Source: Lachnospiraceae bacterium (lineage in GTDB: Bacteria; Bacillota; Clostridia; Lachnospirales; Lachnospiraceae). From it: a stretch of 64,000 nt of DNA. A program made the translations under genes and the position numbers. Under the pieces are notes generated by a model that worked only from the letters and a program-made list of their open reading frames with translations, made no database searches and was not told the origin of the DNA. The stretch covers positions 1 through 64,000 of the forward strand of contig JAUNIX010000006.1 in assembly GCA_030523275.1 (NCBI GenBank), in the 5' to 3' direction. This document shows, one piece after another, positions 1 to 64,000 of this stretch (positions are counted from its first letter, which is position 1; each line of letters starts with the position of its first letter).

Positions 1-8
1 AATATTAT

Positions 9-112
9 AAGAAAATATTTTTCTTGAATAAAATTAATCATTCTGTGTTGACATATAAACCAATATGATGTAGTATGTATGCATAAAGAAAATAGTTGAA
101 GAAAATGTTTTC
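9..112 (+). promoter_or_regulatory. Promoter and operator-like palindromes of the nucleoside operon
   Basis: A TTGACA box at 48-53 and a TAGTAT box at 71-76 are separated by 17 bp. An inverted repeat AAGAAAA-N3-TTTTCTT lies upstream at 9-25. A second one, AAGAAAA-N2-TTTTCCT (99-114, one mismatch), lies just past the expected transcription start. Paired sites flanking a promoter suggest repressor control, as with LacI-type regulators of sugar and nucleoside operons, but no regulator gene is in view because the window starts here. Confidence 0.55.
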
Positions 113-234
113 CTAAGTGTGAAGAAAAGAAAGGAGAAATTTGAGTAACAGCAAAGTGAAAAGAACTAAAAGTTATTTAGGAATCTTTCTACAACAAAAA
201 GCGGGTTGATTAGGCAAAAATAGGAGGAAAAAAC

Positions 235-1188
235 ATGGAAATGAAATATGTAAATAATATTCAAAAATTGATGAAACCAAAAAGAAAGATTGATGTCGTG
301 TTGGATACGGATACATTTAATGAAATTGATGACCAATATGCATTGGCGTATCTTATCAATTCACAGGATAAATTAAATTTAAAGGCTGTATATGCTGCCC
401 CATTTTATAATTACAAAGTTTGTTCGGCAGAAGAAGGGATGCAAAAAAGCTATGAGGAGATTTTTAAAGTCCTCAAACTAATGAATCGGGAGGAACTTAA
501 TGGTATTGTATTTAAGGGTTCTAAAGAAATGTTAAAAGATATCCATACGCCTGTGATTTCAGATGCTTCCAAACATTTAGTGGAGTTGGCGAAACTTTAT
601 TCAGAAGATAACCCTCTCTATGTTGTCTGCATTAGTACGCTAACTGATATTGCATCTGCAATAATACAGGAACCGTCTATTATTGATAAAATTGTATTGG
701 TCTGGTTGGGTGGCCATGCTCATGATTGGTGTAATGATGAATCTTTCAACCTGTTTTATGAAGGATGTCCAAATGAAGAATTTAATTTAATGCAGGACAC
801 TCTGGCAGCAAAAGTTGTTTTTGATTCAGGAATTGCTATGGTTCAACTACCTTGTATGGGAGTCGTTTCTGCTTTTACGACAACTGGTCCTGAATTGGAA
901 TATTGGTTAAGAGGAAAAAATAAATTGTGTGACTATTTAATTGATGTGACAAAGAATGAGGCAAAAGTGGATGGAATGGAGAAAACATGGAGTCGTGCAA
1001 TATGGGATGTGACTGCTGTGGCGTGGCTATTAGATGGAAACTTTATGTATGATAAATATGTCCCTTGTCCAGTCATTCATTCAGATGGATCTTATTCCTT
1101 TGAAGAAAATCGTCATCTGATTAAATATGTCTATTACATTCATAGAGATACGTTATTTGCTGATTTATTCAAAAAACTCTCTATGTAA
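235..1188 (+). CDS. Nucleoside hydrolase (IUNH family)
   Basis: This 317-residue protein probably hydrolyses the N-glycosidic bond of ribonucleosides to free base and ribose in the cytoplasm. Near the N-terminus D24-T-D26 and D32-D33 form the calcium-binding aspartate cluster of inosine-uridine hydrolases, in a variant with two extra residues (Asn-Glu) inside the motif. A C-terminal IWDVTAVAWLL stretch fits the family's last metal-binding aspartate. The ATG at 235 has AGGAGG at 222-227. It is first in an operon with a GPH symporter and a ribokinase, which supports nucleoside salvage. Substrate preference cannot be read from sequence; the variant motif leaves some doubt about the exact sugar accepted. 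Confidence 0.85.
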   Translation: MEMKYVNNIQKLMKPKRKIDVVLDTDTFNEIDDQYALAYLINSQDKLNLKAVYAAPFYNYKVCSAEEGMQKSYEEIFKVLKLMNREELNGIVFKGSKEMLKDIHTPVISDASKHLVELAKLYSEDNPLYVVCISTLTDIASAIIQEPSIIDKIVLVWLGGHAHDWCNDESFNLFYEGCPNEEFNLMQDTLAAKVVFDSGIAMVQLPCMGVVSAFTTTGPELEYWLRGKNKLCDYLIDVTKNEAKVDGMEKTWSRAIWDVTAVAWLLDGNFMYDKYVPCPVIHSDGSYSFEENRHLIKYVYYIHRDTLFADLFKKLSM

Positions 1189-1205
1189 AGAAAGGAGGCT
1201 TGAGC

Positions 1206-2606
1206 ATGCAAATAGAAAAAAATAAGACTTCAACACAAATAATTTCATTTGGAGAAAAAATTGCTTATAGTTTAGGAGATTTTGCGAGTAATATTGTCTA
1301 TGCGGGCGTAGCGACCTATCTGACGTTTTTTTACACAGATATTGTTCAAATTCCTGCAGCCATCGTTGGTACTATTTTCCTGATTTCAAGAATTTTTGAT
1401 GCTATCAGCGATATTTCAGTAGGTTATCTGATGCAGAAAGTTCATTCCAAACATGGAAAAGCAAGGGTATGGATACTTTGGCTGGCTATTCCATTTGGTA
1501 TATCAACATTATTGTTATTCACAGTACCAAATACTACTTTGTTTTGGAAAGTAGCGTATATTTTTATAACATATAACTTATCAACAACCGTTATATTTAC
1601 TGCTATCAATATTCCATATGGTGTTTTGAATTCATTGATGACAGAAAACCAGGTAGAACGAGGAATTTTAAATACATTCCGTATGATTGCGGCTTATGCT
1701 GCCTCTATCATGATTTCGGCAGTTACATTACCTATGGTTGAAAAATTTGGTTCAGGGCAGAAAGGATGGATGATTACATTCGGCATACTAGGTGTTTTAG
1801 GAACTTGTCTATTTTTGATTACATTCCGATTCTGCAAAGAAAGAGTCAATAGTGGTAATGTTGTGAGCGAAGATGTCGAAAATGTAGAAGTAGAAAAATC
1901 TGCCAAGGATAGTCCAACGATTAAAGAGATTCTTGCCTCTTTGATTAAAAATAAGTATTGGTTGATTGTTATTGCTTTTAGTGTGGTATTAAACTTTGGA
2001 TATTCTCTTATGGGAGTATATACTTACTATGCAAAATATATTTTGCATAATCCAGATTTATCTGCTTTGATGTTTACATTGCGTAATATTATTGAATTGC
2101 TGGGAGTTATTATTGCAGCTCCGTTTATTAAATGGATTGGGAAAAGAAATATCTGTTTGGTTTCTGGATTTATTATTGTTGGAGGACAATTCATTTTATT
2201 GTTAGGTCCTAGCAGTAATATGATAGTCTTAATGTTAGGTGTTGGTGCTTCTGGTCTGGGTATGGGCGCTATGTTTGGAAGTATTTTTGCTATGATTGCT
2301 GATACTATGGAGTATGAGGAATACAGAAGTGGAAATCGTGTAGAAGGGATTATCTATAGTGCTGCTACATTTGGTCAAAAAATTGGAAATGCTCTTGCCG
2401 GCGCATCCATTGGTTGGCTTTTAGGCTTTGCAGGCTATGTGGAAGGAGCAGCAAATCAGTCCATGGCTGTAATTCAGGTTATTGAATTTATTTTTGTTTG
2501 GCTTCCTCTCGTTATCGGTATTATTATTATTGTATTAATGTTCTTCTATAAGTTGGATAAAGAGTATCCTGAAGTAATGGCTTATTTAGAATCAAAAAGA
2601 AAGTAA
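1206..2606 (+). CDS. GPH-family sugar/nucleoside cation symporter (MFS, MelB-like)
   Basis: A 466-residue inner membrane transporter with about twelve hydrophobic segments. The N-terminal half carries SLGDFASN, FDAISD and GKARVWILW, motifs typical of glycoside-pentoside-hexuronide:cation symporters, and a charged cytoplasmic loop near residues 215-240 divides the halves. The ATG at 1206 is preferred over an in-frame TTG at 1200, because AAAGGAGG at 1191-1198 sits 7 nt before it. It starts 17 nt after the nucleoside hydrolase and is followed by a ribokinase, so the likely cargo is a nucleoside or a ribose-containing glycoside taken up with Na+ or H+. This substrate call is an inference from context. 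Confidence 0.85.
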   Translation: MQIEKNKTSTQIISFGEKIAYSLGDFASNIVYAGVATYLTFFYTDIVQIPAAIVGTIFLISRIFDAISDISVGYLMQKVHSKHGKARVWILWLAIPFGISTLLLFTVPNTTLFWKVAYIFITYNLSTTVIFTAINIPYGVLNSLMTENQVERGILNTFRMIAAYAASIMISAVTLPMVEKFGSGQKGWMITFGILGVLGTCLFLITFRFCKERVNSGNVVSEDVENVEVEKSAKDSPTIKEILASLIKNKYWLIVIAFSVVLNFGYSLMGVYTYYAKYILHNPDLSALMFTLRNIIELLGVIIAAPFIKWIGKRNICLVSGFIIVGGQFILLLGPSSNMIVLMLGVGASGLGMGAMFGSIFAMIADTMEYEEYRSGNRVEGIIYSAATFGQKIGNALAGASIGWLLGFAGYVEGAANQSMAVIQVIEFIFVWLPLVIGIIIIVLMFFYKLDKEYPEVMAYLESKRK

Positions 2607-2629
2607 CAATCATAAGAAGGAGGATAATG

Positions 2630-3526
2630 ATGAACCGAATTGTTATTTTGGGAAGTATGAATATGGATTTGTGTACAGAATTAAAATCTGTTCCGAAAAT
2701 AGGAGAAACAATTTTAGGAGACAATTTTAGTTGCTCGATTGGAGGCAAAGGTGCTAATCAGGCGGTTGCATCTGCAAGAATGGGTTCTGACACTGTATTT
2801 TTAGGAAAAACTGGAGAAGATGATTTTGGAAAGAGGATTATTTCAACTCTCCATAAAGAAGGAATCAACGTCGAGCATATCGAAAGGGAAGAGGATATTC
2901 CTACGGGAATGGCTAATGTTTTCCGCATTGCGAATGATAACTGTATAGTGGTAAATACTGGAGCGAATCAAAAAGTCGATGCGGATTATATTATTCGACA
3001 TAAAGATGTTTTGGAAAATACAGATGTTGTTTTGGCCCAACTGGAAGTTCCAACAAAATCAGTTTTGGAATTATTCAAAATAGCAAAAGAAAAGCACATC
3101 AAAACAATATTAAATCCTGCGCCATTTAGAGAAGATATGTTTGAATTATTAGAGTATGTGGATATCATGACGCCCAATAAAACGGAATTTATTGATATAT
3201 GTCAATATAATGAAATTGAAGTGAGTGATATTCAAAAGTCTTTACAGGAATGGGATAGACGATTTCCAAATGTACAAGCAATTGTGACTCTGGGAGCAGA
3301 AGGTGTGGCTTGGATAGAGAATGGAAATACCCGTTTATTATCAGCGGAAAAAGTGCAAGCGATAGATACAACTGGAGCTGGGGACACTTTTAATGGAATT
3401 TTAGCATCTTCATTGAGTCTAGGAAATCAGCTCGAAGAGTCCATTCGTTTGGCTTCAAGAGGAGCTTCGATTTCTGTAACTAAAAAAGGGGCACAAGCAG
3501 GAATTCCTTATAAAGAAGATATTTGA
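2630..3526 (+). CDS. rbsK: Ribokinase (PfkB family)
   Basis: A cytoplasmic sugar kinase of 298 residues that should phosphorylate ribose at O5 with ATP. The N-terminal PfkB signature GGKGANQAVASARMG and the C-terminal DTTGAGDTFNG with its catalytic Asp are both intact, and length is normal for ribokinases. Two adjacent ATG codons occur at 2627 and 2630; AAGGAGG at 2617-2623 is better spaced for the second. It ends the nucleoside operon: hydrolase releases ribose, this enzyme traps it as ribose-5-phosphate for the pentose phosphate pathway. Other PfkB sugars, such as deoxyribose, cannot be excluded. Confidence 0.82.
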   Translation: MNRIVILGSMNMDLCTELKSVPKIGETILGDNFSCSIGGKGANQAVASARMGSDTVFLGKTGEDDFGKRIISTLHKEGINVEHIEREEDIPTGMANVFRIANDNCIVVNTGANQKVDADYIIRHKDVLENTDVVLAQLEVPTKSVLELFKIAKEKHIKTILNPAPFREDMFELLEYVDIMTPNKTEFIDICQYNEIEVSDIQKSLQEWDRRFPNVQAIVTLGAEGVAWIENGNTRLLSAEKVQAIDTTGAGDTFNGILASSLSLGNQLEESIRLASRGASISVTKKGAQAGIPYKEDI

Positions 3527-3644
3527 CAACATATCGAACTAATAGGAGTTATCTAATTTGAAAAATTAAGCCCAATAATATTTTACTGAAGAACAAAATT
3601 AATTGCATATCTGTATAAATTTATAGATTAACGTATAATGAAAT

Positions 3645-3690
3645 AAAAATGCTGTGTTATGGTTTTCTGAAGCTATGATGCAGCATTTTT
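3645..3690 (+). terminator. Stem-loop after the nucleoside operon
   Basis: AAAAATGCTG at 3645-3654 pairs with CAGCATTTTT at 3681-3690, a 10-bp stem with a long loop. The A and T tracts make it able to work in either direction. It lies about 120 nt after the ribokinase stop codon. Confidence 0.55.
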
Positions 3691-3774
3691 ATGATACTTG
3701 TTTTATGTATAATGACACCTGATAATATAGTGGAATAGACGATTAGAGTAAAACAGCCGATTTTTCCGTGTCGG

Positions 3775-3829
3775 TTTGGGACTGAGAAGGCAATTCGGGA
3801 CAGACAGAGATGGAGCTTTTTGGTATACT
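3775..3829 (+). promoter_or_regulatory. Possible AraC-type activator site and promoter
   Basis: TTTGGGAC at 3775-3782 is nearly repeated as TTCGGGAC at 3794-3801. A TATACT -10 box lies at 3824-3829 but no good -35 box precedes it. A direct repeat abutting a weak -35 region is the usual layout for an AraC-family activator, and such a gene starts downstream. The rest of the 390-nt gap from the ribokinase holds only the stem-loop above. Confidence 0.35.
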
Positions 3830-3915
3830 AAAAGTGAATTTTGTATAAAATCACAGTTTTATTTCACATAGAAATAAAATAGATAGTAGAAATGAAAGAT
3901 AAATGGAGCGAACGA

Positions 3916-4863
3916 ATGTACAATGAATTTTTGGAATGGGATGATTCCGCAAGGTTGGCAAAAAGTGATGGATGCAGCGTTTATCAACTTCGTAATGAAA
4001 CAGGAGAAGGAACCATTACTATTTATGAGGTTTTCCCAGGTGTTACGTTGTCCTATAATGATTTTCATATGCACTATTATGACAGTGAGTTCAAGCCGAT
4101 GCGTGATATGTTTTGCATTGATCATTGTCGAGAGGGAAGATTGGAATATCCAGCTGCAAATGATGCTTTCTCCTATGTGGAGGCAGGAGATTTAAAGCTT
4201 GACCGAAGACTTACGCATGCCGGACACTTTGAAATGCCCCTTTCGCATTATCATGGTGCAACAATATCCTTTGATATGGACATTGCCTGTCAATCTCTGC
4301 CCTTAGAAATCAAAGATTTTGCTGTTAATTTGCGAAAATTGCAGGAAAAATATTGTCCCGATATTTATCCGATGGTTATTCACAATGCTTGTTCAATCGA
4401 GCATATTTTTGGTGAATTGTACGCTGTACCGGAAAAGATTAAACGTCCGTATTTCAAAATTAAAGTTTTGGAACTACTTTTATATCTAAAAGCATTAGAA
4501 CTGCCAGATAACCCGAAAGAAAAACCCTATTTCTATAAAACCCAGATAGAAAAAGTAAAAGCGATTCAGCAATTTCTTGTTTTGCATATAGATGAGCATT
4601 TTACACAAGAAGATTTATCAGCGAAGTTTGATATTCCTTTGACATCAATGAAGAAATGCTTTAAATCTGTGTTTGGTTCGACAATTGGAAATTATTTATT
4701 GCTATATCGAATGAATCAGGCGGCAGTTCTTTTAAAAACAAAACGTGATATGAATGTGTCAGAAATTGCCGGACGCGTTGGATATGATAGTCCGAGTAAG
4801 TTTGCAATTGCTTTTCGTAAAGTAATGGGTGCATCGCCAACGCAATACCGTAATCGTATATAA
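3916..4863 (+). CDS. AraC-family transcriptional regulator
   Basis: A DNA-binding regulator of about 315 residues with a poorly conserved N-terminal sensing region and a C-terminal pair of helix-turn-helix units over the last hundred residues (FTQEDLSAKFDIP and VSEIAGRVGYDSPSKFAIAFR, then the P-x-x-YR end). The ATG at 3916 has GGAG at 3905-3908; an earlier in-frame ATG at 3892 has no ribosome site. It is followed by two ABC half-transporter genes in the same direction. The same AraC/ABC/ABC set occurs at 11.8-16.4 kb. YbtA-YbtP-YbtQ type loci use such regulators to activate siderophore transport, so metal or siderophore control is possible but unproven. Confidence 0.8.
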   Translation: MYNEFLEWDDSARLAKSDGCSVYQLRNETGEGTITIYEVFPGVTLSYNDFHMHYYDSEFKPMRDMFCIDHCREGRLEYPAANDAFSYVEAGDLKLDRRLTHAGHFEMPLSHYHGATISFDMDIACQSLPLEIKDFAVNLRKLQEKYCPDIYPMVIHNACSIEHIFGELYAVPEKIKRPYFKIKVLELLLYLKALELPDNPKEKPYFYKTQIEKVKAIQQFLVLHIDEHFTQEDLSAKFDIPLTSMKKCFKSVFGSTIGNYLLLYRMNQAAVLLKTKRDMNVSEIAGRVGYDSPSKFAIAFRKVMGASPTQYRNRI

Positions 4864-4948
4864 GAAAAATAAAATGAAAAAGTTCTGTCAGATAAGGACA
4901 GGGCAGTCTGGATGGAGCAGATAAAAACAGGAAAATCATTTATGATGT

Positions 4949-4980
4949 GGATGGTGTGATCGTACACTATCCATTTTTTA
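4949..4980 (+). terminator. Intrinsic terminator of the araC-like gene
   Basis: GGATGGTGT at 4949-4957 pairs with ACACTATCC at 4964-4972 (one G-U pair), followed by ATTTTTTA. The structured repeat begins directly after the T tract. Confidence 0.75.
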
Positions 4981-5157
4981 TTTCATAGGAAATCACGTTG
5001 TAATTTCCTATGAAATAAAAAACGCTCCGCGAGGATGCGACCAGATGCATAAGGTAATGTGACTGCTTACAGCAGTCTGCATCTGGCGCACAAAGCGAAG
5101 CAAGTCCCTTAGGGATTGAGGGATTTAGGGAGTTCGAAGCGGACTTGTCCGCTTTTG
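4981..5157 (+). repeat. Structured repeat element, full copy A (177 nt)
   Basis: This copy aligns without gaps to 57994-58170 with seven differences, all transitions. Parts in order: a 35-nt near-palindrome built on TTTCATAGGAAAT / ATTTCCTATGAAA; GCTCCGC pairing with GCGAAGC (one mismatch in this copy); CCAGATGCA pairing with TGCATCTGG; an inner hairpin GACTGC-TTACA-GCAGTC; AGTCCC pairing with GGGATT; and a last hairpin AAGCGGAC-TT-GTCCGCTT followed by TTG. It encodes no convincing protein. It ends 31 nt before the ABC gene, so it lies in that gene's leader or supplies its promoter. It may be a miniature inverted-repeat element or a structured RNA. Confidence 0.85.
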
Positions 5158-5188
5158 TTATTTCAAATGAAAGGAGTGTTTTATTTTT

Positions 5189-7024
5189 ATGAATCAAGAA
5201 AAAAAGAATCAAAACTGGTTTTCCTGTCTTTTGAATTATGCGTCAGGAAGCAAAAATAAGCTGATTGGTTCGGTGATTTTGTCGATGATCAGTGTTGTTT
5301 CGGGAGTAATACCGTATTATTGCATGTACAAGATAATCGATGAATTTATTTTAGAAAGTATCAATGAGGATGTGATTTTGGTGTGGTGTGGGATAGCATT
5401 GACAGCATACTTTGTGAAAGTGTTGCTTTTTGGTTTTTCTACAGGACTTTCGCATTATGCTGCTTATCACATTTTGGAAAAGCTGCGAATTGAGGTGGCA
5501 GATCGCTTTTTGCATGCTCCATTAGGTGAGGTAACAGCTCATTCTATCGGTGAAATCAAAAATATTATGGTGGACAAAATTGAGGACATTGAGCCACCTC
5601 TGGCACATATGATCCCAGAGGGATGTGGACATATTATGCTTCCAATGGTCAGTTTTATTTCACTGCTCATGATTGACTGGCGAATTGCATTGGCATCACT
5701 TGTGACGGTCCCATTTTCGTTTGTATGTATGATGTTGACTTTCCAGATCAGCGGTAAAAACTTTGACAAATATAATACTTCCAATGCCTATATGAACAGC
5801 ACAATTGTGGAATATATCGAGGGAATTGAAGTGATCAAAGCTTTTGGACGAACAGGACAGTCTTATGAAAAATATGCAGATGCGATTCAAAATTATAAGA
5901 CTTTTGTCGTGAAATGGATGTCCTCCACATGGATTACAATGAAACTCGCGTTTGCTTTATTTCCGTCAACAATGCTTGGAACTTTACCCGTTAATCTGCT
6001 GTTGGCATCGAGAGGAACAATTACAGCCTCACAGGCAGCCTTATGCGTCATGCTTTCTATGTCTATGGTAACTTCGCTTGCACAATTAGAGGTATTTGGA
6101 AACAGCATAAAAGGTGTACAAATGACAGTAGAAGAATTACAGACCTATTTGACAATGCCTGAATTATCAGAACCTTTAGAGAGATCTTTATTATGGGGGT
6201 ATGATGTGGAATTGAAAAATATTCATTTTTCTTATACTGGAAATCAATCGGAAGAAGTGTTGCATGGGATTAATTTGGAATTACCACAGGGGAGTTTTAC
6301 GGCTTTGGTAGGTCCTTCCGGCGGAGGAAAATCGACAATTGCGAAATTGATTGCACGCTTTTGGGATGTGACTGACGGTGAAATATCTATTGGAGGAGTC
6401 AATATCAAAGATATGCCTCTTTCACAACTTGCGGATACAGTCAGTTTTGTAACACAGGAAAACTTTTTATTCCGTTGTTCTTTAAAAGAGAATATTCGAC
6501 TTGGCAATCCGCAGGCAAGCGATGAAGAAGTTTTTGCGGCAGCAAAGGCAGCACAGTGTGATGAATTTATATTAAAATTGCCTCAGGGGTACGACACTCC
6601 GGCAGGAGAAGCAGGAAAACGTCTCTCTGGTGGTGAAAAACAGCGCATTGCCATTGCCCGTATGATTCTTAAAAATGCACCAATTGTTATTCTTGACGAG
6701 GCCACTGCATTTACAGATCCAGAGAATGAAGAAAAGATTCAAAAAAGTATTTCTGCACTAACAGAAGGAAAAACATTGCTGGTGATTGCTCACAGACTTT
6801 CTACTATAAAGAATGCGGATAATATTGTTGTGTTGGAAAACGGAAATTTATTAGCACAGGGCAAACAGGAGCAATTACTTATGGATTGTCCATTATATAA
6901 CAAAATGTGGAATGCTCATATTGGTGCTAAAGCATGGTCCGTCTCATCTGCCAAAAATATTTTTGAAGATTCGATAATAACACTGCAATCAAACACCAGA
7001 AAGGGGGAGTTTGCAAATGTTTAA
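5189..7024 (+). CDS. ABC transporter, fused permease and ATPase (half-transporter 1)
   Basis: A 611-residue ABC-exporter-fold protein with about six membrane segments in the first 320 residues and an ATPase domain from about 335. The ATPase shows Walker A GPSGGGKST, signature LSGGEKQR, Walker B VILDEATAF and the switch histidine in IAHRLSTI. The ribosome site AAGGAG lies 12 nt before the ATG, a long spacing. It overlaps the next gene by 8 nt, so the two should form a heterodimer in the cytoplasmic membrane. Related pairs next to AraC regulators include drug exporters and siderophore importers of the YbtPQ/IrtAB kind; sequence alone does not fix the direction of transport. Confidence 0.85.
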   Translation: MNQEKKNQNWFSCLLNYASGSKNKLIGSVILSMISVVSGVIPYYCMYKIIDEFILESINEDVILVWCGIALTAYFVKVLLFGFSTGLSHYAAYHILEKLRIEVADRFLHAPLGEVTAHSIGEIKNIMVDKIEDIEPPLAHMIPEGCGHIMLPMVSFISLLMIDWRIALASLVTVPFSFVCMMLTFQISGKNFDKYNTSNAYMNSTIVEYIEGIEVIKAFGRTGQSYEKYADAIQNYKTFVVKWMSSTWITMKLAFALFPSTMLGTLPVNLLLASRGTITASQAALCVMLSMSMVTSLAQLEVFGNSIKGVQMTVEELQTYLTMPELSEPLERSLLWGYDVELKNIHFSYTGNQSEEVLHGINLELPQGSFTALVGPSGGGKSTIAKLIARFWDVTDGEISIGGVNIKDMPLSQLADTVSFVTQENFLFRCSLKENIRLGNPQASDEEVFAAAKAAQCDEFILKLPQGYDTPAGEAGKRLSGGEKQRIAIARMILKNAPIVILDEATAFTDPENEEKIQKSISALTEGKTLLVIAHRLSTIKNADNIVVLENGNLLAQGKQEQLLMDCPLYNKMWNAHIGAKAWSVSSAKNIFEDSIITLQSNTRKGEFANV

Positions 7025-8765
7025 AACAGTAAAACGAATCATCGATTGGTGTGGGGAATTCAAGGGTAGATTGTATATTGGATTTGTATTCTCATTCTTT
7101 TCTACCTGGTTTATGGCTATGCCTGTAATGGTGGCAGCTTATACCGTTGGTTTGCTGATTGAAAGTGCACAAAATGGCACAGAATTTGACAAAAAATGGA
7201 TATGGCAAAGCGTTGTATTGATTGTAGTTTTTGTATTTATGAGATTTTTATTTGATTATCTGCGTGCAAGATTTCAGGAAACCATAAGTTACGAACTGGT
7301 AGCAAAAGAAAGATTGGCAATTGGAGAAGCATTAAAACGAGTGTCGCTTGGCTATTTTCAACAGGCAGATACCGGAAATATTTTAAATTCGATTACAACT
7401 GGACTTCACTCCTTGGAAAATATGGGAATGCGTATGATCGACAGTTTTGTTGGTGGATATTTGAATTTTCTTTGTATTTTTCTTTGTCTGCTATATTTTA
7501 GTCCCTATGTATCACTGATTGCCATGGCAGGAGCCGCGCTATCGTTTCTATTTCTGTTGCTCGTATCGAAACATAGTACCCAAAATGCTCCTGTATCAGC
7601 AAAAGCCGGAAGAGATTTGACAGCTGCCACGTTAGAATATGCCAGAGGACTTTCGGTTGTAAAATCTTTTGGTCAGGGAGGTGCTTCTATGGCAGCCATG
7701 GAACAGGCATGTCGTGACTGTCGCGATATTTGTCTGAAAATTGAATGGGGGTTTGTTCCATCAAACTGTCTACATCTTTTGGCACTGAAAATTGCCTCTG
7801 TTGCTATGGCAGGAGCATCTTGTTTTTTGGGGTTAAGCGGTGAAATGTCATTTCCTATTATGTTAATGTTTGTATTCTTTTCTTTCAGTATTTTCGGTGG
7901 TTTGGAATCAATTAGTGACAGTGCGCATGTATTGGGTGTGATCGATACGGCGATGGATCAGATAGATGCATTAAAAGAAGGGAATTACATAGACAAAGAT
8001 GGGAAAGAAATCTCTTTAAACAGATATGATATCGAATTTTGTCATGTAGATTTTGGATATGATGAGAGAACAATTTTAAAAGATGTGAGCTTTACGATCC
8101 CCGAAAAAACTTCCACCGCGATCGTAGGATCTTCGGGGAGTGGAAAAACCACTATTTGCAATCTGATTGCCAGATTTTATGATGTCAAAAAGGGAAGCGT
8201 CCTTGTAGGTGGTTATAATGTGCGCGAATTTACCTGTGATAGTTTGCTTCAAAATATTTCTATGGTATTTCAAAATGTATATTTGTTCCATGACACTATT
8301 ATGAATAATATTCGATTTGGAAAACCAGATGCCACGGATGATGAAGTATATGCGGCTGCAAAAGCCGCCAGATGTCATGATTTTATTAAGGTCTTACCAA
8401 ATGGATACGAGACGATTATTGGGGAAGGCGGTGGAACACTGTCTGGTGGTGAAAAACAAAGAATCAGTATTGCACGAGCGATGCTAAAAAATGCACCGAT
8501 TATCATATTAGACGAGGCGACTGCCAGCATAGATCCTGAAAATGAACATTTGATTCAGGAAGCAATTTCTGAATTAACGAAAGGAAAAACAATTATTACA
8601 ATTGCACATCGTCTTGCTACGATTGAAAATGCAGATCAGATTTTGGTAATAGATAACGGAAGGGTTGCCCAGCAAGGAACGCACATGGAGCTTATGAAAC
8701 AGGACGGTGTATATAAGCGATTTATTGAAATCAGGCAAAAAGCCGAAGGCTGGAGTATCAGTTAA
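7017..8765 (+). CDS. ABC transporter, fused permease and ATPase (half-transporter 2)
   Basis: The 582-residue partner of the preceding gene. Membrane segments fill roughly residues 15-300 and the ATPase domain follows with GSSGSGKTT (Walker A), LSGGEKQRI (signature), IIILDEATAS (Walker B) and IAHRLATI (switch histidine); both sites look active. The ATG at 7017 lies 7 nt after GGGGGAG and inside the end of the upstream gene, which indicates translational coupling. An in-frame TTG at 7011 falls too close to the ribosome site. A strong ribosome site and a 14-codon stump follow the stop, suggesting that a third operon gene was lost. Confidence 0.85.
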   Translation: MFKTVKRIIDWCGEFKGRLYIGFVFSFFSTWFMAMPVMVAAYTVGLLIESAQNGTEFDKKWIWQSVVLIVVFVFMRFLFDYLRARFQETISYELVAKERLAIGEALKRVSLGYFQQADTGNILNSITTGLHSLENMGMRMIDSFVGGYLNFLCIFLCLLYFSPYVSLIAMAGAALSFLFLLLVSKHSTQNAPVSAKAGRDLTAATLEYARGLSVVKSFGQGGASMAAMEQACRDCRDICLKIEWGFVPSNCLHLLALKIASVAMAGASCFLGLSGEMSFPIMLMFVFFSFSIFGGLESISDSAHVLGVIDTAMDQIDALKEGNYIDKDGKEISLNRYDIEFCHVDFGYDERTILKDVSFTIPEKTSTAIVGSSGSGKTTICNLIARFYDVKKGSVLVGGYNVREFTCDSLLQNISMVFQNVYLFHDTIMNNIRFGKPDATDDEVYAAAKAARCHDFIKVLPNGYETIIGEGGGTLSGGEKQRISIARAMLKNAPIIILDEATASIDPENEHLIQEAISELTKGKTIITIAHRLATIENADQILVIDNGRVAQQGTHMELMKQDGVYKRFIEIRQKAEGWSIS

Positions 8766-8779
8766 CAGGAGGGATTATT

Positions 8780-8824
8780 ATGAGTAAACAAAGAAAGATA
8801 TCACATTGCTTATATTTTTTCTAA
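8780..8824 (+). pseudogene. Stump of a lost third gene of the ABC operon
   Basis: After the ABC gene an ideal AGGAGGG ribosome site (8768-8774) precedes an ATG at 8780 that opens only 14 codons (MSKQRKISHCLYFF) before TAA. The stop of the convergent Rrf2 gene follows 3 nt later. The strong start signal and coupling distance suggest the 5' end of a truncated gene. Fourteen residues are too few to name it. Confidence 0.4.
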
Positions 8825-8826
8825 AT

Positions 8827-9249
8827 TTACTTCCCTTTCATATCATCAATTATAGACTGGATTGTCATAGAACGCATACTGTTTTCCATAGCATTCTGTA
8901 TTTCAAGAAGTCGTTCATCTAAAACTGCGTGTACTTTTTTTCCAACCGGACATTCTGGGTTTGGATTTTCATGAAAGTGAAAGAGTCCTTCACTGGAGTC
9001 TTCTACAGCTTCAAAAATATCATATATAGTGATATCTGAAGAATCTTTTGCAAGTCTAGAACCGCCGACACCAGCAGCTACATGAACAAGTTGGGCCTCT
9101 TTTAACTGGCCTAATATATTTCTTACTATGACAGGATTAACACCAATGCTTCCTGCGAGAAAGTTTGATGTGACCTTTTCTTCATCTTTAAATTCTTCAA
9201 TGCAAAGTAGAATATGAACAGCGATTGTTAATCTTGATGAAAATTGCAT
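8827..9249 (-). CDS. Rrf2-family transcriptional regulator
   Basis: A 140-residue winged-helix repressor. The N-terminal MQFSSRLTIAVHILLCIE and the SIGVNPVIVRNILGQLKEAQLV recognition region are typical of Rrf2/YwnA-like proteins, as is the GVGGSRLAK wing. Only one cysteine lies in the usual cluster region (NPECPVGKK), so an iron-sulphur cluster of the IscR/NsrR type is doubtful; a thiol or redox switch is possible. GGAGG precedes the ATG by 7 nt. It is divergent from a PNPOx-like gene, and both promoters carry the same 21-bp palindrome, which points to autoregulation and direct control of that gene. Confidence 0.85.
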   Translation of the reverse strand: MQFSSRLTIAVHILLCIEEFKDEEKVTSNFLAGSIGVNPVIVRNILGQLKEAQLVHVAAGVGGSRLAKDSSDITIYDIFEAVEDSSEGLFHFHENPNPECPVGKKVHAVLDERLLEIQNAMENSMRSMTIQSIIDDMKGK

Positions 9250-9283
9250 ATATTACCTCCATAAATGTATTTATTTGTTTCAT

Positions 9284-9321
9284 ATTTTATCATGTTCTAG
9301 TTGTAGATGCAATGGTTACAA
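9284..9321 (-). promoter_or_regulatory. Promoter of the Rrf2 gene with overlapping operator 1
   Basis: On the minus strand TTGCAT (9312-9307) and TAAAAT (9289-9284) are 17 bp apart. A 21-bp imperfect palindrome, TTGTA-N7-TGGTTACAA on the plus strand at 9301-9321, covers the -35 box. The same sequence pattern recurs at 9383-9403. Confidence 0.65.
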
Positions 9322-9348
9322 CTTTTTTGAAATAAACCGTTGTATGGG

Positions 9349-9403
9349 TTGACATTACAACGAGGGTGTGCTATCTTATCTATTGTAACAGACATGGTTA
9401 CAA
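9349..9403 (+). promoter_or_regulatory. Promoter of the PNPOx-like gene with operator 2
   Basis: TTGACA at 9349-9354 and TATCTT at 9372-9377 are 17 bp apart. Immediately downstream at 9383-9403 lies TTGTAAC-N7-GTTACAA, a perfect 7-bp inverted repeat that overlaps the expected transcription start. It matches operator 1 in length and in both half-sites. Repression by the neighbouring Rrf2 protein is the natural reading. Confidence 0.7.
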
Positions 9404-9462
9404 CAAAAAGGAATGACTTTATGTTTTTGGAAAAAGTAAACTACATATTGGAGGTAAATAAA

Positions 9463-9858
9463 ATGAGTAAAGTATCAGAATTCTTAACAGAAAACCCAGT
9501 TCAGTATCTTGCAACAGTAAGCCTTGATGGTAAGGCAAAGTGTCGTCCATTTATGTTCAGTTTTGAAAAAGATGGAAAGCTATGGTTCAATACAGGTAAT
9601 TTTAAGGAGGTTTATAAAGAGCTTCAGGCGAATCCGTACATCCAAATCTGTGTTTCTTCCTCTGAATATCAGTGGATCCGTCTTAGTGGTAAGGCAGTAT
9701 TTGTAGACGATAAGGCAATCAAAGAAGCAGCACTTGAGAATCCAATTGTAAAGGAAAATTACCAGACAGCAGATAATCCGGCATTTGAAGTGTTTTATCT
9801 TGAAAATCCCCATGGAGTAATTGCAGATTTTTCCGGCAATCCACCTTATGAGTTTTAA
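9463..9858 (+). CDS. Pyridoxamine 5'-phosphate oxidase-like flavin-binding protein
   Basis: A 131-residue split-barrel protein of the PNPOx-like superfamily, which bind FMN, F420 or haem. It shows the LATVSLDGKAKCRPFMF strand pair followed by LWFNTGNFKEVYKELQANP and ends with a DFSGNPPYEF tail. The ATG at 9463 is 8 nt after GGAGG; an upstream in-frame start at 9340 lies before the promoter and cannot be used. Its expression is probably released when the divergent Rrf2 regulator leaves operator 2, which fits a role in redox or nitrosative stress. True pyridoxine oxidase activity is unlikely for this small subclass. Confidence 0.75.
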   Translation: MSKVSEFLTENPVQYLATVSLDGKAKCRPFMFSFEKDGKLWFNTGNFKEVYKELQANPYIQICVSSSEYQWIRLSGKAVFVDDKAIKEAALENPIVKENYQTADNPAFEVFYLENPHGVIADFSGNPPYEF

Positions 9859-9915
9859 GGATATACTTTAAGGGTTGTTTCAAATCTAGAACAAAGATAC
9901 TAATGAATCCTTGCG

Positions 9916-9974
9916 ATAGCGCGTAATGTGAGAAATAAGTAAATTTGGTTTTTACATTGCGCGTTATTGTTTTA
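9916..9974 (+). terminator. Terminator after the PNPOx-like gene
   Basis: The arms at 9916-9929 and 9954-9967 can pair over 14 bp with two G-U pairs (core GCGCG/CGCGT), followed by TGTTTTAT. It separates the Rrf2-controlled gene from the macrodomain operon. Confidence 0.6.
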
Positions 9975-10049
9975 TATTCTATTATCAACGATACTTGGTT
10001 TATTGCTTAATATTTAATAAAAATTGAAAAATGATAAGGAGAGAATATT

Positions 10050-10874
10050 TTGAAGCAGGAAGAAAGATTAGATTATCTGATTGAACAATTTAAAATCGAT
10101 TCTGGACAATACCAAAATCTGGAAGTGGGAAATTCAACAAAAGAGAAACGAGTAGCACTTCGTTCTCTTATGAATATACGTGCGCCGCAGCATATGAATG
10201 AAGAGGTATTGTACATGCAGGATGAGTATTTGAAAGAGCGGATACAGGAAAAAGGCATTGTCACTTTGAGGGATATTCCAACTGTTCAGAAAGAGTTTGG
10301 AAGTACTGCTAAATATGCGGATAAAATATCAATTTGGCAAGGTGATATTACCAGACTAAAGGTAGGTGCTATTGTAAATGCCGCAAATTCCCAAATGTTA
10401 GGATGTTTTATTCCTATGCATACATGTATAGATAATTGTATCCATACTTTTGCTGGTATTCAGCTTCGATTTGCCTGTGACGCATATATGAATAGGATGA
10501 GGGAAATACATGGCACTGATTATGAAGAGCCGATAGGCCGGGCAGTGCTGACAAAAGGATTTAACCTTCCAGCTGAGTATGTGATTCATACAGTGGGACC
10601 AACTGTTGCGTACAAACTAAATGCTCGATTAAAACAAAAATTAAGTAATTGTTATGAAAGTATCTTAAAGTGCTGTGTGGAAAACCATATTCGAAGTGTG
10701 GCTTTTTGCTGCATTTCAACAGGAGTTTTTCATTTTCCAAATGATGAGGCAGCAAAGATCGCTGTGGAGACTGTGACCACATTTCTAGACAAGTATGAAA
10801 AAGCGTTTGATCGTATTATTTTTAATGTATATAAGGATTTGGACAAAGTATTATATCAAAAACAATACCGTTAG
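10050..10874 (+). CDS. Zinc-dependent macrodomain protein-ADP-ribose hydrolase
   Basis: A 274-residue enzyme expected to remove ADP-ribose from modified protein side chains. After an N-terminal helical region the macrodomain starts near residue 95 with IWQGDITRLKVGAIVNAANS. The following MLGCFIPMHTCIDNCIH holds the Cys/His cluster that binds zinc in the Zn-macro class found in SirTM operons, and CISTGVFHFP is the second ligand loop. The start is TTG at 10050: AAGGAGAG lies just upstream and no ATG is near. The next gene is SirTM, the matching ADP-ribosyltransferase, so the pair writes and erases the same mark. This family is established from Streptococcus and Staphylococcus work. Confidence 0.85.
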   Translation: MKQEERLDYLIEQFKIDSGQYQNLEVGNSTKEKRVALRSLMNIRAPQHMNEEVLYMQDEYLKERIQEKGIVTLRDIPTVQKEFGSTAKYADKISIWQGDITRLKVGAIVNAANSQMLGCFIPMHTCIDNCIHTFAGIQLRFACDAYMNRMREIHGTDYEEPIGRAVLTKGFNLPAEYVIHTVGPTVAYKLNARLKQKLSNCYESILKCCVENHIRSVAFCCISTGVFHFPNDEAAKIAVETVTTFLDKYEKAFDRIIFNVYKDLDKVLYQKQYR

Positions 10875-10906
10875 TTTGAAAGATTATTTTAAGGAGGAAT
10901 AAGACT

Positions 10907-11821
10907 ATGACATTTCGGGAATTTTTAAGTGGTATGTCTGCTTCAAATTATATATTTCAAAAAATGCCTTATGAAGAACAGATTAAGAAAGCAGTCCACA
11001 TGATAAAAGAAGCAGAGTATATTCTGATTGGTGGAGGAGCTGGGTTATCAGCAGCGGCAGGCCTAACTTATAGCGGAAAAAGATTTGTAGATAACTTTCC
11101 AGAATTTATTGAAAAATATGGAATGACAGATATGTATCGTGCAGGTTTTTATCCATTCCCAAACGAAGAAGCCCGATGGGGGTATTGGTCAAAACATGTC
11201 TATGTGAACCGCATTGAGCCAGAAGCTCTCCCGCTTTATAAAATGCTTCATGAAATTGTAAAAGATAAGTCGTATTTTGTATTGACCACGAATGCGGATC
11301 ATCAATTTTATAAGGCTGGTTTCGGAGATGACAGGATTTTTGCTACGCAGGGAGATTATGGTTCTATTCAATGTCTTCGCGGCTGCCATAGCAAAGTATA
11401 TGATAATATAAAGATGGTAAACCAGATGCATCAGGCGAGAAGAGATTGCATGGTTCCATCCTATATGGTACCAAAGTGTCCGGTGTGCGGAGGTCCGATG
11501 ACAATGAACCTCCGATGTGATCAGTATTTTGTAGAAGATGATGCATGGTATAAAGCAGAAAAGAATTTTGGAGAGTTTTTGAATAAATGTGAAAATAAAA
11601 AGACGGTGCTACTGGAACTTGGAGTAGGGTTTAATACCCCAACTATCATACGTTTTCCATTTGAAAAGATGGCAAAAGAACATGACAGTATCAGCCTGAT
11701 TCGTCTTAATATGGATGAGGCAGTTGTTCCAGAAAGTCTCGCGAATAGAGCTCTAGGTATTAATGCTGATATAGCACAGAGTATTGAAGACATAGGAAAC
11801 CAGTTCTGTGAATGTTATTAG
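10907..11821 (+). CDS. SirTM-class sirtuin, protein ADP-ribosyltransferase
   Basis: A 304-residue class M sirtuin. The Rossmann start IGGGAGLSAAAGLTYSG and TTNADHQFYKAGF are intact. The usual catalytic histidine region reads ATQGDYG, with Gln in place of His, a hallmark of SirTM enzymes that transfer ADP-ribose rather than deacetylate. Two Cys pairs (QCLRGC and CPVCGG) should bind structural zinc. AAGGAGG precedes the ATG, and the gene follows the macrodomain by 32 nt. In the described loci the target is a lipoylated GcvH-like carrier with its ligase; neither is seen here, so the acceptor protein is unknown or encoded elsewhere. Its stop overlaps the convergent AraC gene's stop by 4 nt. Confidence 0.88.
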   Translation: MTFREFLSGMSASNYIFQKMPYEEQIKKAVHMIKEAEYILIGGGAGLSAAAGLTYSGKRFVDNFPEFIEKYGMTDMYRAGFYPFPNEEARWGYWSKHVYVNRIEPEALPLYKMLHEIVKDKSYFVLTTNADHQFYKAGFGDDRIFATQGDYGSIQCLRGCHSKVYDNIKMVNQMHQARRDCMVPSYMVPKCPVCGGPMTMNLRCDQYFVEDDAWYKAEKNFGEFLNKCENKKTVLLELGVGFNTPTIIRFPFEKMAKEHDSISLIRLNMDEAVVPESLANRALGINADIAQSIEDIGNQFCECY

Positions 11822-12801
11822 ACAGGACTGGTTTGTCGTTCCCGCATCATTTTTCGGTATTCCATAGGCAATGTTCCTTTCATTTTGCAAAATCGGCTAG
11901 CAAAATGTCCGGCAGCTGTGTAACCAACAGCCTTTGCGACTTCGCCGATAGGCAGATCTGTATAAGCAAGAAGATGCTCGGCCTGATCAATGCGCACTTG
12001 CTGAATATAATCGGCTATGGTACATTCAAAATAAATTTTGAAACATCGCTTTAACTTTGTCGTTCCCATACAGGCAATTTTGGCCAGCATCTCGATGGTA
12101 AGCTGGTCGGCATAATGATCACCGATATAGGCAGCCAGACTGTTAAGCATAGCCTGATCGGTATCAGGAAGTTGGATTTTCTTTTTTTTGTTTAGCTTTT
12201 GGTGTCGTTCAAAGACAAGAGAAAGTGCTTCCGCAGCCTTGGCGTCATAGTGCAGAGTTGCAGATAATCCCTCTCCCTGATAGTTCCAAAGTTGCCTTAG
12301 CAGTTGAATCATCTCTGGGAAATCAGCAGTTTCATCGATACTGCGAAATGCATCCGTAGGATTTTGATAAATATCGCCAAATTGTTCTTTTAAATAAGAT
12401 TCATAGTATGCCGGACGATATTCAATACCAATAGAGCGGATAGGAACATTTCGATGGATTAGGGCGCGGAAGGGTTCGTATCCACCTAAAAAACTTTTGA
12501 CCACATGACAATTTAGCTTTCGATAAGGATTTAACTCCTCTCCAGCGATCGATTCGTACCAGGTTACACTTAAAGCTTCGGGAATCCACATATCTAATAC
12601 GGTGTCTTCACGAAACCAGAAATCATGTATTTTAATATTATACCGATCGCCTGCTTCATAAAACCAGTAATACCCATCTCCACCTTCAGATGTCATCTTC
12701 CAGCATTCTCCTTCCGGAGGAAATTTATCTGGAACAATGCTACACTGCTTAAAATGCATTTCTTCAAATAACTCTCGATAATAACCGTTTTTTTCTTTCA
12801 T
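11818..12801 (-). CDS. AraC-family transcriptional regulator (paralogue of 3916)
   Basis: A 327-residue regulator with a divergent N-terminal domain and a C-terminal double helix-turn-helix (LTIEMLAKIACMGTTKLKRCF, then IGEVAKAVGYTAAGHFASRF and LPMEYRK). AGGAG lies 9 nt before the ATG at 12801. It is divergent from an ABC half-transporter pair and resembles the regulator at 3916 in length and plan, so the two cassettes look like old duplicates. It is likely to activate the ABC genes across the 160-nt gap, by analogy with YbtA-type systems. The inducer is unknown. Confidence 0.82.
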   Translation of the reverse strand: MKEKNGYYRELFEEMHFKQCSIVPDKFPPEGECWKMTSEGGDGYYWFYEAGDRYNIKIHDFWFREDTVLDMWIPEALSVTWYESIAGEELNPYRKLNCHVVKSFLGGYEPFRALIHRNVPIRSIGIEYRPAYYESYLKEQFGDIYQNPTDAFRSIDETADFPEMIQLLRQLWNYQGEGLSATLHYDAKAAEALSLVFERHQKLNKKKKIQLPDTDQAMLNSLAAYIGDHYADQLTIEMLAKIACMGTTKLKRCFKIYFECTIADYIQQVRIDQAEHLLAYTDLPIGEVAKAVGYTAAGHFASRFCKMKGTLPMEYRKMMRERQTSPV

Positions 12802-12961
12802 ATATATATTCTCCTGTTCGAATCGGACGTTTCTATAATCAAAAAAGACGAACTCCTTTCCAATCTATTGTAGCAAAAAATAATTTGAACTACAATATGG
12901 GCAGAAAAAACAGACAAAACATGCATCGCAAGTTTTTCTGATAAATGAAAGGAGTATTTTT

Positions 12962-14722
12962 ATGAAATCTGATAAAAAAGGATTTTCTTTGCTGCTGGAA
13001 TGGGCAGGCAAAGACAGGTGGTATATTTATGCTGCCGTTTTATTGGCATTGATTTCAAGTATCTGTGCCATCATCCCATATTTTGCATTTTATAACATTA
13101 TTGATGCAGTCGCTTTCGGAACATGTACATTTGATTTTGCACTTACATGGGCAGTTATCATATTGATTACAACAGCTGTGAGGGTATGTTGCAATCTTGC
13201 GGCCAGCCTTTTATCACACAAAGGAGCCTATCATACACTATTTAAGGTGCGATGCATGGTGACAGAACATATGGCAAAAATGCCATTGGGAGCATTAGAT
13301 GAACGAAGCACAGGAGAGATTAAATATGTCATGAATGAAAGCATCGAAAAGATGGAGTTGTTTCTGGCACACAATCTGCCGGAACTGGTACTTTATCTGG
13401 CTGGACCGATTGTCATGTTTATTTATCTGTTGACGGTAAACGTCTCTTTGGCACTTGTCAGTATCATACCACTGATTCTAGTTGTTGTCGTAATGATAAT
13501 CATGTTTCAACGTTTTTTGGAGTTTATGCCAGAAGTAAACGCGTCTAGTGGTAATCTGTCAAGTTCCATTCATGAATATGTGAATGGGATGCGTTTGATC
13601 AAAGCTTATCACATTGGTACACAATCGTTTCATAAGTATGCCTCCGCGATTGATGCTCAGCATCGCATGTGGGGATTGATCTCGAAAGCGACAGGTCCTT
13701 TGTACGCTGCTTATGTGGTATTACTGGAATGTGGCATTTTATTTTTAGTACCACTTGGCGGGTATTTATTTATTCACGGTTCGATTACGACGGGAGTCTT
13801 ACTGTTGTTTGCTTTTGTGGGAACACAATATCTGACAGATATCCGTCCCTTGCAGGAACTAAGTTCAAATTTGTCTTATGTATTAAATGGAGTCGGACAA
13901 GTAAAAGAAATTTTGGATATCCCAATCTTTGGTGGAGGGAAAATTTTTCCAAAGCAGCACGATATTGAGCTAAAAGATGTCTCTTTTGCTTATGGAAACG
14001 GTCAGCCGGTTTTGGAGCATTGTAGCCTTCATATTGCTCATGGAGAACGCGTTGCTTTTGTTGGAGAATCCGGTGCAGGAAAAACGACATTGGTACAATT
14101 GATTTCCCGGTTCTATGATGTGACTGATGGCAGCATCCAAATTGGCGGCGTGAATATAAAAGAGATTGATTATGAAGAATTGTTACAAAATATTTCTGTT
14201 GTATTCCAGCAAAGTTTCTTGACACGTGGCAGTGTTTTTGAAAATATTGCAATGGGAAATCATACAGTGACGCTAAATGAGGTGCGATCGGCGGCAAAAG
14301 AAGCACAGATTGATGATTTTATCATGTCATTACCAGAAGCATATGAGACGAAAGTGGGAAGTTATGGTACTCGGTTTTCTGGTGGGCAGAAACAGCGCAT
14401 CTGTATTGCCAGAGCAATCCTTAAAAATGCACCGATTCTTATTTTAGACGAAGCTACAAGTGCAGCAGATCCGGAGAATCAGGTAGAAATCGATAAAGCA
14501 ATCGAAAATTTATGCCGTGGAAAGACCGTTATCATCGTGGCTCATCGTCTTGGTATCGTACAAAGCTGCGATCGAATTGCTGTAGTAGAAAAGAAGGGAA
14601 TCAGCCGTGTAGGCAGTTTTATGGATATGAAAAAGAATAGTCCATATTTTGCTAAGGCATGGGAGGATTACAATACAGCTAGAAATATTCGATACAGTTT
14701 GAAAGGAGGAGGGGAAATATGA
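12962..14722 (+). CDS. ABC transporter, fused permease and ATPase (half-transporter 3)
   Basis: A 586-residue half-transporter with six membrane segments in about the first 310 residues. The ATPase domain carries GESGAGKTT, FSGGQKQRI, LILDEATSAADP and VAHRLGI, all consistent with activity. The leader GAAAGGAGTATTTTT resembles that of the gene at 5189, another sign that the cassettes share origin. Its stop overlaps the next ATG as ATGA. With that gene it should form a heterodimeric transporter under the divergent AraC regulator. Substrate unknown; siderophore, peptide or drug transport are all possible for this fold. Confidence 0.85.
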   Translation: MKSDKKGFSLLLEWAGKDRWYIYAAVLLALISSICAIIPYFAFYNIIDAVAFGTCTFDFALTWAVIILITTAVRVCCNLAASLLSHKGAYHTLFKVRCMVTEHMAKMPLGALDERSTGEIKYVMNESIEKMELFLAHNLPELVLYLAGPIVMFIYLLTVNVSLALVSIIPLILVVVVMIIMFQRFLEFMPEVNASSGNLSSSIHEYVNGMRLIKAYHIGTQSFHKYASAIDAQHRMWGLISKATGPLYAAYVVLLECGILFLVPLGGYLFIHGSITTGVLLLFAFVGTQYLTDIRPLQELSSNLSYVLNGVGQVKEILDIPIFGGGKIFPKQHDIELKDVSFAYGNGQPVLEHCSLHIAHGERVAFVGESGAGKTTLVQLISRFYDVTDGSIQIGGVNIKEIDYEELLQNISVVFQQSFLTRGSVFENIAMGNHTVTLNEVRSAAKEAQIDDFIMSLPEAYETKVGSYGTRFSGGQKQRICIARAILKNAPILILDEATSAADPENQVEIDKAIENLCRGKTVIIVAHRLGIVQSCDRIAVVEKKGISRVGSFMDMKKNSPYFAKAWEDYNTARNIRYSLKGGGEI

Positions 14723-16422
14723 ACAACAACCTATATCAACTGGGAGGAAAATTAAAAATCTCCATCGCTGCTGTTGTCTTAGAGGGATTGCTTAGCGGTT
14801 GTAATTTTCTAGTGTTATTTCAGGTTTTGCATTTGATTTTTGATAGAGCTGTTGTATTATCTGATATCCTTCAGGCAACCGGGATGTTAGCTATTATTTT
14901 TGGACTGCGATTGATCATTTATATGACTGCTTATACGGGAAGCCAGATTGGTGGTTCTGATGTGAGCCGGAGAGTGCGCATTGCCATAGGAGATAAATTA
15001 AAACGTATTCCATTGGGATATTTTACAAAAAATCGTACTGGATTTTATATCAATGCTGCTACGAGTGAGGTTGGAGACTACGAGCAAATTTTAACGCATA
15101 AGATAGCGGATATCACAAAATATAGTATTCTTTTGTTGATGATTGGCTTTTATCTTTGCATTTTGTATCTGCCCGTTGGAGTAATTGTACTTTTATCTAC
15201 CATACTTGTCATACCTGCCATGGCAATGTCAGCTTATCAAGTTCGTATTTATGGGACAAAAAAGAATCAGGCAAGAGAAGAAAATGTCAGTGCCATTACG
15301 GAATATTTGACCGGCAGTCAGACATTACGTTCCTATGCGTTAGTGGGAAAGAAAAATGAAGCTGTTACACAGGCAATGAGAGACTATTCCAATATTAGTT
15401 ATCATTATGAAAAAGCGATTCTTCCAATCGGATTTGCATTTGTCTTTTGCAGCTATATTGCTTTGGCATTATCGATTATTCTGTCTGTTCTGGGATGGCT
15501 TTTAGGTATTCTTGACCCCGCGAATTTAATCCTTCTTATTATGTTGCCACTTTTTGTTGGTAAAGTGAACATGACGTTATTTATCGAGTTGACTGCTTAC
15601 CGCAATTTAATGATTTCAAAAGATAAAATCAATCGTATTTTTGTTGAACAGGAAGAACAGGGACAGGACGATTCTTTTGGGCTAAAGAATGCAGAGATCG
15701 AATTTCAGAATGTGGACTTTTCTTATGTAGAAGGAGAACCGGTACTGATGAATACCAGCTTTACGATTCCGGAACGTAATCTTACCGCAATTGTGGGTGA
15801 TTCTGGATCAGGTAAATCTACAATTCTAAATCTGATATCGAAATATTATACGCCCCAGAATGGTTATATTACGATTGGAGGAAAAGAAATTACAAACGCT
15901 CCGGCAGAGCAGGTACTTTCTTATATCAGTCTGGTGGATCAGGATGTGTTTTTATTTAACGATACTGTTCGTAACAACATTCGTTATGCTAGATCCAATG
16001 CTTCTGACCAAGAAATCGAACAGGCCTGTCGACTTGCGAACTGTGATGGATTTATTCGATCAATGGAGCATGGATACGACACAGAAATTGGTGAAAACGG
16101 CAATCGTCTTTCTGGTGGTGAACGTCAGCGACTTTCTGTTGCGCGAGCGATTTTAAAAGACAGCCCCATTATTCTTTTGGATGAAGCTACAGCGTCACTT
16201 GACATCGAAAATGAATTGTTGGTAAAACAGGCAATTGCAAATCTGCTAAAAGATAATAAAACAGTCATCATGATTGCGCACACGTTACCGATTGTAAAAC
16301 ATGCTGACAAAATACTTGTTTTGGATCATGGTCATATAGTAGAAAGTGGTACACATTCTGAATTAATCGCAATCAATGGAAAATATGCATCCATGTGGAA
16401 GGCTTCACAGGCATTAAAATAA
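14719..16422 (+). CDS. ABC transporter, fused permease and ATPase (half-transporter 4)
   Basis: The 567-residue partner of the preceding gene. Membrane region roughly residues 15-290; ATPase with GDSGSGKST, LSGGERQRL and LLDEATASLD. The switch-histidine region reads IAHTLPI, where Thr replaces the usual Arg after the histidine. Ribosome site AGGAGGGG lies 7 nt before the ATG. The ATGA overlap with the upstream gene indicates coupled translation and equal stoichiometry. Confidence 0.85.
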   Translation: MNNNLYQLGGKLKISIAAVVLEGLLSGCNFLVLFQVLHLIFDRAVVLSDILQATGMLAIIFGLRLIIYMTAYTGSQIGGSDVSRRVRIAIGDKLKRIPLGYFTKNRTGFYINAATSEVGDYEQILTHKIADITKYSILLLMIGFYLCILYLPVGVIVLLSTILVIPAMAMSAYQVRIYGTKKNQAREENVSAITEYLTGSQTLRSYALVGKKNEAVTQAMRDYSNISYHYEKAILPIGFAFVFCSYIALALSIILSVLGWLLGILDPANLILLIMLPLFVGKVNMTLFIELTAYRNLMISKDKINRIFVEQEEQGQDDSFGLKNAEIEFQNVDFSYVEGEPVLMNTSFTIPERNLTAIVGDSGSGKSTILNLISKYYTPQNGYITIGGKEITNAPAEQVLSYISLVDQDVFLFNDTVRNNIRYARSNASDQEIEQACRLANCDGFIRSMEHGYDTEIGENGNRLSGGERQRLSVARAILKDSPIILLDEATASLDIENELLVKQAIANLLKDNKTVIMIAHTLPIVKHADKILVLDHGHIVESGTHSELIAINGKYASMWKASQALK

Positions 16423-16532
16423 GAGAGTGTAAATGAAAAGTAAAAAATATTTAAGAAATTTCTTCTGTATTTCGAAAGTGTCGACTGCTATAATCATTAA
16501 CAAGTAGACTAAGAAATTTGAGGTGGAAATGA

Positions 16533-17113
16533 ATGAAAGAAATGAAAACAAGTAAAGTAATTGTGGGAATCATAGGAGCGATATTGATTTTGATTCTTTC
16601 ACAAGTAACAGCGCAACTATTGTCGAGTTTATTTGTTATGATTCATATACCAGTTTTTATATGTAATATTGCAGCAGGAATTTTATATGTTTTGTTTGCC
16701 TATTATTTATTAAAACAGTTTGCAGAAAAGGCATTAAAACTAACATTGTCTGAACTGGGAATTCCTCGATTTAAAATCGAAGTGAAATGGATTTTAGTCT
16801 GTTCAGTTGTTTACAAGTAATCATAGCAGGTATGTTTGTTGGTATCATGTTTTCTGTTATCGCATTAGAACGCCATTCCATTTGGAATAGTGCCATTGTT
16901 CATGCTATATGGAATGTGGTTATATTGGGTGGTTTCCTTTCTATTGGAACAAAAATAGATGAATACTCTGCCTATACCTATGTTCTAAAAACCAATTCGT
17001 TTGCGATTACTGGCGGAGAATTTGGCATTGAAGCATCGGTCATTGCGATGTTAGGATATGTCGTGGTAACTCTGATTGTTTATTTGAATACAAGAAAGTT
17101 AAATAAAGTATAA
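16533..17113 (+). pseudogene. Remnant of a CPBP-family membrane protease-like gene
   Basis: The first reading frame (16533-16820) gives an N-terminal membrane portion ending abruptly at VCSVVYK. A second frame from about 16800 to 17113 supplies the C-terminal part, with IWNSAIVHAIWNVVI, which matches the last conserved His/Asn motif of CPBP (Abi) intramembrane proteases. The middle, which should hold the EExxxR and FxxxH active-site motifs, is missing and the two parts are out of frame. This is best read as an internal deletion of roughly 300 bp. A TATAAT box at 16489-16494 precedes it. Confidence 0.7.
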
Positions 17114-17128
17114 ATAACATGACATTGT

Positions 17129-17163
17129 AGGATAGAGTGGTGAGAAATTCATCACTCTATCCT
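17129..17163. terminator. Bidirectional terminator between convergent genes
   Basis: AGGATAGAGTGGTGA pairs with TCATCACTCTATCCT around a GAAAT loop, 15 bp with one G-U pair. It lies between the CPBP remnant and the convergent AraC-like gene and overlaps that gene's stop codon by 2 nt. Confidence 0.7.
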
Positions 17164-18064
17164 ATGTAGAATGTAATTGTCGATATTTAAGCGGAGAAGT
17201 TCGATAATATTTACGAAACGTTTCACAATAATAACTTGCCCCGGAAAAACCATGTTCATAGGCGATTTCTGTAATACTTTTGTCAGAATCTATGAGTGCA
17301 GAAAGACTTTTTCTCAGTCGAAGTTTGGTGATATAGATCATGGGTGTCTCACGGAGATATTTCTTAAAAAGCAAAGAGCACCTACTTTTACAGCATGCTC
17401 CTGATAAAGCGATATGTTCAAGGGTAAGACGTTGTGTATAATGTTCATCAATATACGTAATCATATTTTTTAAAGTTGTCAACTCATTTGATGATTTTGT
17501 CGTTCCCTGACTTTTTACATCTAAATTTTCGTATAATAGATTCATAATTGACAGAAATTGATTTATCAATGCAAAATATGGTATTCCTTGTTCGGACTGC
17601 GTAGTAAAAACCGTATATAATTTATCCAATTTTTCTATAATCGAGTGTTTCCATTTTTCTTCACTAAGATATAAATAAGGATAAAAAGAGTTTTCTGTGA
17701 CTGGCTCTACATAATTTTGATAAAACCAGTCATTTACTGATAACAGTTCCGGAGAAAGCAAAATGCAGATAAATTCACATTCTTTATGCTCTGACGAAAA
17801 TCCATAGTGTAACTGTCTGCTATTTACCATAATGCCACTGCCTTCGGATAAGTCAATCAATTCCCCATTTACATTGTAAGTCATGCTTCCTTTTTTGATC
17901 ACAATAAATTCCAAATCTTTGTGCCAATGACTGACAGCAGAGTAATCCGGATAAGAGGATAAAAAGTTATATCTGACATAAGCCGGAAACAGAGGATTAT
18001 TGTATGCAATTGTTTCAGAAGAGTCCAAGTTAAAAGTAGAACAATGATTGATTTTGCCGTTCAT
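17162..18064 (-). CDS. AraC-family regulator with cupin sensor domain
   Basis: A 300-residue regulator. The N-terminal 130 residues form a cupin-like arm (SHWHKDLEFIVIKKGSMTYNVNGE), typical of sugar-responsive AraC proteins. The C-terminal DNA-binding part has LTLEHIALSGACCKSRCSLLFK and ITEIAYEHGFSGASYYCETFRKYYRTSP. GGAGG precedes the ATG. It is divergent from a PHP phosphatase gene 152 nt away, which it may control. The first recognition helix is unusually rich in cysteine (CC and C within five residues), which could be structural or redox related. Confidence 0.8.
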   Translation of the reverse strand: MNGKINHCSTFNLDSSETIAYNNPLFPAYVRYNFLSSYPDYSAVSHWHKDLEFIVIKKGSMTYNVNGELIDLSEGSGIMVNSRQLHYGFSSEHKECEFICILLSPELLSVNDWFYQNYVEPVTENSFYPYLYLSEEKWKHSIIEKLDKLYTVFTTQSEQGIPYFALINQFLSIMNLLYENLDVKSQGTTKSSNELTTLKNMITYIDEHYTQRLTLEHIALSGACCKSRCSLLFKKYLRETPMIYITKLRLRKSLSALIDSDKSITEIAYEHGFSGASYYCETFRKYYRTSPLKYRQLHST

Positions 18065-18216
18065 CAGTTTTTCCTCCTATCTCAATATTTATGAAGTATA
18101 TTCCCTTTTGAATGAAGAAGATTGTTATAAAATTATACTATATTTTGAAATATTTTCATATAAAAATATGTTATTGTTAAAAAAGAAATTGTTTATAACG
18201 AATGGAGGAATGAATC

Positions 18217-19047
18217 ATGTTTGCAGATTACCATGTACATACCGAATTTAGTGACGATTCTACTTATTTGATGGAGCAGGTAGTAAAAGATGCCATTGCG
18301 ATGAAGATGGATGAAATCTGCTTTACCGATCACGTAGATTATGGAATTAAAGTTGATTGGGATTGTGGGCAGCCAATTCAGTATCGTGGAAAGAATCCGC
18401 TTGCAAATGTCGATTATCCAGTCTATGCTAGTAAGATTAGAAAATTGCAAGATTTATACAAAATGCAAATAAATATAAAAATGGGAATGGAATTTGGTGT
18501 ACAGACACATACCATACCTCAATATGAGGATTTGTTTCAAAAATATCCATTTGATTTTATTATTTTGTCTATCCATCAGGTAGAGGATAAGGAATTCTGG
18601 ACACAGGATTTTCAAAAAGGGAGAAGTCAGAAAGAGTATAACGAGCGTTATTACGAAGAAATGCTAAATGTGATAAAGAACTATCAGAATTACAGTGTCC
18701 TCGGGCATATGGACCTGATTGCACGCTATGATAAAAATGGCATTTATCCTTTTGAAAAAGTTGAGCCAATCATTTCTGAAATATTGAAAATTGTCATTGA
18801 AAATGGAAAAGGGATTGAACTAAATACTTCTTACCACAGATATGGGCTAAAGGATGCAACACCTTCTGTAAACATCTTGAAGCGATATCGTGAGTTGGGA
18901 GGCGATATTATTACAATTGGTAGTGACAGCCATAATGCAAAACAGCTAGGAACTTATATAGAAGATGGAAAACAACTGTTGAAAAGCTTAGGATTTCGTT
19001 ATTTTTGTACTTATGATAGTATGCAGCCAATCTATCATAGTCTGTAA
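18217..19047 (+). CDS. PHP-domain phosphatase, histidinol-phosphatase (HisJ/HisK) family
   Basis: A 276-residue metal-dependent phosphoesterase. The metal-binding motifs DYHVHTEFSDD near the N-terminus, CFTDHVDYG, LSIHQVED, LGHMDLIARY and IGSDSHNAKQLG near the C-terminus are all present in order, and length fits the HisJ family. GGAGG lies 8 nt before the ATG. No other histidine genes are near, so a general sugar or nucleotide phosphatase role is as likely as histidinol-phosphate dephosphorylation. A strong hairpin follows the stop. Confidence 0.78.
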   Translation: MFADYHVHTEFSDDSTYLMEQVVKDAIAMKMDEICFTDHVDYGIKVDWDCGQPIQYRGKNPLANVDYPVYASKIRKLQDLYKMQINIKMGMEFGVQTHTIPQYEDLFQKYPFDFIILSIHQVEDKEFWTQDFQKGRSQKEYNERYYEEMLNVIKNYQNYSVLGHMDLIARYDKNGIYPFEKVEPIISEILKIVIENGKGIELNTSYHRYGLKDATPSVNILKRYRELGGDIITIGSDSHNAKQLGTYIEDGKQLLKSLGFRYFCTYDSMQPIYHSL

Positions 19048-19060
19048 AATGCGTGGAACA

Positions 19061-19093
19061 CATGTTTATTTCTCAAGCTGAGAAATAAACATG
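19061..19093. terminator. Perfect hairpin between convergent genes
   Basis: CATGTTTATTTCTCA pairs perfectly with TGAGAAATAAACATG around a three-base loop. There is no T tract, but the site between two convergent genes suits a bidirectional transcription stop. Confidence 0.6.
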
Positions 19094-19116
19094 GTTATCA
19101 CAAAAAATTGTATGAA

Positions 19117-19827
19117 TCATTCAGCATATTCTGTTTCTATATCAATAAATAGAATGTATATTCCACAAATTTTATGATTTTCGTCATATCCAAAATAACA
19201 AGGGTAAAGGCCATCACCCCAGCCAGAAGAAAAAATAAGGATATTACAGTCTGTTCCTGGAACTGTCCAGTTTGCCCAGTCGCCATATTGACATTGATAT
19301 TTTGGATTTTCTTTATAGCTCTCTTCTAAAAGCTCACAGAACAAATCATCATATGAGTCAATATTAGGTTCTTTTTCGCAACGTTTTTGCCAATATTTCT
19401 TATATTCTCTCTGTGTTTGAATATCAGCAATGCATCCCATGCCTGCATCTACACCAAAACCAAAAAAATCTCCATCTTTTAATTCTTCGTCAAGGCGTTC
19501 TTTTCCAGTCATCCCCATCTCATATCGAGAAGGTTTTTTGGCACTCATTTCTACTTTCACACAAGCGTATCTGTCACCATATTTTTCACTGGGAACGACG
19601 CAGATTTTGACTGGATAAGTTCCAACAGGTACTTTCTGAATGTAAGGGAAAGCATCTTCCAATTCAATCATAGGATCACAGGCGAATACAGTGCCAGTGG
19701 GAAAATGAATGTTACCAATTTCTAATATATCAATCGGAGTGACGCCAATTTGCTTTTCTGAGAAATAGGCTTCCAAATCAATTTTACAGTCGAATTTATT
19801 TAACCATTCTTTTTCGGGCATTTTCAT
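19117..19827 (-). CDS. DUF4241 domain protein
   Basis: A 236-residue protein that looks like the DUF4241 family. It contains IEIGNIHFPTGTVFACDP-like opening sequence (residues ~35-52), VPVGTYPVKICV, FFGFGVDAGMGCIAD and a C-terminal FSSGWGDGLYPCYFGYD. No catalytic motif is evident. Such proteins often occur alone or near toxin-immunity genes, and this region holds other immunity-like orphans, so an immunity role is possible but not shown. Two starts three codons apart (19827 and 19821) compete; spacing from AAGGA slightly favours the second. Confidence 0.7.
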   Translation of the reverse strand: MKMPEKEWLNKFDCKIDLEAYFSEKQIGVTPIDILEIGNIHFPTGTVFACDPMIELEDAFPYIQKVPVGTYPVKICVVPSEKYGDRYACVKVEMSAKKPSRYEMGMTGKERLDEELKDGDFFGFGVDAGMGCIADIQTQREYKKYWQKRCEKEPNIDSYDDLFCELLEESYKENPKYQCQYGDWANWTVPGTDCNILIFSSGWGDGLYPCYFGYDENHKICGIYILFIDIETEYAE

Positions 19828-19980
19828 CTATCCTTTTTTATTTTTTATCGATTACTGGTGTTGTTATTTTCATTTTATCACAATTAAAACTGTGTAGAAA
19901 TAGAAATTTGCATGTAGAACAATAGGCACGTATGATATACTAAATGTATAGTTATATAGATTTTACAGGAGAATGAAAAA

Positions 19981-20031
19981 ATGAGTTTATTTAAGAAGTT
20001 TTATAAAGGTGAAGAAAATGAATTTGGATAA
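19981..20031 (+). CDS. Small upstream ORF overlapping the DUF1349 gene (16 aa)
   Basis: An ATG at 19981 with AGGAG 9 nt upstream opens 16 codons (MSLFKKFYKGEENEFG) and its end overlaps the start of the next gene by 14 nt. It could be a coupling leader peptide or the surviving 5' end of another gene. Its length prevents recognition of a family. Confidence 0.35.
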   Translation: MSLFKKFYKGEENEFG

Positions 20032-20632
20032 TTTTAAATGGATTAGAGAGCCAAAAGAATACAAAATTGAACATGACCGAATTGAAATTACAACGGAACC
20101 GCATACTGATTTGTGGCAGAGAACTTACTATCATTTTCAAAATGATAATGCTCCGGTATTGCAAATGGAAACGGAAGAAACATTTTTTAGCTTCATCGTA
20201 AAGACCGATTTTAGCGACAGTCATCAGCGTTTTGATCAATGCGGGATTGTGATGTATTTGGATAGTGAAAACTGGTTAAAAGGTTCGATTGAATATGAAA
20301 ATAGAGAGTATCAACATTTGGGAAGTGTTGTTACTAATCAAGGTTATTCCGATTGGGCGACAACAGTCATAGATGCTTCTGTAAAATCGATGTGGTATCG
20401 TTTCAGCAGACGAGAAGACGATTATTGTATTGAGTGTTCCACCGATGGAATTACGTTTCAGCAAATGCGAATTTGCCATATGTACAAGGGAAAAGGAAAA
20501 ATTCAATTTGGTATTTATGCCTGCTCTCCTGAGGAATCTTCGTTTAAAGCGGTATTTTCAAATATGAAGATGACAGAATGTCAGTGGAAGGCACATGACG
20601 GGCAACAGCCAGATGAGAATAATTTGAAATAG
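20018..20632 (+). CDS. DUF1349 domain protein (concanavalin A-like fold)
   Basis: A 204-residue cytoplasmic protein resembling the DUF1349 family, a jelly-roll fold related to lectins and glucanases. Supporting stretches are LWQRTYYHF, DQCGIVMYLDSENWLKGSIEYEN and RFSRREDDYCIECSTDG, which form the family's core strands. The ATG at 20018 is preferred to GTG at 20009 on ribosome-site spacing, and it overlaps a 16-codon ORF. There is no signal peptide. Binding of a carbohydrate is suggested by the fold only; function is unknown. Confidence 0.7.
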   Translation: MNLDNFKWIREPKEYKIEHDRIEITTEPHTDLWQRTYYHFQNDNAPVLQMETEETFFSFIVKTDFSDSHQRFDQCGIVMYLDSENWLKGSIEYENREYQHLGSVVTNQGYSDWATTVIDASVKSMWYRFSRREDDYCIECSTDGITFQQMRICHMYKGKGKIQFGIYACSPEESSFKAVFSNMKMTECQWKAHDGQQPDENNLK

Positions 20633-20686
20633 TCTCATTGCATAGATAATAGAAACAAGCTATTCTTTAGATAGGAGGTGGCAAAT

Positions 20687-21163
20687 ATGGCGAATGAAAA
20701 TAAAAAAGATTTTAATGCTATGTTACACGATAGTAAAGATATGCCAAAGTTTCAAACAATTACAGATGTAAAAAGCATTGAAAGATATGGTGGAGATAAA
20801 ATGTATTTTGCACCGCCAATCGACTATGACCAAGTAATGAAACGGATTCCGTATGGTAAGGTAATTACCGTTGGAAAAATCAGAGAATATTTTGCTAAAT
20901 TGAATGGAGCAGATTTTACAGAACCAATTACAGCAGGAATTTTTGTCTCTATTGCGGCATGGGCTAGTTATCAGCGTATTGATGATGAGACCCCTTATTG
21001 GAGAACTTTAAAAGCAAACGGTGAGTTAAATCCCAAATATCCAGAAGGTATTGAGGCACAGAAAGAAAAATTAGAAGCAGAAGGACATATTATCATTCAA
21101 AAAGGACGCAAAAATATTCGATATTTTGTGAAAGATTACGAGGATGTTCTTTTTGATCTATAA
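20687..21163 (+). CDS. MGMT-like DNA-binding protein without alkyl-acceptor cysteine
   Basis: A 158-residue protein whose middle, MKRIPYGKVITVGKIREYFA, matches the helix-turn-helix region of O6-alkylguanine DNA alkyltransferases. The active-site PCHR motif is absent; the corresponding region reads WASYQRIDDETPYWRTL. It resembles alkyltransferase-like proteins, which bind alkylated DNA and recruit repair, but is shorter and divergent. AGGAGG lies 8 nt before the ATG at 20687, whereas a GTG at 20678 overlaps that ribosome site. The following gene starts close behind and may be co-transcribed. Confidence 0.65.
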   Translation: MANENKKDFNAMLHDSKDMPKFQTITDVKSIERYGGDKMYFAPPIDYDQVMKRIPYGKVITVGKIREYFAKLNGADFTEPITAGIFVSIAAWASYQRIDDETPYWRTLKANGELNPKYPEGIEAQKEKLEAEGHIIIQKGRKNIRYFVKDYEDVLFDL

Positions 21164-21194
21164 TTTAATTGGAATTTGGAAGGAAGTGTTAAAA

Positions 21195-21593
21195 GTGACA
21201 ACATCAAATATAAAGGCGATTATCCCAAGCGACATTCATAAGGTTTGGGAAATTGTTTTAGAGATTGATAATTATAGTACTTGGCGGAGTGATTTGGACA
21301 AAACAGAAGTCGTAAATCAAAAGCAGTTTATTGAATATACTAAAGAGGGGTATCCTACTACGTTTACTATTACTGTTGTAGAACCATACAAGCGTTGGGA
21401 GTTTGATATGGAAAATAGTAATATGAAAGGACATTGGATTGGGATTTTCACTTCGAAAGGCACTGAAACAGAGATAGATTTTACAGAGCATGTAACAGCC
21501 AAGAAATTATTTATGAAACCATTTGTAAAGTCTTTTTTAAAAAAGCAACAAGAGCAATTTGTGATGGATTTAAAGAATGCACTTACTCATTAA
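21195..21593 (+). CDS. SRPBCC-family (START-like) protein
   Basis: A 132-residue protein of the Bet v1/SRPBCC ligand-pocket fold, with IKAIIPSDIHKVWEIVLEIDNYSTWRSDL at the start and a C-terminal helix FVKSFLKKQQEQFVMDLKNAL. The GTG at 21195 (MTTSNIKA) is chosen because the longer frame from 21144 overlaps the upstream gene and adds an unrelated hydrophobic lead. The ligand is unknown; relatives bind lipids, polyketides or small aromatic compounds. Confidence 0.7.
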   Translation: MTTSNIKAIIPSDIHKVWEIVLEIDNYSTWRSDLDKTEVVNQKQFIEYTKEGYPTTFTITVVEPYKRWEFDMENSNMKGHWIGIFTSKGTETEIDFTEHVTAKKLFMKPFVKSFLKKQQEQFVMDLKNALTH

Positions 21594-21650
21594 CTTATTC
21601 GGATTATGAAGGAAAGTAAATTGGAATAATATTCGAATTTATAAAAAACA

Positions 21651-21686
21651 GAAGGGGCACTTTACATAAGGAGATGTCCCTTTCGT
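21651..21686 (+). terminator. Terminator after the SRPBCC gene
   Basis: GAAGGGGCA at 21651-21659 pairs with TGTCCCTTTC at 21675-21684 with one bulge and one G-U pair. It lies about 60 nt after the stop codon and before the next ribosome site. Confidence 0.5.
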
Positions 21687-21736
21687 GTTTGTTTGTACAA
21701 TATCAAATGAATTTTAAAATAGGAGAAATCAAGAAA

Positions 21737-22042
21737 ATGGATCAGAAAAGATTAGAATTTATAGTCATAGGAATAAATTTTGTGGGCATTATTTGTCTCA
21801 TCTACTTTGCAATTCCATATATAATTCATAATACTGTTGTGCAAAATCCTGATTCTATGCTGCCAGCTGAAGCATGGGACAATGCTGGAATGGCGTTAAC
21901 GATTGGGTTACTTCCTCTGATAATTGCTAACTTATTCGGATATATATTTATTATTCCGCAAAAAAAGTTGTTAAGATTGTTATGGTTTATACCAAGCATC
22001 TTATGCTTGATCGTGGTTATAAGTTATTGGTGTTATACTTGA
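21737..22042 (+). CDS. Small membrane protein, function unknown
   Basis: A 101-residue protein with three hydrophobic segments: residues about 10-30, 52-73 and 80-98. It also has an outward-looking stretch around NPDSMLPAEAWDNAGMA. AGGAGA precedes the ATG at 21737; a longer frame from 21674 starts inside the upstream hairpin and is rejected. I do not recognise the family. A decayed lipoprotein-like fragment follows. Confidence 0.6.
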   Translation: MDQKRLEFIVIGINFVGIICLIYFAIPYIIHNTVVQNPDSMLPAEAWDNAGMALTIGLLPLIIANLFGYIFIIPQKKLLRLLWFIPSILCLIVVISYWCYT

Positions 22043-22106
22043 TAACTTTTAGTTTTTATCGAGAAATTAATTGAAACAAGAAATTAGATTTTGTGGAAGG
22101 AAGAAC

Positions 22107-22272
22107 ATGGAGAAAAAATATTTACTATTAACTTTTATGATCATAACAGGAATTTTATTATCAATGGGTTGTGTTAAGATCTTACAATCAACTGATTTAT
22201 CATCAAAAGAATATAAAAGCAGAATTTATATATAGTGATATCGATAAAAGTTTAAGCTGGATAACGATTTAA
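22107..22272 (+). pseudogene. Frameshifted small lipoprotein-like gene
   Basis: The ATG at 22107 follows AAGGAAG and opens 42 codons with a hydrophobic lead and a lipobox-like SMGC, ending at 22235. From about 22210 another frame continues with a protein-like tail (EFIYSDIDKSLSWITI) to a stop at 22272. The simplest reading is one gene broken by a frameshift, with perhaps more sequence lost. Confidence 0.4.
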
Positions 22273-22301
22273 GCAAATAAATTCGAATTGAAGGAGAATA
22301 T

Positions 22302-22730
22302 ATGATTAGAAAATGTCAAAGTACGGATATAAATGAAATTGCAGAAATTTGGTTAGACACAAATATAAAAGCACATAATTTTATTCCTGCACAATATTGG
22401 CAAAATCATTTCGAAGATGTAAAGAAAATGTTTTTGCAAGCAGAAATATATATTTATGAAAACGAAGAAACCAATAAAATACAAGGATTTATTGGTTTGA
22501 GTGACGATTACATTGCAGGAATTTTTATTTGTTCTGAAGTTCAATCACAGGGAATCGGAAAACAGCTTTTGGACTTCGTGAAAAGAATCAAAGTAAATTT
22601 AAATTTAAAGGTATATAAAATGAATGTCCGAGCTATAAAATTTTATCAAAGGGAAAACTTCAGAATTTTGAATGAAGATATGGATCAAAATACAAAGGAA
22701 AAAGAATACATTATGGTATGGGAACAATAG
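22302..22730 (+). CDS. GNAT-family N-acetyltransferase
   Basis: A 142-residue acetyl-CoA-dependent acetyltransferase. The acetyl-CoA loop appears as VQSQGIGKQLLDFVK near residues 83-97, preceded by the strand IAGIFICSE. The C-terminal MNVRAIKFYQRENFRIL is the usual last helix and strand. AAGGAG precedes the ATG. Its length and plan resemble the YjaB/YiaC group. The acceptor amine is unknown. Confidence 0.8.
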   Translation: MIRKCQSTDINEIAEIWLDTNIKAHNFIPAQYWQNHFEDVKKMFLQAEIYIYENEETNKIQGFIGLSDDYIAGIFICSEVQSQGIGKQLLDFVKRIKVNLNLKVYKMNVRAIKFYQRENFRILNEDMDQNTKEKEYIMVWEQ

Positions 22731-22837
22731 ATATGAGTATGTTTGAAGAAAAATAGGATTTCATGACTAATTTTTGTATTGATGGTATAATTGGGCTATA
22801 TAAAAAATGACAAATTAGAATTTGAGGTATTGAACAG

Positions 22838-23368
22838 ATGAGAACAGTTACTTTATTTATTGCTATGAGTCTTGACGGATATATTGCAGATTGTCAGGGG
22901 AAAGTTGATTGGTTAGAAGGACAAGGCGATGATACAGAAACTATAGATTCATATTCTGAATTTGTAAAAGAAGTTGATACCGTAGTTATGGGTTGGAATA
23001 CCTACAATCAGATTGTGACAGAACTTTCACCTGATGAATGGATATATAATGAACTTACAACTTATGTAATTACTCATAGAGAATGCATTTCTTCGGAAAG
23101 AATTAATTTCGTAGATACGGACCCAGTTGAGTTAGTAAAGAGGCTTAGAGTAGAAAATGGGAAAGATATTTGGATTTGTGGAGGTGCGAATGTAATTCAG
23201 CAATTAGTGAATAAGGATATGATAGACTGTTATTACATTACTGTAATACCGACTCTTTTAGGTACTGGTATTCGGCTTTTTGAAGATAGTAAGAAAGAAA
23301 TTAAATTGAAATTATTAAAGACCCAATGTTATGATGGCATTACAGAATTAATCTATTTCAGACGATAA
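22838..23368 (+). CDS. Dihydrofolate reductase-fold protein (RibD C-terminal type)
   Basis: A 176-residue NADPH-binding protein with the opening LFIAMSLDGYIAD, VVMGWNTYNQI, and the nucleotide loop IWICGGANVIQQL, then YYITVIPTLLGTGIRLF near the end. This matches the YyaP/YwjB-like single-domain RibD_C group rather than true folate reductase. The reduced substrate is unknown. It stands alone, with a weak ribosome site (GAGGT, 11 nt). Confidence 0.78.
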   Translation: MRTVTLFIAMSLDGYIADCQGKVDWLEGQGDDTETIDSYSEFVKEVDTVVMGWNTYNQIVTELSPDEWIYNELTTYVITHRECISSERINFVDTDPVELVKRLRVENGKDIWICGGANVIQQLVNKDMIDCYYITVIPTLLGTGIRLFEDSKKEIKLKLLKTQCYDGITELIYFRR

Positions 23369-23462
23369 ATGAGAATATATGGAGAAAAATATGAAACAGT
23401 ACGCATATATCACTTAAATACTCATTTATAGAGGCAAAAAGAATGGGAGGGGCGGGCGAAGA

Positions 23463-23498
23463 GAAAAAATGCCGTGTATGGTTTTAACCATACACGGC
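23463..23498 (-). terminator. Terminator of the LytTR/DUF3021 operon
   Basis: A perfect 13-bp inverted repeat, GCCGTGTATGGTT and its complement around TT, lies at 23471-23498. Read on the minus strand it is followed by ATTTTTTC, so it is an intrinsic terminator for the minus-strand operon. Confidence 0.75.
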
Positions 23499-23554
23499 GG
23501 TGTACATATTCTGTTACGAAATTTGTTGTCACAAACAGGGTATAAAATTTACTC

Positions 23555-24025
23555 TTATTCATCCCTGCTACCTTTTACATTATGCAGTTTTTCATTCATT
23601 TTTCTTACATTATGCTTTCCAGTCAAAAATTGTATAATCCAAATAAAAGCAAAAATTAAAATAAAAATCGCAAAATAGCGAAAGACTCCGACAATGCTAT
23701 GCTCCATCCAATACGAACAATAAGCAACCGGTAGCATTATTACAGAAATAATAATAAAGTAAATTCCAGTCTGCTTTATGGTACTCCAATTGTCTATTTC
23801 CCATATTATTGAACTTGCTGCAAAACCAGTACCCAATAATCCACAGAGAAGTGTCTGTAAAATAACGGCATTAATTTCGTTTCCCATTGCGGAGATTAGT
23901 TCAGGTACACAAGGAGAATAATATCCATTTGCCCAAACAAGAGAAATGAATATCGTAATTAAATATCCGATTGCAATTCCAATAGGAAATCCCCAAATAC
24001 TGCGTAAGACTATTTTCTTTTTCAT
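23555..24025 (-). CDS. DUF3021 membrane protein, likely partner of the LytTR regulator
   Basis: A 156-residue protein with four hydrophobic segments and a basic C-terminal tail, matching the DUF3021 family. The ATG at 24025 has GAGGTG 6 nt upstream, better than a GTG at 24034 that overlaps the ribosome site. It follows the LytTR gene by 10 nt. In LytTR regulatory systems a small membrane protein from the same operon holds the regulator in check, and that is the inferred role here. What signal it senses is unknown. Confidence 0.75.
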   Translation of the reverse strand: MKKKIVLRSIWGFPIGIAIGYLITIFISLVWANGYYSPCVPELISAMGNEINAVILQTLLCGLLGTGFAASSIIWEIDNWSTIKQTGIYFIIISVIMLPVAYCSYWMEHSIVGVFRYFAIFILIFAFIWIIQFLTGKHNVRKMNEKLHNVKGSRDE

Positions 24026-24035
24026 TTTGTTCACC

Positions 24036-24476
24036 TCATATTCCTAATATTTTTTTGAGTTTTGAAACATAGCGTCTGGATACATATGTTATTGTACCAT
24101 TTGTTAATTTACAACAAATTGTGCCTGTAAAGCTCAAGTCAAAGTTATTGACATTTTTCAGATTAATGATTTCTGAATTGGAGATACGGACAAATTGATG
24201 GGATGGCAGCCGTTCTTCTATTTCGTATAGCCGAAGGCGCAGTACATACTCGCCTTTATGGGTAACGGCAAAAACTTTCCCAGAGCTTGCATAAATCCGA
24301 ATCAAATCTTCCTGTTCAATGATTTCAATTTTACTATCTTTGCTTCCTGAAATAATCTGCGGTGTCTGATCTGATAATTTGTTCAATATGATATTAACAT
24401 CTTCTGTCATAGAAGCAGTCAATATAATGACTCTAGGTTCCATACATGAGCTGTCTATTTTTACTTCGAGCTTCAT
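24036..24476 (-). CDS. LytTR-family DNA-binding regulator
   Basis: A 146-residue regulator with a short N-terminal part (residues 1-45) and a C-terminal LytTR domain. That domain includes LIRIYASSGKVFAVTHKGEYVLRL-like strands, then HQFVRISNSEIINLKNV and a YVSRRYVSKLKKIL end. There is no receiver domain, so it is a one-component protein of the LytTR regulatory system type. AGGAGG lies 8 nt before the ATG. Direct repeats upstream of its own promoter suggest positive autoregulation, with the DUF3021 protein as inhibitor. Confidence 0.82.
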   Translation of the reverse strand: MKLEVKIDSSCMEPRVIILTASMTEDVNIILNKLSDQTPQIISGSKDSKIEIIEQEDLIRIYASSGKVFAVTHKGEYVLRLRLYEIEERLPSHQFVRISNSEIINLKNVNNFDLSFTGTICCKLTNGTITYVSRRYVSKLKKILGI

Positions 24477-24502
24477 TTGAAATTCCTCCTCTCTGTGACA
24501 AT

Positions 24503-24557
24503 ATTATATGAAAAGCCGATATTGCTTTCAATTGATTTCCAATAGTTGGTTGATTTC
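24503..24557 (-). promoter_or_regulatory. LytTR operon promoter with direct-repeat binding site
   Basis: On the minus strand TTGAAA (24531-24526) and TATAAT (24508-24503) are 17 bp apart. Right upstream lie two copies of GAAATCAA (24539-24532 and 24557-24550) set 18 bp apart. LytTR proteins bind paired short direct repeats next to the -35 box, so this is a probable autoregulatory site. Confidence 0.6.
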
Positions 24558-24611
24558 TAAACACAAGTGGTCAAAAACTAAATATGCTGACAGAGACTTT
24601 GGTAAAGATAC

Positions 24612-24640
24612 TTGTCCATCTTAAAATCCTCCAGTATAAT
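24612..24640 (+). promoter_or_regulatory. Promoter of the yjdF riboswitch transcript
   Basis: TTGTCC at 24612-24617 and TATAAT at 24635-24640 are 17 bp apart, placing the start near 24647, about 40 nt before the riboswitch stem. It is divergent from the LytTR promoter. Confidence 0.6.
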
Positions 24641-24689
24641 AAATTTACACATATGACGCACATAAAGTGTTTCATATAGATTGACAAAT

Positions 24690-24827
24690 GACAAAGATAA
24701 AAACGCAACGTACATTTTTAAGATGTACCAGAGCCGGAAGGTAGCCCGGCCGTCCTGTGAAAACAGGGTAAGTAACCTGCCCCTCCTGGGTTGTCCGTTC
24801 TTTGTCTATAACACATTTTAAGGAGGG
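24690..24827 (+). ncRNA. yjdF riboswitch
   Basis: A closing stem GACAAAGA (24690-24697) with TCTTTGTC (24799-24806) encloses several GC-rich hairpins, including GCCGG/CCGGC and CCTGT/ACAGG. The downstream gene is yjdF, and the yjdF RNA motif is an established riboswitch class that responds to azaaromatic compounds. The segment CCCTCCT at 24781-24787 is perfectly complementary to the ribosome site AGGAGGG at 24821-24827, so translation could be gated by exchange between the two pairings. The exact aptamer limits need a covariance model. Confidence 0.8.
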
Positions 24828-24833
24828 TCTGTT

Positions 24834-25250
24834 ATGGACAAGATAAGCGTAAAGTTGACGGTATATTTTGAGGAGCCTTTTTGGGTAGGAGTCTTTGAAA
24901 GGATATCTGAGGAAAAATTATCTGCCTGTAAGGTTATATTTGGAGCGGAGCCAAAAGATTACGAGGTTTGTGATTTTGTTGTCAAGCATTATTACGAGTT
25001 GCAGTTTAGTTTGGCTGTGAAAACTGAGATGAAACAAATTTCGAACAATCCAAAGCGTAGACAGAGAATTGCCAGAAAGCAATTGCAAAATTCAGGTATT
25101 GGAACAAAGTCGCAACAGATATTGCAGATACAGCGGGAAGAAAGGAAGATCGAACGTAGGAAGACGAGCAAGGAGCAGAGAGATGCCGAAAAGCTACGCC
25201 AGTTTGAGTTGAAACAGAAGAAACGAAAAGAGAAACACAGAGGTCATTAA
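24834..25250 (+). CDS. yjdF: YjdF family protein (DUF2992)
   Basis: A 138-residue protein with a conserved N-terminal half (VKLTVYFEEPFWVGVFER and YEVCDFVVKHYYELQF) and a very basic, Lys/Arg-rich C-terminal tail from residue 85 on. AGGAGGG is 6 nt before the ATG. Control by the upstream riboswitch links it to azaaromatic or similar toxic compounds. The molecular function of YjdF is not known; the basic tail suggests binding to nucleic acid or to acidic surfaces. Confidence 0.85.
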   Translation: MDKISVKLTVYFEEPFWVGVFERISEEKLSACKVIFGAEPKDYEVCDFVVKHYYELQFSLAVKTEMKQISNNPKRRQRIARKQLQNSGIGTKSQQILQIQREERKIERRKTSKEQRDAEKLRQFELKQKKRKEKHRGH

Positions 25251-25267
25251 AGGTGTATCTCATGCAG

Positions 25268-25304
25268 ACACTCGGCTTGCAAAAGTGCGTAGGCCGAGTG
25301 TTTT
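25268..25304 (+). terminator. Hairpin with T tract between yjdF and a hydrolase gene
   Basis: ACACTCGGC (25268-25276) pairs with GCCGAGTGT (25293-25301), followed by TTTTGC. A rival pairing, TTGCAAAA (25277-25284) with TTTTGCAA (25301-25308), overlaps the 3' arm, so this could be an attenuator rather than a plain terminator. Confidence 0.55.
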
Positions 25305-25339
25305 GCAAAATGAAATTGGAATTTATGGAGGACGCGTTT

Positions 25340-25939
25340 ATGAATAAAGGAATCATATATATACACGGAAAAGGTGGTAGTATAGAAGAGGCAGAGCATT
25401 ATAAATTACTTTTTAAGAACTATGATGTAATCGGTTTTGATTATGTATCACAGTCACCTTGGGATGCGAAAGATGAATTTTCAAACTTTTTTGATTCCAT
25501 ATGCAGAGACTATCAATCCGTGATGGTCATTGCAAACAGTATAGGTGCATTTTTTACCATGAATTCTCTGTTTGATAAAAGGATAGAGAAAGCTTTTTTT
25601 ATTTCTCCTATCGTGAATATGGAAATGTTGATTCAGGATATGATGATGTGGGTAGGTGTGACGGAAGAGGAACTCCGTGAAAAAGGAGAGATTGAAACAA
25701 CTTTTGGAGAGACTCTTTCCTGGAAATATCTCTGTTACGTAAGAGAACATCCTGTTGTATGGACAATTCCGACCCATATTTTATATGGAGAAAAAGATAA
25801 TTTAACATCCTATGAAACAATGTCTAAATTTGCAAATCAAAATAAAGCAACACTAACCGTTATGAAAAATGGCGAACATTGGTTTCACACAGAGGAACAG
25901 ATGAAATATCTTGATCATTGGATAGAGGAATTAGTTTAA
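25340..25939 (+). CDS. Alpha/beta hydrolase
   Basis: A 199-residue protein with the oxyanion stretch IIYIHGKGGS at the N-terminus, a nucleophile elbow of the form ANSIGAFF (Ser in N-S-I-G-A), the acid strand THILYGEKDNLT and the histidine in NGEHWFH. All members of the Ser-Asp-His triad can therefore be placed. GGAGG lies 8 nt before the ATG at 25340; the longer frame starts before the upstream hairpin. It is followed 16 nt later by a second hydrolase gene. Substrate unknown. Confidence 0.75.
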   Translation: MNKGIIYIHGKGGSIEEAEHYKLLFKNYDVIGFDYVSQSPWDAKDEFSNFFDSICRDYQSVMVIANSIGAFFTMNSLFDKRIEKAFFISPIVNMEMLIQDMMMWVGVTEEELREKGEIETTFGETLSWKYLCYVREHPVVWTIPTHILYGEKDNLTSYETMSKFANQNKATLTVMKNGEHWFHTEEQMKYLDHWIEELV

Positions 25940-25954
25940 AAAGAGGATAAGACA

Positions 25955-26758
25955 GTGAAAGAAAATACAATAATAAGTAATTCTGGAAGGGTTTATTATT
26001 GGATATCAGATAATTTTGATTATGATAAATCAACTTTGTTTTTTTTACATGGATTGACGGGGAATCATTCTATGTTTTATGAACAGACAAAGTATTTCTT
26101 TGATAAATATAATCTTATTTTATGGGATGCCCCAGCACATGGAAAATCTAGACCGTTTACAAATTTTACATATGAGAAGGCTGCAAATATAATCAAACAA
26201 ATTTTCGATAAAAATAATATTTTATCGGCTGTTTTTGTTGGGCAGTCTATGGGTGGATTTATCACACAAGCTGTCATAAAAAGATTTCCAACAATTGTGA
26301 AAGCATTTATTGCAATTGACAGCACACCATACGGAAAGCATTATTATTCAAAATCTGATATTTTTTGGTTAAAACAAATTGAATGGATGTCTTATCTTTA
26401 TCCAGTGAGATTGCTGAAAAAGGCGATAGCAAAACAGGTGAGTGAAACGTCAAATACATATGACAATATGCTTAGTATGTTGTCTGAATATAATAAAAAA
26501 GAGTTATGCCACTTAATGGGAATCGGATATGCTGGTTTTTTAAGCGACAATTGTGATCTAGATATAAGATGTCCTGTATTGTTATTGATAGGCGAAAAAG
26601 ATAGAACTGGTAAGGTAAAATCATATAATAAAATGTGGGCGAAACAAACAGGATATGATTTGATTATCATAGAGAATGCTCGTCATAATTCAAATGTAGA
26701 TAATCCTACAATGGTCAATAATGAGATAGAAAAATTTATGAAAAAAATAGAATCTTAA
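25955..26758 (+). CDS. Alpha/beta hydrolase
   Basis: A 267-residue esterase or lactonase-like hydrolase. FFLHGLTGNHSMF gives the oxyanion hole, VGQSMGGFIT the nucleophile Ser, LLLIGEKDRTGK the acid and ENARHNSNVDNP the His. A GTG start at 25955 with AGAGG upstream is used. It is probably co-transcribed with the preceding hydrolase, but the two sequences are not close. Substrate unknown. Confidence 0.75.
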   Translation: MKENTIISNSGRVYYWISDNFDYDKSTLFFLHGLTGNHSMFYEQTKYFFDKYNLILWDAPAHGKSRPFTNFTYEKAANIIKQIFDKNNILSAVFVGQSMGGFITQAVIKRFPTIVKAFIAIDSTPYGKHYYSKSDIFWLKQIEWMSYLYPVRLLKKAIAKQVSETSNTYDNMLSMLSEYNKKELCHLMGIGYAGFLSDNCDLDIRCPVLLLIGEKDRTGKVKSYNKMWAKQTGYDLIIIENARHNSNVDNPTMVNNEIEKFMKKIES

Positions 26759-26817
26759 AATCTAGTTTATCAAAAAATATTAAGTAGGTAATTCAGAATG
26801 TAGATGGAGGATAAAGA

Positions 26818-27405
26818 ATGATTTTTCAGATAATTGCCATAGTTATTTTGATTGTTTTTTATGGTTGCTATTTTATAAAAATGCTCAGTCAGAAAAAGAA
26901 AGGGATACAAACTAACCAAATCGGAAAAGACAAGGTTGGATTTGTTAAATTTATCGAGGTAACGATGAATATTTCGGCTATTCTTGTCTTTATTGTAGGG
27001 CTTGTTAGTATTTTTCTCGGAACGAGTGATAACTCTATTCCGTTTCGAATTACGGGTGTGACTTTTAGTGTTATAGGGACAACCGTGTTCATTATTTCAG
27101 TTTTGACTATGCGTGATAGTTGGCGTGCTGGTGTACCTAAAACAGATAAAACAGAACTTGTAACAAACGGTATTTACCAAATGAGCCGTAATCCTGCTTT
27201 TTTAGGTTTTGATCTTCTATATATTGGCATACTGCTAATGTTTTTTAACTGGGTTTTGTGTATTGTGTCTGTTTTCGCCATACTTATGTACCATTTGCAA
27301 ATTGTCAATGTGGAGGAAGACTTTTTACTTACTACATTTGGAGAAGAGTATCTGAAATATAAGAAAAAGGTCTGTCGCTATATCGGTAGAAAAATGGATA
27401 AATGA
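26818..27405 (+). CDS. Isoprenylcysteine/phospholipid methyltransferase-like membrane protein
   Basis: A 195-residue membrane protein with about five hydrophobic segments. The C-terminal half has GIYQMSRNPAFLGFDLLYIG and the ending EEDFLLTTFGEEYLKYKKKVCRYIGR. These are the S-adenosylmethionine-binding motifs of the PEMT/ICMT family (RNP, and the E-E...FG..Y..Y pattern). GGAGG precedes the ATG. Bacterial members methylate lipids or unknown membrane substrates; which applies here is not known. Confidence 0.78.
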   Translation: MIFQIIAIVILIVFYGCYFIKMLSQKKKGIQTNQIGKDKVGFVKFIEVTMNISAILVFIVGLVSIFLGTSDNSIPFRITGVTFSVIGTTVFIISVLTMRDSWRAGVPKTDKTELVTNGIYQMSRNPAFLGFDLLYIGILLMFFNWVLCIVSVFAILMYHLQIVNVEEDFLLTTFGEEYLKYKKKVCRYIGRKMDK

Positions 27406-27422
27406 TAATTGGAGGTGATATT

Positions 27423-27700
27423 TTGGAATACAAAAAGGCAACAAAAGAAAATGCAGAGAAAATTTATCAATTAGTATCTATATCATGCAAAATTTAGAGG
27501 GTGAAATTGCCAAGCACTATAATACGGTCTATTTAGATGCCTCACTGCCAGCAAGCCATATGTATGAAATCAGAGGATATCAGACAGTAAAACACGAAAA
27601 ATGGAACGTTGAAAATGGAGTTATTTTAGTTTATGAAATTATGCAAAAGCAGTTAAACAGCAAATTAGGTCATGGGGAGGGTCTTAAAGATGAAAAATGA
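27423..27700 (+). pseudogene. GNAT acetyltransferase with internal deletion
   Basis: A TTG at 27423 with GGAGGTGA upstream opens a typical GNAT N-terminus (EYKKATKENAEKIYQLV), which stops after 24 codons. Another frame, 27485-27700, supplies a typical GNAT C-terminus (YNTVYLDASLPASHMYEIRG, then KHEKWNVENGVILVYEI). About 100 residues including the acetyl-CoA loop are missing. This is an internal deletion with frame change; no activity is expected. Confidence 0.7.
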
Positions 27701-28361
27701 GATGCAGTTTTTTATAAGAAAACGTGTTGATACTGAAAAATTGGAAGCATATGGATTCCAGAAAAATAATGGAGTATATTGTTATCAAACAAAGTTGCTC
27801 GATGGACAGTTTTTGATGGAAGTATCTATCAAAGATGGTGAAGTTCAAACGAAATTGACTGATGCTGAAAGCGATTGTGAGTACACACTTCATGTTATAG
27901 CTGACGCACAAGGCGAGTTTGTCACAGCAGTTCGTACGGCGTATGAAAATGTTCTTTTTGATATACGTGAGAAATGTTTCGTTGATGATGTATTTAAAAG
28001 CGACAGTGCAAAAGCAGTGATGGAGTATATCGCGAACAAATATGATACTCCTCTTGAATTTTTATGGAAAAAATTTCCTGATAATGCTGTGTATCGTAGA
28101 AAAGATAATCAAAAATGGTATGCAGCAATTTTGACTGTTGATAGAAATAAGATTGGACTTGATGGTAGCGGTAAAATAGAAATCATAGATTTAAAAATAG
28201 ATCCAACACAACTTGAGGAGACAATCGATCACAAAAGATATTTTCCAGGTTATCATATGAATAAGAAATACTGGTATACAATTTGTCTTGATGGTTCCGT
28301 TGGCAAAGAAGAACTATTGAAACGCATTGATATAAGTTACGAATTAGCAAAAAAGAAGTAA
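27690..28361 (+). CDS. MmcQ/YjbR-family DNA-binding protein
   Basis: A 223-residue protein whose C-terminal half fits the MmcQ/YjbR fold: VMEYIANKYDTPLEFLWKKFPDNAVYRRKDNQKWYA, with later FPGYHMNKKYWYTICLDGS and a closing helix LLKRIDISYELAKKK. The first 100 residues form an additional N-terminal domain common in longer members. The ATG at 27690 has GGGGAGG 9 nt upstream and overlaps the GNAT remnant. DNA binding is the family annotation and has little direct support. Confidence 0.72.
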   Translation: MKNEMQFFIRKRVDTEKLEAYGFQKNNGVYCYQTKLLDGQFLMEVSIKDGEVQTKLTDAESDCEYTLHVIADAQGEFVTAVRTAYENVLFDIREKCFVDDVFKSDSAKAVMEYIANKYDTPLEFLWKKFPDNAVYRRKDNQKWYAAILTVDRNKIGLDGSGKIEIIDLKIDPTQLEETIDHKRYFPGYHMNKKYWYTICLDGSVGKEELLKRIDISYELAKKK

Positions 28362-28450
28362 ATCTTTTTAGAAATCGTAAAACTGCCGACTATACATTGA
28401 CATTACAAAAATATGGTTTGGTAAAAGAATGACAAATGGGGGTTTTGAAA

Positions 28451-29071
28451 ATGAATGACAGGAAAGCCAAAATGCACACAGGAGAACTTTATTTTCCAGT
28501 TGGGAAAGAAATTACGAAAGAACAGAGAGTCTATCAGGATTTGTTGTACGAGTACAATCAGACTAAGCCATCAGAGGAAGAGAAAAGAACGGAACTTTTA
28601 AAAAAGATATTAGGTGATTGTGGTGAAGGCGTGTATATTGAAGCACCATTTTATGCTAATTTCGGTGGTCATCACTGTCATTTTGGCAAGCAAATATATG
28701 TAAACTACAATCTGACATGCGTGGATGATACTCATATTTATATTGGTGACTATACTATGATTGGTCCGAATGTGACCATTGCAACGGCAGGACACCCGAT
28801 TTTACCAGAGCTTCGACAAAAAGGACTTCAGTATAATATGCCTGTTCGTATTGGAAAAAATTGCTGGATTGGAGCAGGCGCTATCATTTTGCCAGGAGTA
28901 ACGATTGGTGATAATGTAGTGATTGGTGCGGGAAGTATTGTGACGAAAGATATTCCGTCAAATGTGATTGCGGTAGGAAACCCTTGTAGAATTATGCGAG
29001 AAGTGGGTGAGCATGATCGGAAGTATTATTTCAGGGACAGAGAAATCAATCATGATGAGTGGAAAGATTGA
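28451..29071 (+). CDS. Sugar O-acetyltransferase (maltose/galactoside acetyltransferase family)
   Basis: A 206-residue left-handed beta-helix enzyme that should transfer acetyl from acetyl-CoA to a sugar hydroxyl. It has the N-terminal helical Mac domain (MHTGELYFPVGKEI...), hexapeptide repeats (IGDYTMIGPNVTIATAGHP with the catalytic His) and the C-terminal VIGAGSIVTKDIPSNVIAVGNP. The ATG at 28451 is preferred over 28436. The family detoxifies non-metabolised sugars. A strong terminator follows. Confidence 0.85.
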   Translation: MNDRKAKMHTGELYFPVGKEITKEQRVYQDLLYEYNQTKPSEEEKRTELLKKILGDCGEGVYIEAPFYANFGGHHCHFGKQIYVNYNLTCVDDTHIYIGDYTMIGPNVTIATAGHPILPELRQKGLQYNMPVRIGKNCWIGAGAIILPGVTIGDNVVIGAGSIVTKDIPSNVIAVGNPCRIMREVGEHDRKYYFRDREINHDEWKD

Positions 29072-29097
29072 TTATGTTTGCAGATATAATATATAGT

Positions 29098-29140
29098 AAA
29101 CATGCACTTGATTTTAAAAGAATCAAGTGCATGTTTCGTT
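29098..29140 (+). terminator. Terminator after the acetyltransferase gene
   Basis: AAACATGCACTTGATT pairs perfectly with AATCAAGTGCATGTTT around a short loop, followed by CGTTT. It may also serve the convergent prfH/rtcB transcript. Confidence 0.7.
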
Positions 29141-29178
29141 TATCTACAGACATGAGGTGAGCACAAATGCATCCGGTT

Positions 29179-29769
29179 TTATACTTTTCGTTTAAATTTC
29201 ATACCTTCGTATATTCGAACAGGATTTCCCCGAACCAGACGAGTATGCTCCATCCAGGCAGTTTGCAATTGTTGGTTATCATTCGTTTCTTTTTGTTGTT
29301 TTAGCAGAGCATCCAGTTTTTTTAACGCATCTTTTTTGTTGAGAAACTGGCTTCTTTCTGCTGTAGAAGTAATCGTAATTCCTGTTGGAAGATGGATAAG
29401 ACGAACACCAGTTTCTACCTTGTTTACATTTTGCCCACCTTTTCCTCCACAATGAAAATATTCAAATTTTAGTTTCTGATCTGTGCAAATTTCTTTTGAT
29501 TCAGGCAAAATACTGACATTCACAAACCAGTTTTTTCGTTTGTGATTAGGGCGGTAAGGGCTTTTACAAATCCACAGAATACTCCCTTCCAGATGAGATA
29601 AATCATAAGATGTTTCAAATTGTATGGAAGTATAGCCTTTATATTTACGTGCAGGATGACTTGATAGTAATTTTATATCTGGATATTCTTGTTTTAAAGA
29701 ATCATAAAGCTTACTGACAGCTAATTCGCACTCTGCAGGTCCTTGCCCAGAACTTAACTGTATTATCAT
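29179..29769 (-). CDS. prfH: Peptide chain release factor homologue PrfH
   Basis: A 196-residue class I release factor-like protein lacking the codon-recognition domain. The catalytic loop reads CGGKGGQNVNKVETGVRL, with the GGQ that triggers peptidyl-tRNA hydrolysis, followed by the usual ITSTAERSQFLNKKDAL region. It acts on ribosomes. The rtcB gene lies immediately upstream, and this pair is known as a module in which PrfH frees ribosomes damaged in the decoding centre and RtcB reseals the cut 16S rRNA. The ATG at 29769 has AAGGAG nearby. Confidence 0.88.
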   Translation of the reverse strand: MIIQLSSGQGPAECELAVSKLYDSLKQEYPDIKLLSSHPARKYKGYTSIQFETSYDLSHLEGSILWICKSPYRPNHKRKNWFVNVSILPESKEICTDQKLKFEYFHCGGKGGQNVNKVETGVRLIHLPTGITITSTAERSQFLNKKDALKKLDALLKQQKETNDNQQLQTAWMEHTRLVRGNPVRIYEGMKFKRKV

Positions 29770-29834
29770 AAATAAAATCTCCTTTTTTGTGTATATATCA
29801 AATAACTAATGTTATATTTAAAATAGTAGAAACT

Positions 29835-30968
29835 CTAATGTTTACTACCCGCCTTAAAATTATAGATTGGACGAATGACTTTTTCGATTTTCACAGTATT
29901 CGATATGGCATCTGCAATTTCATTCAGTTCTCGATAGGCAAAAGGAGCTTCATCTAACGTATCTTTTCGGATACAAGAACTATAAATGCCTTTCATTTCT
30001 GATTTAAAATGAGACAGAGTGTAACAAGATTTTACGTCCTCTCGTTTTAAAACGCGTCCAGAACCATGAGGAGCAGAATAATTCCAATCTTCATTTCCTT
30101 TGCCTGTTCCAAGAATAATTCCATCATGCATATTGATAGGAATGATTACTCTTTCATTCTTTTTGGCAGAAATCGCTCCTTTTCGAAGAATTTTTACATT
30201 CGAGTTTGTCTCCACATAATTGTGCTGACAAGAATAAGAGTCGAGCACTTTCCATTTCATTCTTTTGACTAATTCATTCAAAATCGCATCTCTGTTTAAA
30301 GAAGCAAAGTTTTGTACAATTTCAATATCATGGAGGTATTGAGACATAAGTTCTCCTTCCAAGTAGGTGAGTTCATAAGGAATTTTAAGATTTTGGTTTT
30401 TTAAAGTCTGTTGTCCGGCAGATAGATAGTATTCTGCCACTTCCTTTCCCAGATTCCTACTCCCAGAGTGAATGACAACATAAAGATTGCCTTCTTCATC
30501 TTGATCAATTTCAATAAAGTGATTACCCCCTCCTAGAGTTCCAAGACTTAATAAGGCATGTTTTTCTCTAATGCTTTTATAGCAATGAAGCTTTGATAAG
30601 TCTATTTGTTTTTGAATATGATGAGGTTTTTTGCGAATATAAAATCCGGATGGAACATGATCACGTATGATTGCGTCTAATTTTTGAAATTCGATTTTCC
30701 TCTGTTTTATTTTTGCAATGGTGATACCACAACCGATATCAATGCCAACGATGTTTGGAAGAACTCGCGAGCCAAATGTGGCAGTAAAGCCAATCGGACC
30801 AACTTTTCCTGGATGGACATCTGGCATAATGCGTATTTGAGAATCAGAAAAAGCAATATTGTCACATAACATCTGTATTTGTGCTGCTGCATAATCATCG
30901 AGCATTGTTTTTGTATTTGTTGTTGTAAATATTTTTGCAGAAGTATAGACTCCGTTTATGATTTTCAT
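29835..30968 (-). CDS. rtcB: RNA ligase RtcB (RtcB2 type, PrfH partner)
   Basis: A 377-residue GTP- and Mn-dependent ligase joining 3'-phosphate (or 2',3'-cyclic phosphate) and 5'-OH RNA ends. Metal and guanylate motifs are intact: MPDVHPGKVGPIGF, GIDIGCG, GGGNHFIEI, VIHSGSRNLG and the late APHGSGRVLKR that includes the guanylylated His region. The ATG at 30968 follows AAAGGA; a longer frame from 31049 adds an unlike hydrophobic lead. It precedes prfH by 65 nt, which marks it as the 16S rRNA repair form rather than a general tRNA ligase. Confidence 0.9.
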   Translation of the reverse strand: MKIINGVYTSAKIFTTTNTKTMLDDYAAAQIQMLCDNIAFSDSQIRIMPDVHPGKVGPIGFTATFGSRVLPNIVGIDIGCGITIAKIKQRKIEFQKLDAIIRDHVPSGFYIRKKPHHIQKQIDLSKLHCYKSIREKHALLSLGTLGGGNHFIEIDQDEEGNLYVVIHSGSRNLGKEVAEYYLSAGQQTLKNQNLKIPYELTYLEGELMSQYLHDIEIVQNFASLNRDAILNELVKRMKWKVLDSYSCQHNYVETNSNVKILRKGAISAKKNERVIIPINMHDGIILGTGKGNEDWNYSAPHGSGRVLKREDVKSCYTLSHFKSEMKGIYSSCIRKDTLDEAPFAYRELNEIADAISNTVKIEKVIRPIYNFKAGSKH

Positions 30969-31115
30969 ATAGTATCCTTTCTTGAAAAAATACTTTTTTG
31001 TTTCCATTAAATGCAACGCAATTTCCATGAAATAAAAAAAGTACCTCATGAAAATAGAGATACCAGTTATCCTGCCAAAGCAGATACAAAACGGATCATA
31101 TGATAAAGAATTGCC

Positions 31116-31190
31116 CTAAAACCGAGACAGGACAACCAGTTCTCTATAAGTTTCTGTGTCATTGATGAAAAATACAATATTCTGTCGCAT
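31116..31190 (-). CDS. Short ORF in the rtcB leader (24 aa)
   Basis: On the minus strand a strong AGGAGG precedes an ATG at 31190 opening 24 codons (MRQNIVFFINDTETYRELVV and four more) to a TAG. It lies inside the nearly 300-nt leader of rtcB. The same frame then runs open through to rtcB, interrupted only by this TAG. A perfect 12-bp palindrome TGCCTATAGGCA (31206-31217) lies before its ribosome site. It may be a regulatory leader peptide or a remnant of a lost gene. Confidence 0.4.
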   Translation of the reverse strand: MRQNIVFFINDTETYRELVVLSRF

Positions 31191-31270
31191 GATTGTCCTC
31201 CTTTCTGCCTATAGGCAAATGAAATAAATAATGATAGATTCATAAGTGATTATTTTCACTATCGTATAAC

Positions 31271-31299
31271 AGTATAATGGGTGAGTTTTCTTATGTCAA
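31271..31299 (-). promoter_or_regulatory. Promoter of the rtcB-prfH operon
   Basis: On the minus strand TTGACA (31299-31294) and TATACT (31276-31271) are 17 bp apart, near consensus. It is divergent from the padR promoter, whose -35 starts 19 nt away. Confidence 0.7.
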
Positions 31300-31317
31300 T
31301 ACATCTGGCGCATTATC

Positions 31318-31373
31318 TTGACAGCAAAAGATATTTGTAATACTATATACTTAGTAATACTAAGTATATAGTA
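31318..31373 (+). promoter_or_regulatory. padR promoter with 33-bp perfect palindrome
   Basis: TTGACA (31318-31323) and TACTAT (31341-31346) are 17 bp apart. From 31341 to 31373 runs a perfect palindrome: TACTATATACTTAGTA, one central A, and its complement. It covers the -10 box and the transcription start. The following gene encodes a PadR repressor, so this is almost surely its own operator. Confidence 0.8.
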
Positions 31374-31387
31374 TGGAGGTGATTGCA

Positions 31388-31735
31388 CTGAACAATAAGT
31401 ATGAAAGCCAGATGAAAAAAGGACTTTTGGACATGTTGGTATTGAAATTATTAGAAAAAGAAGAGAAATACGGATATCAGATTATTAGTGAACTCCGAGA
31501 GAAAAGCGATGGAAGATTCTCTTTGAAAGAAGGTACCTTATATCCAATCCTGTATCGTTTGGAGGATAATGAACTAATTAAAAGCAAATGGAGCGAAGTA
31601 GTGGGGAAGAAAGTGCCCAGAAAATATTATGTCATTACAGAAAAAGGAAAAAAGCAAGTAAAGGAACTGGAAATACTATGGAAAGATATTTATAACAGTG
31701 CAACAAAGATTATGGAGGGTAACAAAAATGAGTGA
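31388..31735 (+). CDS. PadR-family transcriptional regulator
   Basis: A winged-helix repressor of about 115 residues: QMKKGLLDMLVLKLLEKEEKYGYQIISEL, then GTLYPILYRLEDNELIKSKW and the wing PRKYYVITEKGKKQ. The start is uncertain: CTG at 31388 is well placed after GGAGG (31375-31379), while an in-frame ATG at 31373 lies before that ribosome site and at the end of the palindrome. It heads an operon with a membrane protein of the DUF1700-like type, the common arrangement for PadR systems that sense envelope stress or antimicrobials. Confidence 0.82.
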   Translation: MNNKYESQMKKGLLDMLVLKLLEKEEKYGYQIISELREKSDGRFSLKEGTLYPILYRLEDNELIKSKWSEVVGKKVPRKYYVITEKGKKQVKELEILWKDIYNSATKIMEGNKNE

Positions 31736-32372
31736 AAAATATGTACGTCAAATCGTTAAGAAATTAAAATGTTCAAAAAGCAAGCGAGCAGAAATCCAAA
31801 AACAGCTTATGTCTGATATTATGATAAAAATGGAAGATGGCATGAGTATAGAAAATATTATTGAAGATATGGGAAATCCGAAAGAGATTGCAACAGAGTT
31901 TAACGATAGCTTTTCAGATGCTGAAAGAAAAACATATCGAAAAGAAAAATGGAGAAAGCGCCTTATAATCATTGGAGTTGTACTATTTATTTTGGCTTTT
32001 CTTATTTATTGGTTCCTTCCAAAATCAACGGACTTGGAAAACAGCAAAATATTTGATAAAGAAAAGGTACAGGAGAAAGCAGAATTAGTGGTGCAACTTT
32101 TGGATGAAGAAGATTATGATAGCTTGAAAAAAGAATCTTCTGAAAAAATGCAATCTATGCTCAGTAAATCATTTATAGATAAGGCAAAAAGTAATTTTGG
32201 TACAGACTGGGGTGCATTTCAGAGATTTGGAAATATTTATCTAGTAGAAGTAAATCAATTTGGCAAACGAAATGCTGTAGTACAGGTGAATGCTTCCTAT
32301 GAAAATGCCAGCGTTACCTACACAATTACATTTGACAAAAATATGAAACTGTCAGGACTTTGGATGAAATAG
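31728..32372 (+). CDS. Membrane protein with N-terminal DUF1700-like and C-terminal DUF3887-like domains
   Basis: A 214-residue protein. Residues 1-70 form a helical cytoplasmic region (VRQIVKKLKCSKSKRAEIQKQL and IIEDMGNPKEIATEFN) like PadR-associated DUF1700 proteins. One membrane segment follows near residues 82-100. The outer part (KAELVVQLLDEEDYDSLKK to the end) resembles DUF3887, a small fold that ends in a VTYTITFDKNMKLSG strand pair. GGAGGG precedes the ATG, and it overlaps padR by 8 nt. It may relay surface stress to the regulator; that is inference. Confidence 0.72.
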   Translation: MSEKYVRQIVKKLKCSKSKRAEIQKQLMSDIMIKMEDGMSIENIIEDMGNPKEIATEFNDSFSDAERKTYRKEKWRKRLIIIGVVLFILAFLIYWFLPKSTDLENSKIFDKEKVQEKAELVVQLLDEEDYDSLKKESSEKMQSMLSKSFIDKAKSNFGTDWGAFQRFGNIYLVEVNQFGKRNAVVQVNASYENASVTYTITFDKNMKLSGLWMK

Positions 32373-32383
32373 GGGAATGATGT

Positions 32384-32701
32384 ATGATATTAGCTTTTTT
32401 AATTTGGAGTGTGGTTTCATTACTATTTTTAGGCATTGGTATTTCTGGATGGAGATCGAAAAAAGCAGTCGGATTCTTTTCCTTTCTAAAACCACCAATG
32501 GTCACAGATGTTGAGAAATATAATCATTCGGTTTCGATACTTTGGATCATTGCCGCTATTATACTCGAACTGCTTGGAATACCATTACTATTTTTGAAAC
32601 AAAATTCACCACTGTTTATTCTCTTGATATTTGGCGTGGTTGTGTTGATGATTGGGATGATGATCGTGTATATTAAAATTGAAACAAAATACAAAAAATA
32701 G
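32384..32701 (+). CDS. Small membrane protein of the padR operon, function unknown
   Basis: A 105-residue protein with three hydrophobic segments (residues about 1-22, 50-70 and 76-96). A cytoplasmic loop FFSFLKPPMVTDVEKYNHS separates the first two. It follows the preceding gene by 11 nt and is likely co-transcribed. I do not recognise a named family. Confidence 0.65.
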   Translation: MILAFLIWSVVSLLFLGIGISGWRSKKAVGFFSFLKPPMVTDVEKYNHSVSILWIIAAIILELLGIPLLFLKQNSPLFILLIFGVVVLMIGMMIVYIKIETKYKK

Positions 32702-32727
32702 ATAAATCGGAATTTATGGAGGAAATT

Positions 32728-33201
32728 ATGGACTATATAATCAGGAAAATATCAGAGAAAGAATATAGCTTACTTGAAGATTTTCTGTATGAGGCTATTT
32801 TTGTGCCAGAAGGAATGCCTGCGCCTTCCAAATCAATTATCAATCAACCAGAATTGCAGGTATACATATCCGACTTTGGGAAGAAAAAGGACGATATAGG
32901 ATTGCTTGCAGAAGTGAGTGAAAAAGTTGTTGGTGCCGTTTGGGTACGCATTATGAACGATTACGGACATATTGATGACGACACTCCCTCCTTTGCCATT
33001 TCCTTGTATAAGGATTATCGTGGCTTGGGGATAGGTACTGCTTTAATGAAACAAATGCTCTGTATTCTAAAAGATAGAGGATATAAACAAGCGTCACTTT
33101 CAGTTCAAAAATCAAATTATGCTGTAAAAATGTATCTAAAAATAGGCTTTAAAATTGTGGATGAGAACGAGGAAGAATATATTATGCTTTGTTGTTTGTA
33201 A
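32728..33201 (+). CDS. GNAT-family N-acetyltransferase
   Basis: A 157-residue acetyltransferase. The acetyl-CoA loop appears as DYRGLGIGTALMKQML near residues 93-108, preceded by PSFAISLYK. The end shows SLSVQKSNYAVKMYLKIGFKIV, the normal final helix-strand. GGAGG lies before the ATG at 32728. Acceptor unknown; it may be the last gene of the padR operon or separate. Confidence 0.78.
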   Translation: MDYIIRKISEKEYSLLEDFLYEAIFVPEGMPAPSKSIINQPELQVYISDFGKKKDDIGLLAEVSEKVVGAVWVRIMNDYGHIDDDTPSFAISLYKDYRGLGIGTALMKQMLCILKDRGYKQASLSVQKSNYAVKMYLKIGFKIVDENEEEYIMLCCL

Positions 33202-33253
33202 AAACACAAATTCCAGTTTGCAAAAATAAATATAAATGGATGGAGAAAAAGTC

Positions 33254-33697
33254 ATGGAAAAACCATTAAAATTTAAACAGATTATTATGCCAAATGATAA
33301 TTTAGAAAATCGTTATTGTAATTATCAAAACAAATTGAAACCGAGAATGAATTTTGAACCTGTAACTTTAAAACCGTTGTTTTTGAAACATCAAAAAAGT
33401 ATTATAGAAACAACAGTTCAAGAATGTGAAAAGTATTTGGATGACGAAGCATGGATGGAGGAAGATGTTTTTCCTTATATACAGGACTTAACTGGTGAAT
33501 GGTATTTGGGAAGTATCTATATGTGGGAAGAGAAGGGAAAAATTCGAATAGGTGTGTCTGCCCACTTTTTAGGATATTATCCAGCAGGATGTGCGAGAGA
33601 AGAAATAGATGATTACTTGGAAATGGAAGCTTGGTTTGATTACGATCAAATACAAGATCAATTTATTTTTGATTGTTTTGATACAGCCTCAATTTAA
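33254..33697 (+). CDS. Hypothetical protein, acidic
   Basis: A 147-residue soluble protein rich in Asp, Glu, Tyr and Trp, with stretches DDEAWMEEDVFPYIQDLTGEW and GVSAHFLGYYPAGCAREEID. No signal peptide or membrane segment. GGAG lies 8 nt before the ATG at 33254. I do not recognise the family. Its acidic, single-gene character and the SUKH gene nearby are compatible with an immunity protein, which is speculation. Confidence 0.55.
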   Translation: MEKPLKFKQIIMPNDNLENRYCNYQNKLKPRMNFEPVTLKPLFLKHQKSIIETTVQECEKYLDDEAWMEEDVFPYIQDLTGEWYLGSIYMWEEKGKIRIGVSAHFLGYYPAGCAREEIDDYLEMEAWFDYDQIQDQFIFDCFDTASI

Positions 33698-33729
33698 TAG
33701 GATTATTATATATTTTTTAACATTTTTAG

Positions 33730-33978
33730 TCACACGCTCATCATAAGAAAGCGTTTAACCATGGTGATAGAAAAATAGAAGATGGAGAGCCAGGACCTTT
33801 AATGGGTATTTGGCTGAAAGTAGAAAATGCAAGTGAAAACTGGCATATTGTAAAAGAGTTGTTTCAAAAGGAAAAATTCAAAGGAAATAATCTGGCAATG
33901 TCAGCTCAGATATATATTTCTGAAAACGATACGGATGATATTGAAAATTGTATGCTTGTTTTTCCTAAGAAATACTAA
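33730..33978 (+). pseudogene. C-terminal fragment of an unknown gene
   Basis: An open frame after a TAG at 33727 reads HKKAFNHGDRKIEDGEPGPL and continues with well-formed protein sequence (GIWLKVENASENWHIVKELF) to a TAA at 33978. It has no start codon or ribosome site at its head. It looks like the last 80 residues of a gene whose front was deleted. The family is not recognised. Confidence 0.45.
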
Positions 33979-34014
33979 ATAAATAAGAAAAATTGGAATG
34001 GTGAGAAAGTGATT

Positions 34015-34533
34015 ATGTCAAAAGAATTCGTAAAAAAGTGCTATGAAGAATTAGCAAAAATAGAACCTATACAATATGTACCAAGTTCATTAAATTATAC
34101 AGATATTAAAAAAATTCAAGAAAAATATGCCATTTTGTTTCCACAAATTTATATTGATTTTATATCTACCTATGCGCATTCGATTACGAATTTGTACGGA
34201 AAACTAGATAATTTTTTATTTGAAGATGATGTGGATGTTACCCTTGAAATATCAGCACAACCATATCAAAAAGAATTGCAGCAAATAGATTTATTATTTG
34301 AAAGTAATATCAAACTATTAAATTGCGACTATTTGCCGATTGGAGTGTTCGAAGGATATAATTTACTATATTGGAATTTAAAATCAGGAAAAATATATTT
34401 TATTGATGAAGATGATTATTACGAATGTGATACAAAGGAAAGTATGAAAGAAAAAAGTATTCTTTTGTTTGATACTTTTGAGCAATTATTAGAGTGCTTT
34501 TTCTTAAAAAAGATATATGTCTGCCATAAATAG
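34015..34533 (+). CDS. SMI1/KNR4 (SUKH) family protein
   Basis: A 172-residue protein matching the SUKH fold: an N-terminal helix pair IKKIQEKYAILFPQIYIDFISTY, then YLPIGVFEGYNLLYWNLKSGKIYFIDEDD, and the closing helix LFDTFEQLLECFF. SUKH proteins are the commonest immunity proteins against polymorphic or contact-dependent toxins. No toxin gene is next to it, so it may be an orphan protecting against neighbours. The ATG at 34015 is preferred over GTG at 34009. Confidence 0.75.
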   Translation: MSKEFVKKCYEELAKIEPIQYVPSSLNYTDIKKIQEKYAILFPQIYIDFISTYAHSITNLYGKLDNFLFEDDVDVTLEISAQPYQKELQQIDLLFESNIKLLNCDYLPIGVFEGYNLLYWNLKSGKIYFIDEDDYYECDTKESMKEKSILLFDTFEQLLECFFLKKIYVCHK

Positions 34534-34601
34534 ATATATCAATCCGTATATCAAAAAACATTAAAATTTATTTTGTAAAATTGGAAGAGAGGTAGGTAGA
34601 A

Positions 34602-35117
34602 ATGAACAATATGATTGAAATAATACCTTTAGTTGGCATAAAATTAAGAAACCAAAGTATCCATTTGTTAGATTCCAAAGAAAGAGTTGAGTCACTGTTA
34701 GGGAATCCAGGTAGTATATATGAAAATTCATACTATTATTTTGAAAATGAATTAAGAATTGATTTTAACCGATGCAATTGTGTTGAGTTTATTGAATTTT
34801 TAGGTGGCATTGATGGAAAAATACAACCACAAATATATGGAGTCAAAGCGTTTGAGGAAGACGCAGATACTTTATATACAATTTTAAAAAGCAAGAATCA
34901 TGGTGAAATTGATGATAGTGAAAATGGATATTCTTATTGTTTTTTTCATATTAGCGTTGGGATATACCGAGAAACAATTCCTGATGATGTTCAAGAAATG
35001 ATAGAAGATGCCAAAGAAGACGGAGAACCAATGGATGCAGAAGATATTGAATATGAAATGAAAAAGGCAACTCATTGGGATACAATTGGAATCGGTATTA
35101 AAAATTATTATCGATAA
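34602..35117 (+). CDS. Hypothetical protein, immunity-like
   Basis: A 171-residue acidic soluble protein. Its first half reads VGIKLRNQSIHLLDSKERVE and SYYYFENELRIDFN, and the rest includes KAFEEDADTLYTILKSKNHGE. It closes with a helical acidic stretch DDVQEMIEDAKEDGEPMDAE. It looks like small immunity or cell-surface-toxin antidote proteins of Firmicutes in size and charge, but the family is not recognised with certainty. GAGAGG precedes the ATG. Confidence 0.55.
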   Translation: MNNMIEIIPLVGIKLRNQSIHLLDSKERVESLLGNPGSIYENSYYYFENELRIDFNRCNCVEFIEFLGGIDGKIQPQIYGVKAFEEDADTLYTILKSKNHGEIDDSENGYSYCFFHISVGIYRETIPDDVQEMIEDAKEDGEPMDAEDIEYEMKKATHWDTIGIGIKNYYR

Positions 35118-35238
35118 TTTGTCAATGGACGTGAAAATATGTCTCAAAAATTATCTAGAGATGTACGGAAATGGAATCTATTTTAACACAAAATTGATAA
35201 AGTGAATGAGAACACATGAACAAAATAGGAGGATCACC

Positions 35239-35688
35239 ATGAGTCGTACAGAAAATGTCGAATTAACAACACTGTGTTTAATACATAAAAATAATCAGTA
35301 TTTATTACAAGATAGAGTGAAAGAAGATTGGAAAGGGTTTACCTTACCAGGTGGGCACATAGAAAAAGGGGAATCAATCGTAGAGTCTGTTATACGCGAG
35401 ATAAAAGAAGAAACAGGATTGACGATTTTAAATCCTAAGTTGTGCGGTGTGAAACAGTTTCCGATTGAAAATGGACGATACATTGTCTTTTTATTTCGTG
35501 CAGATCAATTTATTGGCGAAGTGATTTCCTCAGAGGAAGGAAAGATTCACTGGATTGAGAAAGAAAAATTGTCGAGTGTGAATCTTGTCGATGATTTCCA
35601 AGAATTGTTACAGGTAATATTGGATGACGAATTAAATGAATTTCAATATATTAGAGAAAATAATGAATGGAAGGTTGTATTAAAATAA
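35239..35688 (+). CDS. Nudix hydrolase
   Basis: A 149-residue hydrolase with a full Nudix box, GGHIEKGESIVESVIREIKE and ETGL, giving the G-x5-E-x7-REUxEExGU pattern. The N-terminal TTLCLIHKNNQYLLQDR is typical of MutT/8-oxo-dGTP-like members, which hydrolyse nucleoside diphosphate derivatives. AGGAGG lies before the ATG at 35239. Substrate not determinable. Confidence 0.82.
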   Translation: MSRTENVELTTLCLIHKNNQYLLQDRVKEDWKGFTLPGGHIEKGESIVESVIREIKEETGLTILNPKLCGVKQFPIENGRYIVFLFRADQFIGEVISSEEGKIHWIEKEKLSSVNLVDDFQELLQVILDDELNEFQYIRENNEWKVVLK

Positions 35689-35726
35689 GGCTATGTTCGT
35701 TTTTGGTAAATAATATCTGTGAATGA

Positions 35727-35757
35727 TTGACAATAAATTTTTATGTGATAAGATAAT
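35727..35757 (+). promoter_or_regulatory. Promoter of the cobalamin-riboswitch operon
   Basis: TTGACA at 35727-35732 is followed by TAAGATAAT at 35749-35757, which offers a -10 box at 16 to 19 bp spacing. It lies about 45 nt before the riboswitch. Confidence 0.5.
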
Positions 35758-35796
35758 ATCAAACAGATTGCATATGCAATCATAGATACATAAATC

Positions 35797-35985
35797 AATA
35801 GGTGTCAGGCAAGCGAATTTGTCTGGTGAAAAGGGAAACAGGTGTAAATCCTGTGCGAACTCGTCACTGTAAGCAGTGATATATGGAACAGGTAAGAGGA
35901 AAGACTCTTACGCCACTGGAAACGGGAAGGTAGTTTCATATGAAAAACTGTAAGTCAGGAGACCTGCCTATTGGTTTGACTTGGG
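35797..35985 (+). ncRNA. Cobalamin (adenosylcobalamin) riboswitch
   Basis: The region begins with GGTGTCAGGCAAGC and continues with GGGAAACAGGTG, then the conserved GCCACTG (near 35913) and the B12 box around AAGTCAGGAGACCTGCC (35953-35969). These are the hallmark segments of the class I cobalamin riboswitch in the right order. Downstream come a BtuFCD-like transporter and a cobaltochelatase, which fits repression when corrinoid is plentiful. Confidence 0.93.
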
Positions 35986-36182
35986 AAACCACGAGTAATT
36001 GGTTTGTTGTCAAAATACAGAAAATGATTATGTTTGTAACGTAGATTTATTTATATAAAAATGATGGATAAATGGGAAATTTTGCAAATTTCCATTGTCA
36101 TGTATGGATGTACAGAACATACGGAGCTACTGCAAACGTTTCTTTTATGTTCCTAAATTTTTCATCTTTCTGATTTGATACG

Positions 36183-36222
36183 AAAACTCTTCATCTGGAT
36201 TCCCAGGTTAAGAGTTTTTTTA
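36183..36222 (+). terminator. Intrinsic terminator in the riboswitch leader
   Basis: AAAACTCTT pairs with AAGAGTTTT, with an inner CTGG/CCAG stem, followed by a run of T. It ends 20 nt before the first gene and is about 200 nt after the aptamer. It is the probable expression platform: ligand binding would favour termination. A smaller hairpin GGAAAT/ATTTCC lies between at 36074-36092. Confidence 0.75.
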
Positions 36223-36241
36223 CATAAAGAAAGGAGAAAAA

Positions 36242-37831
36242 ATGAAAAAAAGAATCCTCGCATTATTATGCGCATGCATGTTGGTGTTCTCTATGGTAAC
36301 CGCATGTGGTAACAACTCAGACAGCACAGAAACAAAAGAAAGCAACCAAAAGGCGGCTGACCATGTTGCAGATTTGATCGACGCTATCTACGTTCAGAAG
36401 AGAACGGATGATACAGATAAGCAGTGTGAAGAAGCCAAAAAAGCATGGGATGCATTAACAGATGAACAAAAAAAATTGGTCAGCGGAGAAAATGCGGATC
36501 CTGATTATTTCGGAAGAGATACCGGTGATGCCTCTAAAGATGATCCACTGAATGCAGATGATATTGGTGAAAATGAACTTTTAGTAGTAAGTTTCGGAAC
36601 TTCCTTTAATGATAGTCGTGTTTCAGACATTGGCGGTGTAGAAAAAGCACTTCAGAAAGCGAATCCTGACTGGTCTGTCAGAAGAGCTTTTACAGCACAG
36701 ATTATCATTAACCACATTCAGGCACGTGACGGTGAAAAAATTGATAACATGGATCAGGCATTAGAACGTGCCGTTGCCAATAAGGTAAAAAATCTTGTTG
36801 TACAGCCAACACATTTAATGCATGGTGCAGAATATGATGAACTGATAGAAGCAGTAGAAAGATATGAAGATAAATTTGAATCGGTAAAAATCGCAGAACC
36901 ATTGCTTGGTGAAGTTGGTTCAGATGGTAATGTGATTAATGATGATAAAGAAGCTGCTGCTAAAGCGGTTACTGCAGAAGCAGTTAAGACAGCAAAATAT
37001 GACAGTTTAGAAGCTGCCGAAAAAGATGGTGTAGCATTTGTATTTATGGGACATGGAACTTCTCACACAGCGAAAGTTACTTATACACAGATGCAGACAC
37101 AGATGAAAAAACTTGGATATCAAAATGTGTTTATTGGAACAGTGGAAGGGGAACCAGAAGAAACTTCTTGTGATGCTGTCATCGATAAAGTAAAAGAAGC
37201 AGGTTATAAGAAAGTAATCCTTCGTCCGTTAATGGTCGTAGCTGGAGATCATGCCCATAATGATATGGCAGGCGATGATGATGATTCTTGGAAGAACATG
37301 TTTAAAGCTTCCAAAGCATTTGACAGTGTGGATACACAGATTGCAGGTCTTGGCGGAATCAAAGATATCCAATCAATCTACGTTGCACACACAGCAGCAG
37401 TTGTAAAAAATACAAAAAAAACAACAGAAGCAAAACAGGATTCATTAACGCAATTAGAAGATGGAACTTATCAAGCTGATTTTAAAACAGACAGTGGAAT
37501 GTTCCATGTCAATGAAGCCAACAAAGGAAAAGGAACTCTGATCGTAAAAGACGGTAAGATGACGATTCATGTAAGTCTTGTATCCAAAAAAATTGTAAAT
37601 TTATATAATGGCACAGCCAAAGATGCACAAAAAGATGGCGCAACATTACTTAATCCAACGACAGATACCGTAAAATATGAAGATGGAACCAAAGAAGAAG
37701 TATATGGATTTGATATTCCGGTTCCAGCATTAGATAAGAAGTTTGACATCGCACTTGTTGGAGAAAAGGGAAGTTGGTATGATCATAAGGTTAGTGTATC
37801 AAATCCAGAAAAGATAGAAGAAAATGAATAA
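36242..37831 (+). CDS. Exported CbiK-type sirohydrochlorin cobaltochelatase lipoprotein
   Basis: A 529-residue lipoprotein: the signal peptide ends in a lipobox VTAC with Cys22. Residues ~35-85 form a helical FIVAR-like segment (CEEAKKAWDALTDEQKKLV). The chelatase domain spans ~105-395, with LLVVSFGTSFNDSR, VQPTHLMHGAEYDEL, VFMGHGTSH and VVAGDHAHNDMAG, which supply the metal-binding histidines of CbiK. The C-terminal ~405-525 is a beta-rich domain related to the next gene's product. Classical CbiK inserts cobalt into sirohydrochlorin in the cytoplasm; here it is outside, so metal loading or capture of tetrapyrroles at the surface is inferred. It heads the B12-controlled operon. Confidence 0.85.
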   Translation: MKKRILALLCACMLVFSMVTACGNNSDSTETKESNQKAADHVADLIDAIYVQKRTDDTDKQCEEAKKAWDALTDEQKKLVSGENADPDYFGRDTGDASKDDPLNADDIGENELLVVSFGTSFNDSRVSDIGGVEKALQKANPDWSVRRAFTAQIIINHIQARDGEKIDNMDQALERAVANKVKNLVVQPTHLMHGAEYDELIEAVERYEDKFESVKIAEPLLGEVGSDGNVINDDKEAAAKAVTAEAVKTAKYDSLEAAEKDGVAFVFMGHGTSHTAKVTYTQMQTQMKKLGYQNVFIGTVEGEPEETSCDAVIDKVKEAGYKKVILRPLMVVAGDHAHNDMAGDDDDSWKNMFKASKAFDSVDTQIAGLGGIKDIQSIYVAHTAAVVKNTKKTTEAKQDSLTQLEDGTYQADFKTDSGMFHVNEANKGKGTLIVKDGKMTIHVSLVSKKIVNLYNGTAKDAQKDGATLLNPTTDTVKYEDGTKEEVYGFDIPVPALDKKFDIALVGEKGSWYDHKVSVSNPEKIEENE

Positions 37832-38348
37832 AATAAAGAAAATCATAACCTCTTTATGGGTAACATTCATCTTATGTGTGATAACTATTTCTATGGTTTG
37901 GGCTAATGCAAACGGAGTATCTGTAAATAAAAAGGATGGAGATTATACGATTGAGGTATCTATGGAAGGTGGAACTGGCAAGGCATCGGTTACATCGCCG
38001 GCAGAGATGATCGTAAAAGATGGGAAAGCTTATGCCCATATTGAATGGAGTAGTTCCAATTATGATTATATGATTGTAAAAGGGGAAAAATATGTTCCAA
38101 TTAATAAAAAAGGAAATTCGGTATTCGAAATTCCGATTTTAGCGTTTGATGAACCTGTAAAAGTGATTGCTGATACAACTGCTATGAGTGTCCCTCATGA
38201 AATTAGTTATACATTTACCTTTGATTCAAAGACTATTTCTGGCGTGGGGAATTCTTCAAAAGAAATATACCCGTATTTGATTGGAATTTTATTTGTTATA
38301 ATAATAGGTACATTCATATTTTTTATCAAAAAGAAACATAAGAGATAG
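37824..38348 (+). CDS. Membrane-anchored surface protein of the cobalamin operon
   Basis: A 174-residue protein with an N-terminal signal peptide (cleavage after ~residue 30), a beta-rich domain at ~35-140, and a C-terminal membrane anchor (YPYLIGILFVIIIGTFIFF) with a basic tail. The domain resembles the C-terminal domain of the chelatase: both have IVKDGK, a F-x-I-P segment (FDIPVPALDKK there, FEIPILAFDEP here) and a late H-containing strand. WSSSNYDYMIVKG is a striking aromatic patch. It overlaps the chelatase gene by 8 nt. A ligand-passing role between the chelatase and the transporter is inferred. Confidence 0.65.
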   Translation: MNKIKKIITSLWVTFILCVITISMVWANANGVSVNKKDGDYTIEVSMEGGTGKASVTSPAEMIVKDGKAYAHIEWSSSNYDYMIVKGEKYVPINKKGNSVFEIPILAFDEPVKVIADTTAMSVPHEISYTFTFDSKTISGVGNSSKEIYPYLIGILFVIIIGTFIFFIKKKHKR

Positions 38349-38366
38349 GCGGTTTTAATAACATAT

Positions 38367-39527
38367 ATGAAAAAAATCATAGCGATCATGATGGCACTCA
38401 TACTTTGTATTAGTATGAGTGCCTGTGATATAAATAATGAAAAAGAAACAAAAAATAAAATACCTGAAACGTTAGGTAAGGATTTCAAATGGGATCATAG
38501 CATGAAATTAGATTATGCGACAGAATTTTCTGTAGACTATTATAAGAGTGACACTACAGATGGGGAATATAAGCTGATTACGGTTGCGAATGAAACACAA
38601 TATTTGCTTTTGCCTAAAGATGGAACGGTACCGAAAGGGTTATCGAAGGATATCGTTATGCTTCATTCACCGCATCAGATTTATCTGGTCGCTTCTCAGG
38701 TCATGGATATGATGGTGTCAATCGATGCACTGGATAATCTGAAATTTTCAGCATTAAAAGCGGAAGATTGGTACATTGATGAAGCGAAAGCACAGATGGA
38801 AAGTGGTAAATTACTTTATGCGGGAAAATACTCTGCTCCTGATTATGAATTGATCATACAAAAAGGTTGCGATCTTGCAATTGAAAACACCATGATCTAT
38901 CATAGTCCAGAAGTGAAAGAAAAACTGGAATCGTTTGATATTCCGGTTTTGGTGGACCGATCTAGTTATGAATCAGAACCATTAGGACGCACAGAGTGGG
39001 TAAAACTTTATGGGGTATTGACGGATCATGAGGAAGAAGCTCAGGTTGCTTTTGATGATCAGATAAAAAAATATAAAGAAATTGCGTCTAATGACTCGAA
39101 TTCTGCTCCTACAGTTGCCTTTTTCTATGTTTCTGCCAATGGAGATGTGAAAGTAAGAAAAAGTGGAGATTACTTGCCGAAGATGATTGCTATGGCAGGG
39201 GGAAGGTATATCTTTTCTGATTTAGGAAGTGAGGAGGATAATGCATCCTCTACTGTCAATATGCAGATGGAAGAGTTTTATAAAAATGTGAAAAATGCAG
39301 ATTATATGATTTATAATAGTACCATTGAAGGTGAATTGACAGGTGTGGATGATCTTTTGAAAAAGAGTGAACTGCTATCGAATACAAAAGCGGTAAAAGA
39401 AGGTCATGTATACTGCACCTCTAAAAATCTATATCAGTCGACAATGGAACTTGGTACGATCATTTCAGATATTCATAAAATGCTAACCAATGATGAGGAT
39501 ATGACTTATCTCTATCCATTAAAATAA
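38367..39527 (+). CDS. ABC transporter substrate-binding lipoprotein (BtuF/FepB-like)
   Basis: A 386-residue lipoprotein; the signal peptide ends at a lipobox MSAC with Cys20. The body has the two-lobed helical-backbone fold of cobalamin and siderophore binding proteins: IVMLHSPHQIYLVASQ, then CDLAIENTMIYHSPEV and VPVLVDRSSYESEPLGRTEW-like sequence (IPVLVDRSSYESEPLGRTEW), and late NADYMIYNSTIEGEL. It acts on the outer face of the membrane and delivers cargo to the following permease. Cargo is likely a corrinoid or metal tetrapyrrole, given the riboswitch and the chelatase. Confidence 0.82.
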   Translation: MKKIIAIMMALILCISMSACDINNEKETKNKIPETLGKDFKWDHSMKLDYATEFSVDYYKSDTTDGEYKLITVANETQYLLLPKDGTVPKGLSKDIVMLHSPHQIYLVASQVMDMMVSIDALDNLKFSALKAEDWYIDEAKAQMESGKLLYAGKYSAPDYELIIQKGCDLAIENTMIYHSPEVKEKLESFDIPVLVDRSSYESEPLGRTEWVKLYGVLTDHEEEAQVAFDDQIKKYKEIASNDSNSAPTVAFFYVSANGDVKVRKSGDYLPKMIAMAGGRYIFSDLGSEEDNASSTVNMQMEEFYKNVKNADYMIYNSTIEGELTGVDDLLKKSELLSNTKAVKEGHVYCTSKNLYQSTMELGTIISDIHKMLTNDEDMTYLYPLK

Positions 39528-39555
39528 TAGGTCTGTAAAAAGGATACATAGAATA

Positions 39556-40584
39556 ATGAATCGCAAATATAACAGAAATGGACGAAAAAAAAGATATATA
39601 ATGGGTTTTGTATTACTAATTGCCTGTATTTTCGTATTTATGGTACTCAATATTTGTATTGGTACGGTGAAGATTCCGTTGCAAGATGTAATGGCCATGC
39701 TAACGGGTGCAGAGAATGCAGGGATGTATTATGATATTGTGATGCAAATTCGATTTCCCAGAGCGTTTGCTGCAATGATTCTTGGGGGAGCATTGGCATT
39801 ATCCGGATATTTGCTGCAAACTTTTTTTCATAATCCGATTGCAGGCCCATTTGTTCTAGGCATTTCTTCTGGTGCAAAGATGGTCGTAGCATTAGCAATG
39901 GTATTTGCTTTGGGATATGGAATTCAAATGACGTCTTTGATGATGATCGTGGCTGCTTTTTTAGGCGCATTATTATCTATGGGTTTTGTCTTATTACTTT
40001 CGAAAGCGGTAGACAAAATGTCGATGTTAATTGTGGCTGGGGTCATGATCGGATATATCTGTTCTGCGATTACCGAATTTATTGTGACTTTTGCGGATGA
40101 TTCCAATATTGTAAATTTGCATAACTGGTCGCTGGGTAGCTTTTCTGGTGTAACATGGAATAATGTACAGGTTATGAGCATCGTTGTGGCAAGTTGTTTT
40201 GTAGCAGTCTTTTTATTATCAAAGCCGATGAGCGCCTACCAGCTTGGGGAAGCATATGCACAAAATATGGGTGTCCATATTAAAACATTTCGCACTTTAT
40301 TGGTAATACTTTCTAGCATTTTATCTGCCTGTGTCACTGCATTTGCCGGTCCGATATCTTTTGTTGGTATTGCGGTTCCTCATTTGATAAAAAGTTTGTT
40401 TCATACAACAAAACCAATTTTAATGATTCCGGCTTGTTTTTTAGGTGGAGGAATCTTTTGTTTGTTCTGTGATTTTTTAAGTCGAATGATGTTTGCACCA
40501 ATGGAGATTTCAGTTAGCACCGTCACATCGGTATTCGGTGCACCAATTGTAATTTATATTATGGTAAGACAAAAAAAGGAGTGA
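39556..40584 (+). CDS. ABC transporter permease (BtuC/FecCD family)
   Basis: A 342-residue membrane protein with about ten segments. Family marks are RFPRAFAAMILGGALALSG, LQTFFHNPIAGPFVLGISSGA and the late AFAGPISFVGIAVPHL, which contacts the ATPase. It pairs as a homodimer with the binding protein before it and the ATPase after it, and starts 28 nt after the former. The ribosome site is weak (AAGGA, 11 nt), so translation may be coupled to upstream genes. Confidence 0.88.
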   Translation: MNRKYNRNGRKKRYIMGFVLLIACIFVFMVLNICIGTVKIPLQDVMAMLTGAENAGMYYDIVMQIRFPRAFAAMILGGALALSGYLLQTFFHNPIAGPFVLGISSGAKMVVALAMVFALGYGIQMTSLMMIVAAFLGALLSMGFVLLLSKAVDKMSMLIVAGVMIGYICSAITEFIVTFADDSNIVNLHNWSLGSFSGVTWNNVQVMSIVVASCFVAVFLLSKPMSAYQLGEAYAQNMGVHIKTFRTLLVILSSILSACVTAFAGPISFVGIAVPHLIKSLFHTTKPILMIPACFLGGGIFCLFCDFLSRMMFAPMEISVSTVTSVFGAPIVIYIMVRQKKE

Positions 40585-40590
40585 TTTCAC

Positions 40591-41376
40591 ATGTGCAAAC
40601 AAGAATATTATTTCCAGACCAAACAGTTTACCGTCGGATATGATGGGATACCAATTGTTTCTGATATTGAAATTCGTTTAAAACGTGGAGAAATCCTCTC
40701 TTTGATCGGACCAAATGGTGCTGGGAAAACAACGATATTACGAAGTATCATCAAGCAATTAAAACCAATCGCAGGAGTGGCAGTGCTTGATCAGGTTTCT
40801 ATGACAAGTATAAATTTGTCTCAGTTATCAAAACAGATGGCGGTTGTATTGACTGATCGTTTGCAGACCGAAATGATGACAGTTGAGGATGTTGTAGAAA
40901 CCGGAAGGCATCCTTATACGGGAAAGTTTGGCATATTAAGTGACAGTGATCATTTGATTGTGGCGGATGCAATGGAACGAACTCGGATTACTAACATGAA
41001 AGATCAGGATTTTACGAAAATTAGCGATGGTCAAAAGCAAAGAGTTATGTTGGCACGTGCTCTGGCTCAGCAACCGGATATTATTATTCTTGATGAGCCG
41101 ACCTCTTTTTTAGATATCAAATATAAATTAGAATTTTTATCTATCATACATAAGCTTTCAAGAGAGAATAAACTTACGGTTATCATGTCACTCCATGAAG
41201 TGGAACTTGCACAAAAGATTTCTGATCAGATTGCCTGTTTCCGCAATGGATATATGGATCGATATGGTCCGCCAAAAGAAATTTTTTCAAATGATTATTT
41301 ATTAGAACTATATGATATTCAGATGGAACAATTAACCCCTGTATTTCAGGAAATGATAAAAAATGAATATAGATAA
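40591..41376 (+). CDS. ABC transporter ATP-binding protein (BtuD/FecE-like)
   Basis: A 261-residue cytoplasmic ATPase: Walker A GPNGAGKTT, signature KISDGQKQRVMLARAL, Walker B IIILDEPTSFLD and switch His in MSLHEVELA. The signature has SDGQ in place of SGGQ, a small variation seen in this subfamily. It starts 6 nt after the permease and completes a BtuFCD-type importer under the cobalamin riboswitch. A terminator follows. Confidence 0.88.
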   Translation: MCKQEYYFQTKQFTVGYDGIPIVSDIEIRLKRGEILSLIGPNGAGKTTILRSIIKQLKPIAGVAVLDQVSMTSINLSQLSKQMAVVLTDRLQTEMMTVEDVVETGRHPYTGKFGILSDSDHLIVADAMERTRITNMKDQDFTKISDGQKQRVMLARALAQQPDIIILDEPTSFLDIKYKLEFLSIIHKLSRENKLTVIMSLHEVELAQKISDQIACFRNGYMDRYGPPKEIFSNDYLLELYDIQMEQLTPVFQEMIKNEYR

Positions 41377-41389
41377 AAGAAATTAGTGA

Positions 41390-41436
41390 AAAACAGCCTA
41401 AACCTTTAAGAGATACAAAGATTTAGGCTGTTTTTT
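41390..41436 (+). terminator. Terminator of the cobalamin operon
   Basis: AAACAGCCTAAA pairs with TTTAGGCTGTTT around a loop of about 20 nt, followed by further T residues. Confidence 0.8.
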
Positions 41437-41470
41437 GAAGGTAAGAAGGTTTTCATTTATCTATATCATA

Positions 41471-41505
41471 AAAAATGCTCTGCAAAATATGACAAGATGC
41501 ATATA
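41471..41505 (+). repeat. Possible decayed fragment of the structured repeat
   Basis: AAAAAATGCTCTGC and then GACAAGATGCATA match the repeat's AAAAAACGCTCCGC and GACCAGATGCATA with several changes and one missing base. The rest of the element is absent. It could be chance in an A+T-rich gap. Confidence 0.35.
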
Positions 41506-41512
41506 GAAAAAA

Positions 41513-42094
41513 CTAAAGAGGCTCTGCCATAAAAAAAGCCAATCCATGTAATGAAACTTCTGCAATTAGTTTTGCGATTTCATTTTTGTCTGTTTTTAAA
41601 TTCTCATCATACCATTTCCATAAAATTCCCATAAATCCGGCAATCGAAAAGGAATAAATGTATTCTGCATATTTTTCTTGTATTTTGGTATCGAACATTT
41701 CTTCAATACATCGTTTTTCTACTTCCAATATGATTTTATTTTGAAAATCAAACGGTTCTGAATTACTCCGTAGTGCACCGAAAAAATTCTGGTGTTCTTC
41801 CAAATAGGTTAGAATATTTAATATTAATTGCATTCCTTCTGATTCAGGGCCAGATGGCTGGAAGGATTCTAAATATTTTTGAATGTCTTTCGTGACTTCT
41901 TGTTGAATCTGTTCTAATAAATCATAGGCGTCTTTATAGTGACTATAAAAAGTTCCACGGTTTACATCTGCAATTTCACATATTTCTTTTACTGTAATTT
42001 TTTCAATTGGTTTTTCTGCTAACAGGTCCAAAAATGCATCGGTAATCATTTTTCTTGTATATTGAACTCGTCGGTCTATTTTTCTCTTTTCCAT
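41513..42094 (-). CDS. TetR-family transcriptional regulator
   Basis: A 193-residue repressor. The N-terminal helix-turn-helix reads KITVKEICEIADVNRGTFYSHYKDAYDLLEQI, typical of the DhaS/AcrR-like group, with a C-terminal ligand domain ending in FSIAGFMGILWKWYDENL. GAGGA precedes the ATG. It is divergent from an MMPL exporter gene, which it most likely represses by binding the inverted repeat between them. Confidence 0.85.
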   Translation of the reverse strand: MEKRKIDRRVQYTRKMITDAFLDLLAEKPIEKITVKEICEIADVNRGTFYSHYKDAYDLLEQIQQEVTKDIQKYLESFQPSGPESEGMQLILNILTYLEEHQNFFGALRSNSEPFDFQNKIILEVEKRCIEEMFDTKIQEKYAEYIYSFSIAGFMGILWKWYDENLKTDKNEIAKLIAEVSLHGLAFFMAEPL

Positions 42095-42138
42095 AAATTG
42101 TCCTCTTTTCTATACTATCGTACATAATAAAACAAAAG

Positions 42139-42202
42139 TGTTTGAAAACAAACATTTTTGAAAATATTGATGATTGCATTTGTTTGATGTCCTTATTATA
42201 AT
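42139..42202 (+). promoter_or_regulatory. MMPL gene promoter and TetR operator candidate
   Basis: TTGCAT at 42174-42179 and TATAAT at 42197-42202 are 17 bp apart. Upstream at 42139-42154 is the inverted repeat TGTTTG-AAAA-CAAACA flanked by A and T runs, and a half-site TTTGTTTG lies next to the -35. On the minus strand a TTGTTT/TATTAT pair with 16 bp spacing overlaps the same repeat, which would allow joint control of both genes. Confidence 0.5.
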
Positions 42203-42274
42203 ATGGAACAACAAATAAATCAACACATGTACAAAAAAAGTATTTATGTACAAAAAACGACAGGAGTTGAAAAA

Positions 42275-44383
42275 ATGAATCATTTGTTAAACGCGATGAT
42301 ACGATTTAAGAAGCAGATTGTTGTTTGTTTTTTGGTTGCAGCTGCAATCTGTGCCTTTTTGTCCAGCGGGGTAAAGGTAAATTATAACATGGTAGATTAT
42401 TTACCTGATTCCGCGCCATCTACAAAGGCATTGGATCTGATGGATGATGAATTTGATGAGTCAGTTCCAAATGCCAGAGTTATGATAAAAGATACCTCTG
42501 TGGCACAAGCCATGGAGTATAAAGAAAAATTGGAAAATGTAAAAGGTGTTTCTGATGTCACTTGGCTAGATGATGTCATTGACATCAAAAAACCTTTAGA
42601 GACACAAGATCAGGATACGGTTGATGATTATTACAAAGATCGCAATGCCGTGATTTCTCTTTCCATTGAAGACGGAAAAGAAGTGGAGGCGACCGATGCT
42701 ATTTATAAGATCATTGGTAAATCAAATGCACTAGCTGGTGAAGCAGTTGACACTGCAGCATCAATCAAAGGTTCTAGCTCAGAAATTACAGGTGCCCTTG
42801 GAATCTTACTGCCAATTATCGTTATTTTATTACTAATTACAACTACATCATACGTGGAACCATTCTTATTTTTGGCAGCCATCGGTGTTTCCGTACTATT
42901 AAATATGGGAACCAATCTTATCTTTGGCGAGGTTTCTTTTGTGACGAATGCGGTAGGTCCAATTTTACAGTTAGCTGTTTCTTTAGACTATGCAATTTTC
43001 CTACTCAATAGTTTTAAGAAATATCGGGAGGAATTACCAGATATAGATCAGGCTATGAAAATGGCAGTCAGACGTTCTTTTTCATCGATTATGGCAAGTG
43101 CAACGACAACATTGTTTGGATTCATGGCGTTAATGTTTATGAAATTTAAGATTGGGGCTGATTTAGGAACAATATTAGTAAAAGGAATTTTCCTTAGTTT
43201 TATAAGTGTTATTGTATTTTTACCTTGTCTTACATTATGTTGTTATAAGCTATTGGATAAGACGAAACATAAAGAAATCTTCCCAAAACTTCCATGGATT
43301 GGAAACAAACTTTTAAAACTTCGTATACCAGTATTTTTACTTGTTATGACCTTGCTTGTACCTTGTTATCTTGGTCAAGGTAAAACGGATTTTAAATACG
43401 GAACAGGTGAGATGGCTGCTGGAGGAAGAAATGATAAAGATGCAAAAGAGATAGAAAAGATTTTTGGTAAATCCAATGCTATGGTTATTATGGTTCCAAA
43501 AGGTGATGTCGGAAAAGAAGCCATGCTAAGTAGAGAACTTGGCGAGATAGATCATGTGACTTCCGTTTTATCTTATGCAAAAACAGTTGGAAGCGAATTG
43601 CCGGTCAAATTTCTCGATCAGGAGTTGCAAGATAAGTTTTATTCGGAGCACTATGCAAGAATTGTTTTAGATACCGATACGGAACAAGAAGGTGAAGAAG
43701 CATTTGCACTTGTGGAAAAAGTGCAAAATAAAGCAGAAGAATACTATGGGGATCAAGTTCATTCCTGTGGAAGCAGTATCAATCTGTATGACATGAAACA
43801 TGTAATTGATAAAGATAATAAAAATGTAAATATGCTATCCATATTGGCAATTGCGGCTGTTTTATTGTTGACATTTAAATCGTTATCTTTCCCATTGATT
43901 TTGCTATTGACAATTGAAGCAGCCATTTGGATCAATCTATCAGTTCCATATTTTACAGGGGACAGCATAAATTTCCTTGGATATTTAGTTATCAATACTG
44001 TTCAGTTAGGAGCTACTGTTGATTATGCAATTCTCTTTAGCGATCATTATCGCGAAAAACGAGTGCTCATGCCAAAGAAAAAGGCGGCAGAGCAGACACT
44101 GACAGAAAATTTTGAATCCATTTTTACTTCTGCATCGATTTTGACCAGTGCAGGATTATGCCTGAATGTAACATCCTCTAATCCGATCATTGGGCAATTG
44201 GGTATGTTGTTAGCAAGAGGAACATTTTTATCATTTTTATTAGTTTTGGTATTCTTACCAGGCATTTTAATTGGATTAGATTCGATTGTAGAAAAAACAA
44301 CGTTAGGAACAAGATTTTATCACAAAAACGAGGAAAGAAAATCAAAAAAATATAAGTTAGAACCTTACAAGGAGGGCATTTAA
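42275..44383 (+). CDS. MMPL/RND-family membrane exporter
   Basis: A 702-residue transporter with two repeats of one segment, an outer domain and five more segments. Repeat one has VSLDYAIFLLNSFKKYREE and repeat two LGATVDYAILFSDHYREKR, the D-Y-x-I-x-F motif that carries proton flow in MMPL proteins. The ATG at 42275 follows CAGGAG; an upstream ATG at 42203 lies at the transcription start and cannot be used. The next gene encodes its usual heptad-repeat partner. Likely cargo is a lipid or an antimicrobial, under TetR control. Confidence 0.87.
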   Translation: MNHLLNAMIRFKKQIVVCFLVAAAICAFLSSGVKVNYNMVDYLPDSAPSTKALDLMDDEFDESVPNARVMIKDTSVAQAMEYKEKLENVKGVSDVTWLDDVIDIKKPLETQDQDTVDDYYKDRNAVISLSIEDGKEVEATDAIYKIIGKSNALAGEAVDTAASIKGSSSEITGALGILLPIIVILLLITTTSYVEPFLFLAAIGVSVLLNMGTNLIFGEVSFVTNAVGPILQLAVSLDYAIFLLNSFKKYREELPDIDQAMKMAVRRSFSSIMASATTTLFGFMALMFMKFKIGADLGTILVKGIFLSFISVIVFLPCLTLCCYKLLDKTKHKEIFPKLPWIGNKLLKLRIPVFLLVMTLLVPCYLGQGKTDFKYGTGEMAAGGRNDKDAKEIEKIFGKSNAMVIMVPKGDVGKEAMLSRELGEIDHVTSVLSYAKTVGSELPVKFLDQELQDKFYSEHYARIVLDTDTEQEGEEAFALVEKVQNKAEEYYGDQVHSCGSSINLYDMKHVIDKDNKNVNMLSILAIAAVLLLTFKSLSFPLILLLTIEAAIWINLSVPYFTGDSINFLGYLVINTVQLGATVDYAILFSDHYREKRVLMPKKKAAEQTLTENFESIFTSASILTSAGLCLNVTSSNPIIGQLGMLLARGTFLSFLLVLVFLPGILIGLDSIVEKTTLGTRFYHKNEERKSKKYKLEPYKEGI

Positions 44384-44719
44384 ATGAATCAGACAAGAAA
44401 AATAGCTGCAATGACTATGACTGGGATGTTATGTGTTTCTATGATTTCACAACCGGTTATGGCTGCATCAAATAAAAATTATACAAAAGATGAAGTTGTC
44501 TACGGCAATTTACAAACAAATGGAAATATTGAAGAAGTTTATGTCGTCAATATGTTTGATGCCAAAAAAGAGCAAAAGATACAGGATTATGGAAAATATT
44601 CCTCAGTTGAAAATCTTACGAATACAGAAAAAATTGAAAAAGACAAAGATAAAATGACAATGAATGTTGAGAAAGGAAAATTTTATTATCAGGGAAACAT
44701 GGTAGATGGTAGAAAATAG
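44384..44719 (+). CDS. N-terminal part of frameshifted MMPL-partner protein
   Basis: A 111-residue frame with a signal peptide (cleavage after AAMTMTGMLCVSMISQPVMA) and an exported region up to KGKFYYQGNMVDGRK. It stops where the next frame, starting 14 nt upstream of this stop, continues with the same domain (RLPWKIDIQYELDDKKY). Homologues of this exported protein are one piece, so a single-base indel near 44700-44715 is likely. AAGGAGGG precedes the ATG, and the gene directly follows the MMPL stop. Confidence 0.65.
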   Translation: MNQTRKIAAMTMTGMLCVSMISQPVMAASNKNYTKDEVVYGNLQTNGNIEEVYVVNMFDAKKEQKIQDYGKYSSVENLTNTEKIEKDKDKMTMNVEKGKFYYQGNMVDGRK

Positions 44720-46169
44720 GCTTCCTTGGAAGATTGATATTCAGTATGAGTTAGATGACAAAAAGTATTCTGCCCAAGATTTAGCCGGAAAAAGTGGCCA
44801 TTTAAAAATTCATATCAGAACGAGTAAGGATAAATCGGTGAATAAAACATTTTATGATAATTATTTACTTCAGATTAGCATGACAATGGATATGGAAAAG
44901 ACAGAACATCTAAAAGCAAAGGATGCAACTTTAGCAGATGTGGGTGGTGATAAACAGATTGGTTATATGGTCATGCCTGGAAAAGACGCTAATATTACAC
45001 TGTCAGCGGATGTAAAAGACTTTGAAATGGAAGGTATACAAATATCAGCAGTTCCGTTTTCTATGGCAATCGATTTACCAGATACTGACTCAATGACAGA
45101 TGATATGAAAAAACTTTCGGATGCCATTGGTCAATTAAATTCTGGAACAAAAGAATTAGCGAAAGGTGTTGATAGTTTAAATAGTGGAACCGGAGCATTG
45201 GCACAGGGGACTGCTCAGTTTGTGCAAGGATTAAATACGTTAGATGGTCAATCTGGAAATCTGGTTGCTGCATCTGCAAAGATTGATTCCGCATTAAATA
45301 CAATTTCGCAATCAATTAGTGGAATTGATATGGGAAGTCTTGATCAGTTGGGAACTTTGTGTAATGGAATGAACCAGATGGCAGGTTCTCTTGATCAGCT
45401 GGCATCTGGTCTTGGTGGAATCGAATCTGCATATGCAAATGGCTATGCAAATTTAAAAGGAGCGATCAATAATATTCTTGAAATATCTCAAAGTCGATTA
45501 AATGAGGTAAAAGAAAACTATCCAGATGACGCTACTGTTGGTGAACTAGTAGAATCTTATCAGGCGGCAAAACGTGTAAAATCTGTATATCAAGACGAGA
45601 AGAATAAACTGGAAAAACCAATGCAGATTGGCGAGTTAGAATCGGGAATTCGAAAAACATCATCTGGTTTAAAACAAATGTCTAGCCAGTTAAAAGATGC
45701 CTCAGGAAAGACAGACATGAAGAAATCAATGCAACAATTAAGTTCAGGCATGTCTACATTGTCTAAAAATTATTCTCAATTTCATAACGGATTAAAAGCC
45801 TATACTGGTGGTGTTGGGAAACTGGCACAGGCAGGGGAATCATTGGCTCAGGGTGCGTATCGTTTAAGCGAAGGAACAAAGAAATTAAATCAGGGAACAG
45901 GGCAGCTTGCAGATGGAACAAATCAACTTCATATCAATACAAAAGATATGCCAAAAGAAGTGCAAAAGCAGATCGATGATGCAGTGAAAGAGTATGATAA
46001 ATCCGATTTTAAACCGGTTTCCTTTACATCAAATAAAAATAAAGATGTCGAGCAAGTACAGTTTGTATTAAAAACAGAGAAAATTGAAAAACAAGAAGTT
46101 AAAAAAGTCAAAGCCCAAGAAAATACAGATACCAGTATTTGGACAAAAATAAAAAATTTATTTAAATAG
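44706..46169 (+). CDS. C-terminal part of frameshifted MMPL-partner protein (heptad-repeat/YhgE-like)
   Basis: A 487-residue frame with a beta-rich start, then long helical repeats of the type LAKGVDSLNSGTGALAQGT and LSEGTKKLNQGTGQLADGT, the Leu/Gly heptads seen in exported partners of MMPL and YhgE proteins. It ends in a basic tail without a clear anchor. There is no good ribosome site for the ATG at 44706, so if it is made at all, reinitiation or slippage would be needed. Together with the preceding frame it is one gene of about 595 codons, broken or misread. Confidence 0.65.
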   Translation: MVENRLPWKIDIQYELDDKKYSAQDLAGKSGHLKIHIRTSKDKSVNKTFYDNYLLQISMTMDMEKTEHLKAKDATLADVGGDKQIGYMVMPGKDANITLSADVKDFEMEGIQISAVPFSMAIDLPDTDSMTDDMKKLSDAIGQLNSGTKELAKGVDSLNSGTGALAQGTAQFVQGLNTLDGQSGNLVAASAKIDSALNTISQSISGIDMGSLDQLGTLCNGMNQMAGSLDQLASGLGGIESAYANGYANLKGAINNILEISQSRLNEVKENYPDDATVGELVESYQAAKRVKSVYQDEKNKLEKPMQIGELESGIRKTSSGLKQMSSQLKDASGKTDMKKSMQQLSSGMSTLSKNYSQFHNGLKAYTGGVGKLAQAGESLAQGAYRLSEGTKKLNQGTGQLADGTNQLHINTKDMPKEVQKQIDDAVKEYDKSDFKPVSFTSNKNKDVEQVQFVLKTEKIEKQEVKKVKAQENTDTSIWTKIKNLFK

Positions 46170-46177
46170 CAAAAGGC

Positions 46178-46214
46178 AGCTCATCATAGTATTTTATTAT
46201 GATGGGCTCTTTTT
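46178..46214 (+). terminator. Terminator of the MMPL operon
   Basis: AGCTCATCATA pairs with TATGATGGGCT (one G-U pair), followed by CTTTTT. Confidence 0.8.
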
Positions 46215-46293
46215 AACTTGCCGAGATAGGATATTCAGTGTATTGTAATAATAGAAAAGTATACATAGAGAATCACTAAAAGGAGCAGATTTT

Positions 46294-46567
46294 TTGACAA
46301 CTCAGATGCGCATCGGGCGTTTACCAGCGCGCATCAAGGATGAGAGAATCCCACTCTCACATGGTATGATCGGACAGGTGACAAATGGCGCGGATAAAGA
46401 CATTTGAAAGACTTGTCTGTGAGGCAGCTGCCACTGGAAATCGAGATTTAGCAGTTGCGGCATTGAATCTAAATCCCTTGTGTCAAAGTGATGCGGATGC
46501 TAATCTTGTGATTGATGAGTTAATGGAAGCGCATAAAGAATATTTACCTCAGTTTTTCGATAAGTAA
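46294..46567 (+). pseudogene. Remnant of a glycoside hydrolase family 4 gene
   Basis: A frame from 46385 gives 60 residues, RIKTFERLVCEAAATGNRDL then DELMEAHKEYLPQFF at the end. This is the C-terminal end of a GH4 enzyme (NAD-dependent phospho-glucosidase type). A frame just before it (TTG at 46294, AGGAG upstream) gives MRIGRLPARIKDERIPL and VTNGA, which runs into the second frame with a +1 shift. Roughly 350 N-terminal residues, including the NAD-binding domain, are missing. It is a deletion remnant that kept a ribosome site. Confidence 0.65.
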
Positions 46568-46583
46568 TAAGGAGATGATGCAA

Positions 46584-47564
46584 ATGAAAATCGCTGTTTT
46601 TAATTGCAGACCGGATGAAAAAGAATTTTTTGAAACATATTCAGAGCAGTATCAGGTGGAATTATCGGTGACATCTGACCCACCGACATTAACTAATATA
46701 TCGATTGTAGAGGGCTGTATTGCGGCAAGTGTAATTACAACACCAATCGAGCGAGATTTATTAAACGCATGGAAAAGCAAAGGGATTCAAACAATATCTA
46801 CAAGAACCGTTGGTTACGATCATATTGATCTGGAATATGCAAAAGAATTGGGAATTACCATATCCAATGTTAGTTACACACCGCATACTGTGGCTGAATA
46901 TACGGTGATGACAATTTTAATGACAATTCGTAAGATGAAAACCATTCTTACGAGATATCAGGTTCAGGATTATTCTTTATTTGACGTGCGAGGAAAAGAA
47001 CTTCGCAACATGACAGTTGGTGTTGTTGGAACAGGAAAAATTGGGGAAATGGTCATTCAGAATCTGAGTGGTTTTGGATGTAAAATTTTAGCGTATGATC
47101 CTTATGAAAAGGAATCAGTGAAGTCATATGCAAACTATGTTACATTAGAAGACTTGTGGAAAGAAAGTGATTTGATCACATTTCATACTCCTGCAATCAA
47201 GAGTACTTACCATATGGTGAATAGAAAATCGTTACAGCAGATGAAATCAGGCGTTGCTCTTATTAACATGGCAAGAGGATCGATTATTGATACGGATGCT
47301 CTGATTGAAGCATTAGAGTCGGGGAGAGTTTCGGCGGCAGCTTTGGATGTCATTGAAAACGAGGGTAAGATTTATTATAATGATTATAAGCATACAGTAA
47401 CAAAGAATCATGATATGGCTATTTTAAGTGCGATGCCAAATGTTTTAATGACACCGCATACAGCTTTTTTTACCGATGAGGCAGTCAGTGATATGATTCA
47501 TTATTCTTTGGAAAGTTGTGTAGCGGAAATCAATGGATCAGAGAATCCAAGAAAAGTGATATAA
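46584..47564 (+). CDS. D-2-hydroxyacid dehydrogenase (D-lactate dehydrogenase-like)
   Basis: A 326-residue NAD-dependent dehydrogenase. It has the Rossmann motif GVVGTGKIGEMVIQNL, the catalytic Arg in NMARGSIIDTDAL, Glu in IENEGKIYYNDY and His in TPHTAFFTDEAV. The early STRTVGYDHIDLEYA fits the D-LDH/VanH branch. It should reduce pyruvate or another 2-oxoacid to the D-hydroxyacid during fermentation. GGAG upstream favours the ATG at 46584 over two earlier in-frame ones. An iron alcohol dehydrogenase follows after 13 nt. Confidence 0.85.
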   Translation: MKIAVFNCRPDEKEFFETYSEQYQVELSVTSDPPTLTNISIVEGCIAASVITTPIERDLLNAWKSKGIQTISTRTVGYDHIDLEYAKELGITISNVSYTPHTVAEYTVMTILMTIRKMKTILTRYQVQDYSLFDVRGKELRNMTVGVVGTGKIGEMVIQNLSGFGCKILAYDPYEKESVKSYANYVTLEDLWKESDLITFHTPAIKSTYHMVNRKSLQQMKSGVALINMARGSIIDTDALIEALESGRVSAAALDVIENEGKIYYNDYKHTVTKNHDMAILSAMPNVLMTPHTAFFTDEAVSDMIHYSLESCVAEINGSENPRKVI

Positions 47565-47577
47565 AAGGAGGTAAGAA

Positions 47578-48744
47578 ATGAATAATTTTGTATACGACAT
47601 CCCGGTCAAAGTCTATTTTGGAGAGAATCAACTTGGACATTTAGGCGAAGAATTGAGCAAATATGGAAAGAAAGTTCTTTTGACATACGGTGGTGGTTCC
47701 ATCAAAAAAATTGGTTTGTATGATGAAGTGGTAGCTGAAATTAAAAAAGCAGGATTAGAATTGTTTGAATTATCCGGAATTGAACCAAATCCAAGAATTG
47801 ATTCCGTACGTGAGGGGACGAATATCTGTAAGAAAGAGAAAATAGATGTGTTATTGGCAGTCGGAGGAGGATCTACTTTAGATGCAACGAAGTGGATGGC
47901 AGCCGGAGCCTGTGTGGAACATGATCCTTGGGATTTCTTTAGCAAATGGGCGCCGGTAGAAAAGGCTTTGCCAGTTGTGACCGTGTTGACACTTTCTGCA
48001 ACCGGCTCCGAAATGGACTGTGGTGGCGTAGTCAGCAATCCGGAAACAAAAGATAAAATTGGTCGTATGGCAAGACCGTTGCTGCCAAAGGCATCATTCT
48101 TAGATCCAACAAAAACTTATACCGTCAGTCCATACCAGACAGCCTGTGGTGCAGCCGATATGATGAGTCATATCATGGAAGTATATTTTGACATGGAACC
48201 GGGCATGTATATGTTAGATTGTTTTATGGAGAGCATGTTAAAAACAGTAATCAAATATGCACCAATTGCGATGAAAGAACCAGATAATTATGAAGCGAGA
48301 GCGAATCTGATGTGGGTTTCCTCCTGGGCGATCAATGGATTTATCAATGGAGGAAGACAGATTGCATGGAGCTGTCATCCAATGGAGCATGAATTATCAG
48401 CAATTTATGATATCACACATGGATTGGGCTTAGCGATTTTAACCCCAAGATGGTTAGAATATTGTCTTGATGAGACGACTGTTTCTAAATATTATCAGTT
48501 TGGGGTCAATGTATTTGGCATTGATCCGAAGTTAGATGCAATGTCTGTGGCAAAAAAAAGCATCGAGATGTTAAGAGATTTCTTCTTTGAAACATTGCAG
48601 TTAAAGAGTACTTTTACAGAAGTTGGAATCAAAAAAGAAGATTTTCCAATTATGGCGAAAAAATCTTGTGGTGGCGATGTTCTTCCAGGATTTAAACCAT
48701 TAAAGCAGGATGATATTGAAAAAATCTTTGAAATGTGTCTGTAA
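47578..48744 (+). CDS. Iron-containing alcohol dehydrogenase (butanol dehydrogenase-like)
   Basis: A 388-residue group III alcohol dehydrogenase. It shows the nucleotide loop VGGGSTLDATKWMA, LSATGSEMD, and the metal ligands in CGAADMMSHIMEVYF and SCHPMEHELSAIYDITHGLGLA. It resembles NADPH-dependent butanol or aldehyde reductases (BdhA/YqhD group). With the preceding dehydrogenase it should re-oxidise reduced cofactors in fermentation. AAGGAGG precedes the ATG. A repeat fragment and a terminator follow the stop. Confidence 0.88.
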   Translation: MNNFVYDIPVKVYFGENQLGHLGEELSKYGKKVLLTYGGGSIKKIGLYDEVVAEIKKAGLELFELSGIEPNPRIDSVREGTNICKKEKIDVLLAVGGGSTLDATKWMAAGACVEHDPWDFFSKWAPVEKALPVVTVLTLSATGSEMDCGGVVSNPETKDKIGRMARPLLPKASFLDPTKTYTVSPYQTACGAADMMSHIMEVYFDMEPGMYMLDCFMESMLKTVIKYAPIAMKEPDNYEARANLMWVSSWAINGFINGGRQIAWSCHPMEHELSAIYDITHGLGLAILTPRWLEYCLDETTVSKYYQFGVNVFGIDPKLDAMSVAKKSIEMLRDFFFETLQLKSTFTEVGIKKEDFPIMAKKSCGGDVLPGFKPLKQDDIEKIFEMCL

Positions 48745-48755
48745 TCAAAAGGGAT

Positions 48756-48803
48756 AAAAGCGGACAAGTCCATCCCAACCCCTCTAAATCCTTCAGTCCC
48801 TGA
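48756..48803 (-). repeat. Structured repeat, fragment C (3' end only)
   Basis: On the minus strand this matches the last 48 nt of the repeat: CAGGGACTGA, GGATTTAG and GGACTTGTCCGCTTTT align with copies A and B, with changes between. The terminal hairpin is partly lost. It lies 11 nt after the alcohol dehydrogenase stop codon. Confidence 0.7.
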
Positions 48804-48807
48804 TAAT

Positions 48808-48845
48808 AAAACACCTTGTAAACATTGTTTACAGGGTGTTTTTTT
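48808..48845 (+). terminator. Terminator of the dehydrogenase operon
   Basis: AAACACCTTGTAAAC pairs with GTTTACAGGGTGTTT (one mismatch or wobble) around ATT, followed by more T residues. Confidence 0.85.
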
Positions 48846-49004
48846 GACATCTGCTACTTTTTGTACATTATGTTAAGTCTATGTTATGCAATATGAAGAA
48901 AAATTTACATTTCTTAACTTTTGTATGATAGTTGCTAACATTTGAACTTGTTATATTAATGATATAGTAATAAAGGAAAATGGAAGAATAGGAAGGAAGT
49001 TCGT

Positions 49005-49764
49005 ATGAAAAAGTATTTTTTGCTTGTTTTTCTTTTGACTGGCATGTTATGCACTACGGCTGCTTGTAAAGATAGTCAGGTAAAACAAGATAATACAAAG
49101 GCATCGACGCAAGTTTCATCTGAAAGTGAAAGAAGTGATATCTCAATAATTTCTCGTGAAGAAGGTTCAGGAACGCGAGATAGTTTTATTCAGATTAGTG
49201 GAGTTTTACAAAAAGATGCAGAGGGTCGATATGTTGATCGAACAATAAGTCAGGCAATGATTGTAAATGATTCAGAAGAAGTGATTCGAAAAGTGGCAAA
49301 TGATAAAAACGCGATTGGTTATTTGTCATTAGGGGAATACTTATAATATGGTGGTGAAGATATAAAAGGAATACAAGTAGAGCATATAAAGGCCACAAAA
49401 GAGGCAGTAAAAACAGAAGATTACAAATTGTCCAGACCATTTATATTGGCATATCGAGATCATTTAAATGATCTACAAGAGGATTTCCTTCGTTATGTAA
49501 CTGGAAAAGGACAAAGTATAGTCGAAGAAGCCTATGTTCCAGTCAAAAAGCCAACTTCTTTTGTGTCATTAAAGCCAACAGGTACTTTAATCATCAATGG
49601 ATCAACCTCAGTAGCTCCTTTAATGAAAGTACTGGCGAACGAATATGAAAAAGAGAATTCTGAGGCTAAAATCAGAATTAACATCAGTGATTCATCCAGT
49701 GGTTTAACCGAATTTGCGAAAGATTTTTACTGGTGAAATAAAAAGTTATGATGCAGTCAAATAA
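49005..49764 (+). pseudogene. Decayed phosphate-binding protein (PstS-like) gene
   Basis: The 5' end has AAGGAAG, an ATG and a lipoprotein signal (TTAAC), followed by PstS-type sequence ISREEGSGTRDSF and IGYLSLGEYL. The frame is cut by an in-frame TAA at 49344. The same frame then continues with GTLIINGSTSVAPLMKVLA, the start of a second PstS domain. The end is out of frame: KDF then TGEIKSYDAVK in another frame to a TAA at 49764. The N-terminal half of domain one and the body of domain two are missing. A Na/phosphate cotransporter gene follows. Confidence 0.7.
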
Positions 49765-49779
49765 TGGAGGAGAAAAAGA

Positions 49780-51516
49780 ATGAATGAAACATTAAAAACC
49801 GTATTTGGTTTACTCGGTGGTTTAGCTTTGTTCCTATATGGAATGAATATGATGAGTGATGGTTTACAAAAAGCGGCAGGTGAAAAAATGAAAGCAGTGC
49901 TTAGTTTTTTGACAAAAAATCCGATCATGGGTGTTCTGGCCGGGGCTTTAACTACGGCCGTTTTGCAAAGTAGTAGTGCAACAACAGTTATGGTAATCGG
50001 TTTTGTCAGTGCCAATTTGATGACCTTACCACAGGCAATCTCTGTTATTCTTGGTGCAAACATTGGTACAACAATGACTGCACAGTTAATTGCTTTTAAA
50101 ATCAGTGATTATATTTGGCCAATTCTATTTGTAGGATTTATGATCAACATGATCAGTAAAAATGAGAAAGTAAAAAATATTGGTATTACAATTTTTGCTT
50201 TTGGTGTGCTTTTTGTTGGTATTGAAACAATGGGAGATGTCATGAAACCGTTGGCAGCCAGTCCTGTATTTACGGATTTAATGGCGAAAGTAGCACATAT
50301 TCCAGTATTGGGAGTTTTACTTGGAGCAGGTATGACGTTAGTTGTACAGTCAAGCAGTGCAACGATTGCTGTTTTACAGAATTTTGCATCGCAAGCAGGT
50401 CCGGACGGTGTACATAGTGCTTTAGGTCTTGCTGGGGCAATTCCAATCCTTTTTGGTGATAATATTGGTACAACGATCACAGCATTACTCGCTAGTATCG
50501 GACAGTCAAAAAATGCAAAACGTACAGCGGTTGCTCATAGTGTATTTAATATTGCTGGTACATTACTCTTCATTTGGTTCATTCCATTATTTGCAAAATT
50601 TGTCCAATATATCTCTCCAAAAGGGGCAGAGCTTGATATTATTGCCAGACAGATTGCAAATGCACATACTTGTTTTAATGTGATCAACACGTTAATTTGG
50701 ATTCCATTTATCTGGTTGCTCGTAAAGATTGTATGTTTTATCATTCCAGATAAAGAAAATGAAGAAATGGATGAAATGCAACCACTCTTTTTGGATCGCA
50801 ATGTCATTCATCAGCCGGTATTTGCATTAAATTTATTAGCAAAAGAAATCGAACATTATAGTAATTTGATTTCCAGAATGTTACAGGAAGTAAAAATCGC
50901 ATTAGTGAGAAATGATATAAAAATGGCAGAAAAAGCAAAAGAAACAGGAAATGCGATTCGGGCTTTGCAGGAAACAGTAAATTCTTATATGGCATTATTG
51001 TTTGCAGAGGGGACACTAACGGAAGATCAGGCATCCCATGTGACGGATATTATTTATGTCATCGAAGATATGGGAAAAGTATCTTTGCGATTATTAGATG
51101 TATTGGATATCACGGAAATTGGTGAGAAAAATGCGAAATTTTCTAAAGAAGCGATCAAAGAAATTGAAATGGATATGGATAGTGTTATCGATCTATATCG
51201 ACAATGTAGTCGTACCTTCTTATATGAAGAACCCGTTAATATGATCAATGTGAAGCAAAAAGAGAGAGAGATACATGCAATAAAAAGCATTGTTCGTGCA
51301 AATCATAAAGCACGTGTAAATAGTGGGAAATGTAAAGTGGAATTGACGCTGGCGTTTTCCAATGTGTTTTCTAATCTCGAGCGAATCAGTCATAATTGTG
51401 TCAGTATTGCAGAATCAGCACAAAATAAGATTCATTTGGTCTATTTAAATGAGCAGTCAGAAGATATTGAAGATACAAAAGAAATGAGAGAAGTTGCGGT
51501 TGCAACTGCAAAATAA
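49780..51516 (+). CDS. Na/phosphate cotransporter family protein with PhoU-like tail
   Basis: A 578-residue protein. The membrane half (1-320) holds two inverted repeats with the QSSSATT and QSSSATI motifs and GANIGTT / GDNIGTT, diagnostic of NptA/PNaS-type phosphate cotransporters. The C-terminal 220 residues are helical with a PhoU-like repeat, probably regulatory. GGAGG precedes the ATG. It sits directly after a dead PstS-like gene, so phosphate uptake here relies on this carrier or on genes elsewhere. Confidence 0.87.
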   Translation: MNETLKTVFGLLGGLALFLYGMNMMSDGLQKAAGEKMKAVLSFLTKNPIMGVLAGALTTAVLQSSSATTVMVIGFVSANLMTLPQAISVILGANIGTTMTAQLIAFKISDYIWPILFVGFMINMISKNEKVKNIGITIFAFGVLFVGIETMGDVMKPLAASPVFTDLMAKVAHIPVLGVLLGAGMTLVVQSSSATIAVLQNFASQAGPDGVHSALGLAGAIPILFGDNIGTTITALLASIGQSKNAKRTAVAHSVFNIAGTLLFIWFIPLFAKFVQYISPKGAELDIIARQIANAHTCFNVINTLIWIPFIWLLVKIVCFIIPDKENEEMDEMQPLFLDRNVIHQPVFALNLLAKEIEHYSNLISRMLQEVKIALVRNDIKMAEKAKETGNAIRALQETVNSYMALLFAEGTLTEDQASHVTDIIYVIEDMGKVSLRLLDVLDITEIGEKNAKFSKEAIKEIEMDMDSVIDLYRQCSRTFLYEEPVNMINVKQKEREIHAIKSIVRANHKARVNSGKCKVELTLAFSNVFSNLERISHNCVSIAESAQNKIHLVYLNEQSEDIEDTKEMREVAVATAK

Positions 51517-51539
51517 TAAATATAGAAAGGGATGATCAG

Positions 51540-51782
51540 ATGGGAAATAAGGGATTAATAAAACGAAGAGAATCAAAACAAGTAGTGTCATTTCGCCTAG
51601 AAATGCTGTTACATGTATTCCTTTGGTTTCTCATTGGATTCATATTTGCACAGGTTATACAATCTCTTTTCCAGTTAATTAGAATTAATATTAACATTAG
51701 CCGATTAGGGTGTGGGGCATTCTTTGCCATCATCTTTGGTTATATTGGCTGGATATTATATAAATTTTCATCTCGTAAATAA
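51540..51782 (+). CDS. Small membrane protein, function unknown
   Basis: An 80-residue protein with a basic start (KRRESK) and two hydrophobic segments (about 24-46 and 55-74). GGGATGAT lies upstream as a modest ribosome site. It follows the cotransporter by 23 nt and precedes a terminator, so it is probably the last gene of that transcript. Family not recognised. Confidence 0.6.
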   Translation: MGNKGLIKRRESKQVVSFRLEMLLHVFLWFLIGFIFAQVIQSLFQLIRININISRLGCGAFFAIIFGYIGWILYKFSSRK

Positions 51783-51794
51783 GCATTCCATATG

Positions 51795-51826
51795 GAGCCT
51801 GAATGATTGGATTCAGGCTCTTTTTT
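51795..51826 (+). terminator. Terminator of the phosphate cotransporter operon
   Basis: GAGCCTGAAT pairs with ATTCAGGCTC around GATTG, followed by six T. A repeat fragment begins 3 nt later. Confidence 0.88.
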
Positions 51827-51828
51827 CA

Positions 51829-51895
51829 TTTCATAGGAAATTACGTTATAATTTCTATGAAATATTCTAAGAAATTATGTTGTCATTTCGATGAA
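51829..51895. repeat. Structured repeat, fragment E (palindromic arm only, doubled)
   Basis: The 35-nt palindromic arm of the repeat (TTTCATAGGAAATTACG, then ATTTCTATGAAA) is present at 51829-51862. A second, more decayed arm follows at 51863-51895 (CTAAGAAATTATG and CATTTCGATGAAA). The remaining body of the element is missing. Confidence 0.65.
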
Positions 51896-52025
51896 AAAAG
51901 CTTTCTAGTTCCTTCATGTACAAAAACTAATAATAGTTTTGCATGGACTTTATGAAAAAAATGTTGTAAAATGTAGTTTGGCATAGAAAATTTAAATATT
52001 AAGTTAGGAGGAGTATGATTTTGTT

Positions 52026-53441
52026 ATGGAAACTGTAAATAATACAGAAAATATAGAAAAGAAAAAATTATCTATTAATGCAAAAAAAATTTGTATTGTA
52101 GTGATTGCCATTCTCGCGGTTATTTATATCATCGGTGCGATTTATTATCATGATCGTTATCTATATGGTACAAAAATCGGACATGACAAAATTGGTGGAA
52201 AGACACCTGCTCAGGTGGAAAAGCTTTTGTCAGACCGTGCAGGAAACTATGAGCTTAAGATGACTGGACGTGAAAAATTCAAAGATTCTATTTCTGGTAA
52301 AGATATAGATCTCAAGATCGCATTTAGTGATAATTTAAAAAATGGGCTTGAAAAGCAGAGTTCTTTCTTATGGTTTCTTGGTGCAACAGGGGATACAAAG
52401 AATTTGACTGCGGACGTTTCTTATGATGAAAAGAAACTTACCAAAGAAATTAATAAGTTAGACTGTTTTAAGAAAAAGAATATCATCGCACCAGAAAATG
52501 CAAAAGTTGTACTAGATGATAAAGGTAAATTTGTGATCAAAGAAGAAGTCTATGGAACAACGGTAGATAAAGATCGATTGACGGAAATCGTGAAAGTATC
52601 AATGGCAAATGTAGATGATACTTTGAATTTAAAAAAGACAAATTGCTATAAAGACCCGACATTATTAAAAGACGATAAACGATTATCCAATGGAATTGAG
52701 CAGGCAAATAAACTGTCAGATGTCACAGTTACTTATGATTTTAAATATACAACAGAAAAAGTTGATAAAAATCTGATCAAAAACTGGATTGTATTTGATA
52801 AAGACATGAATGCTTCTTTGAGTTATAAAAAAGTGTTAAATTATATCGAAGATTTGGCAAAAAAATATGATACATATTCTACAATCCGTACCGTAAAGGA
52901 CGCAGCTGGAAATAAACATAAGATTTATTTTGGAAGCTATGGCTGGAAGATTAGTCAGACAAAAGAAGCAAAGAAATTGATGTCTGTGATCAAAAAAGGA
53001 AAAGATGTTAAGAGAGAGCCAATTTATTTATATAAAGCGGTCTGCCGTAAAAAAGGCAATATCGACTGGGATGACACATATGCCTTAGTCAATATCTCTT
53101 CTCAGTCCATGGTATTTATTAAGGATGGAAAGGCAGTTGTATCTTCTTCCGTTGTAACAGGTGATCCAACAAAAGGACATTCTACTCCAACTGGAGCATA
53201 CCAAATAATGTATAAAGAACGTAATACGAATTTAGTTGGTCAGGGGTATTCATCACCAGTTAGTTATTGGATGCCGTTTACGACTAATACCGGATTCCAT
53301 GATGCAAGCTGGCGTCACGGTGCCTTTGGAGGAAGTATCTATCGTGGCAATGGATCCCATGGTTGTGTAAACATGCCAGAGGGTAATGCTGCAGCACTTT
53401 ATAGTATAATCGAGAAGGGTACACCAGTGTTTGTTTATTAG
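52026..53441 (+). CDS. L,D-transpeptidase (YkuD) with N-terminal peptidoglycan-binding region
   Basis: A 471-residue membrane-anchored enzyme: short cytoplasmic tail, one membrane segment (about residues 22-42), an outer region of two repeated domains like PG_binding_4 (residues ~50-330) and a C-terminal YkuD domain. The active site is visible as NTGFHDASWRHGAFGG and GSHGCVNMP with catalytic Cys. It should make 3-3 cross-links or attach proteins in the wall. AGGAGGAG is 11-12 nt before the ATG. The next gene is an LCP protein, also for wall assembly. Confidence 0.88.
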   Translation: METVNNTENIEKKKLSINAKKICIVVIAILAVIYIIGAIYYHDRYLYGTKIGHDKIGGKTPAQVEKLLSDRAGNYELKMTGREKFKDSISGKDIDLKIAFSDNLKNGLEKQSSFLWFLGATGDTKNLTADVSYDEKKLTKEINKLDCFKKKNIIAPENAKVVLDDKGKFVIKEEVYGTTVDKDRLTEIVKVSMANVDDTLNLKKTNCYKDPTLLKDDKRLSNGIEQANKLSDVTVTYDFKYTTEKVDKNLIKNWIVFDKDMNASLSYKKVLNYIEDLAKKYDTYSTIRTVKDAAGNKHKIYFGSYGWKISQTKEAKKLMSVIKKGKDVKREPIYLYKAVCRKKGNIDWDDTYALVNISSQSMVFIKDGKAVVSSSVVTGDPTKGHSTPTGAYQIMYKERNTNLVGQGYSSPVSYWMPFTTNTGFHDASWRHGAFGGSIYRGNGSHGCVNMPEGNAAALYSIIEKGTPVFVY

Positions 53442-53470
53442 TGTCTGTACTTTGATATTAGGAGGGAACT

Positions 53471-54895
53471 ATGAAGATTTTAAAGAAATTAGTGTCTGCA
53501 AAAGTATTTTTATTTTTACAATTAATTGCAAGTATTGTTTTAACGATTACGATAGTCCGTGTTAAGATTTTACCGACAAAATACTTAGCTGTGATTGTTG
53601 GAATTTTATTTATTTTCTTATTACTTACGTTTTTGTTACAATTTCGTGCAAGAGAAACAAGTATCCGGGCAATGTTTTCACGTATACTGGCATCCTTTCT
53701 TTGTATTGCGTTAATAATGGGTAGTATTCTTGTGAACAATAGTTTTGGCTATATTGAAAATGTTGCAAATGCTAACTATGAGACAAATATGATGTCTGTG
53801 ATTGTATTAAAAGATAGTGGTTATAAAAGTATTGATGATTTGTCTGGTAAAACAATCGGAGTCAATAAAAATGTAGATGAAGAAAATCTAACAAAAGCGA
53901 TGGCTGATATTGATGGTAAGATTGATGCATCTTATACTCCAATTGATGATTTTGAAGCACTTGGTGACAGTTTATATAAAAAGAAAACCGATGCGATTTT
54001 AGTTAATAATGCTTACTGTACTATGATTGAAAATAAATATGAGAATTTTACAAGTGAAACAAATATTATTTATCACGTTGCATTGAAAACGAAAACAGAA
54101 GACTTTGCAAATGAAGGTGCGGTAAAAGATGGTATATTTAATGTTTGCATTACTGGTATCGATACAGAAGGACCAGTTTCAACCGTGTCTCGAAGTGATG
54201 TAAATATGATCATGACTGTCAATATGAAGAAACATAAGATTTTATTGACAAGTATCCCACGTGATTATTACGTAACATTGGCATCCAAAGGTGCAAAAGA
54301 TAAATTGACTCATTCTGGTATTTATGGTGTTAATGAGACAGTAAAGACTCTGGAAAATCTGTTAGATATCGATCTTGACTATTATATAAGAATTAACTTT
54401 ACATCATTGATTAAGATTGTGGATGTGTTAGGTGGTGTTGATGTAACAAGTGATCGTGATCTTTATGCACAGGGAATTCATATTTCAAAAGGTGTAAACC
54501 ATATGGATGGTGAGATGGCTTTGGCATATTCACGCGAAAGACACTCCTATGCAGAAGGCGACAGACATAGAATCCAAAATCAGCAGGATGTCATTATGGC
54601 AATCATTAAGAAAGCCAGCAGTCCAGCAATCTTGACAAATTATCAAGCATTTATGCAAAAATTAAGTGGAACATTTGAAACAAACATGTCTTCTGATGAC
54701 ATTTCATCTGTAATCAATATGCAGCTGGATAATATGAAAGGATTTACCATGGAAAATCAGTATTTGAATGGTAAAGGAACAAAGATGACAGGATTATATT
54801 CTATGCCACACAGTAACCTTTATACAATGATTCCAGATCAGAGCACAGTCGATAGTGCATCAAAGGCAATCAAAGAATTAGAAAAAGAAGAATAA
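53471..54895 (+). CDS. LytR-CpsA-Psr (LCP) family protein
   Basis: A 474-residue protein with three hydrophobic segments in the first 100 residues. Then comes an insert (about 105-210) that resembles a solute-binding lobe (SIDDLSGKTIGVNKNVDEE, DAILVNNAY). The LCP domain follows, with TGIDTEGPVSTVSRSDVNM, LLTSIPRDYYV, DKLTHSGIYG, VDVLGGVDV and the Arg pair in YSRERHSYAEGDRHRIQNQQ. LCP enzymes transfer lipid-linked glycopolymers to peptidoglycan. The capsule locus at 61 kb may provide such a polymer. GGAGGG precedes the ATG. Confidence 0.88.
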   Translation: MKILKKLVSAKVFLFLQLIASIVLTITIVRVKILPTKYLAVIVGILFIFLLLTFLLQFRARETSIRAMFSRILASFLCIALIMGSILVNNSFGYIENVANANYETNMMSVIVLKDSGYKSIDDLSGKTIGVNKNVDEENLTKAMADIDGKIDASYTPIDDFEALGDSLYKKKTDAILVNNAYCTMIENKYENFTSETNIIYHVALKTKTEDFANEGAVKDGIFNVCITGIDTEGPVSTVSRSDVNMIMTVNMKKHKILLTSIPRDYYVTLASKGAKDKLTHSGIYGVNETVKTLENLLDIDLDYYIRINFTSLIKIVDVLGGVDVTSDRDLYAQGIHISKGVNHMDGEMALAYSRERHSYAEGDRHRIQNQQDVIMAIIKKASSPAILTNYQAFMQKLSGTFETNMSSDDISSVINMQLDNMKGFTMENQYLNGKGTKMTGLYSMPHSNLYTMIPDQSTVDSASKAIKELEKEE

Positions 54896-54903
54896 TATGA
54901 TAA

Positions 54904-54944
54904 TAGCAAGAGGCTTGATTTGAAAAAATCAGGCCTCTTGCTTG
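54904..54944. terminator. Bidirectional terminator between convergent genes
   Basis: AGCAAGAGGC-TTGATT pairs with AATCA-GGCCTCTTGCTT. It lies between the LCP gene and the convergent oxidoreductase gene and overlaps the latter's last codons. Confidence 0.75.
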
Positions 54945-56947
54945 TAAACAGCTATTTCGATTGTATTATCATTTAAAGAAGCGGCAGCTCCGTAATCCGT
55001 CAGTTTTTGTGATAAAAGCGCATTAACGGTATATCCATTATAAGATTGCTTTTGTTGAAAGACACCTTCGGCAATGGCGGTTCCCTTTTTGACTTTTGAT
55101 GTCACATGGGCACGAAAGATAACTACGGCATGATCATTATATGCTTTGATCAGACAGCCATCGGTAATATTTCGATCTAAAGCGTCTTCTGGATGAATCA
55201 TTAATGTCATATCACCACGTCTTTTAAGTAATTCTTTTCGTTCTGTAAAGGTCGAATTTAAAGTCTGAACATGTGGAGCTGTTACCAAACGCAGAGGATA
55301 ACGTCCACCATAATTTTCTTTATAATGAGGAATCCGATCTGTTCCTAGAGTCTCGTTAATGAGTTCTACTTTGCCGCTTGGGGTTTGATAATGATGAGGA
55401 TCATCAATTGGAAGTAAAACTCCATAACCCTGTTGAAATTGTTCATACTCTTTAGATGTCCACAGACTTCTCAGTGTTTTTGAATGTTCGACAACATAAT
55501 CAGCCAATTTATCATTGGATAGCTGCCAAAAAGAATCTTCAAATCCCATTGCTTTTGCCAGTAAACAAAAAGTATCCCAATTAGATTTTGCTTCTCCAGG
55601 TGGAGGAATGATTGGGTAGGTTCTTTGCAAAAACAAGTGTCCGTAAGGGGTCGTAATATCGCTATGTTCAACAGAAGTATCTGCAGGTAAGATAATATCC
55701 GCATATTTTGCCGTATCGGTCATAAAGCGTTCGTGTACAATGGTAAATAAATCATCACGTAACAGTCCCTGTAATACTTTTGACTGATTAGGAGCGGTAT
55801 TTGCCGGATTTACATTGTATACATACAAAGAATGTATAGGTGATTCCATATTATTTAAGGCATCTCCAAGTTGATTCATATTAATGGTACGTGTTTTTTT
55901 CTTTTGAAAATCAGGACGGCTGATCAATGTGCGGTCCAAAGCATATCCAGTAGATAATTCACCGATAATTCCGCCTTTTGCATCGCCAAGTGCACCGGTC
56001 AGGGCTTGTAAAGTGATAATACATCGAACGGTCATTGCACCATTTGCATGCCTAGATAGACCTGATCCTAGTATAATAGATGGATGTTTTGCTGTTCCGA
56101 GTAATTTAGCCAAATGTTTAATCGTCGTTTCATCAACTCCACAAATAGATGCCATTTTATGTGGAGGATATGCATCGATGCTTTCTGTGAATTCTTCCCA
56201 TCCGTGTGTATATTGTTCTAAATATTTGTTATTTAATAGTCCCTGTTGTTTCATGACATAAGCCATGCTAAGTGCTAAAGCACTATCTGTTCCGGGTTTT
56301 ACAAGGACGACTTCGTCGGCAACGGTAGCAGCCGGGCTTTCATAAGTTTCAATTAGAATAATTTTTGCACCTTTCTTTTTGGCACACACAATATTTTGGT
56401 AAGCATGCAAATAAGTTACTGCAATATTACAGCCCCAGATAAAAATGAGATCGCTTTGTTCCATTATAGATGGATTTCTTCCTTGTGTATTTCCAAGAAT
56501 CTGGGCATATCCTTCTCCCTTTGCTTTGGCGCAGATTGTCCGTTCCAGATTGGAGGCACCTAAAGCGTAAAAGAAAGCTTCCCCTGATTTGTTTTGAATC
56601 GCATGTTCATTACCTCCATAGGAATATGGAAGAATTACCTCTGCCCCATAATCCTGTATGATCTGTTTCCAATGTTCTGTAATTTCTTTGACCGCTCTTT
56701 CCCATGTCGTAGGAACAAAATCTCCACTTCCTTTTGCACCCACTCGTTTTAATGGCGTTAGAATTCGACCAGGATGATGAACTGTTTTTTCATAGTGATT
56801 CATCTTACGACATATAAATCCTTTTGTAACAGGGTGTTCTGGATCACCTTTGACTTCTAAAATTTGTTTTCCATCTGTTTTAATCAATAATCCACATTCG
56901 TCTGGACAATCGTAAGGGCATGCACTACGCTTCCAATATGTTTTCAT
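54929..56947 (-). CDS. Molybdopterin-dependent oxidoreductase (DMSO reductase family)
   Basis: A 672-residue cytoplasmic enzyme. The N-terminal [4Fe-4S] motif is Cys10, Cys14, Cys18 and Cys46 (CPYDCPDEC, then GFICRK). Molybdopterin-binding stretches follow (PYSYGGNEHAIQNKSGEAFF, LIFIWGCNIAVTYLHAYQ, VLVKPGTDSALALSMAYVM, and the C-terminal dinucleotide domain around VTAPHVQTLNSTFTER). The ATG at 56947 after GGAGATT is chosen; 16 earlier codons are an unlike hydrophobic lead. No twin-arginine signal, no small electron-transfer subunit and no cofactor genes lie beside it, so electron partner and substrate are unknown. Confidence 0.85.
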   Translation of the reverse strand: MKTYWKRSACPYDCPDECGLLIKTDGKQILEVKGDPEHPVTKGFICRKMNHYEKTVHHPGRILTPLKRVGAKGSGDFVPTTWERAVKEITEHWKQIIQDYGAEVILPYSYGGNEHAIQNKSGEAFFYALGASNLERTICAKAKGEGYAQILGNTQGRNPSIMEQSDLIFIWGCNIAVTYLHAYQNIVCAKKKGAKIILIETYESPAATVADEVVLVKPGTDSALALSMAYVMKQQGLLNNKYLEQYTHGWEEFTESIDAYPPHKMASICGVDETTIKHLAKLLGTAKHPSIILGSGLSRHANGAMTVRCIITLQALTGALGDAKGGIIGELSTGYALDRTLISRPDFQKKKTRTINMNQLGDALNNMESPIHSLYVYNVNPANTAPNQSKVLQGLLRDDLFTIVHERFMTDTAKYADIILPADTSVEHSDITTPYGHLFLQRTYPIIPPPGEAKSNWDTFCLLAKAMGFEDSFWQLSNDKLADYVVEHSKTLRSLWTSKEYEQFQQGYGVLLPIDDPHHYQTPSGKVELINETLGTDRIPHYKENYGGRYPLRLVTAPHVQTLNSTFTERKELLKRRGDMTLMIHPEDALDRNITDGCLIKAYNDHAVVIFRAHVTSKVKKGTAIAEGVFQQKQSYNGYTVNALLSQKLTDYGAAASLNDNTIEIAVYKQEA

Positions 56948-56998
56948 AATAATCTCCAATCCATATATCAGTATTTCTAAAAAATATAGTATCATTAT

Positions 56999-57026
56999 TT
57001 GACCTTAACGTCAAAAATGTTATAAT
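56999..57026 (+). promoter_or_regulatory. Promoter of the DegV gene
   Basis: TTGACC at 56999-57004 and TATAAT at 57021-57026 are 16 bp apart, 38 nt before the start codon. Confidence 0.6.
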
Positions 57027-57063
57027 AGGAATGATAATGTTAAAAAGAAGATGGAGGGATATA

Positions 57064-57936
57064 ATGAATATAGTAGTTGCGACTGATAGTGCCAGCGGTA
57101 TGACACAAGAAGAAGCAAAACAGTTAGGTGTTCCGATATTGCCTGTTCCATTCATTATAAATGGAGAGGAGTATTTAGAAAATGTAAACATGACCAGAGA
57201 AAGGTTTTATGAATTATTAGAAGATGATAGTGCAGTGATTTCTACTTCACAGCCATCTTATGCAGCAATGACTGAGTTTTGGGACAATTTACTAAAAGAA
57301 TATGATGCGGTTATTTATATACCATTATCCAGCGGACTTAGTGGTTCTTGTCAGACAGCAACGATGATCGCAGCGGAAAGTTATGAGGGTAAAGTATGGG
57401 TTGTCAATAATCAGAGAATTTCTGTTAGCCAGAGACAAGCTGTTTTAGATGCACAAACTTTGATTGCACAAGGAAAGGCTCCACAGGAAATACATGATAC
57501 GCTCATGGATATGAAATATGATGGCAGTATTTATATTATGCTAGATACGTTAAAATATCTTGCCAAAGGCGGTAGATTAACTCCAGCGGCGGCTGTCATT
57601 GGAAATGTATTAAATTTAAAACCGGTTTTACAGATCCAAGGAGAAAAATTAGATGCATATTCGAAGACAAGAGGCGCAAAAAAGGGCATTAAAATTATGC
57701 TGGAAGCCTTACGCAATGATTTAGACGGAGTTTATAAAAAATATGACGAAGCTGGAGAGATGTATCTACAGATTGCACATACAAATTGCCTGGACCGTGC
57801 TTTGGAATTAAAAGAACGCATGGAAAAAGAATTTCCAGAATATGATATTTTCCTGGCAGATCTTCCGTTAGAAGTTTCTTGTCACCTTGGTCCTCAAGCA
57901 CTTGGCGTTGGTTGCACAAGAAGAATTCAAGCATAA
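57064..57936 (+). CDS. DegV-family fatty acid-binding protein
   Basis: A 290-residue protein with the DegV start IVVATDSASGMTQEEAKQLG, VPFIINGEEY, STSQPSYA and the C-terminal half LDTLKYLAKGGRL, which bind a single fatty acid. These proteins act as FakB, carrying exogenous fatty acid to the FakA kinase; no FakA is near. GGAGGG precedes the ATG at 57064, and the longer frame from 57031 starts inside the leader. Confidence 0.85.
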   Translation: MNIVVATDSASGMTQEEAKQLGVPILPVPFIINGEEYLENVNMTRERFYELLEDDSAVISTSQPSYAAMTEFWDNLLKEYDAVIYIPLSSGLSGSCQTATMIAAESYEGKVWVVNNQRISVSQRQAVLDAQTLIAQGKAPQEIHDTLMDMKYDGSIYIMLDTLKYLAKGGRLTPAAAVIGNVLNLKPVLQIQGEKLDAYSKTRGAKKGIKIMLEALRNDLDGVYKKYDEAGEMYLQIAHTNCLDRALELKERMEKEFPEYDIFLADLPLEVSCHLGPQALGVGCTRRIQA

Positions 57937-57956
57937 GAACCCATACATCCGTGTAA

Positions 57957-57992
57957 GTAAAAAGTGGTATCGTTAAGTGATACCACTTTTTT
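57957..57992 (+). terminator. Terminator of the DegV gene
   Basis: AAAAAGTGGTATC pairs with GATACCACTTTTT around a seven-base loop. Repeat copy B begins 2 nt after the T tract. Confidence 0.85.
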
Positions 57993-57993
57993 G

Positions 57994-58170
57994 TTTCATA
58001 GGAAATTACGTTATAATTTCCTATGAAATAAAAAACGCTCCGCGAGGATGCGACCAGATGCATAAGGTAATGTGACTGCTTACAGCAGTCTGCATCTGGC
58101 GCACAAAGCGGAGCAAGTCCCTCAGGGACTGAGGGATTTAGGGAGTTCGAGGCGGACTTGTCCGCCTTTG
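57994..58170 (+). repeat. Structured repeat element, full copy B (177 nt)
   Basis: Colinear with copy A at 4981-5157. In this copy the GCTCCGC/GCGGAGC stem is perfect, as are CCAGATGCA/TGCATCTGG, GACTGC/GCAGTC, AGTCCC/GGGACT and the last hairpin AGGCGGAC-TT-GTCCGCCT. Compared with copy A the last hairpin shows one compensatory change (G-C here, A-T there). The short open frames shared by the two copies are part of the repeat, not genes. Confidence 0.85.
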
Positions 58171-58204
58171 ATCTAATCGTAAAGTTTAAATTTATATTCT
58201 ATAT

Positions 58205-58966
58205 CTAAAGTGATTGATGGATAATCGTTAAAATTTTATTTAATTGATCCGCACTAATTTGTCCAGGAGCAGAAGCAGCTTCTCCTGCACCGAAAGTTAG
58301 AGCAGAACCAAAGTATTCACCGGCTAATCGACTGACACTTCCTGTTGCTGACATCGACATAGTAATGACTGGTTGTATTGCGAAATTTGTTACCATTTCT
58401 TCTGTGGCGGCTAATAAAGTGATGACATCTTTTTTACACTGAGGCATAACTGCAATTTTAAGGATATCTGCCCCCATATCTTGCATCTTTCTTAGACGAT
58501 AAACAATATCAGATTGTGCTGGTGTTTTATCGAAATCATGATTTGATGCAATAACCTTAACACCTGCTGCATGAATTTTATCGATCATTTCGACCACAAT
58601 CTCATCACCGGTAAAGATTTCGACATCAACGATGTCTACATAACCACTTTGTGCAACAAAAATATTTAAATCGCGGTATTCTCTATTTGGCAACTGATAG
58701 TTTCCACCTTCTTTTGAAGTGCGGAATGTAAATAAAAATGGAATATTGCCTAAAAGGTCACGAATTTCCTTTGCCGTCTCGATGACTTTTTCTATATCTG
58801 AGACATCTTCATACCAATCAACACGCCATTCCATAATATCCATTGGAAGATTTATATATTTTTTCGTTAATGTAAGAATTTCAGCCTTTGTAATCCCGAT
58901 ATTAGAGACACAGATTTTAGGTTTGCCAGTTCCAATTTCTACGCTTCTTACTTTTACTGGAATCAT
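58205..58966 (-). CDS. aroD: 3-dehydroquinate dehydratase, type I
   Basis: A 253-residue shikimate-pathway enzyme that converts 3-dehydroquinate to 3-dehydroshikimate through a Schiff base. The catalytic lysine lies in DILKIAVMP and the catalytic His in VIASNHDFDKTP; the substrate loop SMSATGSVSRLAGEYFGS is intact. Length is normal. No other aro gene is adjacent, so it may serve quinate use or be part of a scattered pathway. Its leader runs back to 59025. Confidence 0.93.
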   Translation of the reverse strand: MIPVKVRSVEIGTGKPKICVSNIGITKAEILTLTKKYINLPMDIMEWRVDWYEDVSDIEKVIETAKEIRDLLGNIPFLFTFRTSKEGGNYQLPNREYRDLNIFVAQSGYVDIVDVEIFTGDEIVVEMIDKIHAAGVKVIASNHDFDKTPAQSDIVYRLRKMQDMGADILKIAVMPQCKKDVITLLAATEEMVTNFAIQPVITMSMSATGSVSRLAGEYFGSALTFGAGEAASAPGQISADQLNKILTIIHQSL

Positions 58967-59025
58967 AATATTTTCTCCTTTATTTAACTCTACCTTATTG
59001 TGTATTACCGTTTATATTAATGAGA

Positions 59026-59670
59026 CTATTTCCATCCATTTATGGTTACTTTATTCATATCGGCGATAAATTGATTTGTATCTTCTAATGTCCATTTAGA
59101 GGATTGTTTTTTTAAAGTAAAAGTAATTGTTTTTGTTTCTTTGGAAGGATTACATGTTTCAAAAGCATGAATAATTTCCTCAACAAATAAATCACTGGAA
59201 TCGTTTAGTTTTTTAATGTTATTTTTATCAATCTTTGCAATTGTATTTTTTGTCGCTGTTTTCTCCAACTCGGCAACATTAATTTGTGGACATGTAACTG
59301 TAACGATTGCTAGTGTACTTGACTTTTTCTGAATCTTTGTTTGGTAAGATAAAGATGACAAAAATTTATGAGAAACCTTGTAAATTTCTTGAATTTGTTT
59401 ATCATCTACAGATAATCCAGAAGATTTAAAATATTCTTTTATTTCTTTTCTTTGTGTCTTTTCCATAGAAGTGATTATATTTTCTGCTTCTTTTGCTGTA
59501 ATATGTTGATACTGATCATAATTTTTCGAAGCATATATATATAATTGGATATATTCGTTGGCAGTTTCCTTTAATAATTTATGCTGTTGGTAAGAGTGAA
59601 AACTGAAGCCAGCGGTAATTCCACAGATGAAACATATTGTGATAATGATATAGATTTTTATTTTCTTCAT
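59026..59670 (-). CDS. Membrane-anchored exported protein, function unknown
   Basis: A 214-residue protein with an N-terminal membrane anchor (KIYIIITICFICGITAGFSF) and an outer region of alternating helix and strand. Helices near residues 40-80 are followed by TITFTLKKQSSKWTLEDTNQ at the end, a plan shared with DUF4878/DUF5105-like extracytoplasmic proteins. The ATG at 59670 follows GAGGT. It precedes aroD by 59 nt in the same direction. I do not recognise a precise family. Confidence 0.6.
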   Translation of the reverse strand: MKKIKIYIIITICFICGITAGFSFHSYQQHKLLKETANEYIQLYIYASKNYDQYQHITAKEAENIITSMEKTQRKEIKEYFKSSGLSVDDKQIQEIYKVSHKFLSSLSYQTKIQKKSSTLAIVTVTCPQINVAELEKTATKNTIAKIDKNNIKKLNDSSDLFVEEIIHAFETCNPSKETKTITFTLKKQSSKWTLEDTNQFIADMNKVTINGWK

Positions 59671-59839
59671 AATTTTTAACCTCATTTGTATCATAATGAT
59701 TTATTATAACAAATTTTTTTCCGGATTTCATTCTTTTATACAAAATATATTTCGATGATTTACTTATCGGATTATATCGTGTAAGATAAAGGATATAGTT
59801 GGATATGATAAATCTAAATGAGATTAGGAGTGATAGAAC

Positions 59840-60673
59840 ATGAAATTTACAAAAATGCATGGATGTGGTAATGATTATGTATATGTAAACTGTTTCACAG
59901 AAAAGGTAGAAAATCCTGGAGAAGTATCAAAAAAAATCAGTGATCGCCATTTTGGAATTGGTTCAGATGGATTGATTTTAATCTGTCCATCAAGCATTGC
60001 AGATTTTCGAATGAAAATGTATAATTCGGATGGTTCAGAAGGAGCTATGTGCGGAAATGGTGTTCGCTGTATTGCAAAATATGTTTATGATTATGGTTTA
60101 ACAGATAAAACTTTTATTTCTTTAGAGACAAAAGCCGGGATTAAATATTTAGATCTTACTGTAGAAAACGGCAAAGTCGCAATGGTAAAAGTTGATATGG
60201 GTGCACCAATTACAAAACCAGCAGATATTCCAGCAATTTCTGATAAAGATATTATTATCGATGAGCCAATCGTCGTAGATGGCGATGAATATAGGATTAC
60301 ATGCGTATCGATGGGAAATCCACATGGAGTTGTTTTTGTTGATGACACAGATAGCATCGAAATTGAAAAACTTGGACCTAAATTTGAACATCACGAAATG
60401 TTTCCTGATCGTGTGAATACAGAATTTATTCAGGTAATTGATCGCGGGCACATCAAAATGCGTGTGTGGGAACGAGGAGCTGGTGAGACACTTGCTTGTG
60501 GAACTGGGACTTGTGCAAGTGTCTATGCATGTATTTTAAATGGATTGACAGATAAATCGGTTGATGTTGAAGTGCTTGGCGGTACGATTCATATTGATTA
60601 TGATGAAGAGAAACATACCATTTTTATGACCGGACCAGCAGCGGTAGCATTTGATGGAGAAATTGATTTGTAA
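59840..60673 (+). CDS. dapF: Diaminopimelate epimerase
   Basis: A 277-residue cytoplasmic enzyme that interconverts LL- and meso-diaminopimelate for lysine and peptidoglycan. The N-terminus FTKMHGCGNDYVYVNCF, the first catalytic Cys in EGAMCGNGVRC, and the second in ACGTGTCAS are all present. It confirms that the cell makes meso-DAP by an epimerase route. AGGAG precedes the ATG. It is a single gene followed by a terminator. Confidence 0.95.
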   Translation: MKFTKMHGCGNDYVYVNCFTEKVENPGEVSKKISDRHFGIGSDGLILICPSSIADFRMKMYNSDGSEGAMCGNGVRCIAKYVYDYGLTDKTFISLETKAGIKYLDLTVENGKVAMVKVDMGAPITKPADIPAISDKDIIIDEPIVVDGDEYRITCVSMGNPHGVVFVDDTDSIEIEKLGPKFEHHEMFPDRVNTEFIQVIDRGHIKMRVWERGAGETLACGTGTCASVYACILNGLTDKSVDVEVLGGTIHIDYDEEKHTIFMTGPAAVAFDGEIDL

Positions 60674-60732
60674 TCTCTAATTTTATAGTTTTTACGTTTC
60701 ATTAATACTCTAAAATAATAAGATATAACTAG

Positions 60733-60766
60733 AAAAAGTGTCAGAAAGATTACTGACGCTTTTTTA
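60733..60766 (+). terminator. Terminator of dapF
   Basis: AAAAAGTGTCAG pairs with CTGACGCTTTTT (one G-U pair). Repeat fragment D abuts its T tract. Confidence 0.8.
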
Positions 60767-60774
60767 TTTTAGAA

Positions 60775-60857
60775 CAAAAGCGGACAAGATGCATCTGGTC
60801 GCATCCCCGCGGAGCGTTTTTTGTTTCATAGAAATTATAACGTAATTTGCTATGAAT
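60775..60857 (-). repeat. Structured repeat, internally deleted copy D
   Basis: On the minus strand this begins with the palindromic arm (ATTCATAGCAAATTACG, then AATTTCTATGAAA), continues with CGCTCCGCGGGGATGCGACC and AGATGCAT, then jumps straight to CTTGTCCGCTTTTG. About 90 nt of the middle of the element are missing, from inside the CCAGATGCA stem to the last hairpin. Confidence 0.8.
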
Positions 60858-60950
60858 TAAAAAAATCAGGATACTCAAATAGGGTAAAATATGGAAATTG
60901 TTTTGCATATTATTTACTTACAATTAAACTTTCAAATTCCCCCATAAATA

Positions 60951-60980
60951 TTGACATATTTCGCGTGTCAGTGTTATAAT
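60951..60980 (+). promoter_or_regulatory. Promoter of the capsule operon
   Basis: TTGACA at 60951-60956 and TATAAT at 60975-60980 are 18 bp apart. The start is about 35 nt before the first gene's ATG, and AGAAGGAAG provides the ribosome site. The rest of the 346-nt gap after dapF holds the terminator and repeat D. Confidence 0.75.
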
Positions 60981-61019
60981 TCAACAAGATTTTAAAGAAA
61001 TAGAAGGAAGATTATAGAT

Positions 61020-61712
61020 ATGAACCAAAAACATTATAGCAAGGATTATATTGACTTGGCTGAGTTGCTAAATGCTTTTATGCAACATGCGGGTAAGATT
61101 ATTCTTGCATCCATTATATGTGGCATAATAGGGTTTGTTTATTCTGTTTTTATTGCAACTCCTTTGTACAGTGCCAGTGCTATGATGATTGTTAATTCAG
61201 GAGAGCGATATGATTATATAACGCAAGATCAATTGAATTCTGCTACTACACTGGTAAGAACCTATAGTGTCATAATTACAAGTGATACTGTCATGGATAA
61301 GGTAAAAGATAATCTTGGTATGCAATCTACATATAAATCAACGGTAAAAGATATTTCTGTTGCGTCTGTAGATGAAACACAGATTATGCAAATTACTGTG
61401 ACTGCAATCGATCCGCAAAGTGCATTGGATGTCTGTGAAGAAATTACAAATGTGGCACCAGATGTGCTGGTAAAGACTGTAAAAGCTGGTTCAGTCGAAC
61501 TAGTTTCGAAAGCATCATCAACACGAGAACCGGAGTCACCAAATATAAAAAGAAATACGATCTTTGCCGTTTTATTTGGTTTTATTATGTCCTCTATTAT
61601 TGTGGCACTTATTGCCTTTTTGGATAATAAAGTAAAAGGTGAAAATGACATCAAGCAAGCCGATATTGCTGTTTTAGGAGTTATTCCATTTTATAAAGTG
61701 GAGGAGGAATAA
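61020..61712 (+). CDS. Wzz/CpsC-type polysaccharide chain-length and kinase adaptor protein
   Basis: A 230-residue membrane protein with segments near residues 28-48 and 175-197 flanking an outer domain. This is the CpsC/CapA/YveK plan (DYIDLAELLNAF at the start, PxxSP-like REPESPN before the second segment). It controls polymer length and switches on the following tyrosine kinase through its C-terminal tail. The kinase gene starts one base after the stop. It is the first gene of the capsule locus. Confidence 0.88.
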   Translation: MNQKHYSKDYIDLAELLNAFMQHAGKIILASIICGIIGFVYSVFIATPLYSASAMMIVNSGERYDYITQDQLNSATTLVRTYSVIITSDTVMDKVKDNLGMQSTYKSTVKDISVASVDETQIMQITVTAIDPQSALDVCEEITNVAPDVLVKTVKAGSVELVSKASSTREPESPNIKRNTIFAVLFGFIMSSIIVALIAFLDNKVKGENDIKQADIAVLGVIPFYKVEEE

Positions 61713-61713
61713 T

Positions 61714-62442
61714 ATGTTTGATAATTTGTTTCGAACGAAAAAGCAACATAAGAATGAACGAAAGTTGCGTCTGATTGATGAGACAGCACCATTTAACTTT
61801 GTAGAAGCATATAAGTCGCTTCGTACTAATATTGATTTTTTAGCTAGTACAAATAATTATCATAGTATTTTGATTACAAGTGCAGGTCCTTGGGATGGAA
61901 AGAGCACAGTTTCTATTAATCTTGCTGTCGCTATGGCAGATAGTGGAAAGAAAGTAGTTTTAGTGGATTGCGATATGAGAAAAGGGTCCGTAGCCACTTA
62001 TCTTAAAATTAGCAGAAACTCTCCAGGAATTACAGATGTACTTTCGGAAAAAAATTCTTTAAACGATGTAATTCTTCATAATGATGACTTGAACATAGAT
62101 ATTTTGCCTGTCGGAGCACTTCCTTCTAATCCTTCTGAGGTCATAGGTTCTATGGAAATGGTAAGTCTCCTTCAATCTTTATCGGATATATATGATTATA
62201 TATTTATTGATGCACCTCCCGTATCTGTTGTAACAGATGCTGTTATTTTGAGTCGGTTCGTGGATGGTGTTCTTTTAGTTGTTCGTATCGATGAAACTAC
62301 TAAAAAGGATTTAAATTTGACCAAAAAGAGGTTAGAAGATGTCAATGCTCATATTTTAGGTGCTGTTTTAAACGGCTATAACGTCAAAAATCATGCTTAT
62401 GGTAATTATTATTCATATGATGCTTATGGAGAGGAAGATTAA
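61714..62442 (+). CDS. CpsD/CapB-type bacterial tyrosine kinase
   Basis: A 242-residue BY-kinase domain. It shows Walker A ITSAGPWDGKSTVSINLA, Walker A' VVLVDCDMRKG and Walker B YIFIDAPPVSVVTDA. A C-terminal tyrosine cluster (HAYGNYYSYDAYGEED) is the autophosphorylation site. It acts with the preceding membrane protein, and the next gene encodes the opposing phosphatase. GGAGGAG precedes the ATG. Confidence 0.92.
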   Translation: MFDNLFRTKKQHKNERKLRLIDETAPFNFVEAYKSLRTNIDFLASTNNYHSILITSAGPWDGKSTVSINLAVAMADSGKKVVLVDCDMRKGSVATYLKISRNSPGITDVLSEKNSLNDVILHNDDLNIDILPVGALPSNPSEVIGSMEMVSLLQSLSDIYDYIFIDAPPVSVVTDAVILSRFVDGVLLVVRIDETTKKDLNLTKKRLEDVNAHILGAVLNGYNVKNHAYGNYYSYDAYGEED

Positions 62443-63188
62443 TGGGTTCTTTGATTGATTTACATTGCCATATTTTACCAGGAATTGACGATGGAGCACA
62501 GGATATCTTGTGTACCAAAAAAATGTTAGAAATGTCGGTAAAAAAAGGAATATCAAATTTTGTATTTACACCGCATTTTTATCCTGAGAGAATAGATGTA
62601 TATGACTTTATTCAAAAAAGAAATTTGGCAGTAGACCAAATGAAGGATATAGCAAAGGATTTGGGTATACAGTTTCGAATTGGTGCAGAGGTTCAATTCA
62701 CACCAATTCTCGATTCCCTACCTTTAAAAGAATTAGCATTTTCTGGAACGAACTATTTGCTATTAGAATTATTAACACTTTATGAGCCCCCTGATGTAGA
62801 GGGTTTGATTCGCAGAATTTGTAATGCTGGATACATACCTATCTTAGCTCATATTGAACGTTTCCCCTACATAGAGCAGAATCCACAGTTGCTTTATCAA
62901 TGGGTGAAGGCAGGAGCTTTGGTTCAGGTGAATGCGGGATGGATTCTAAATGATTCAAAAGCAAGAAAACGATTGAATCAATATTATCATTGGAATTTGG
63001 TCCATGTTATGGCAAGTGATACACATTCTGTCATAAAGCGTCCACAAAATCTTGCTGATGCTTATCAAATACTTCCGGTGGAGATGGCGGCAGATTTTCA
63101 GGCAAATGCAAAAGCAATATTTGAAGGGAAGAGTATAAATTGGAAACTGCCAGTGAAACCAAGAAGATTTTTGGGACGCTGGAAATAA
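62442..63188 (+). CDS. CpsB/CapC (YwqE)-type tyrosine phosphatase
   Basis: A 248-residue Mn-dependent PHP-domain phosphatase. Motifs are DLHCHILPGIDDGA at the start, FTPHFYPER, IGAEVQFTP, ILAHIERFPYI and ASDTHSVIKRP near the end. It removes phosphate from the CpsD tyrosine cluster and so resets capsule synthesis. Its ATG overlaps the kinase stop codon by one base (TAATG). Confidence 0.92.
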   Translation: MGSLIDLHCHILPGIDDGAQDILCTKKMLEMSVKKGISNFVFTPHFYPERIDVYDFIQKRNLAVDQMKDIAKDLGIQFRIGAEVQFTPILDSLPLKELAFSGTNYLLLELLTLYEPPDVEGLIRRICNAGYIPILAHIERFPYIEQNPQLLYQWVKAGALVQVNAGWILNDSKARKRLNQYYHWNLVHVMASDTHSVIKRPQNLADAYQILPVEMAADFQANAKAIFEGKSINWKLPVKPRRFLGRWK

Positions 63189-63215
63189 TTATTTAGAAGA
63201 ATAGAAGGAAAAATT

Positions 63216-64000
63216 TTGAAAAGTTTAAGATACCAGTTATTATTGCGGATGATTAAAATATTAAATATTATGCTGTTGACAGTTCCGTTCGCTGTATGTT
63301 GGTTTGGCTACTACGGGCGGAAGCTCTATCCATCATTTTATGATTATGGTAATGGAGCAGTAGTAGCCCTTTTTGTATTGTTTTATATAGTTTTTGCCAG
63401 AATATATGATGCATTTTTGATTTCGCAGTACCGAATATCAGAATTGATTTATAGTCAAATTCTTGCTGTTGCGATATCAGATAGTTTTATGTTTCTTGTT
63501 ATTTGGCTCTTGATGAAACAAATACCCAATATATTTCCAGGAATTGGAATATTAGGAGTTCAGTGTATATTAATAGTTATATGGTCGGTATTATCTCATC
63601 GATGGTACTTTCATACTTTTGAACCAAAACGTTCGGCCATCATCTATGATAGTAAACGTGGAATAGAAAATTTAATTTATGAATATGGTTTGGACAAAAA
63701 ATTTGATATTAAGGAAATTTTATTTGTCGATCATTGTTTAAACAATCTTGAAATATTAGATGGGCTTGAGGTTGTATTTTTAAGTGATTTACACAGTCAT
63801 GAACGCAATATTATTTTAAAATATTGTGTAGAACATAGTATTTGTACTTATGTTATTCCTCGTATCGGAGATGTTATTATGAGTGGAGCAGCTAGAATGC
63901 ATCTGTTTCACCTTCCTATGCTACGAGTTGGAAGATATAGTCCTAAGCCGGAATATTTGTTTTTTAAGAGAATATTTGATTTGGTCATAGCGGGCATTGC
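63216..64000 (+). CDS. Polyprenyl glycosylphosphotransferase, partial (cut by window end)
   Basis: A TTG at 63216, 6 nt after AAGGA, opens a frame that stays open to the window edge (261 codons). It has four hydrophobic segments in about the first 130 residues, a soluble middle region like the CoA-binding-like domain (KRSAIIYDSKRGIENLIYE), and near the end KPEYLFFKRIFDLVIAGI. That is the start of the catalytic bacterial sugar transferase domain of WbaP/CpsE/EpsL enzymes. It should attach the first sugar phosphate to undecaprenyl phosphate. The catalytic residues lie outside the window. Confidence 0.82.
   Translation, partial: MKSLRYQLLLRMIKILNIMLLTVPFAVCWFGYYGRKLYPSFYDYGNGAVVALFVLFYIVFARIYDAFLISQYRISELIYSQILAVAISDSFMFLVIWLLMKQIPNIFPGIGILGVQCILIVIWSVLSHRWYFHTFEPKRSAIIYDSKRGIENLIYEYGLDKKFDIKEILFVDHCLNNLEILDGLEVVFLSDLHSHERNIILKYCVEHSICTYVIPRIGDVIMSGAARMHLFHLPMLRVGRYSPKPEYLFFKRIFDLVIAGI

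Follow-up and report, generated by a model that had tools for sequence, protein, structure and literature searches.

A protein-free, hairpin-rich DNA repeat found behind gene-end terminators in Lachnospiraceae genomes

The 64,000-nucleotide stretch of Lachnospiraceae DNA analysed here (the window) carries two full copies, several fragments and one degenerate remnant of a structured repeat, and the question it raises is whether this repeat is a miniature mobile element that targets transcription terminators or a dispersed structured RNA. Both readings were offered by an initial annotation of the window. We find a protein-free, hairpin-rich piece of DNA of about 180 bases, dispersed through many gut and rumen Lachnospiraceae genomes and nearly always inserted just 3' of a gene-end terminator. 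It appears to be an unnamed, family-wide repeat: no published name or description was found in the papers searched (most subscription journals were outside reach, and a prior description is possible), and a search against Rfam returned no family at the gathering threshold and none at E<=5.

Copies A (4981) and B (57994), reported as colinear over 177 nt with only seven transitions, differ at exactly seven positions, all of them transitions. Copy A lies on the plus strand behind gene 3892-4863, and its insertion target is the T6 tract (4974-4979) of the intrinsic terminator of that gene (4947-4979, plus strand, 12-bp stem). The 35-nt palindrome noted at the start of the element is real and extends to 49 nt (P, 4974-5022) once the host T tract and the A tract are counted, with the host T6 pairing with A6 of the element (5017-5022) around ATTTCATAGGAAAT..ATTTCCTATGAAAT. 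P is followed by H1 (5023-5039, CGCTCC-GCGA-GGATGCG), the most conserved block of the family, which together with A6 reads on the minus strand as a hairpin plus T6. S1 (5041-5089) has a 9-bp stem (CCAGATGCA/TGCATCTGG), a one-sided 11-nt purine-rich bulge and the apical hairpin GACTGCT-TAC-AGCAGTC. The right module (5090-5159) is an inverted repeat (ACAAAGCGAAGCAAGTCC..GGACTTGTCCGCTTTTGTT) with an inner hairpin, and it closes with a hairpin like that of a terminator followed by TTTTGTT; like H1 and S1, it lies on the plus strand.

Copy B is also full length (57987-58170, plus strand) and begins at the T6 of the terminator behind gene 57031-57936. The broken copies reported at 48756 (minus), 51829 (plus) and 60775 (minus) are real fragments. 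Copy C (48756-48803, minus strand) retains the right module only, as an internal-deletion derivative, and adjoins a terminator T tract too (CACCCTGTAAACAATGTTTACAAGGTGTTTTATTA). Copy D (51822-51900, plus strand) consists of the palindrome and a second, degenerate palindrome; it had been placed against a terminator at its other end, but its terminator (GAGCCTGAATGATTGGATTCAGGCTCTTTTTT) is in fact at the same, left end as in A and B. Copy E (60775-60865, minus strand) has both ends and a deleted middle. The claim that A, B and E all begin at a terminator T tract thus holds for A and B, whereas E has a left T tract with no clear hairpin before it. The possible copy at 41471 (copy F, 41440-41520, plus strand, limits approximate and set by eye) is a degenerate piece recognised by eye, with the right arm of P, H1 and the start of S1.

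Across the family, the order on the sense strand is host terminator and T tract, P with a conserved inner ATAGGAAAT/ATTTCCTAT, A6, H1, S1 (a stem of 8-9 bp, a purine-rich bulge on one side and an apical hairpin) and, last, a right hairpin with a T run of its own, ending near TTTTGTTCT. The A tract of the right arm of P is complementary to the host T tract, and the element folded as DNA gives z = -10.7.

The genome from which the window comes (G000, 2.9 Mb in 65 contigs) contains about 50 copies of this type (type 1), as judged from a whole-genome search (40 scored places, 121 first-look candidates), a core-only search that added fragments, and stand-alone palindromes; a control search with the reversed pattern gave 0 matches. 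It also carries 7 copies of a second sub-type (type 2). One type-1 copy, L241 (C42:136922-137032), has the core of the type seen in another genus (G023), and therefore at least two type-1 subfamilies coexist in this genome, judging from that core sequence. Relatives of the element were detected in 42 of 100 sampled Lachnospiraceae genera and in a genus of a different family within the order (g138), with 1 to at least 47 copies per genome, the high counts being lower limits. The distribution across genera is patchy and numerous copies are decayed or truncated. The same 5' to 3' order of parts is found in Coprococcus comes, Clostridium fessum, Butyrivibrio, Blautia glucerasea, Oliverpabstia, [Clostridium] aminophilum and many metagenome-assembled genomes. 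Tandem copies occur, the second beginning directly after the GTTC of the first. Viral contigs contained no exact match and plasmids none, and phage records gave only partial matches of 30-35%, in unannotated faecal contigs.

The link with terminators is strong. A strong stem ending immediately before the T tract at which the copy starts was found in 30 of 40 copies of the own genome, compared with 45 of the 891 other tracts of at least five T in the same loci, which served as controls (Fisher p = 1.5e-27, odds ratio 56). Together with the number of copies in the genome, this puts the repeat well outside what chance would give. Several of the ten remaining copies look by eye like terminators with interrupted tails or bulged stems (L002, L014, L019 and L024). 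One true exception, L017, coincides with the stop codon of a gene whose last bases are ..ATTTTTAG, and the right arm of this copy is CTAAAAA, the complement of those host bases.

Comparison with sister species, which the annotation had suggested for mapping empty sites, showed presence and absence at orthologous loci. At L017, the element is preceded by GTAATTTTTAG and followed by TATTCG, whereas in G001 (L166) AAATTTCTAA runs directly into TATTCG, with no duplication. Target-site duplications were likewise not above expectation across junctions (observed 3.32, shuffled 3.36). The junction at the T tract is precise and the orientation relative to it is fixed. These features, together with the many dispersed copies, support a mobile element. 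At two genes, the site in a sister species has no more than a palindrome or half palindrome peculiar to that species (L178, L170, L171), reflecting either an ancient common insertion that has since diverged or terminators that were used more than once. At one such gene, with a purH-like 3' end, the palindromes at the terminator differ in sequence among three species of the genus (L030, L170 in G002 and L171 in G001). Among truncated copies counted by eye, 16 keep the left end without the right and 2 the right without the left, a polarity that could be produced by polar synthesis or by selection for the host terminator.

Whether the hairpins act as RNA can be judged from how they vary. The sequence of the middle and left hairpins changes completely between genera and the pairing is kept: S1 was paired in 93% of cells compared with 48% with shuffled partners, almost every S1 position showed three or four pair types across genera, and P showed compensatory changes. 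RNA stems favour G.U over A.C, and a single-strand hairpin is expected to tolerate G.T more than A.C. Among the 954 cells of S1, G.T occurred 26 times and A.C 31 times; in P, 87 G.T stood against about 150 A.C by a hand count, or about 113 when the T tract is left out. tRNA stems of the same loci, used as a control, had 64 G.T against 13 A.C, even with the T-arm part roughly aligned, which would dilute the contrast. The preference for G.U over A.C that marks functional RNA structure in covarying stems was therefore not seen. That G.T is no commoner than A.C in S1 and P, unlike in tRNA stems, argues for hairpins of DNA rather than RNA, with pairing conserved as DNA palindromes through selection for a DNA hairpin or palindrome correction during replication. 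Of the two original readings, the terminator-targeting miniature mobile element is supported and the dispersed structured RNA is disfavoured.

The sub-types connect the element with known transposons. In type-2 copies (L265-L271 on contigs C44, C56, C45, C29 and C42 of the own genome; L295, L300 and L301 in G095), the left palindrome is TATATCAGATG..CATCTGATATA, with CTCCCACCTCTATAGGTGGTGAG inside it. This inner sequence agrees at 21 of 23 bases with the hairpin at the left end of an IS605-type tnpA element in G043, compared with at most 15 after shuffling. Copies in G015 enclose CCCCCACCTCTAAGC..GTAGGTGGGGG between TTTAAC and GTTAAA. Sub-types with other left flanks (TTTAAC/GTTAAA and TATA/TATA) thus enclose an IS200/IS605-type hairpin; alternatively, the inner hairpin could be a miniature IS200/IS605 derivative (PATE) that transposed into the P loop. 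The type-2 and G015 sub-types are not linked to terminators, but have H1, S1 and the right hairpin in common with type 1, whose P showed no similarity to IS605 ends. In all three sub-types, the bases that immediately precede CGCTCC are reverse-complementary to those at the left junction; in type 1 the junction bases are those of the host terminator, and it is for type 1 alone that their host origin is evident. Insertion of IS200/IS605 elements creates no duplication and takes place 3' of a specific tetra- or pentanucleotide, which is recognised through DNA-DNA pairing (PMC7290912). In IS608, a complement engineered 3' of the left hairpin extends targeting, and the layout of all three sub-types, with the complement 3' of the left hairpin, is the one engineered there (PMC5934647).

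We consider it somewhat better than an even chance, at roughly 0.55, that the element is non-autonomous, hairpin-ended mobile DNA working like PATEs, with a guide adapted to terminator T tracts; the claim concerns how it works, not membership in IS200/IS605. It would insert immediately 3' of a T-rich target, in one orientation and without target-site duplication. Immediately 3' of the left hairpin, the element encodes an A tract that is the complement of the target and plausibly selects it by base pairing; with A6 as that complement in this lineage, the landing site would be the T tract of intrinsic terminators, a safe space behind genes. The element would depend on a transposase supplied in trans, probably of the Y1 (HUH) type, and would move through a single-strand DNA intermediate. 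The element resembles PATEs in its end hairpins, lack of protein and of target duplication, insertion 3' of a T-rich site, complementarity to the target and the IS605-type hairpin inside two sub-types. It differs from them in type-1 ends that match no known IS200/IS605 element, a three-hairpin body with conserved H1, a terminator T tract as target, and the lack of a detected autonomous partner. Several findings weigh against this reading: the results on transposases given below, the lack of similarity between type-1 P and IS605 ends, and the equality of G.T and A.C, because of which some of the pairing may come from correction of palindromes in duplex DNA. REP/BIME sequences with TnpA-REP (PMC8266576) are also small, palindromic, high-copy and extragenic, possibly moved by a Y1-type enzyme in trans; the present element is much longer, with several hairpins, a T-tract target and no GTAG foot seen.

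A bolder and more doubtful extension is that the sub-types form a family of naturally guide-programmed single-strand DNA transposons, in which a 6-7 nt guide directly 3' of the left hairpin, reverse-complementary to host bases where the element inserts, was switched between sub-types. The guides might be A6 for terminator T tracts, GTTAAA for TTTAAC, and those of the TATA/TAAA types. If so, guidance to terminators would allow the element to build up dozens of copies in a genome while leaving genes unharmed. Should the A tract serve as the guide, the design engineered in IS608, a longer target pairing 3' of the left hairpin, would also exist in nature.

The window contains no transposase, as first reported, and a full element with the same ends and a transposase, which the annotation proposed to look for, was found in none of the loci examined. 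Genes recurrent near more than 100 copies were ABC transporters, a tRNA synthetase and other housekeeping genes, with no transposase among them. None of the tnpA loci examined carries the ends of the element, and IS200 tnpA was rejected as a partner. The only IS200 tnpA of the own genome (L165, C3:17474-17830) is damaged and has lost its left hairpin; it adjoins a fragment resembling the right (3') module, inside which the contig ends, and is the sole such case. A Y1 transposase is present in the own genome and in 26 of 36 element-bearing compared with 21 of 47 other genomes (p = 0.015; 83 near-complete genomes), a weak association that ignores kinship. Y1_Tnp was not found in the near-complete, high-copy genomes G006, G095 and G115 (9, 34 and 9 copies), in which the mover may have been lost or may be another protein. 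TnpB was rejected, being absent from 10 of the 12 genomes searched, most of which are high-copy.

Among other explanations, a domesticated regulatory repeat, kept by selection as a second, two-way terminator or 3'-end structure, seems improbable. Terminator-like hairpins on both strands (H1 and T6 on the minus, the terminal hairpin and T run on the plus), the conservation of H1 and A6 as the foremost block, and the many copies between genes would all suit it. It is at odds with presence and absence between sister species at the same genes, the numerous decayed or truncated copies, the patchy distribution, tandem insertion of the element into itself and the lack of an RNA-type wobble preference.

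Retroelement-like mobility is a little less probable still. An RNA would be copied into DNA at the terminator through pairing of the A tract with the T tract, as in group IIC introns (IBS1/EBS1), perhaps with the reverse transcriptase of these introns acting in trans. The insertion sites of group IIC introns lie immediately behind rho-independent terminators (PMC8919778), and element bases likewise pair with the T tract. The polar truncations are expected if synthesis starts at the T-tract side, but selection for the host terminator explains them too. The element, of about 180 nt, has no ribozyme core, intron boundary motifs, domain V or reverse transcriptase gene, and no Rfam match to an intron family; its stems lack the G.U preference of functional RNA. 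A reverse transcriptase does exist in the own genome, but RVT_1 occurs in 23 of 36 element-bearing and 24 of 47 other genomes (p = 0.27), is absent from the high-copy genomes G105 and G115, and was rejected as a partner. In one complete Lachnospiraceae genome (G074 C1), we detected about 31 reverse-transcriptase matches, many identical, apparently a burst of group II introns or of comparable elements.

A conventional MITE that depends on a DDE transposase, in the manner of YPAL of Yersinia (168 bp; YPAL/RU-2), is very unlikely. The two repeats are of similar length (about 168-180 bp), and both have inverted repeats inside, numerous copies between genes and insertion sites at or beside terminator-like dyads (PMC2229807; PMC2267715), in keeping with the terminator-adjacent insertion seen here. 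YPAL belongs to a different phylum and duplicates 3-26 bp of its target (PMC2229807), compared with no duplication here above shuffled expectation or in the clean empty-site comparison.

Read as mobile DNA that works like a PATE, the element would be a family-wide repeat of major gut bacteria and among the few small mobile elements that land at a transcription terminator, where arrival behind gene ends does little harm. Its copies are a likely cause of breaks in some Lachnospiraceae assemblies, because contigs end inside them. Elsewhere in the window, Rfam matched azaaromatic (yjdF) and cobalamin riboswitches (24687-24814 and 35783-35985), and the regions 5189-8765 and about 13-16 kb contain paralogous ABC exporter genes with long DNA stretches that are 68-79% identical.
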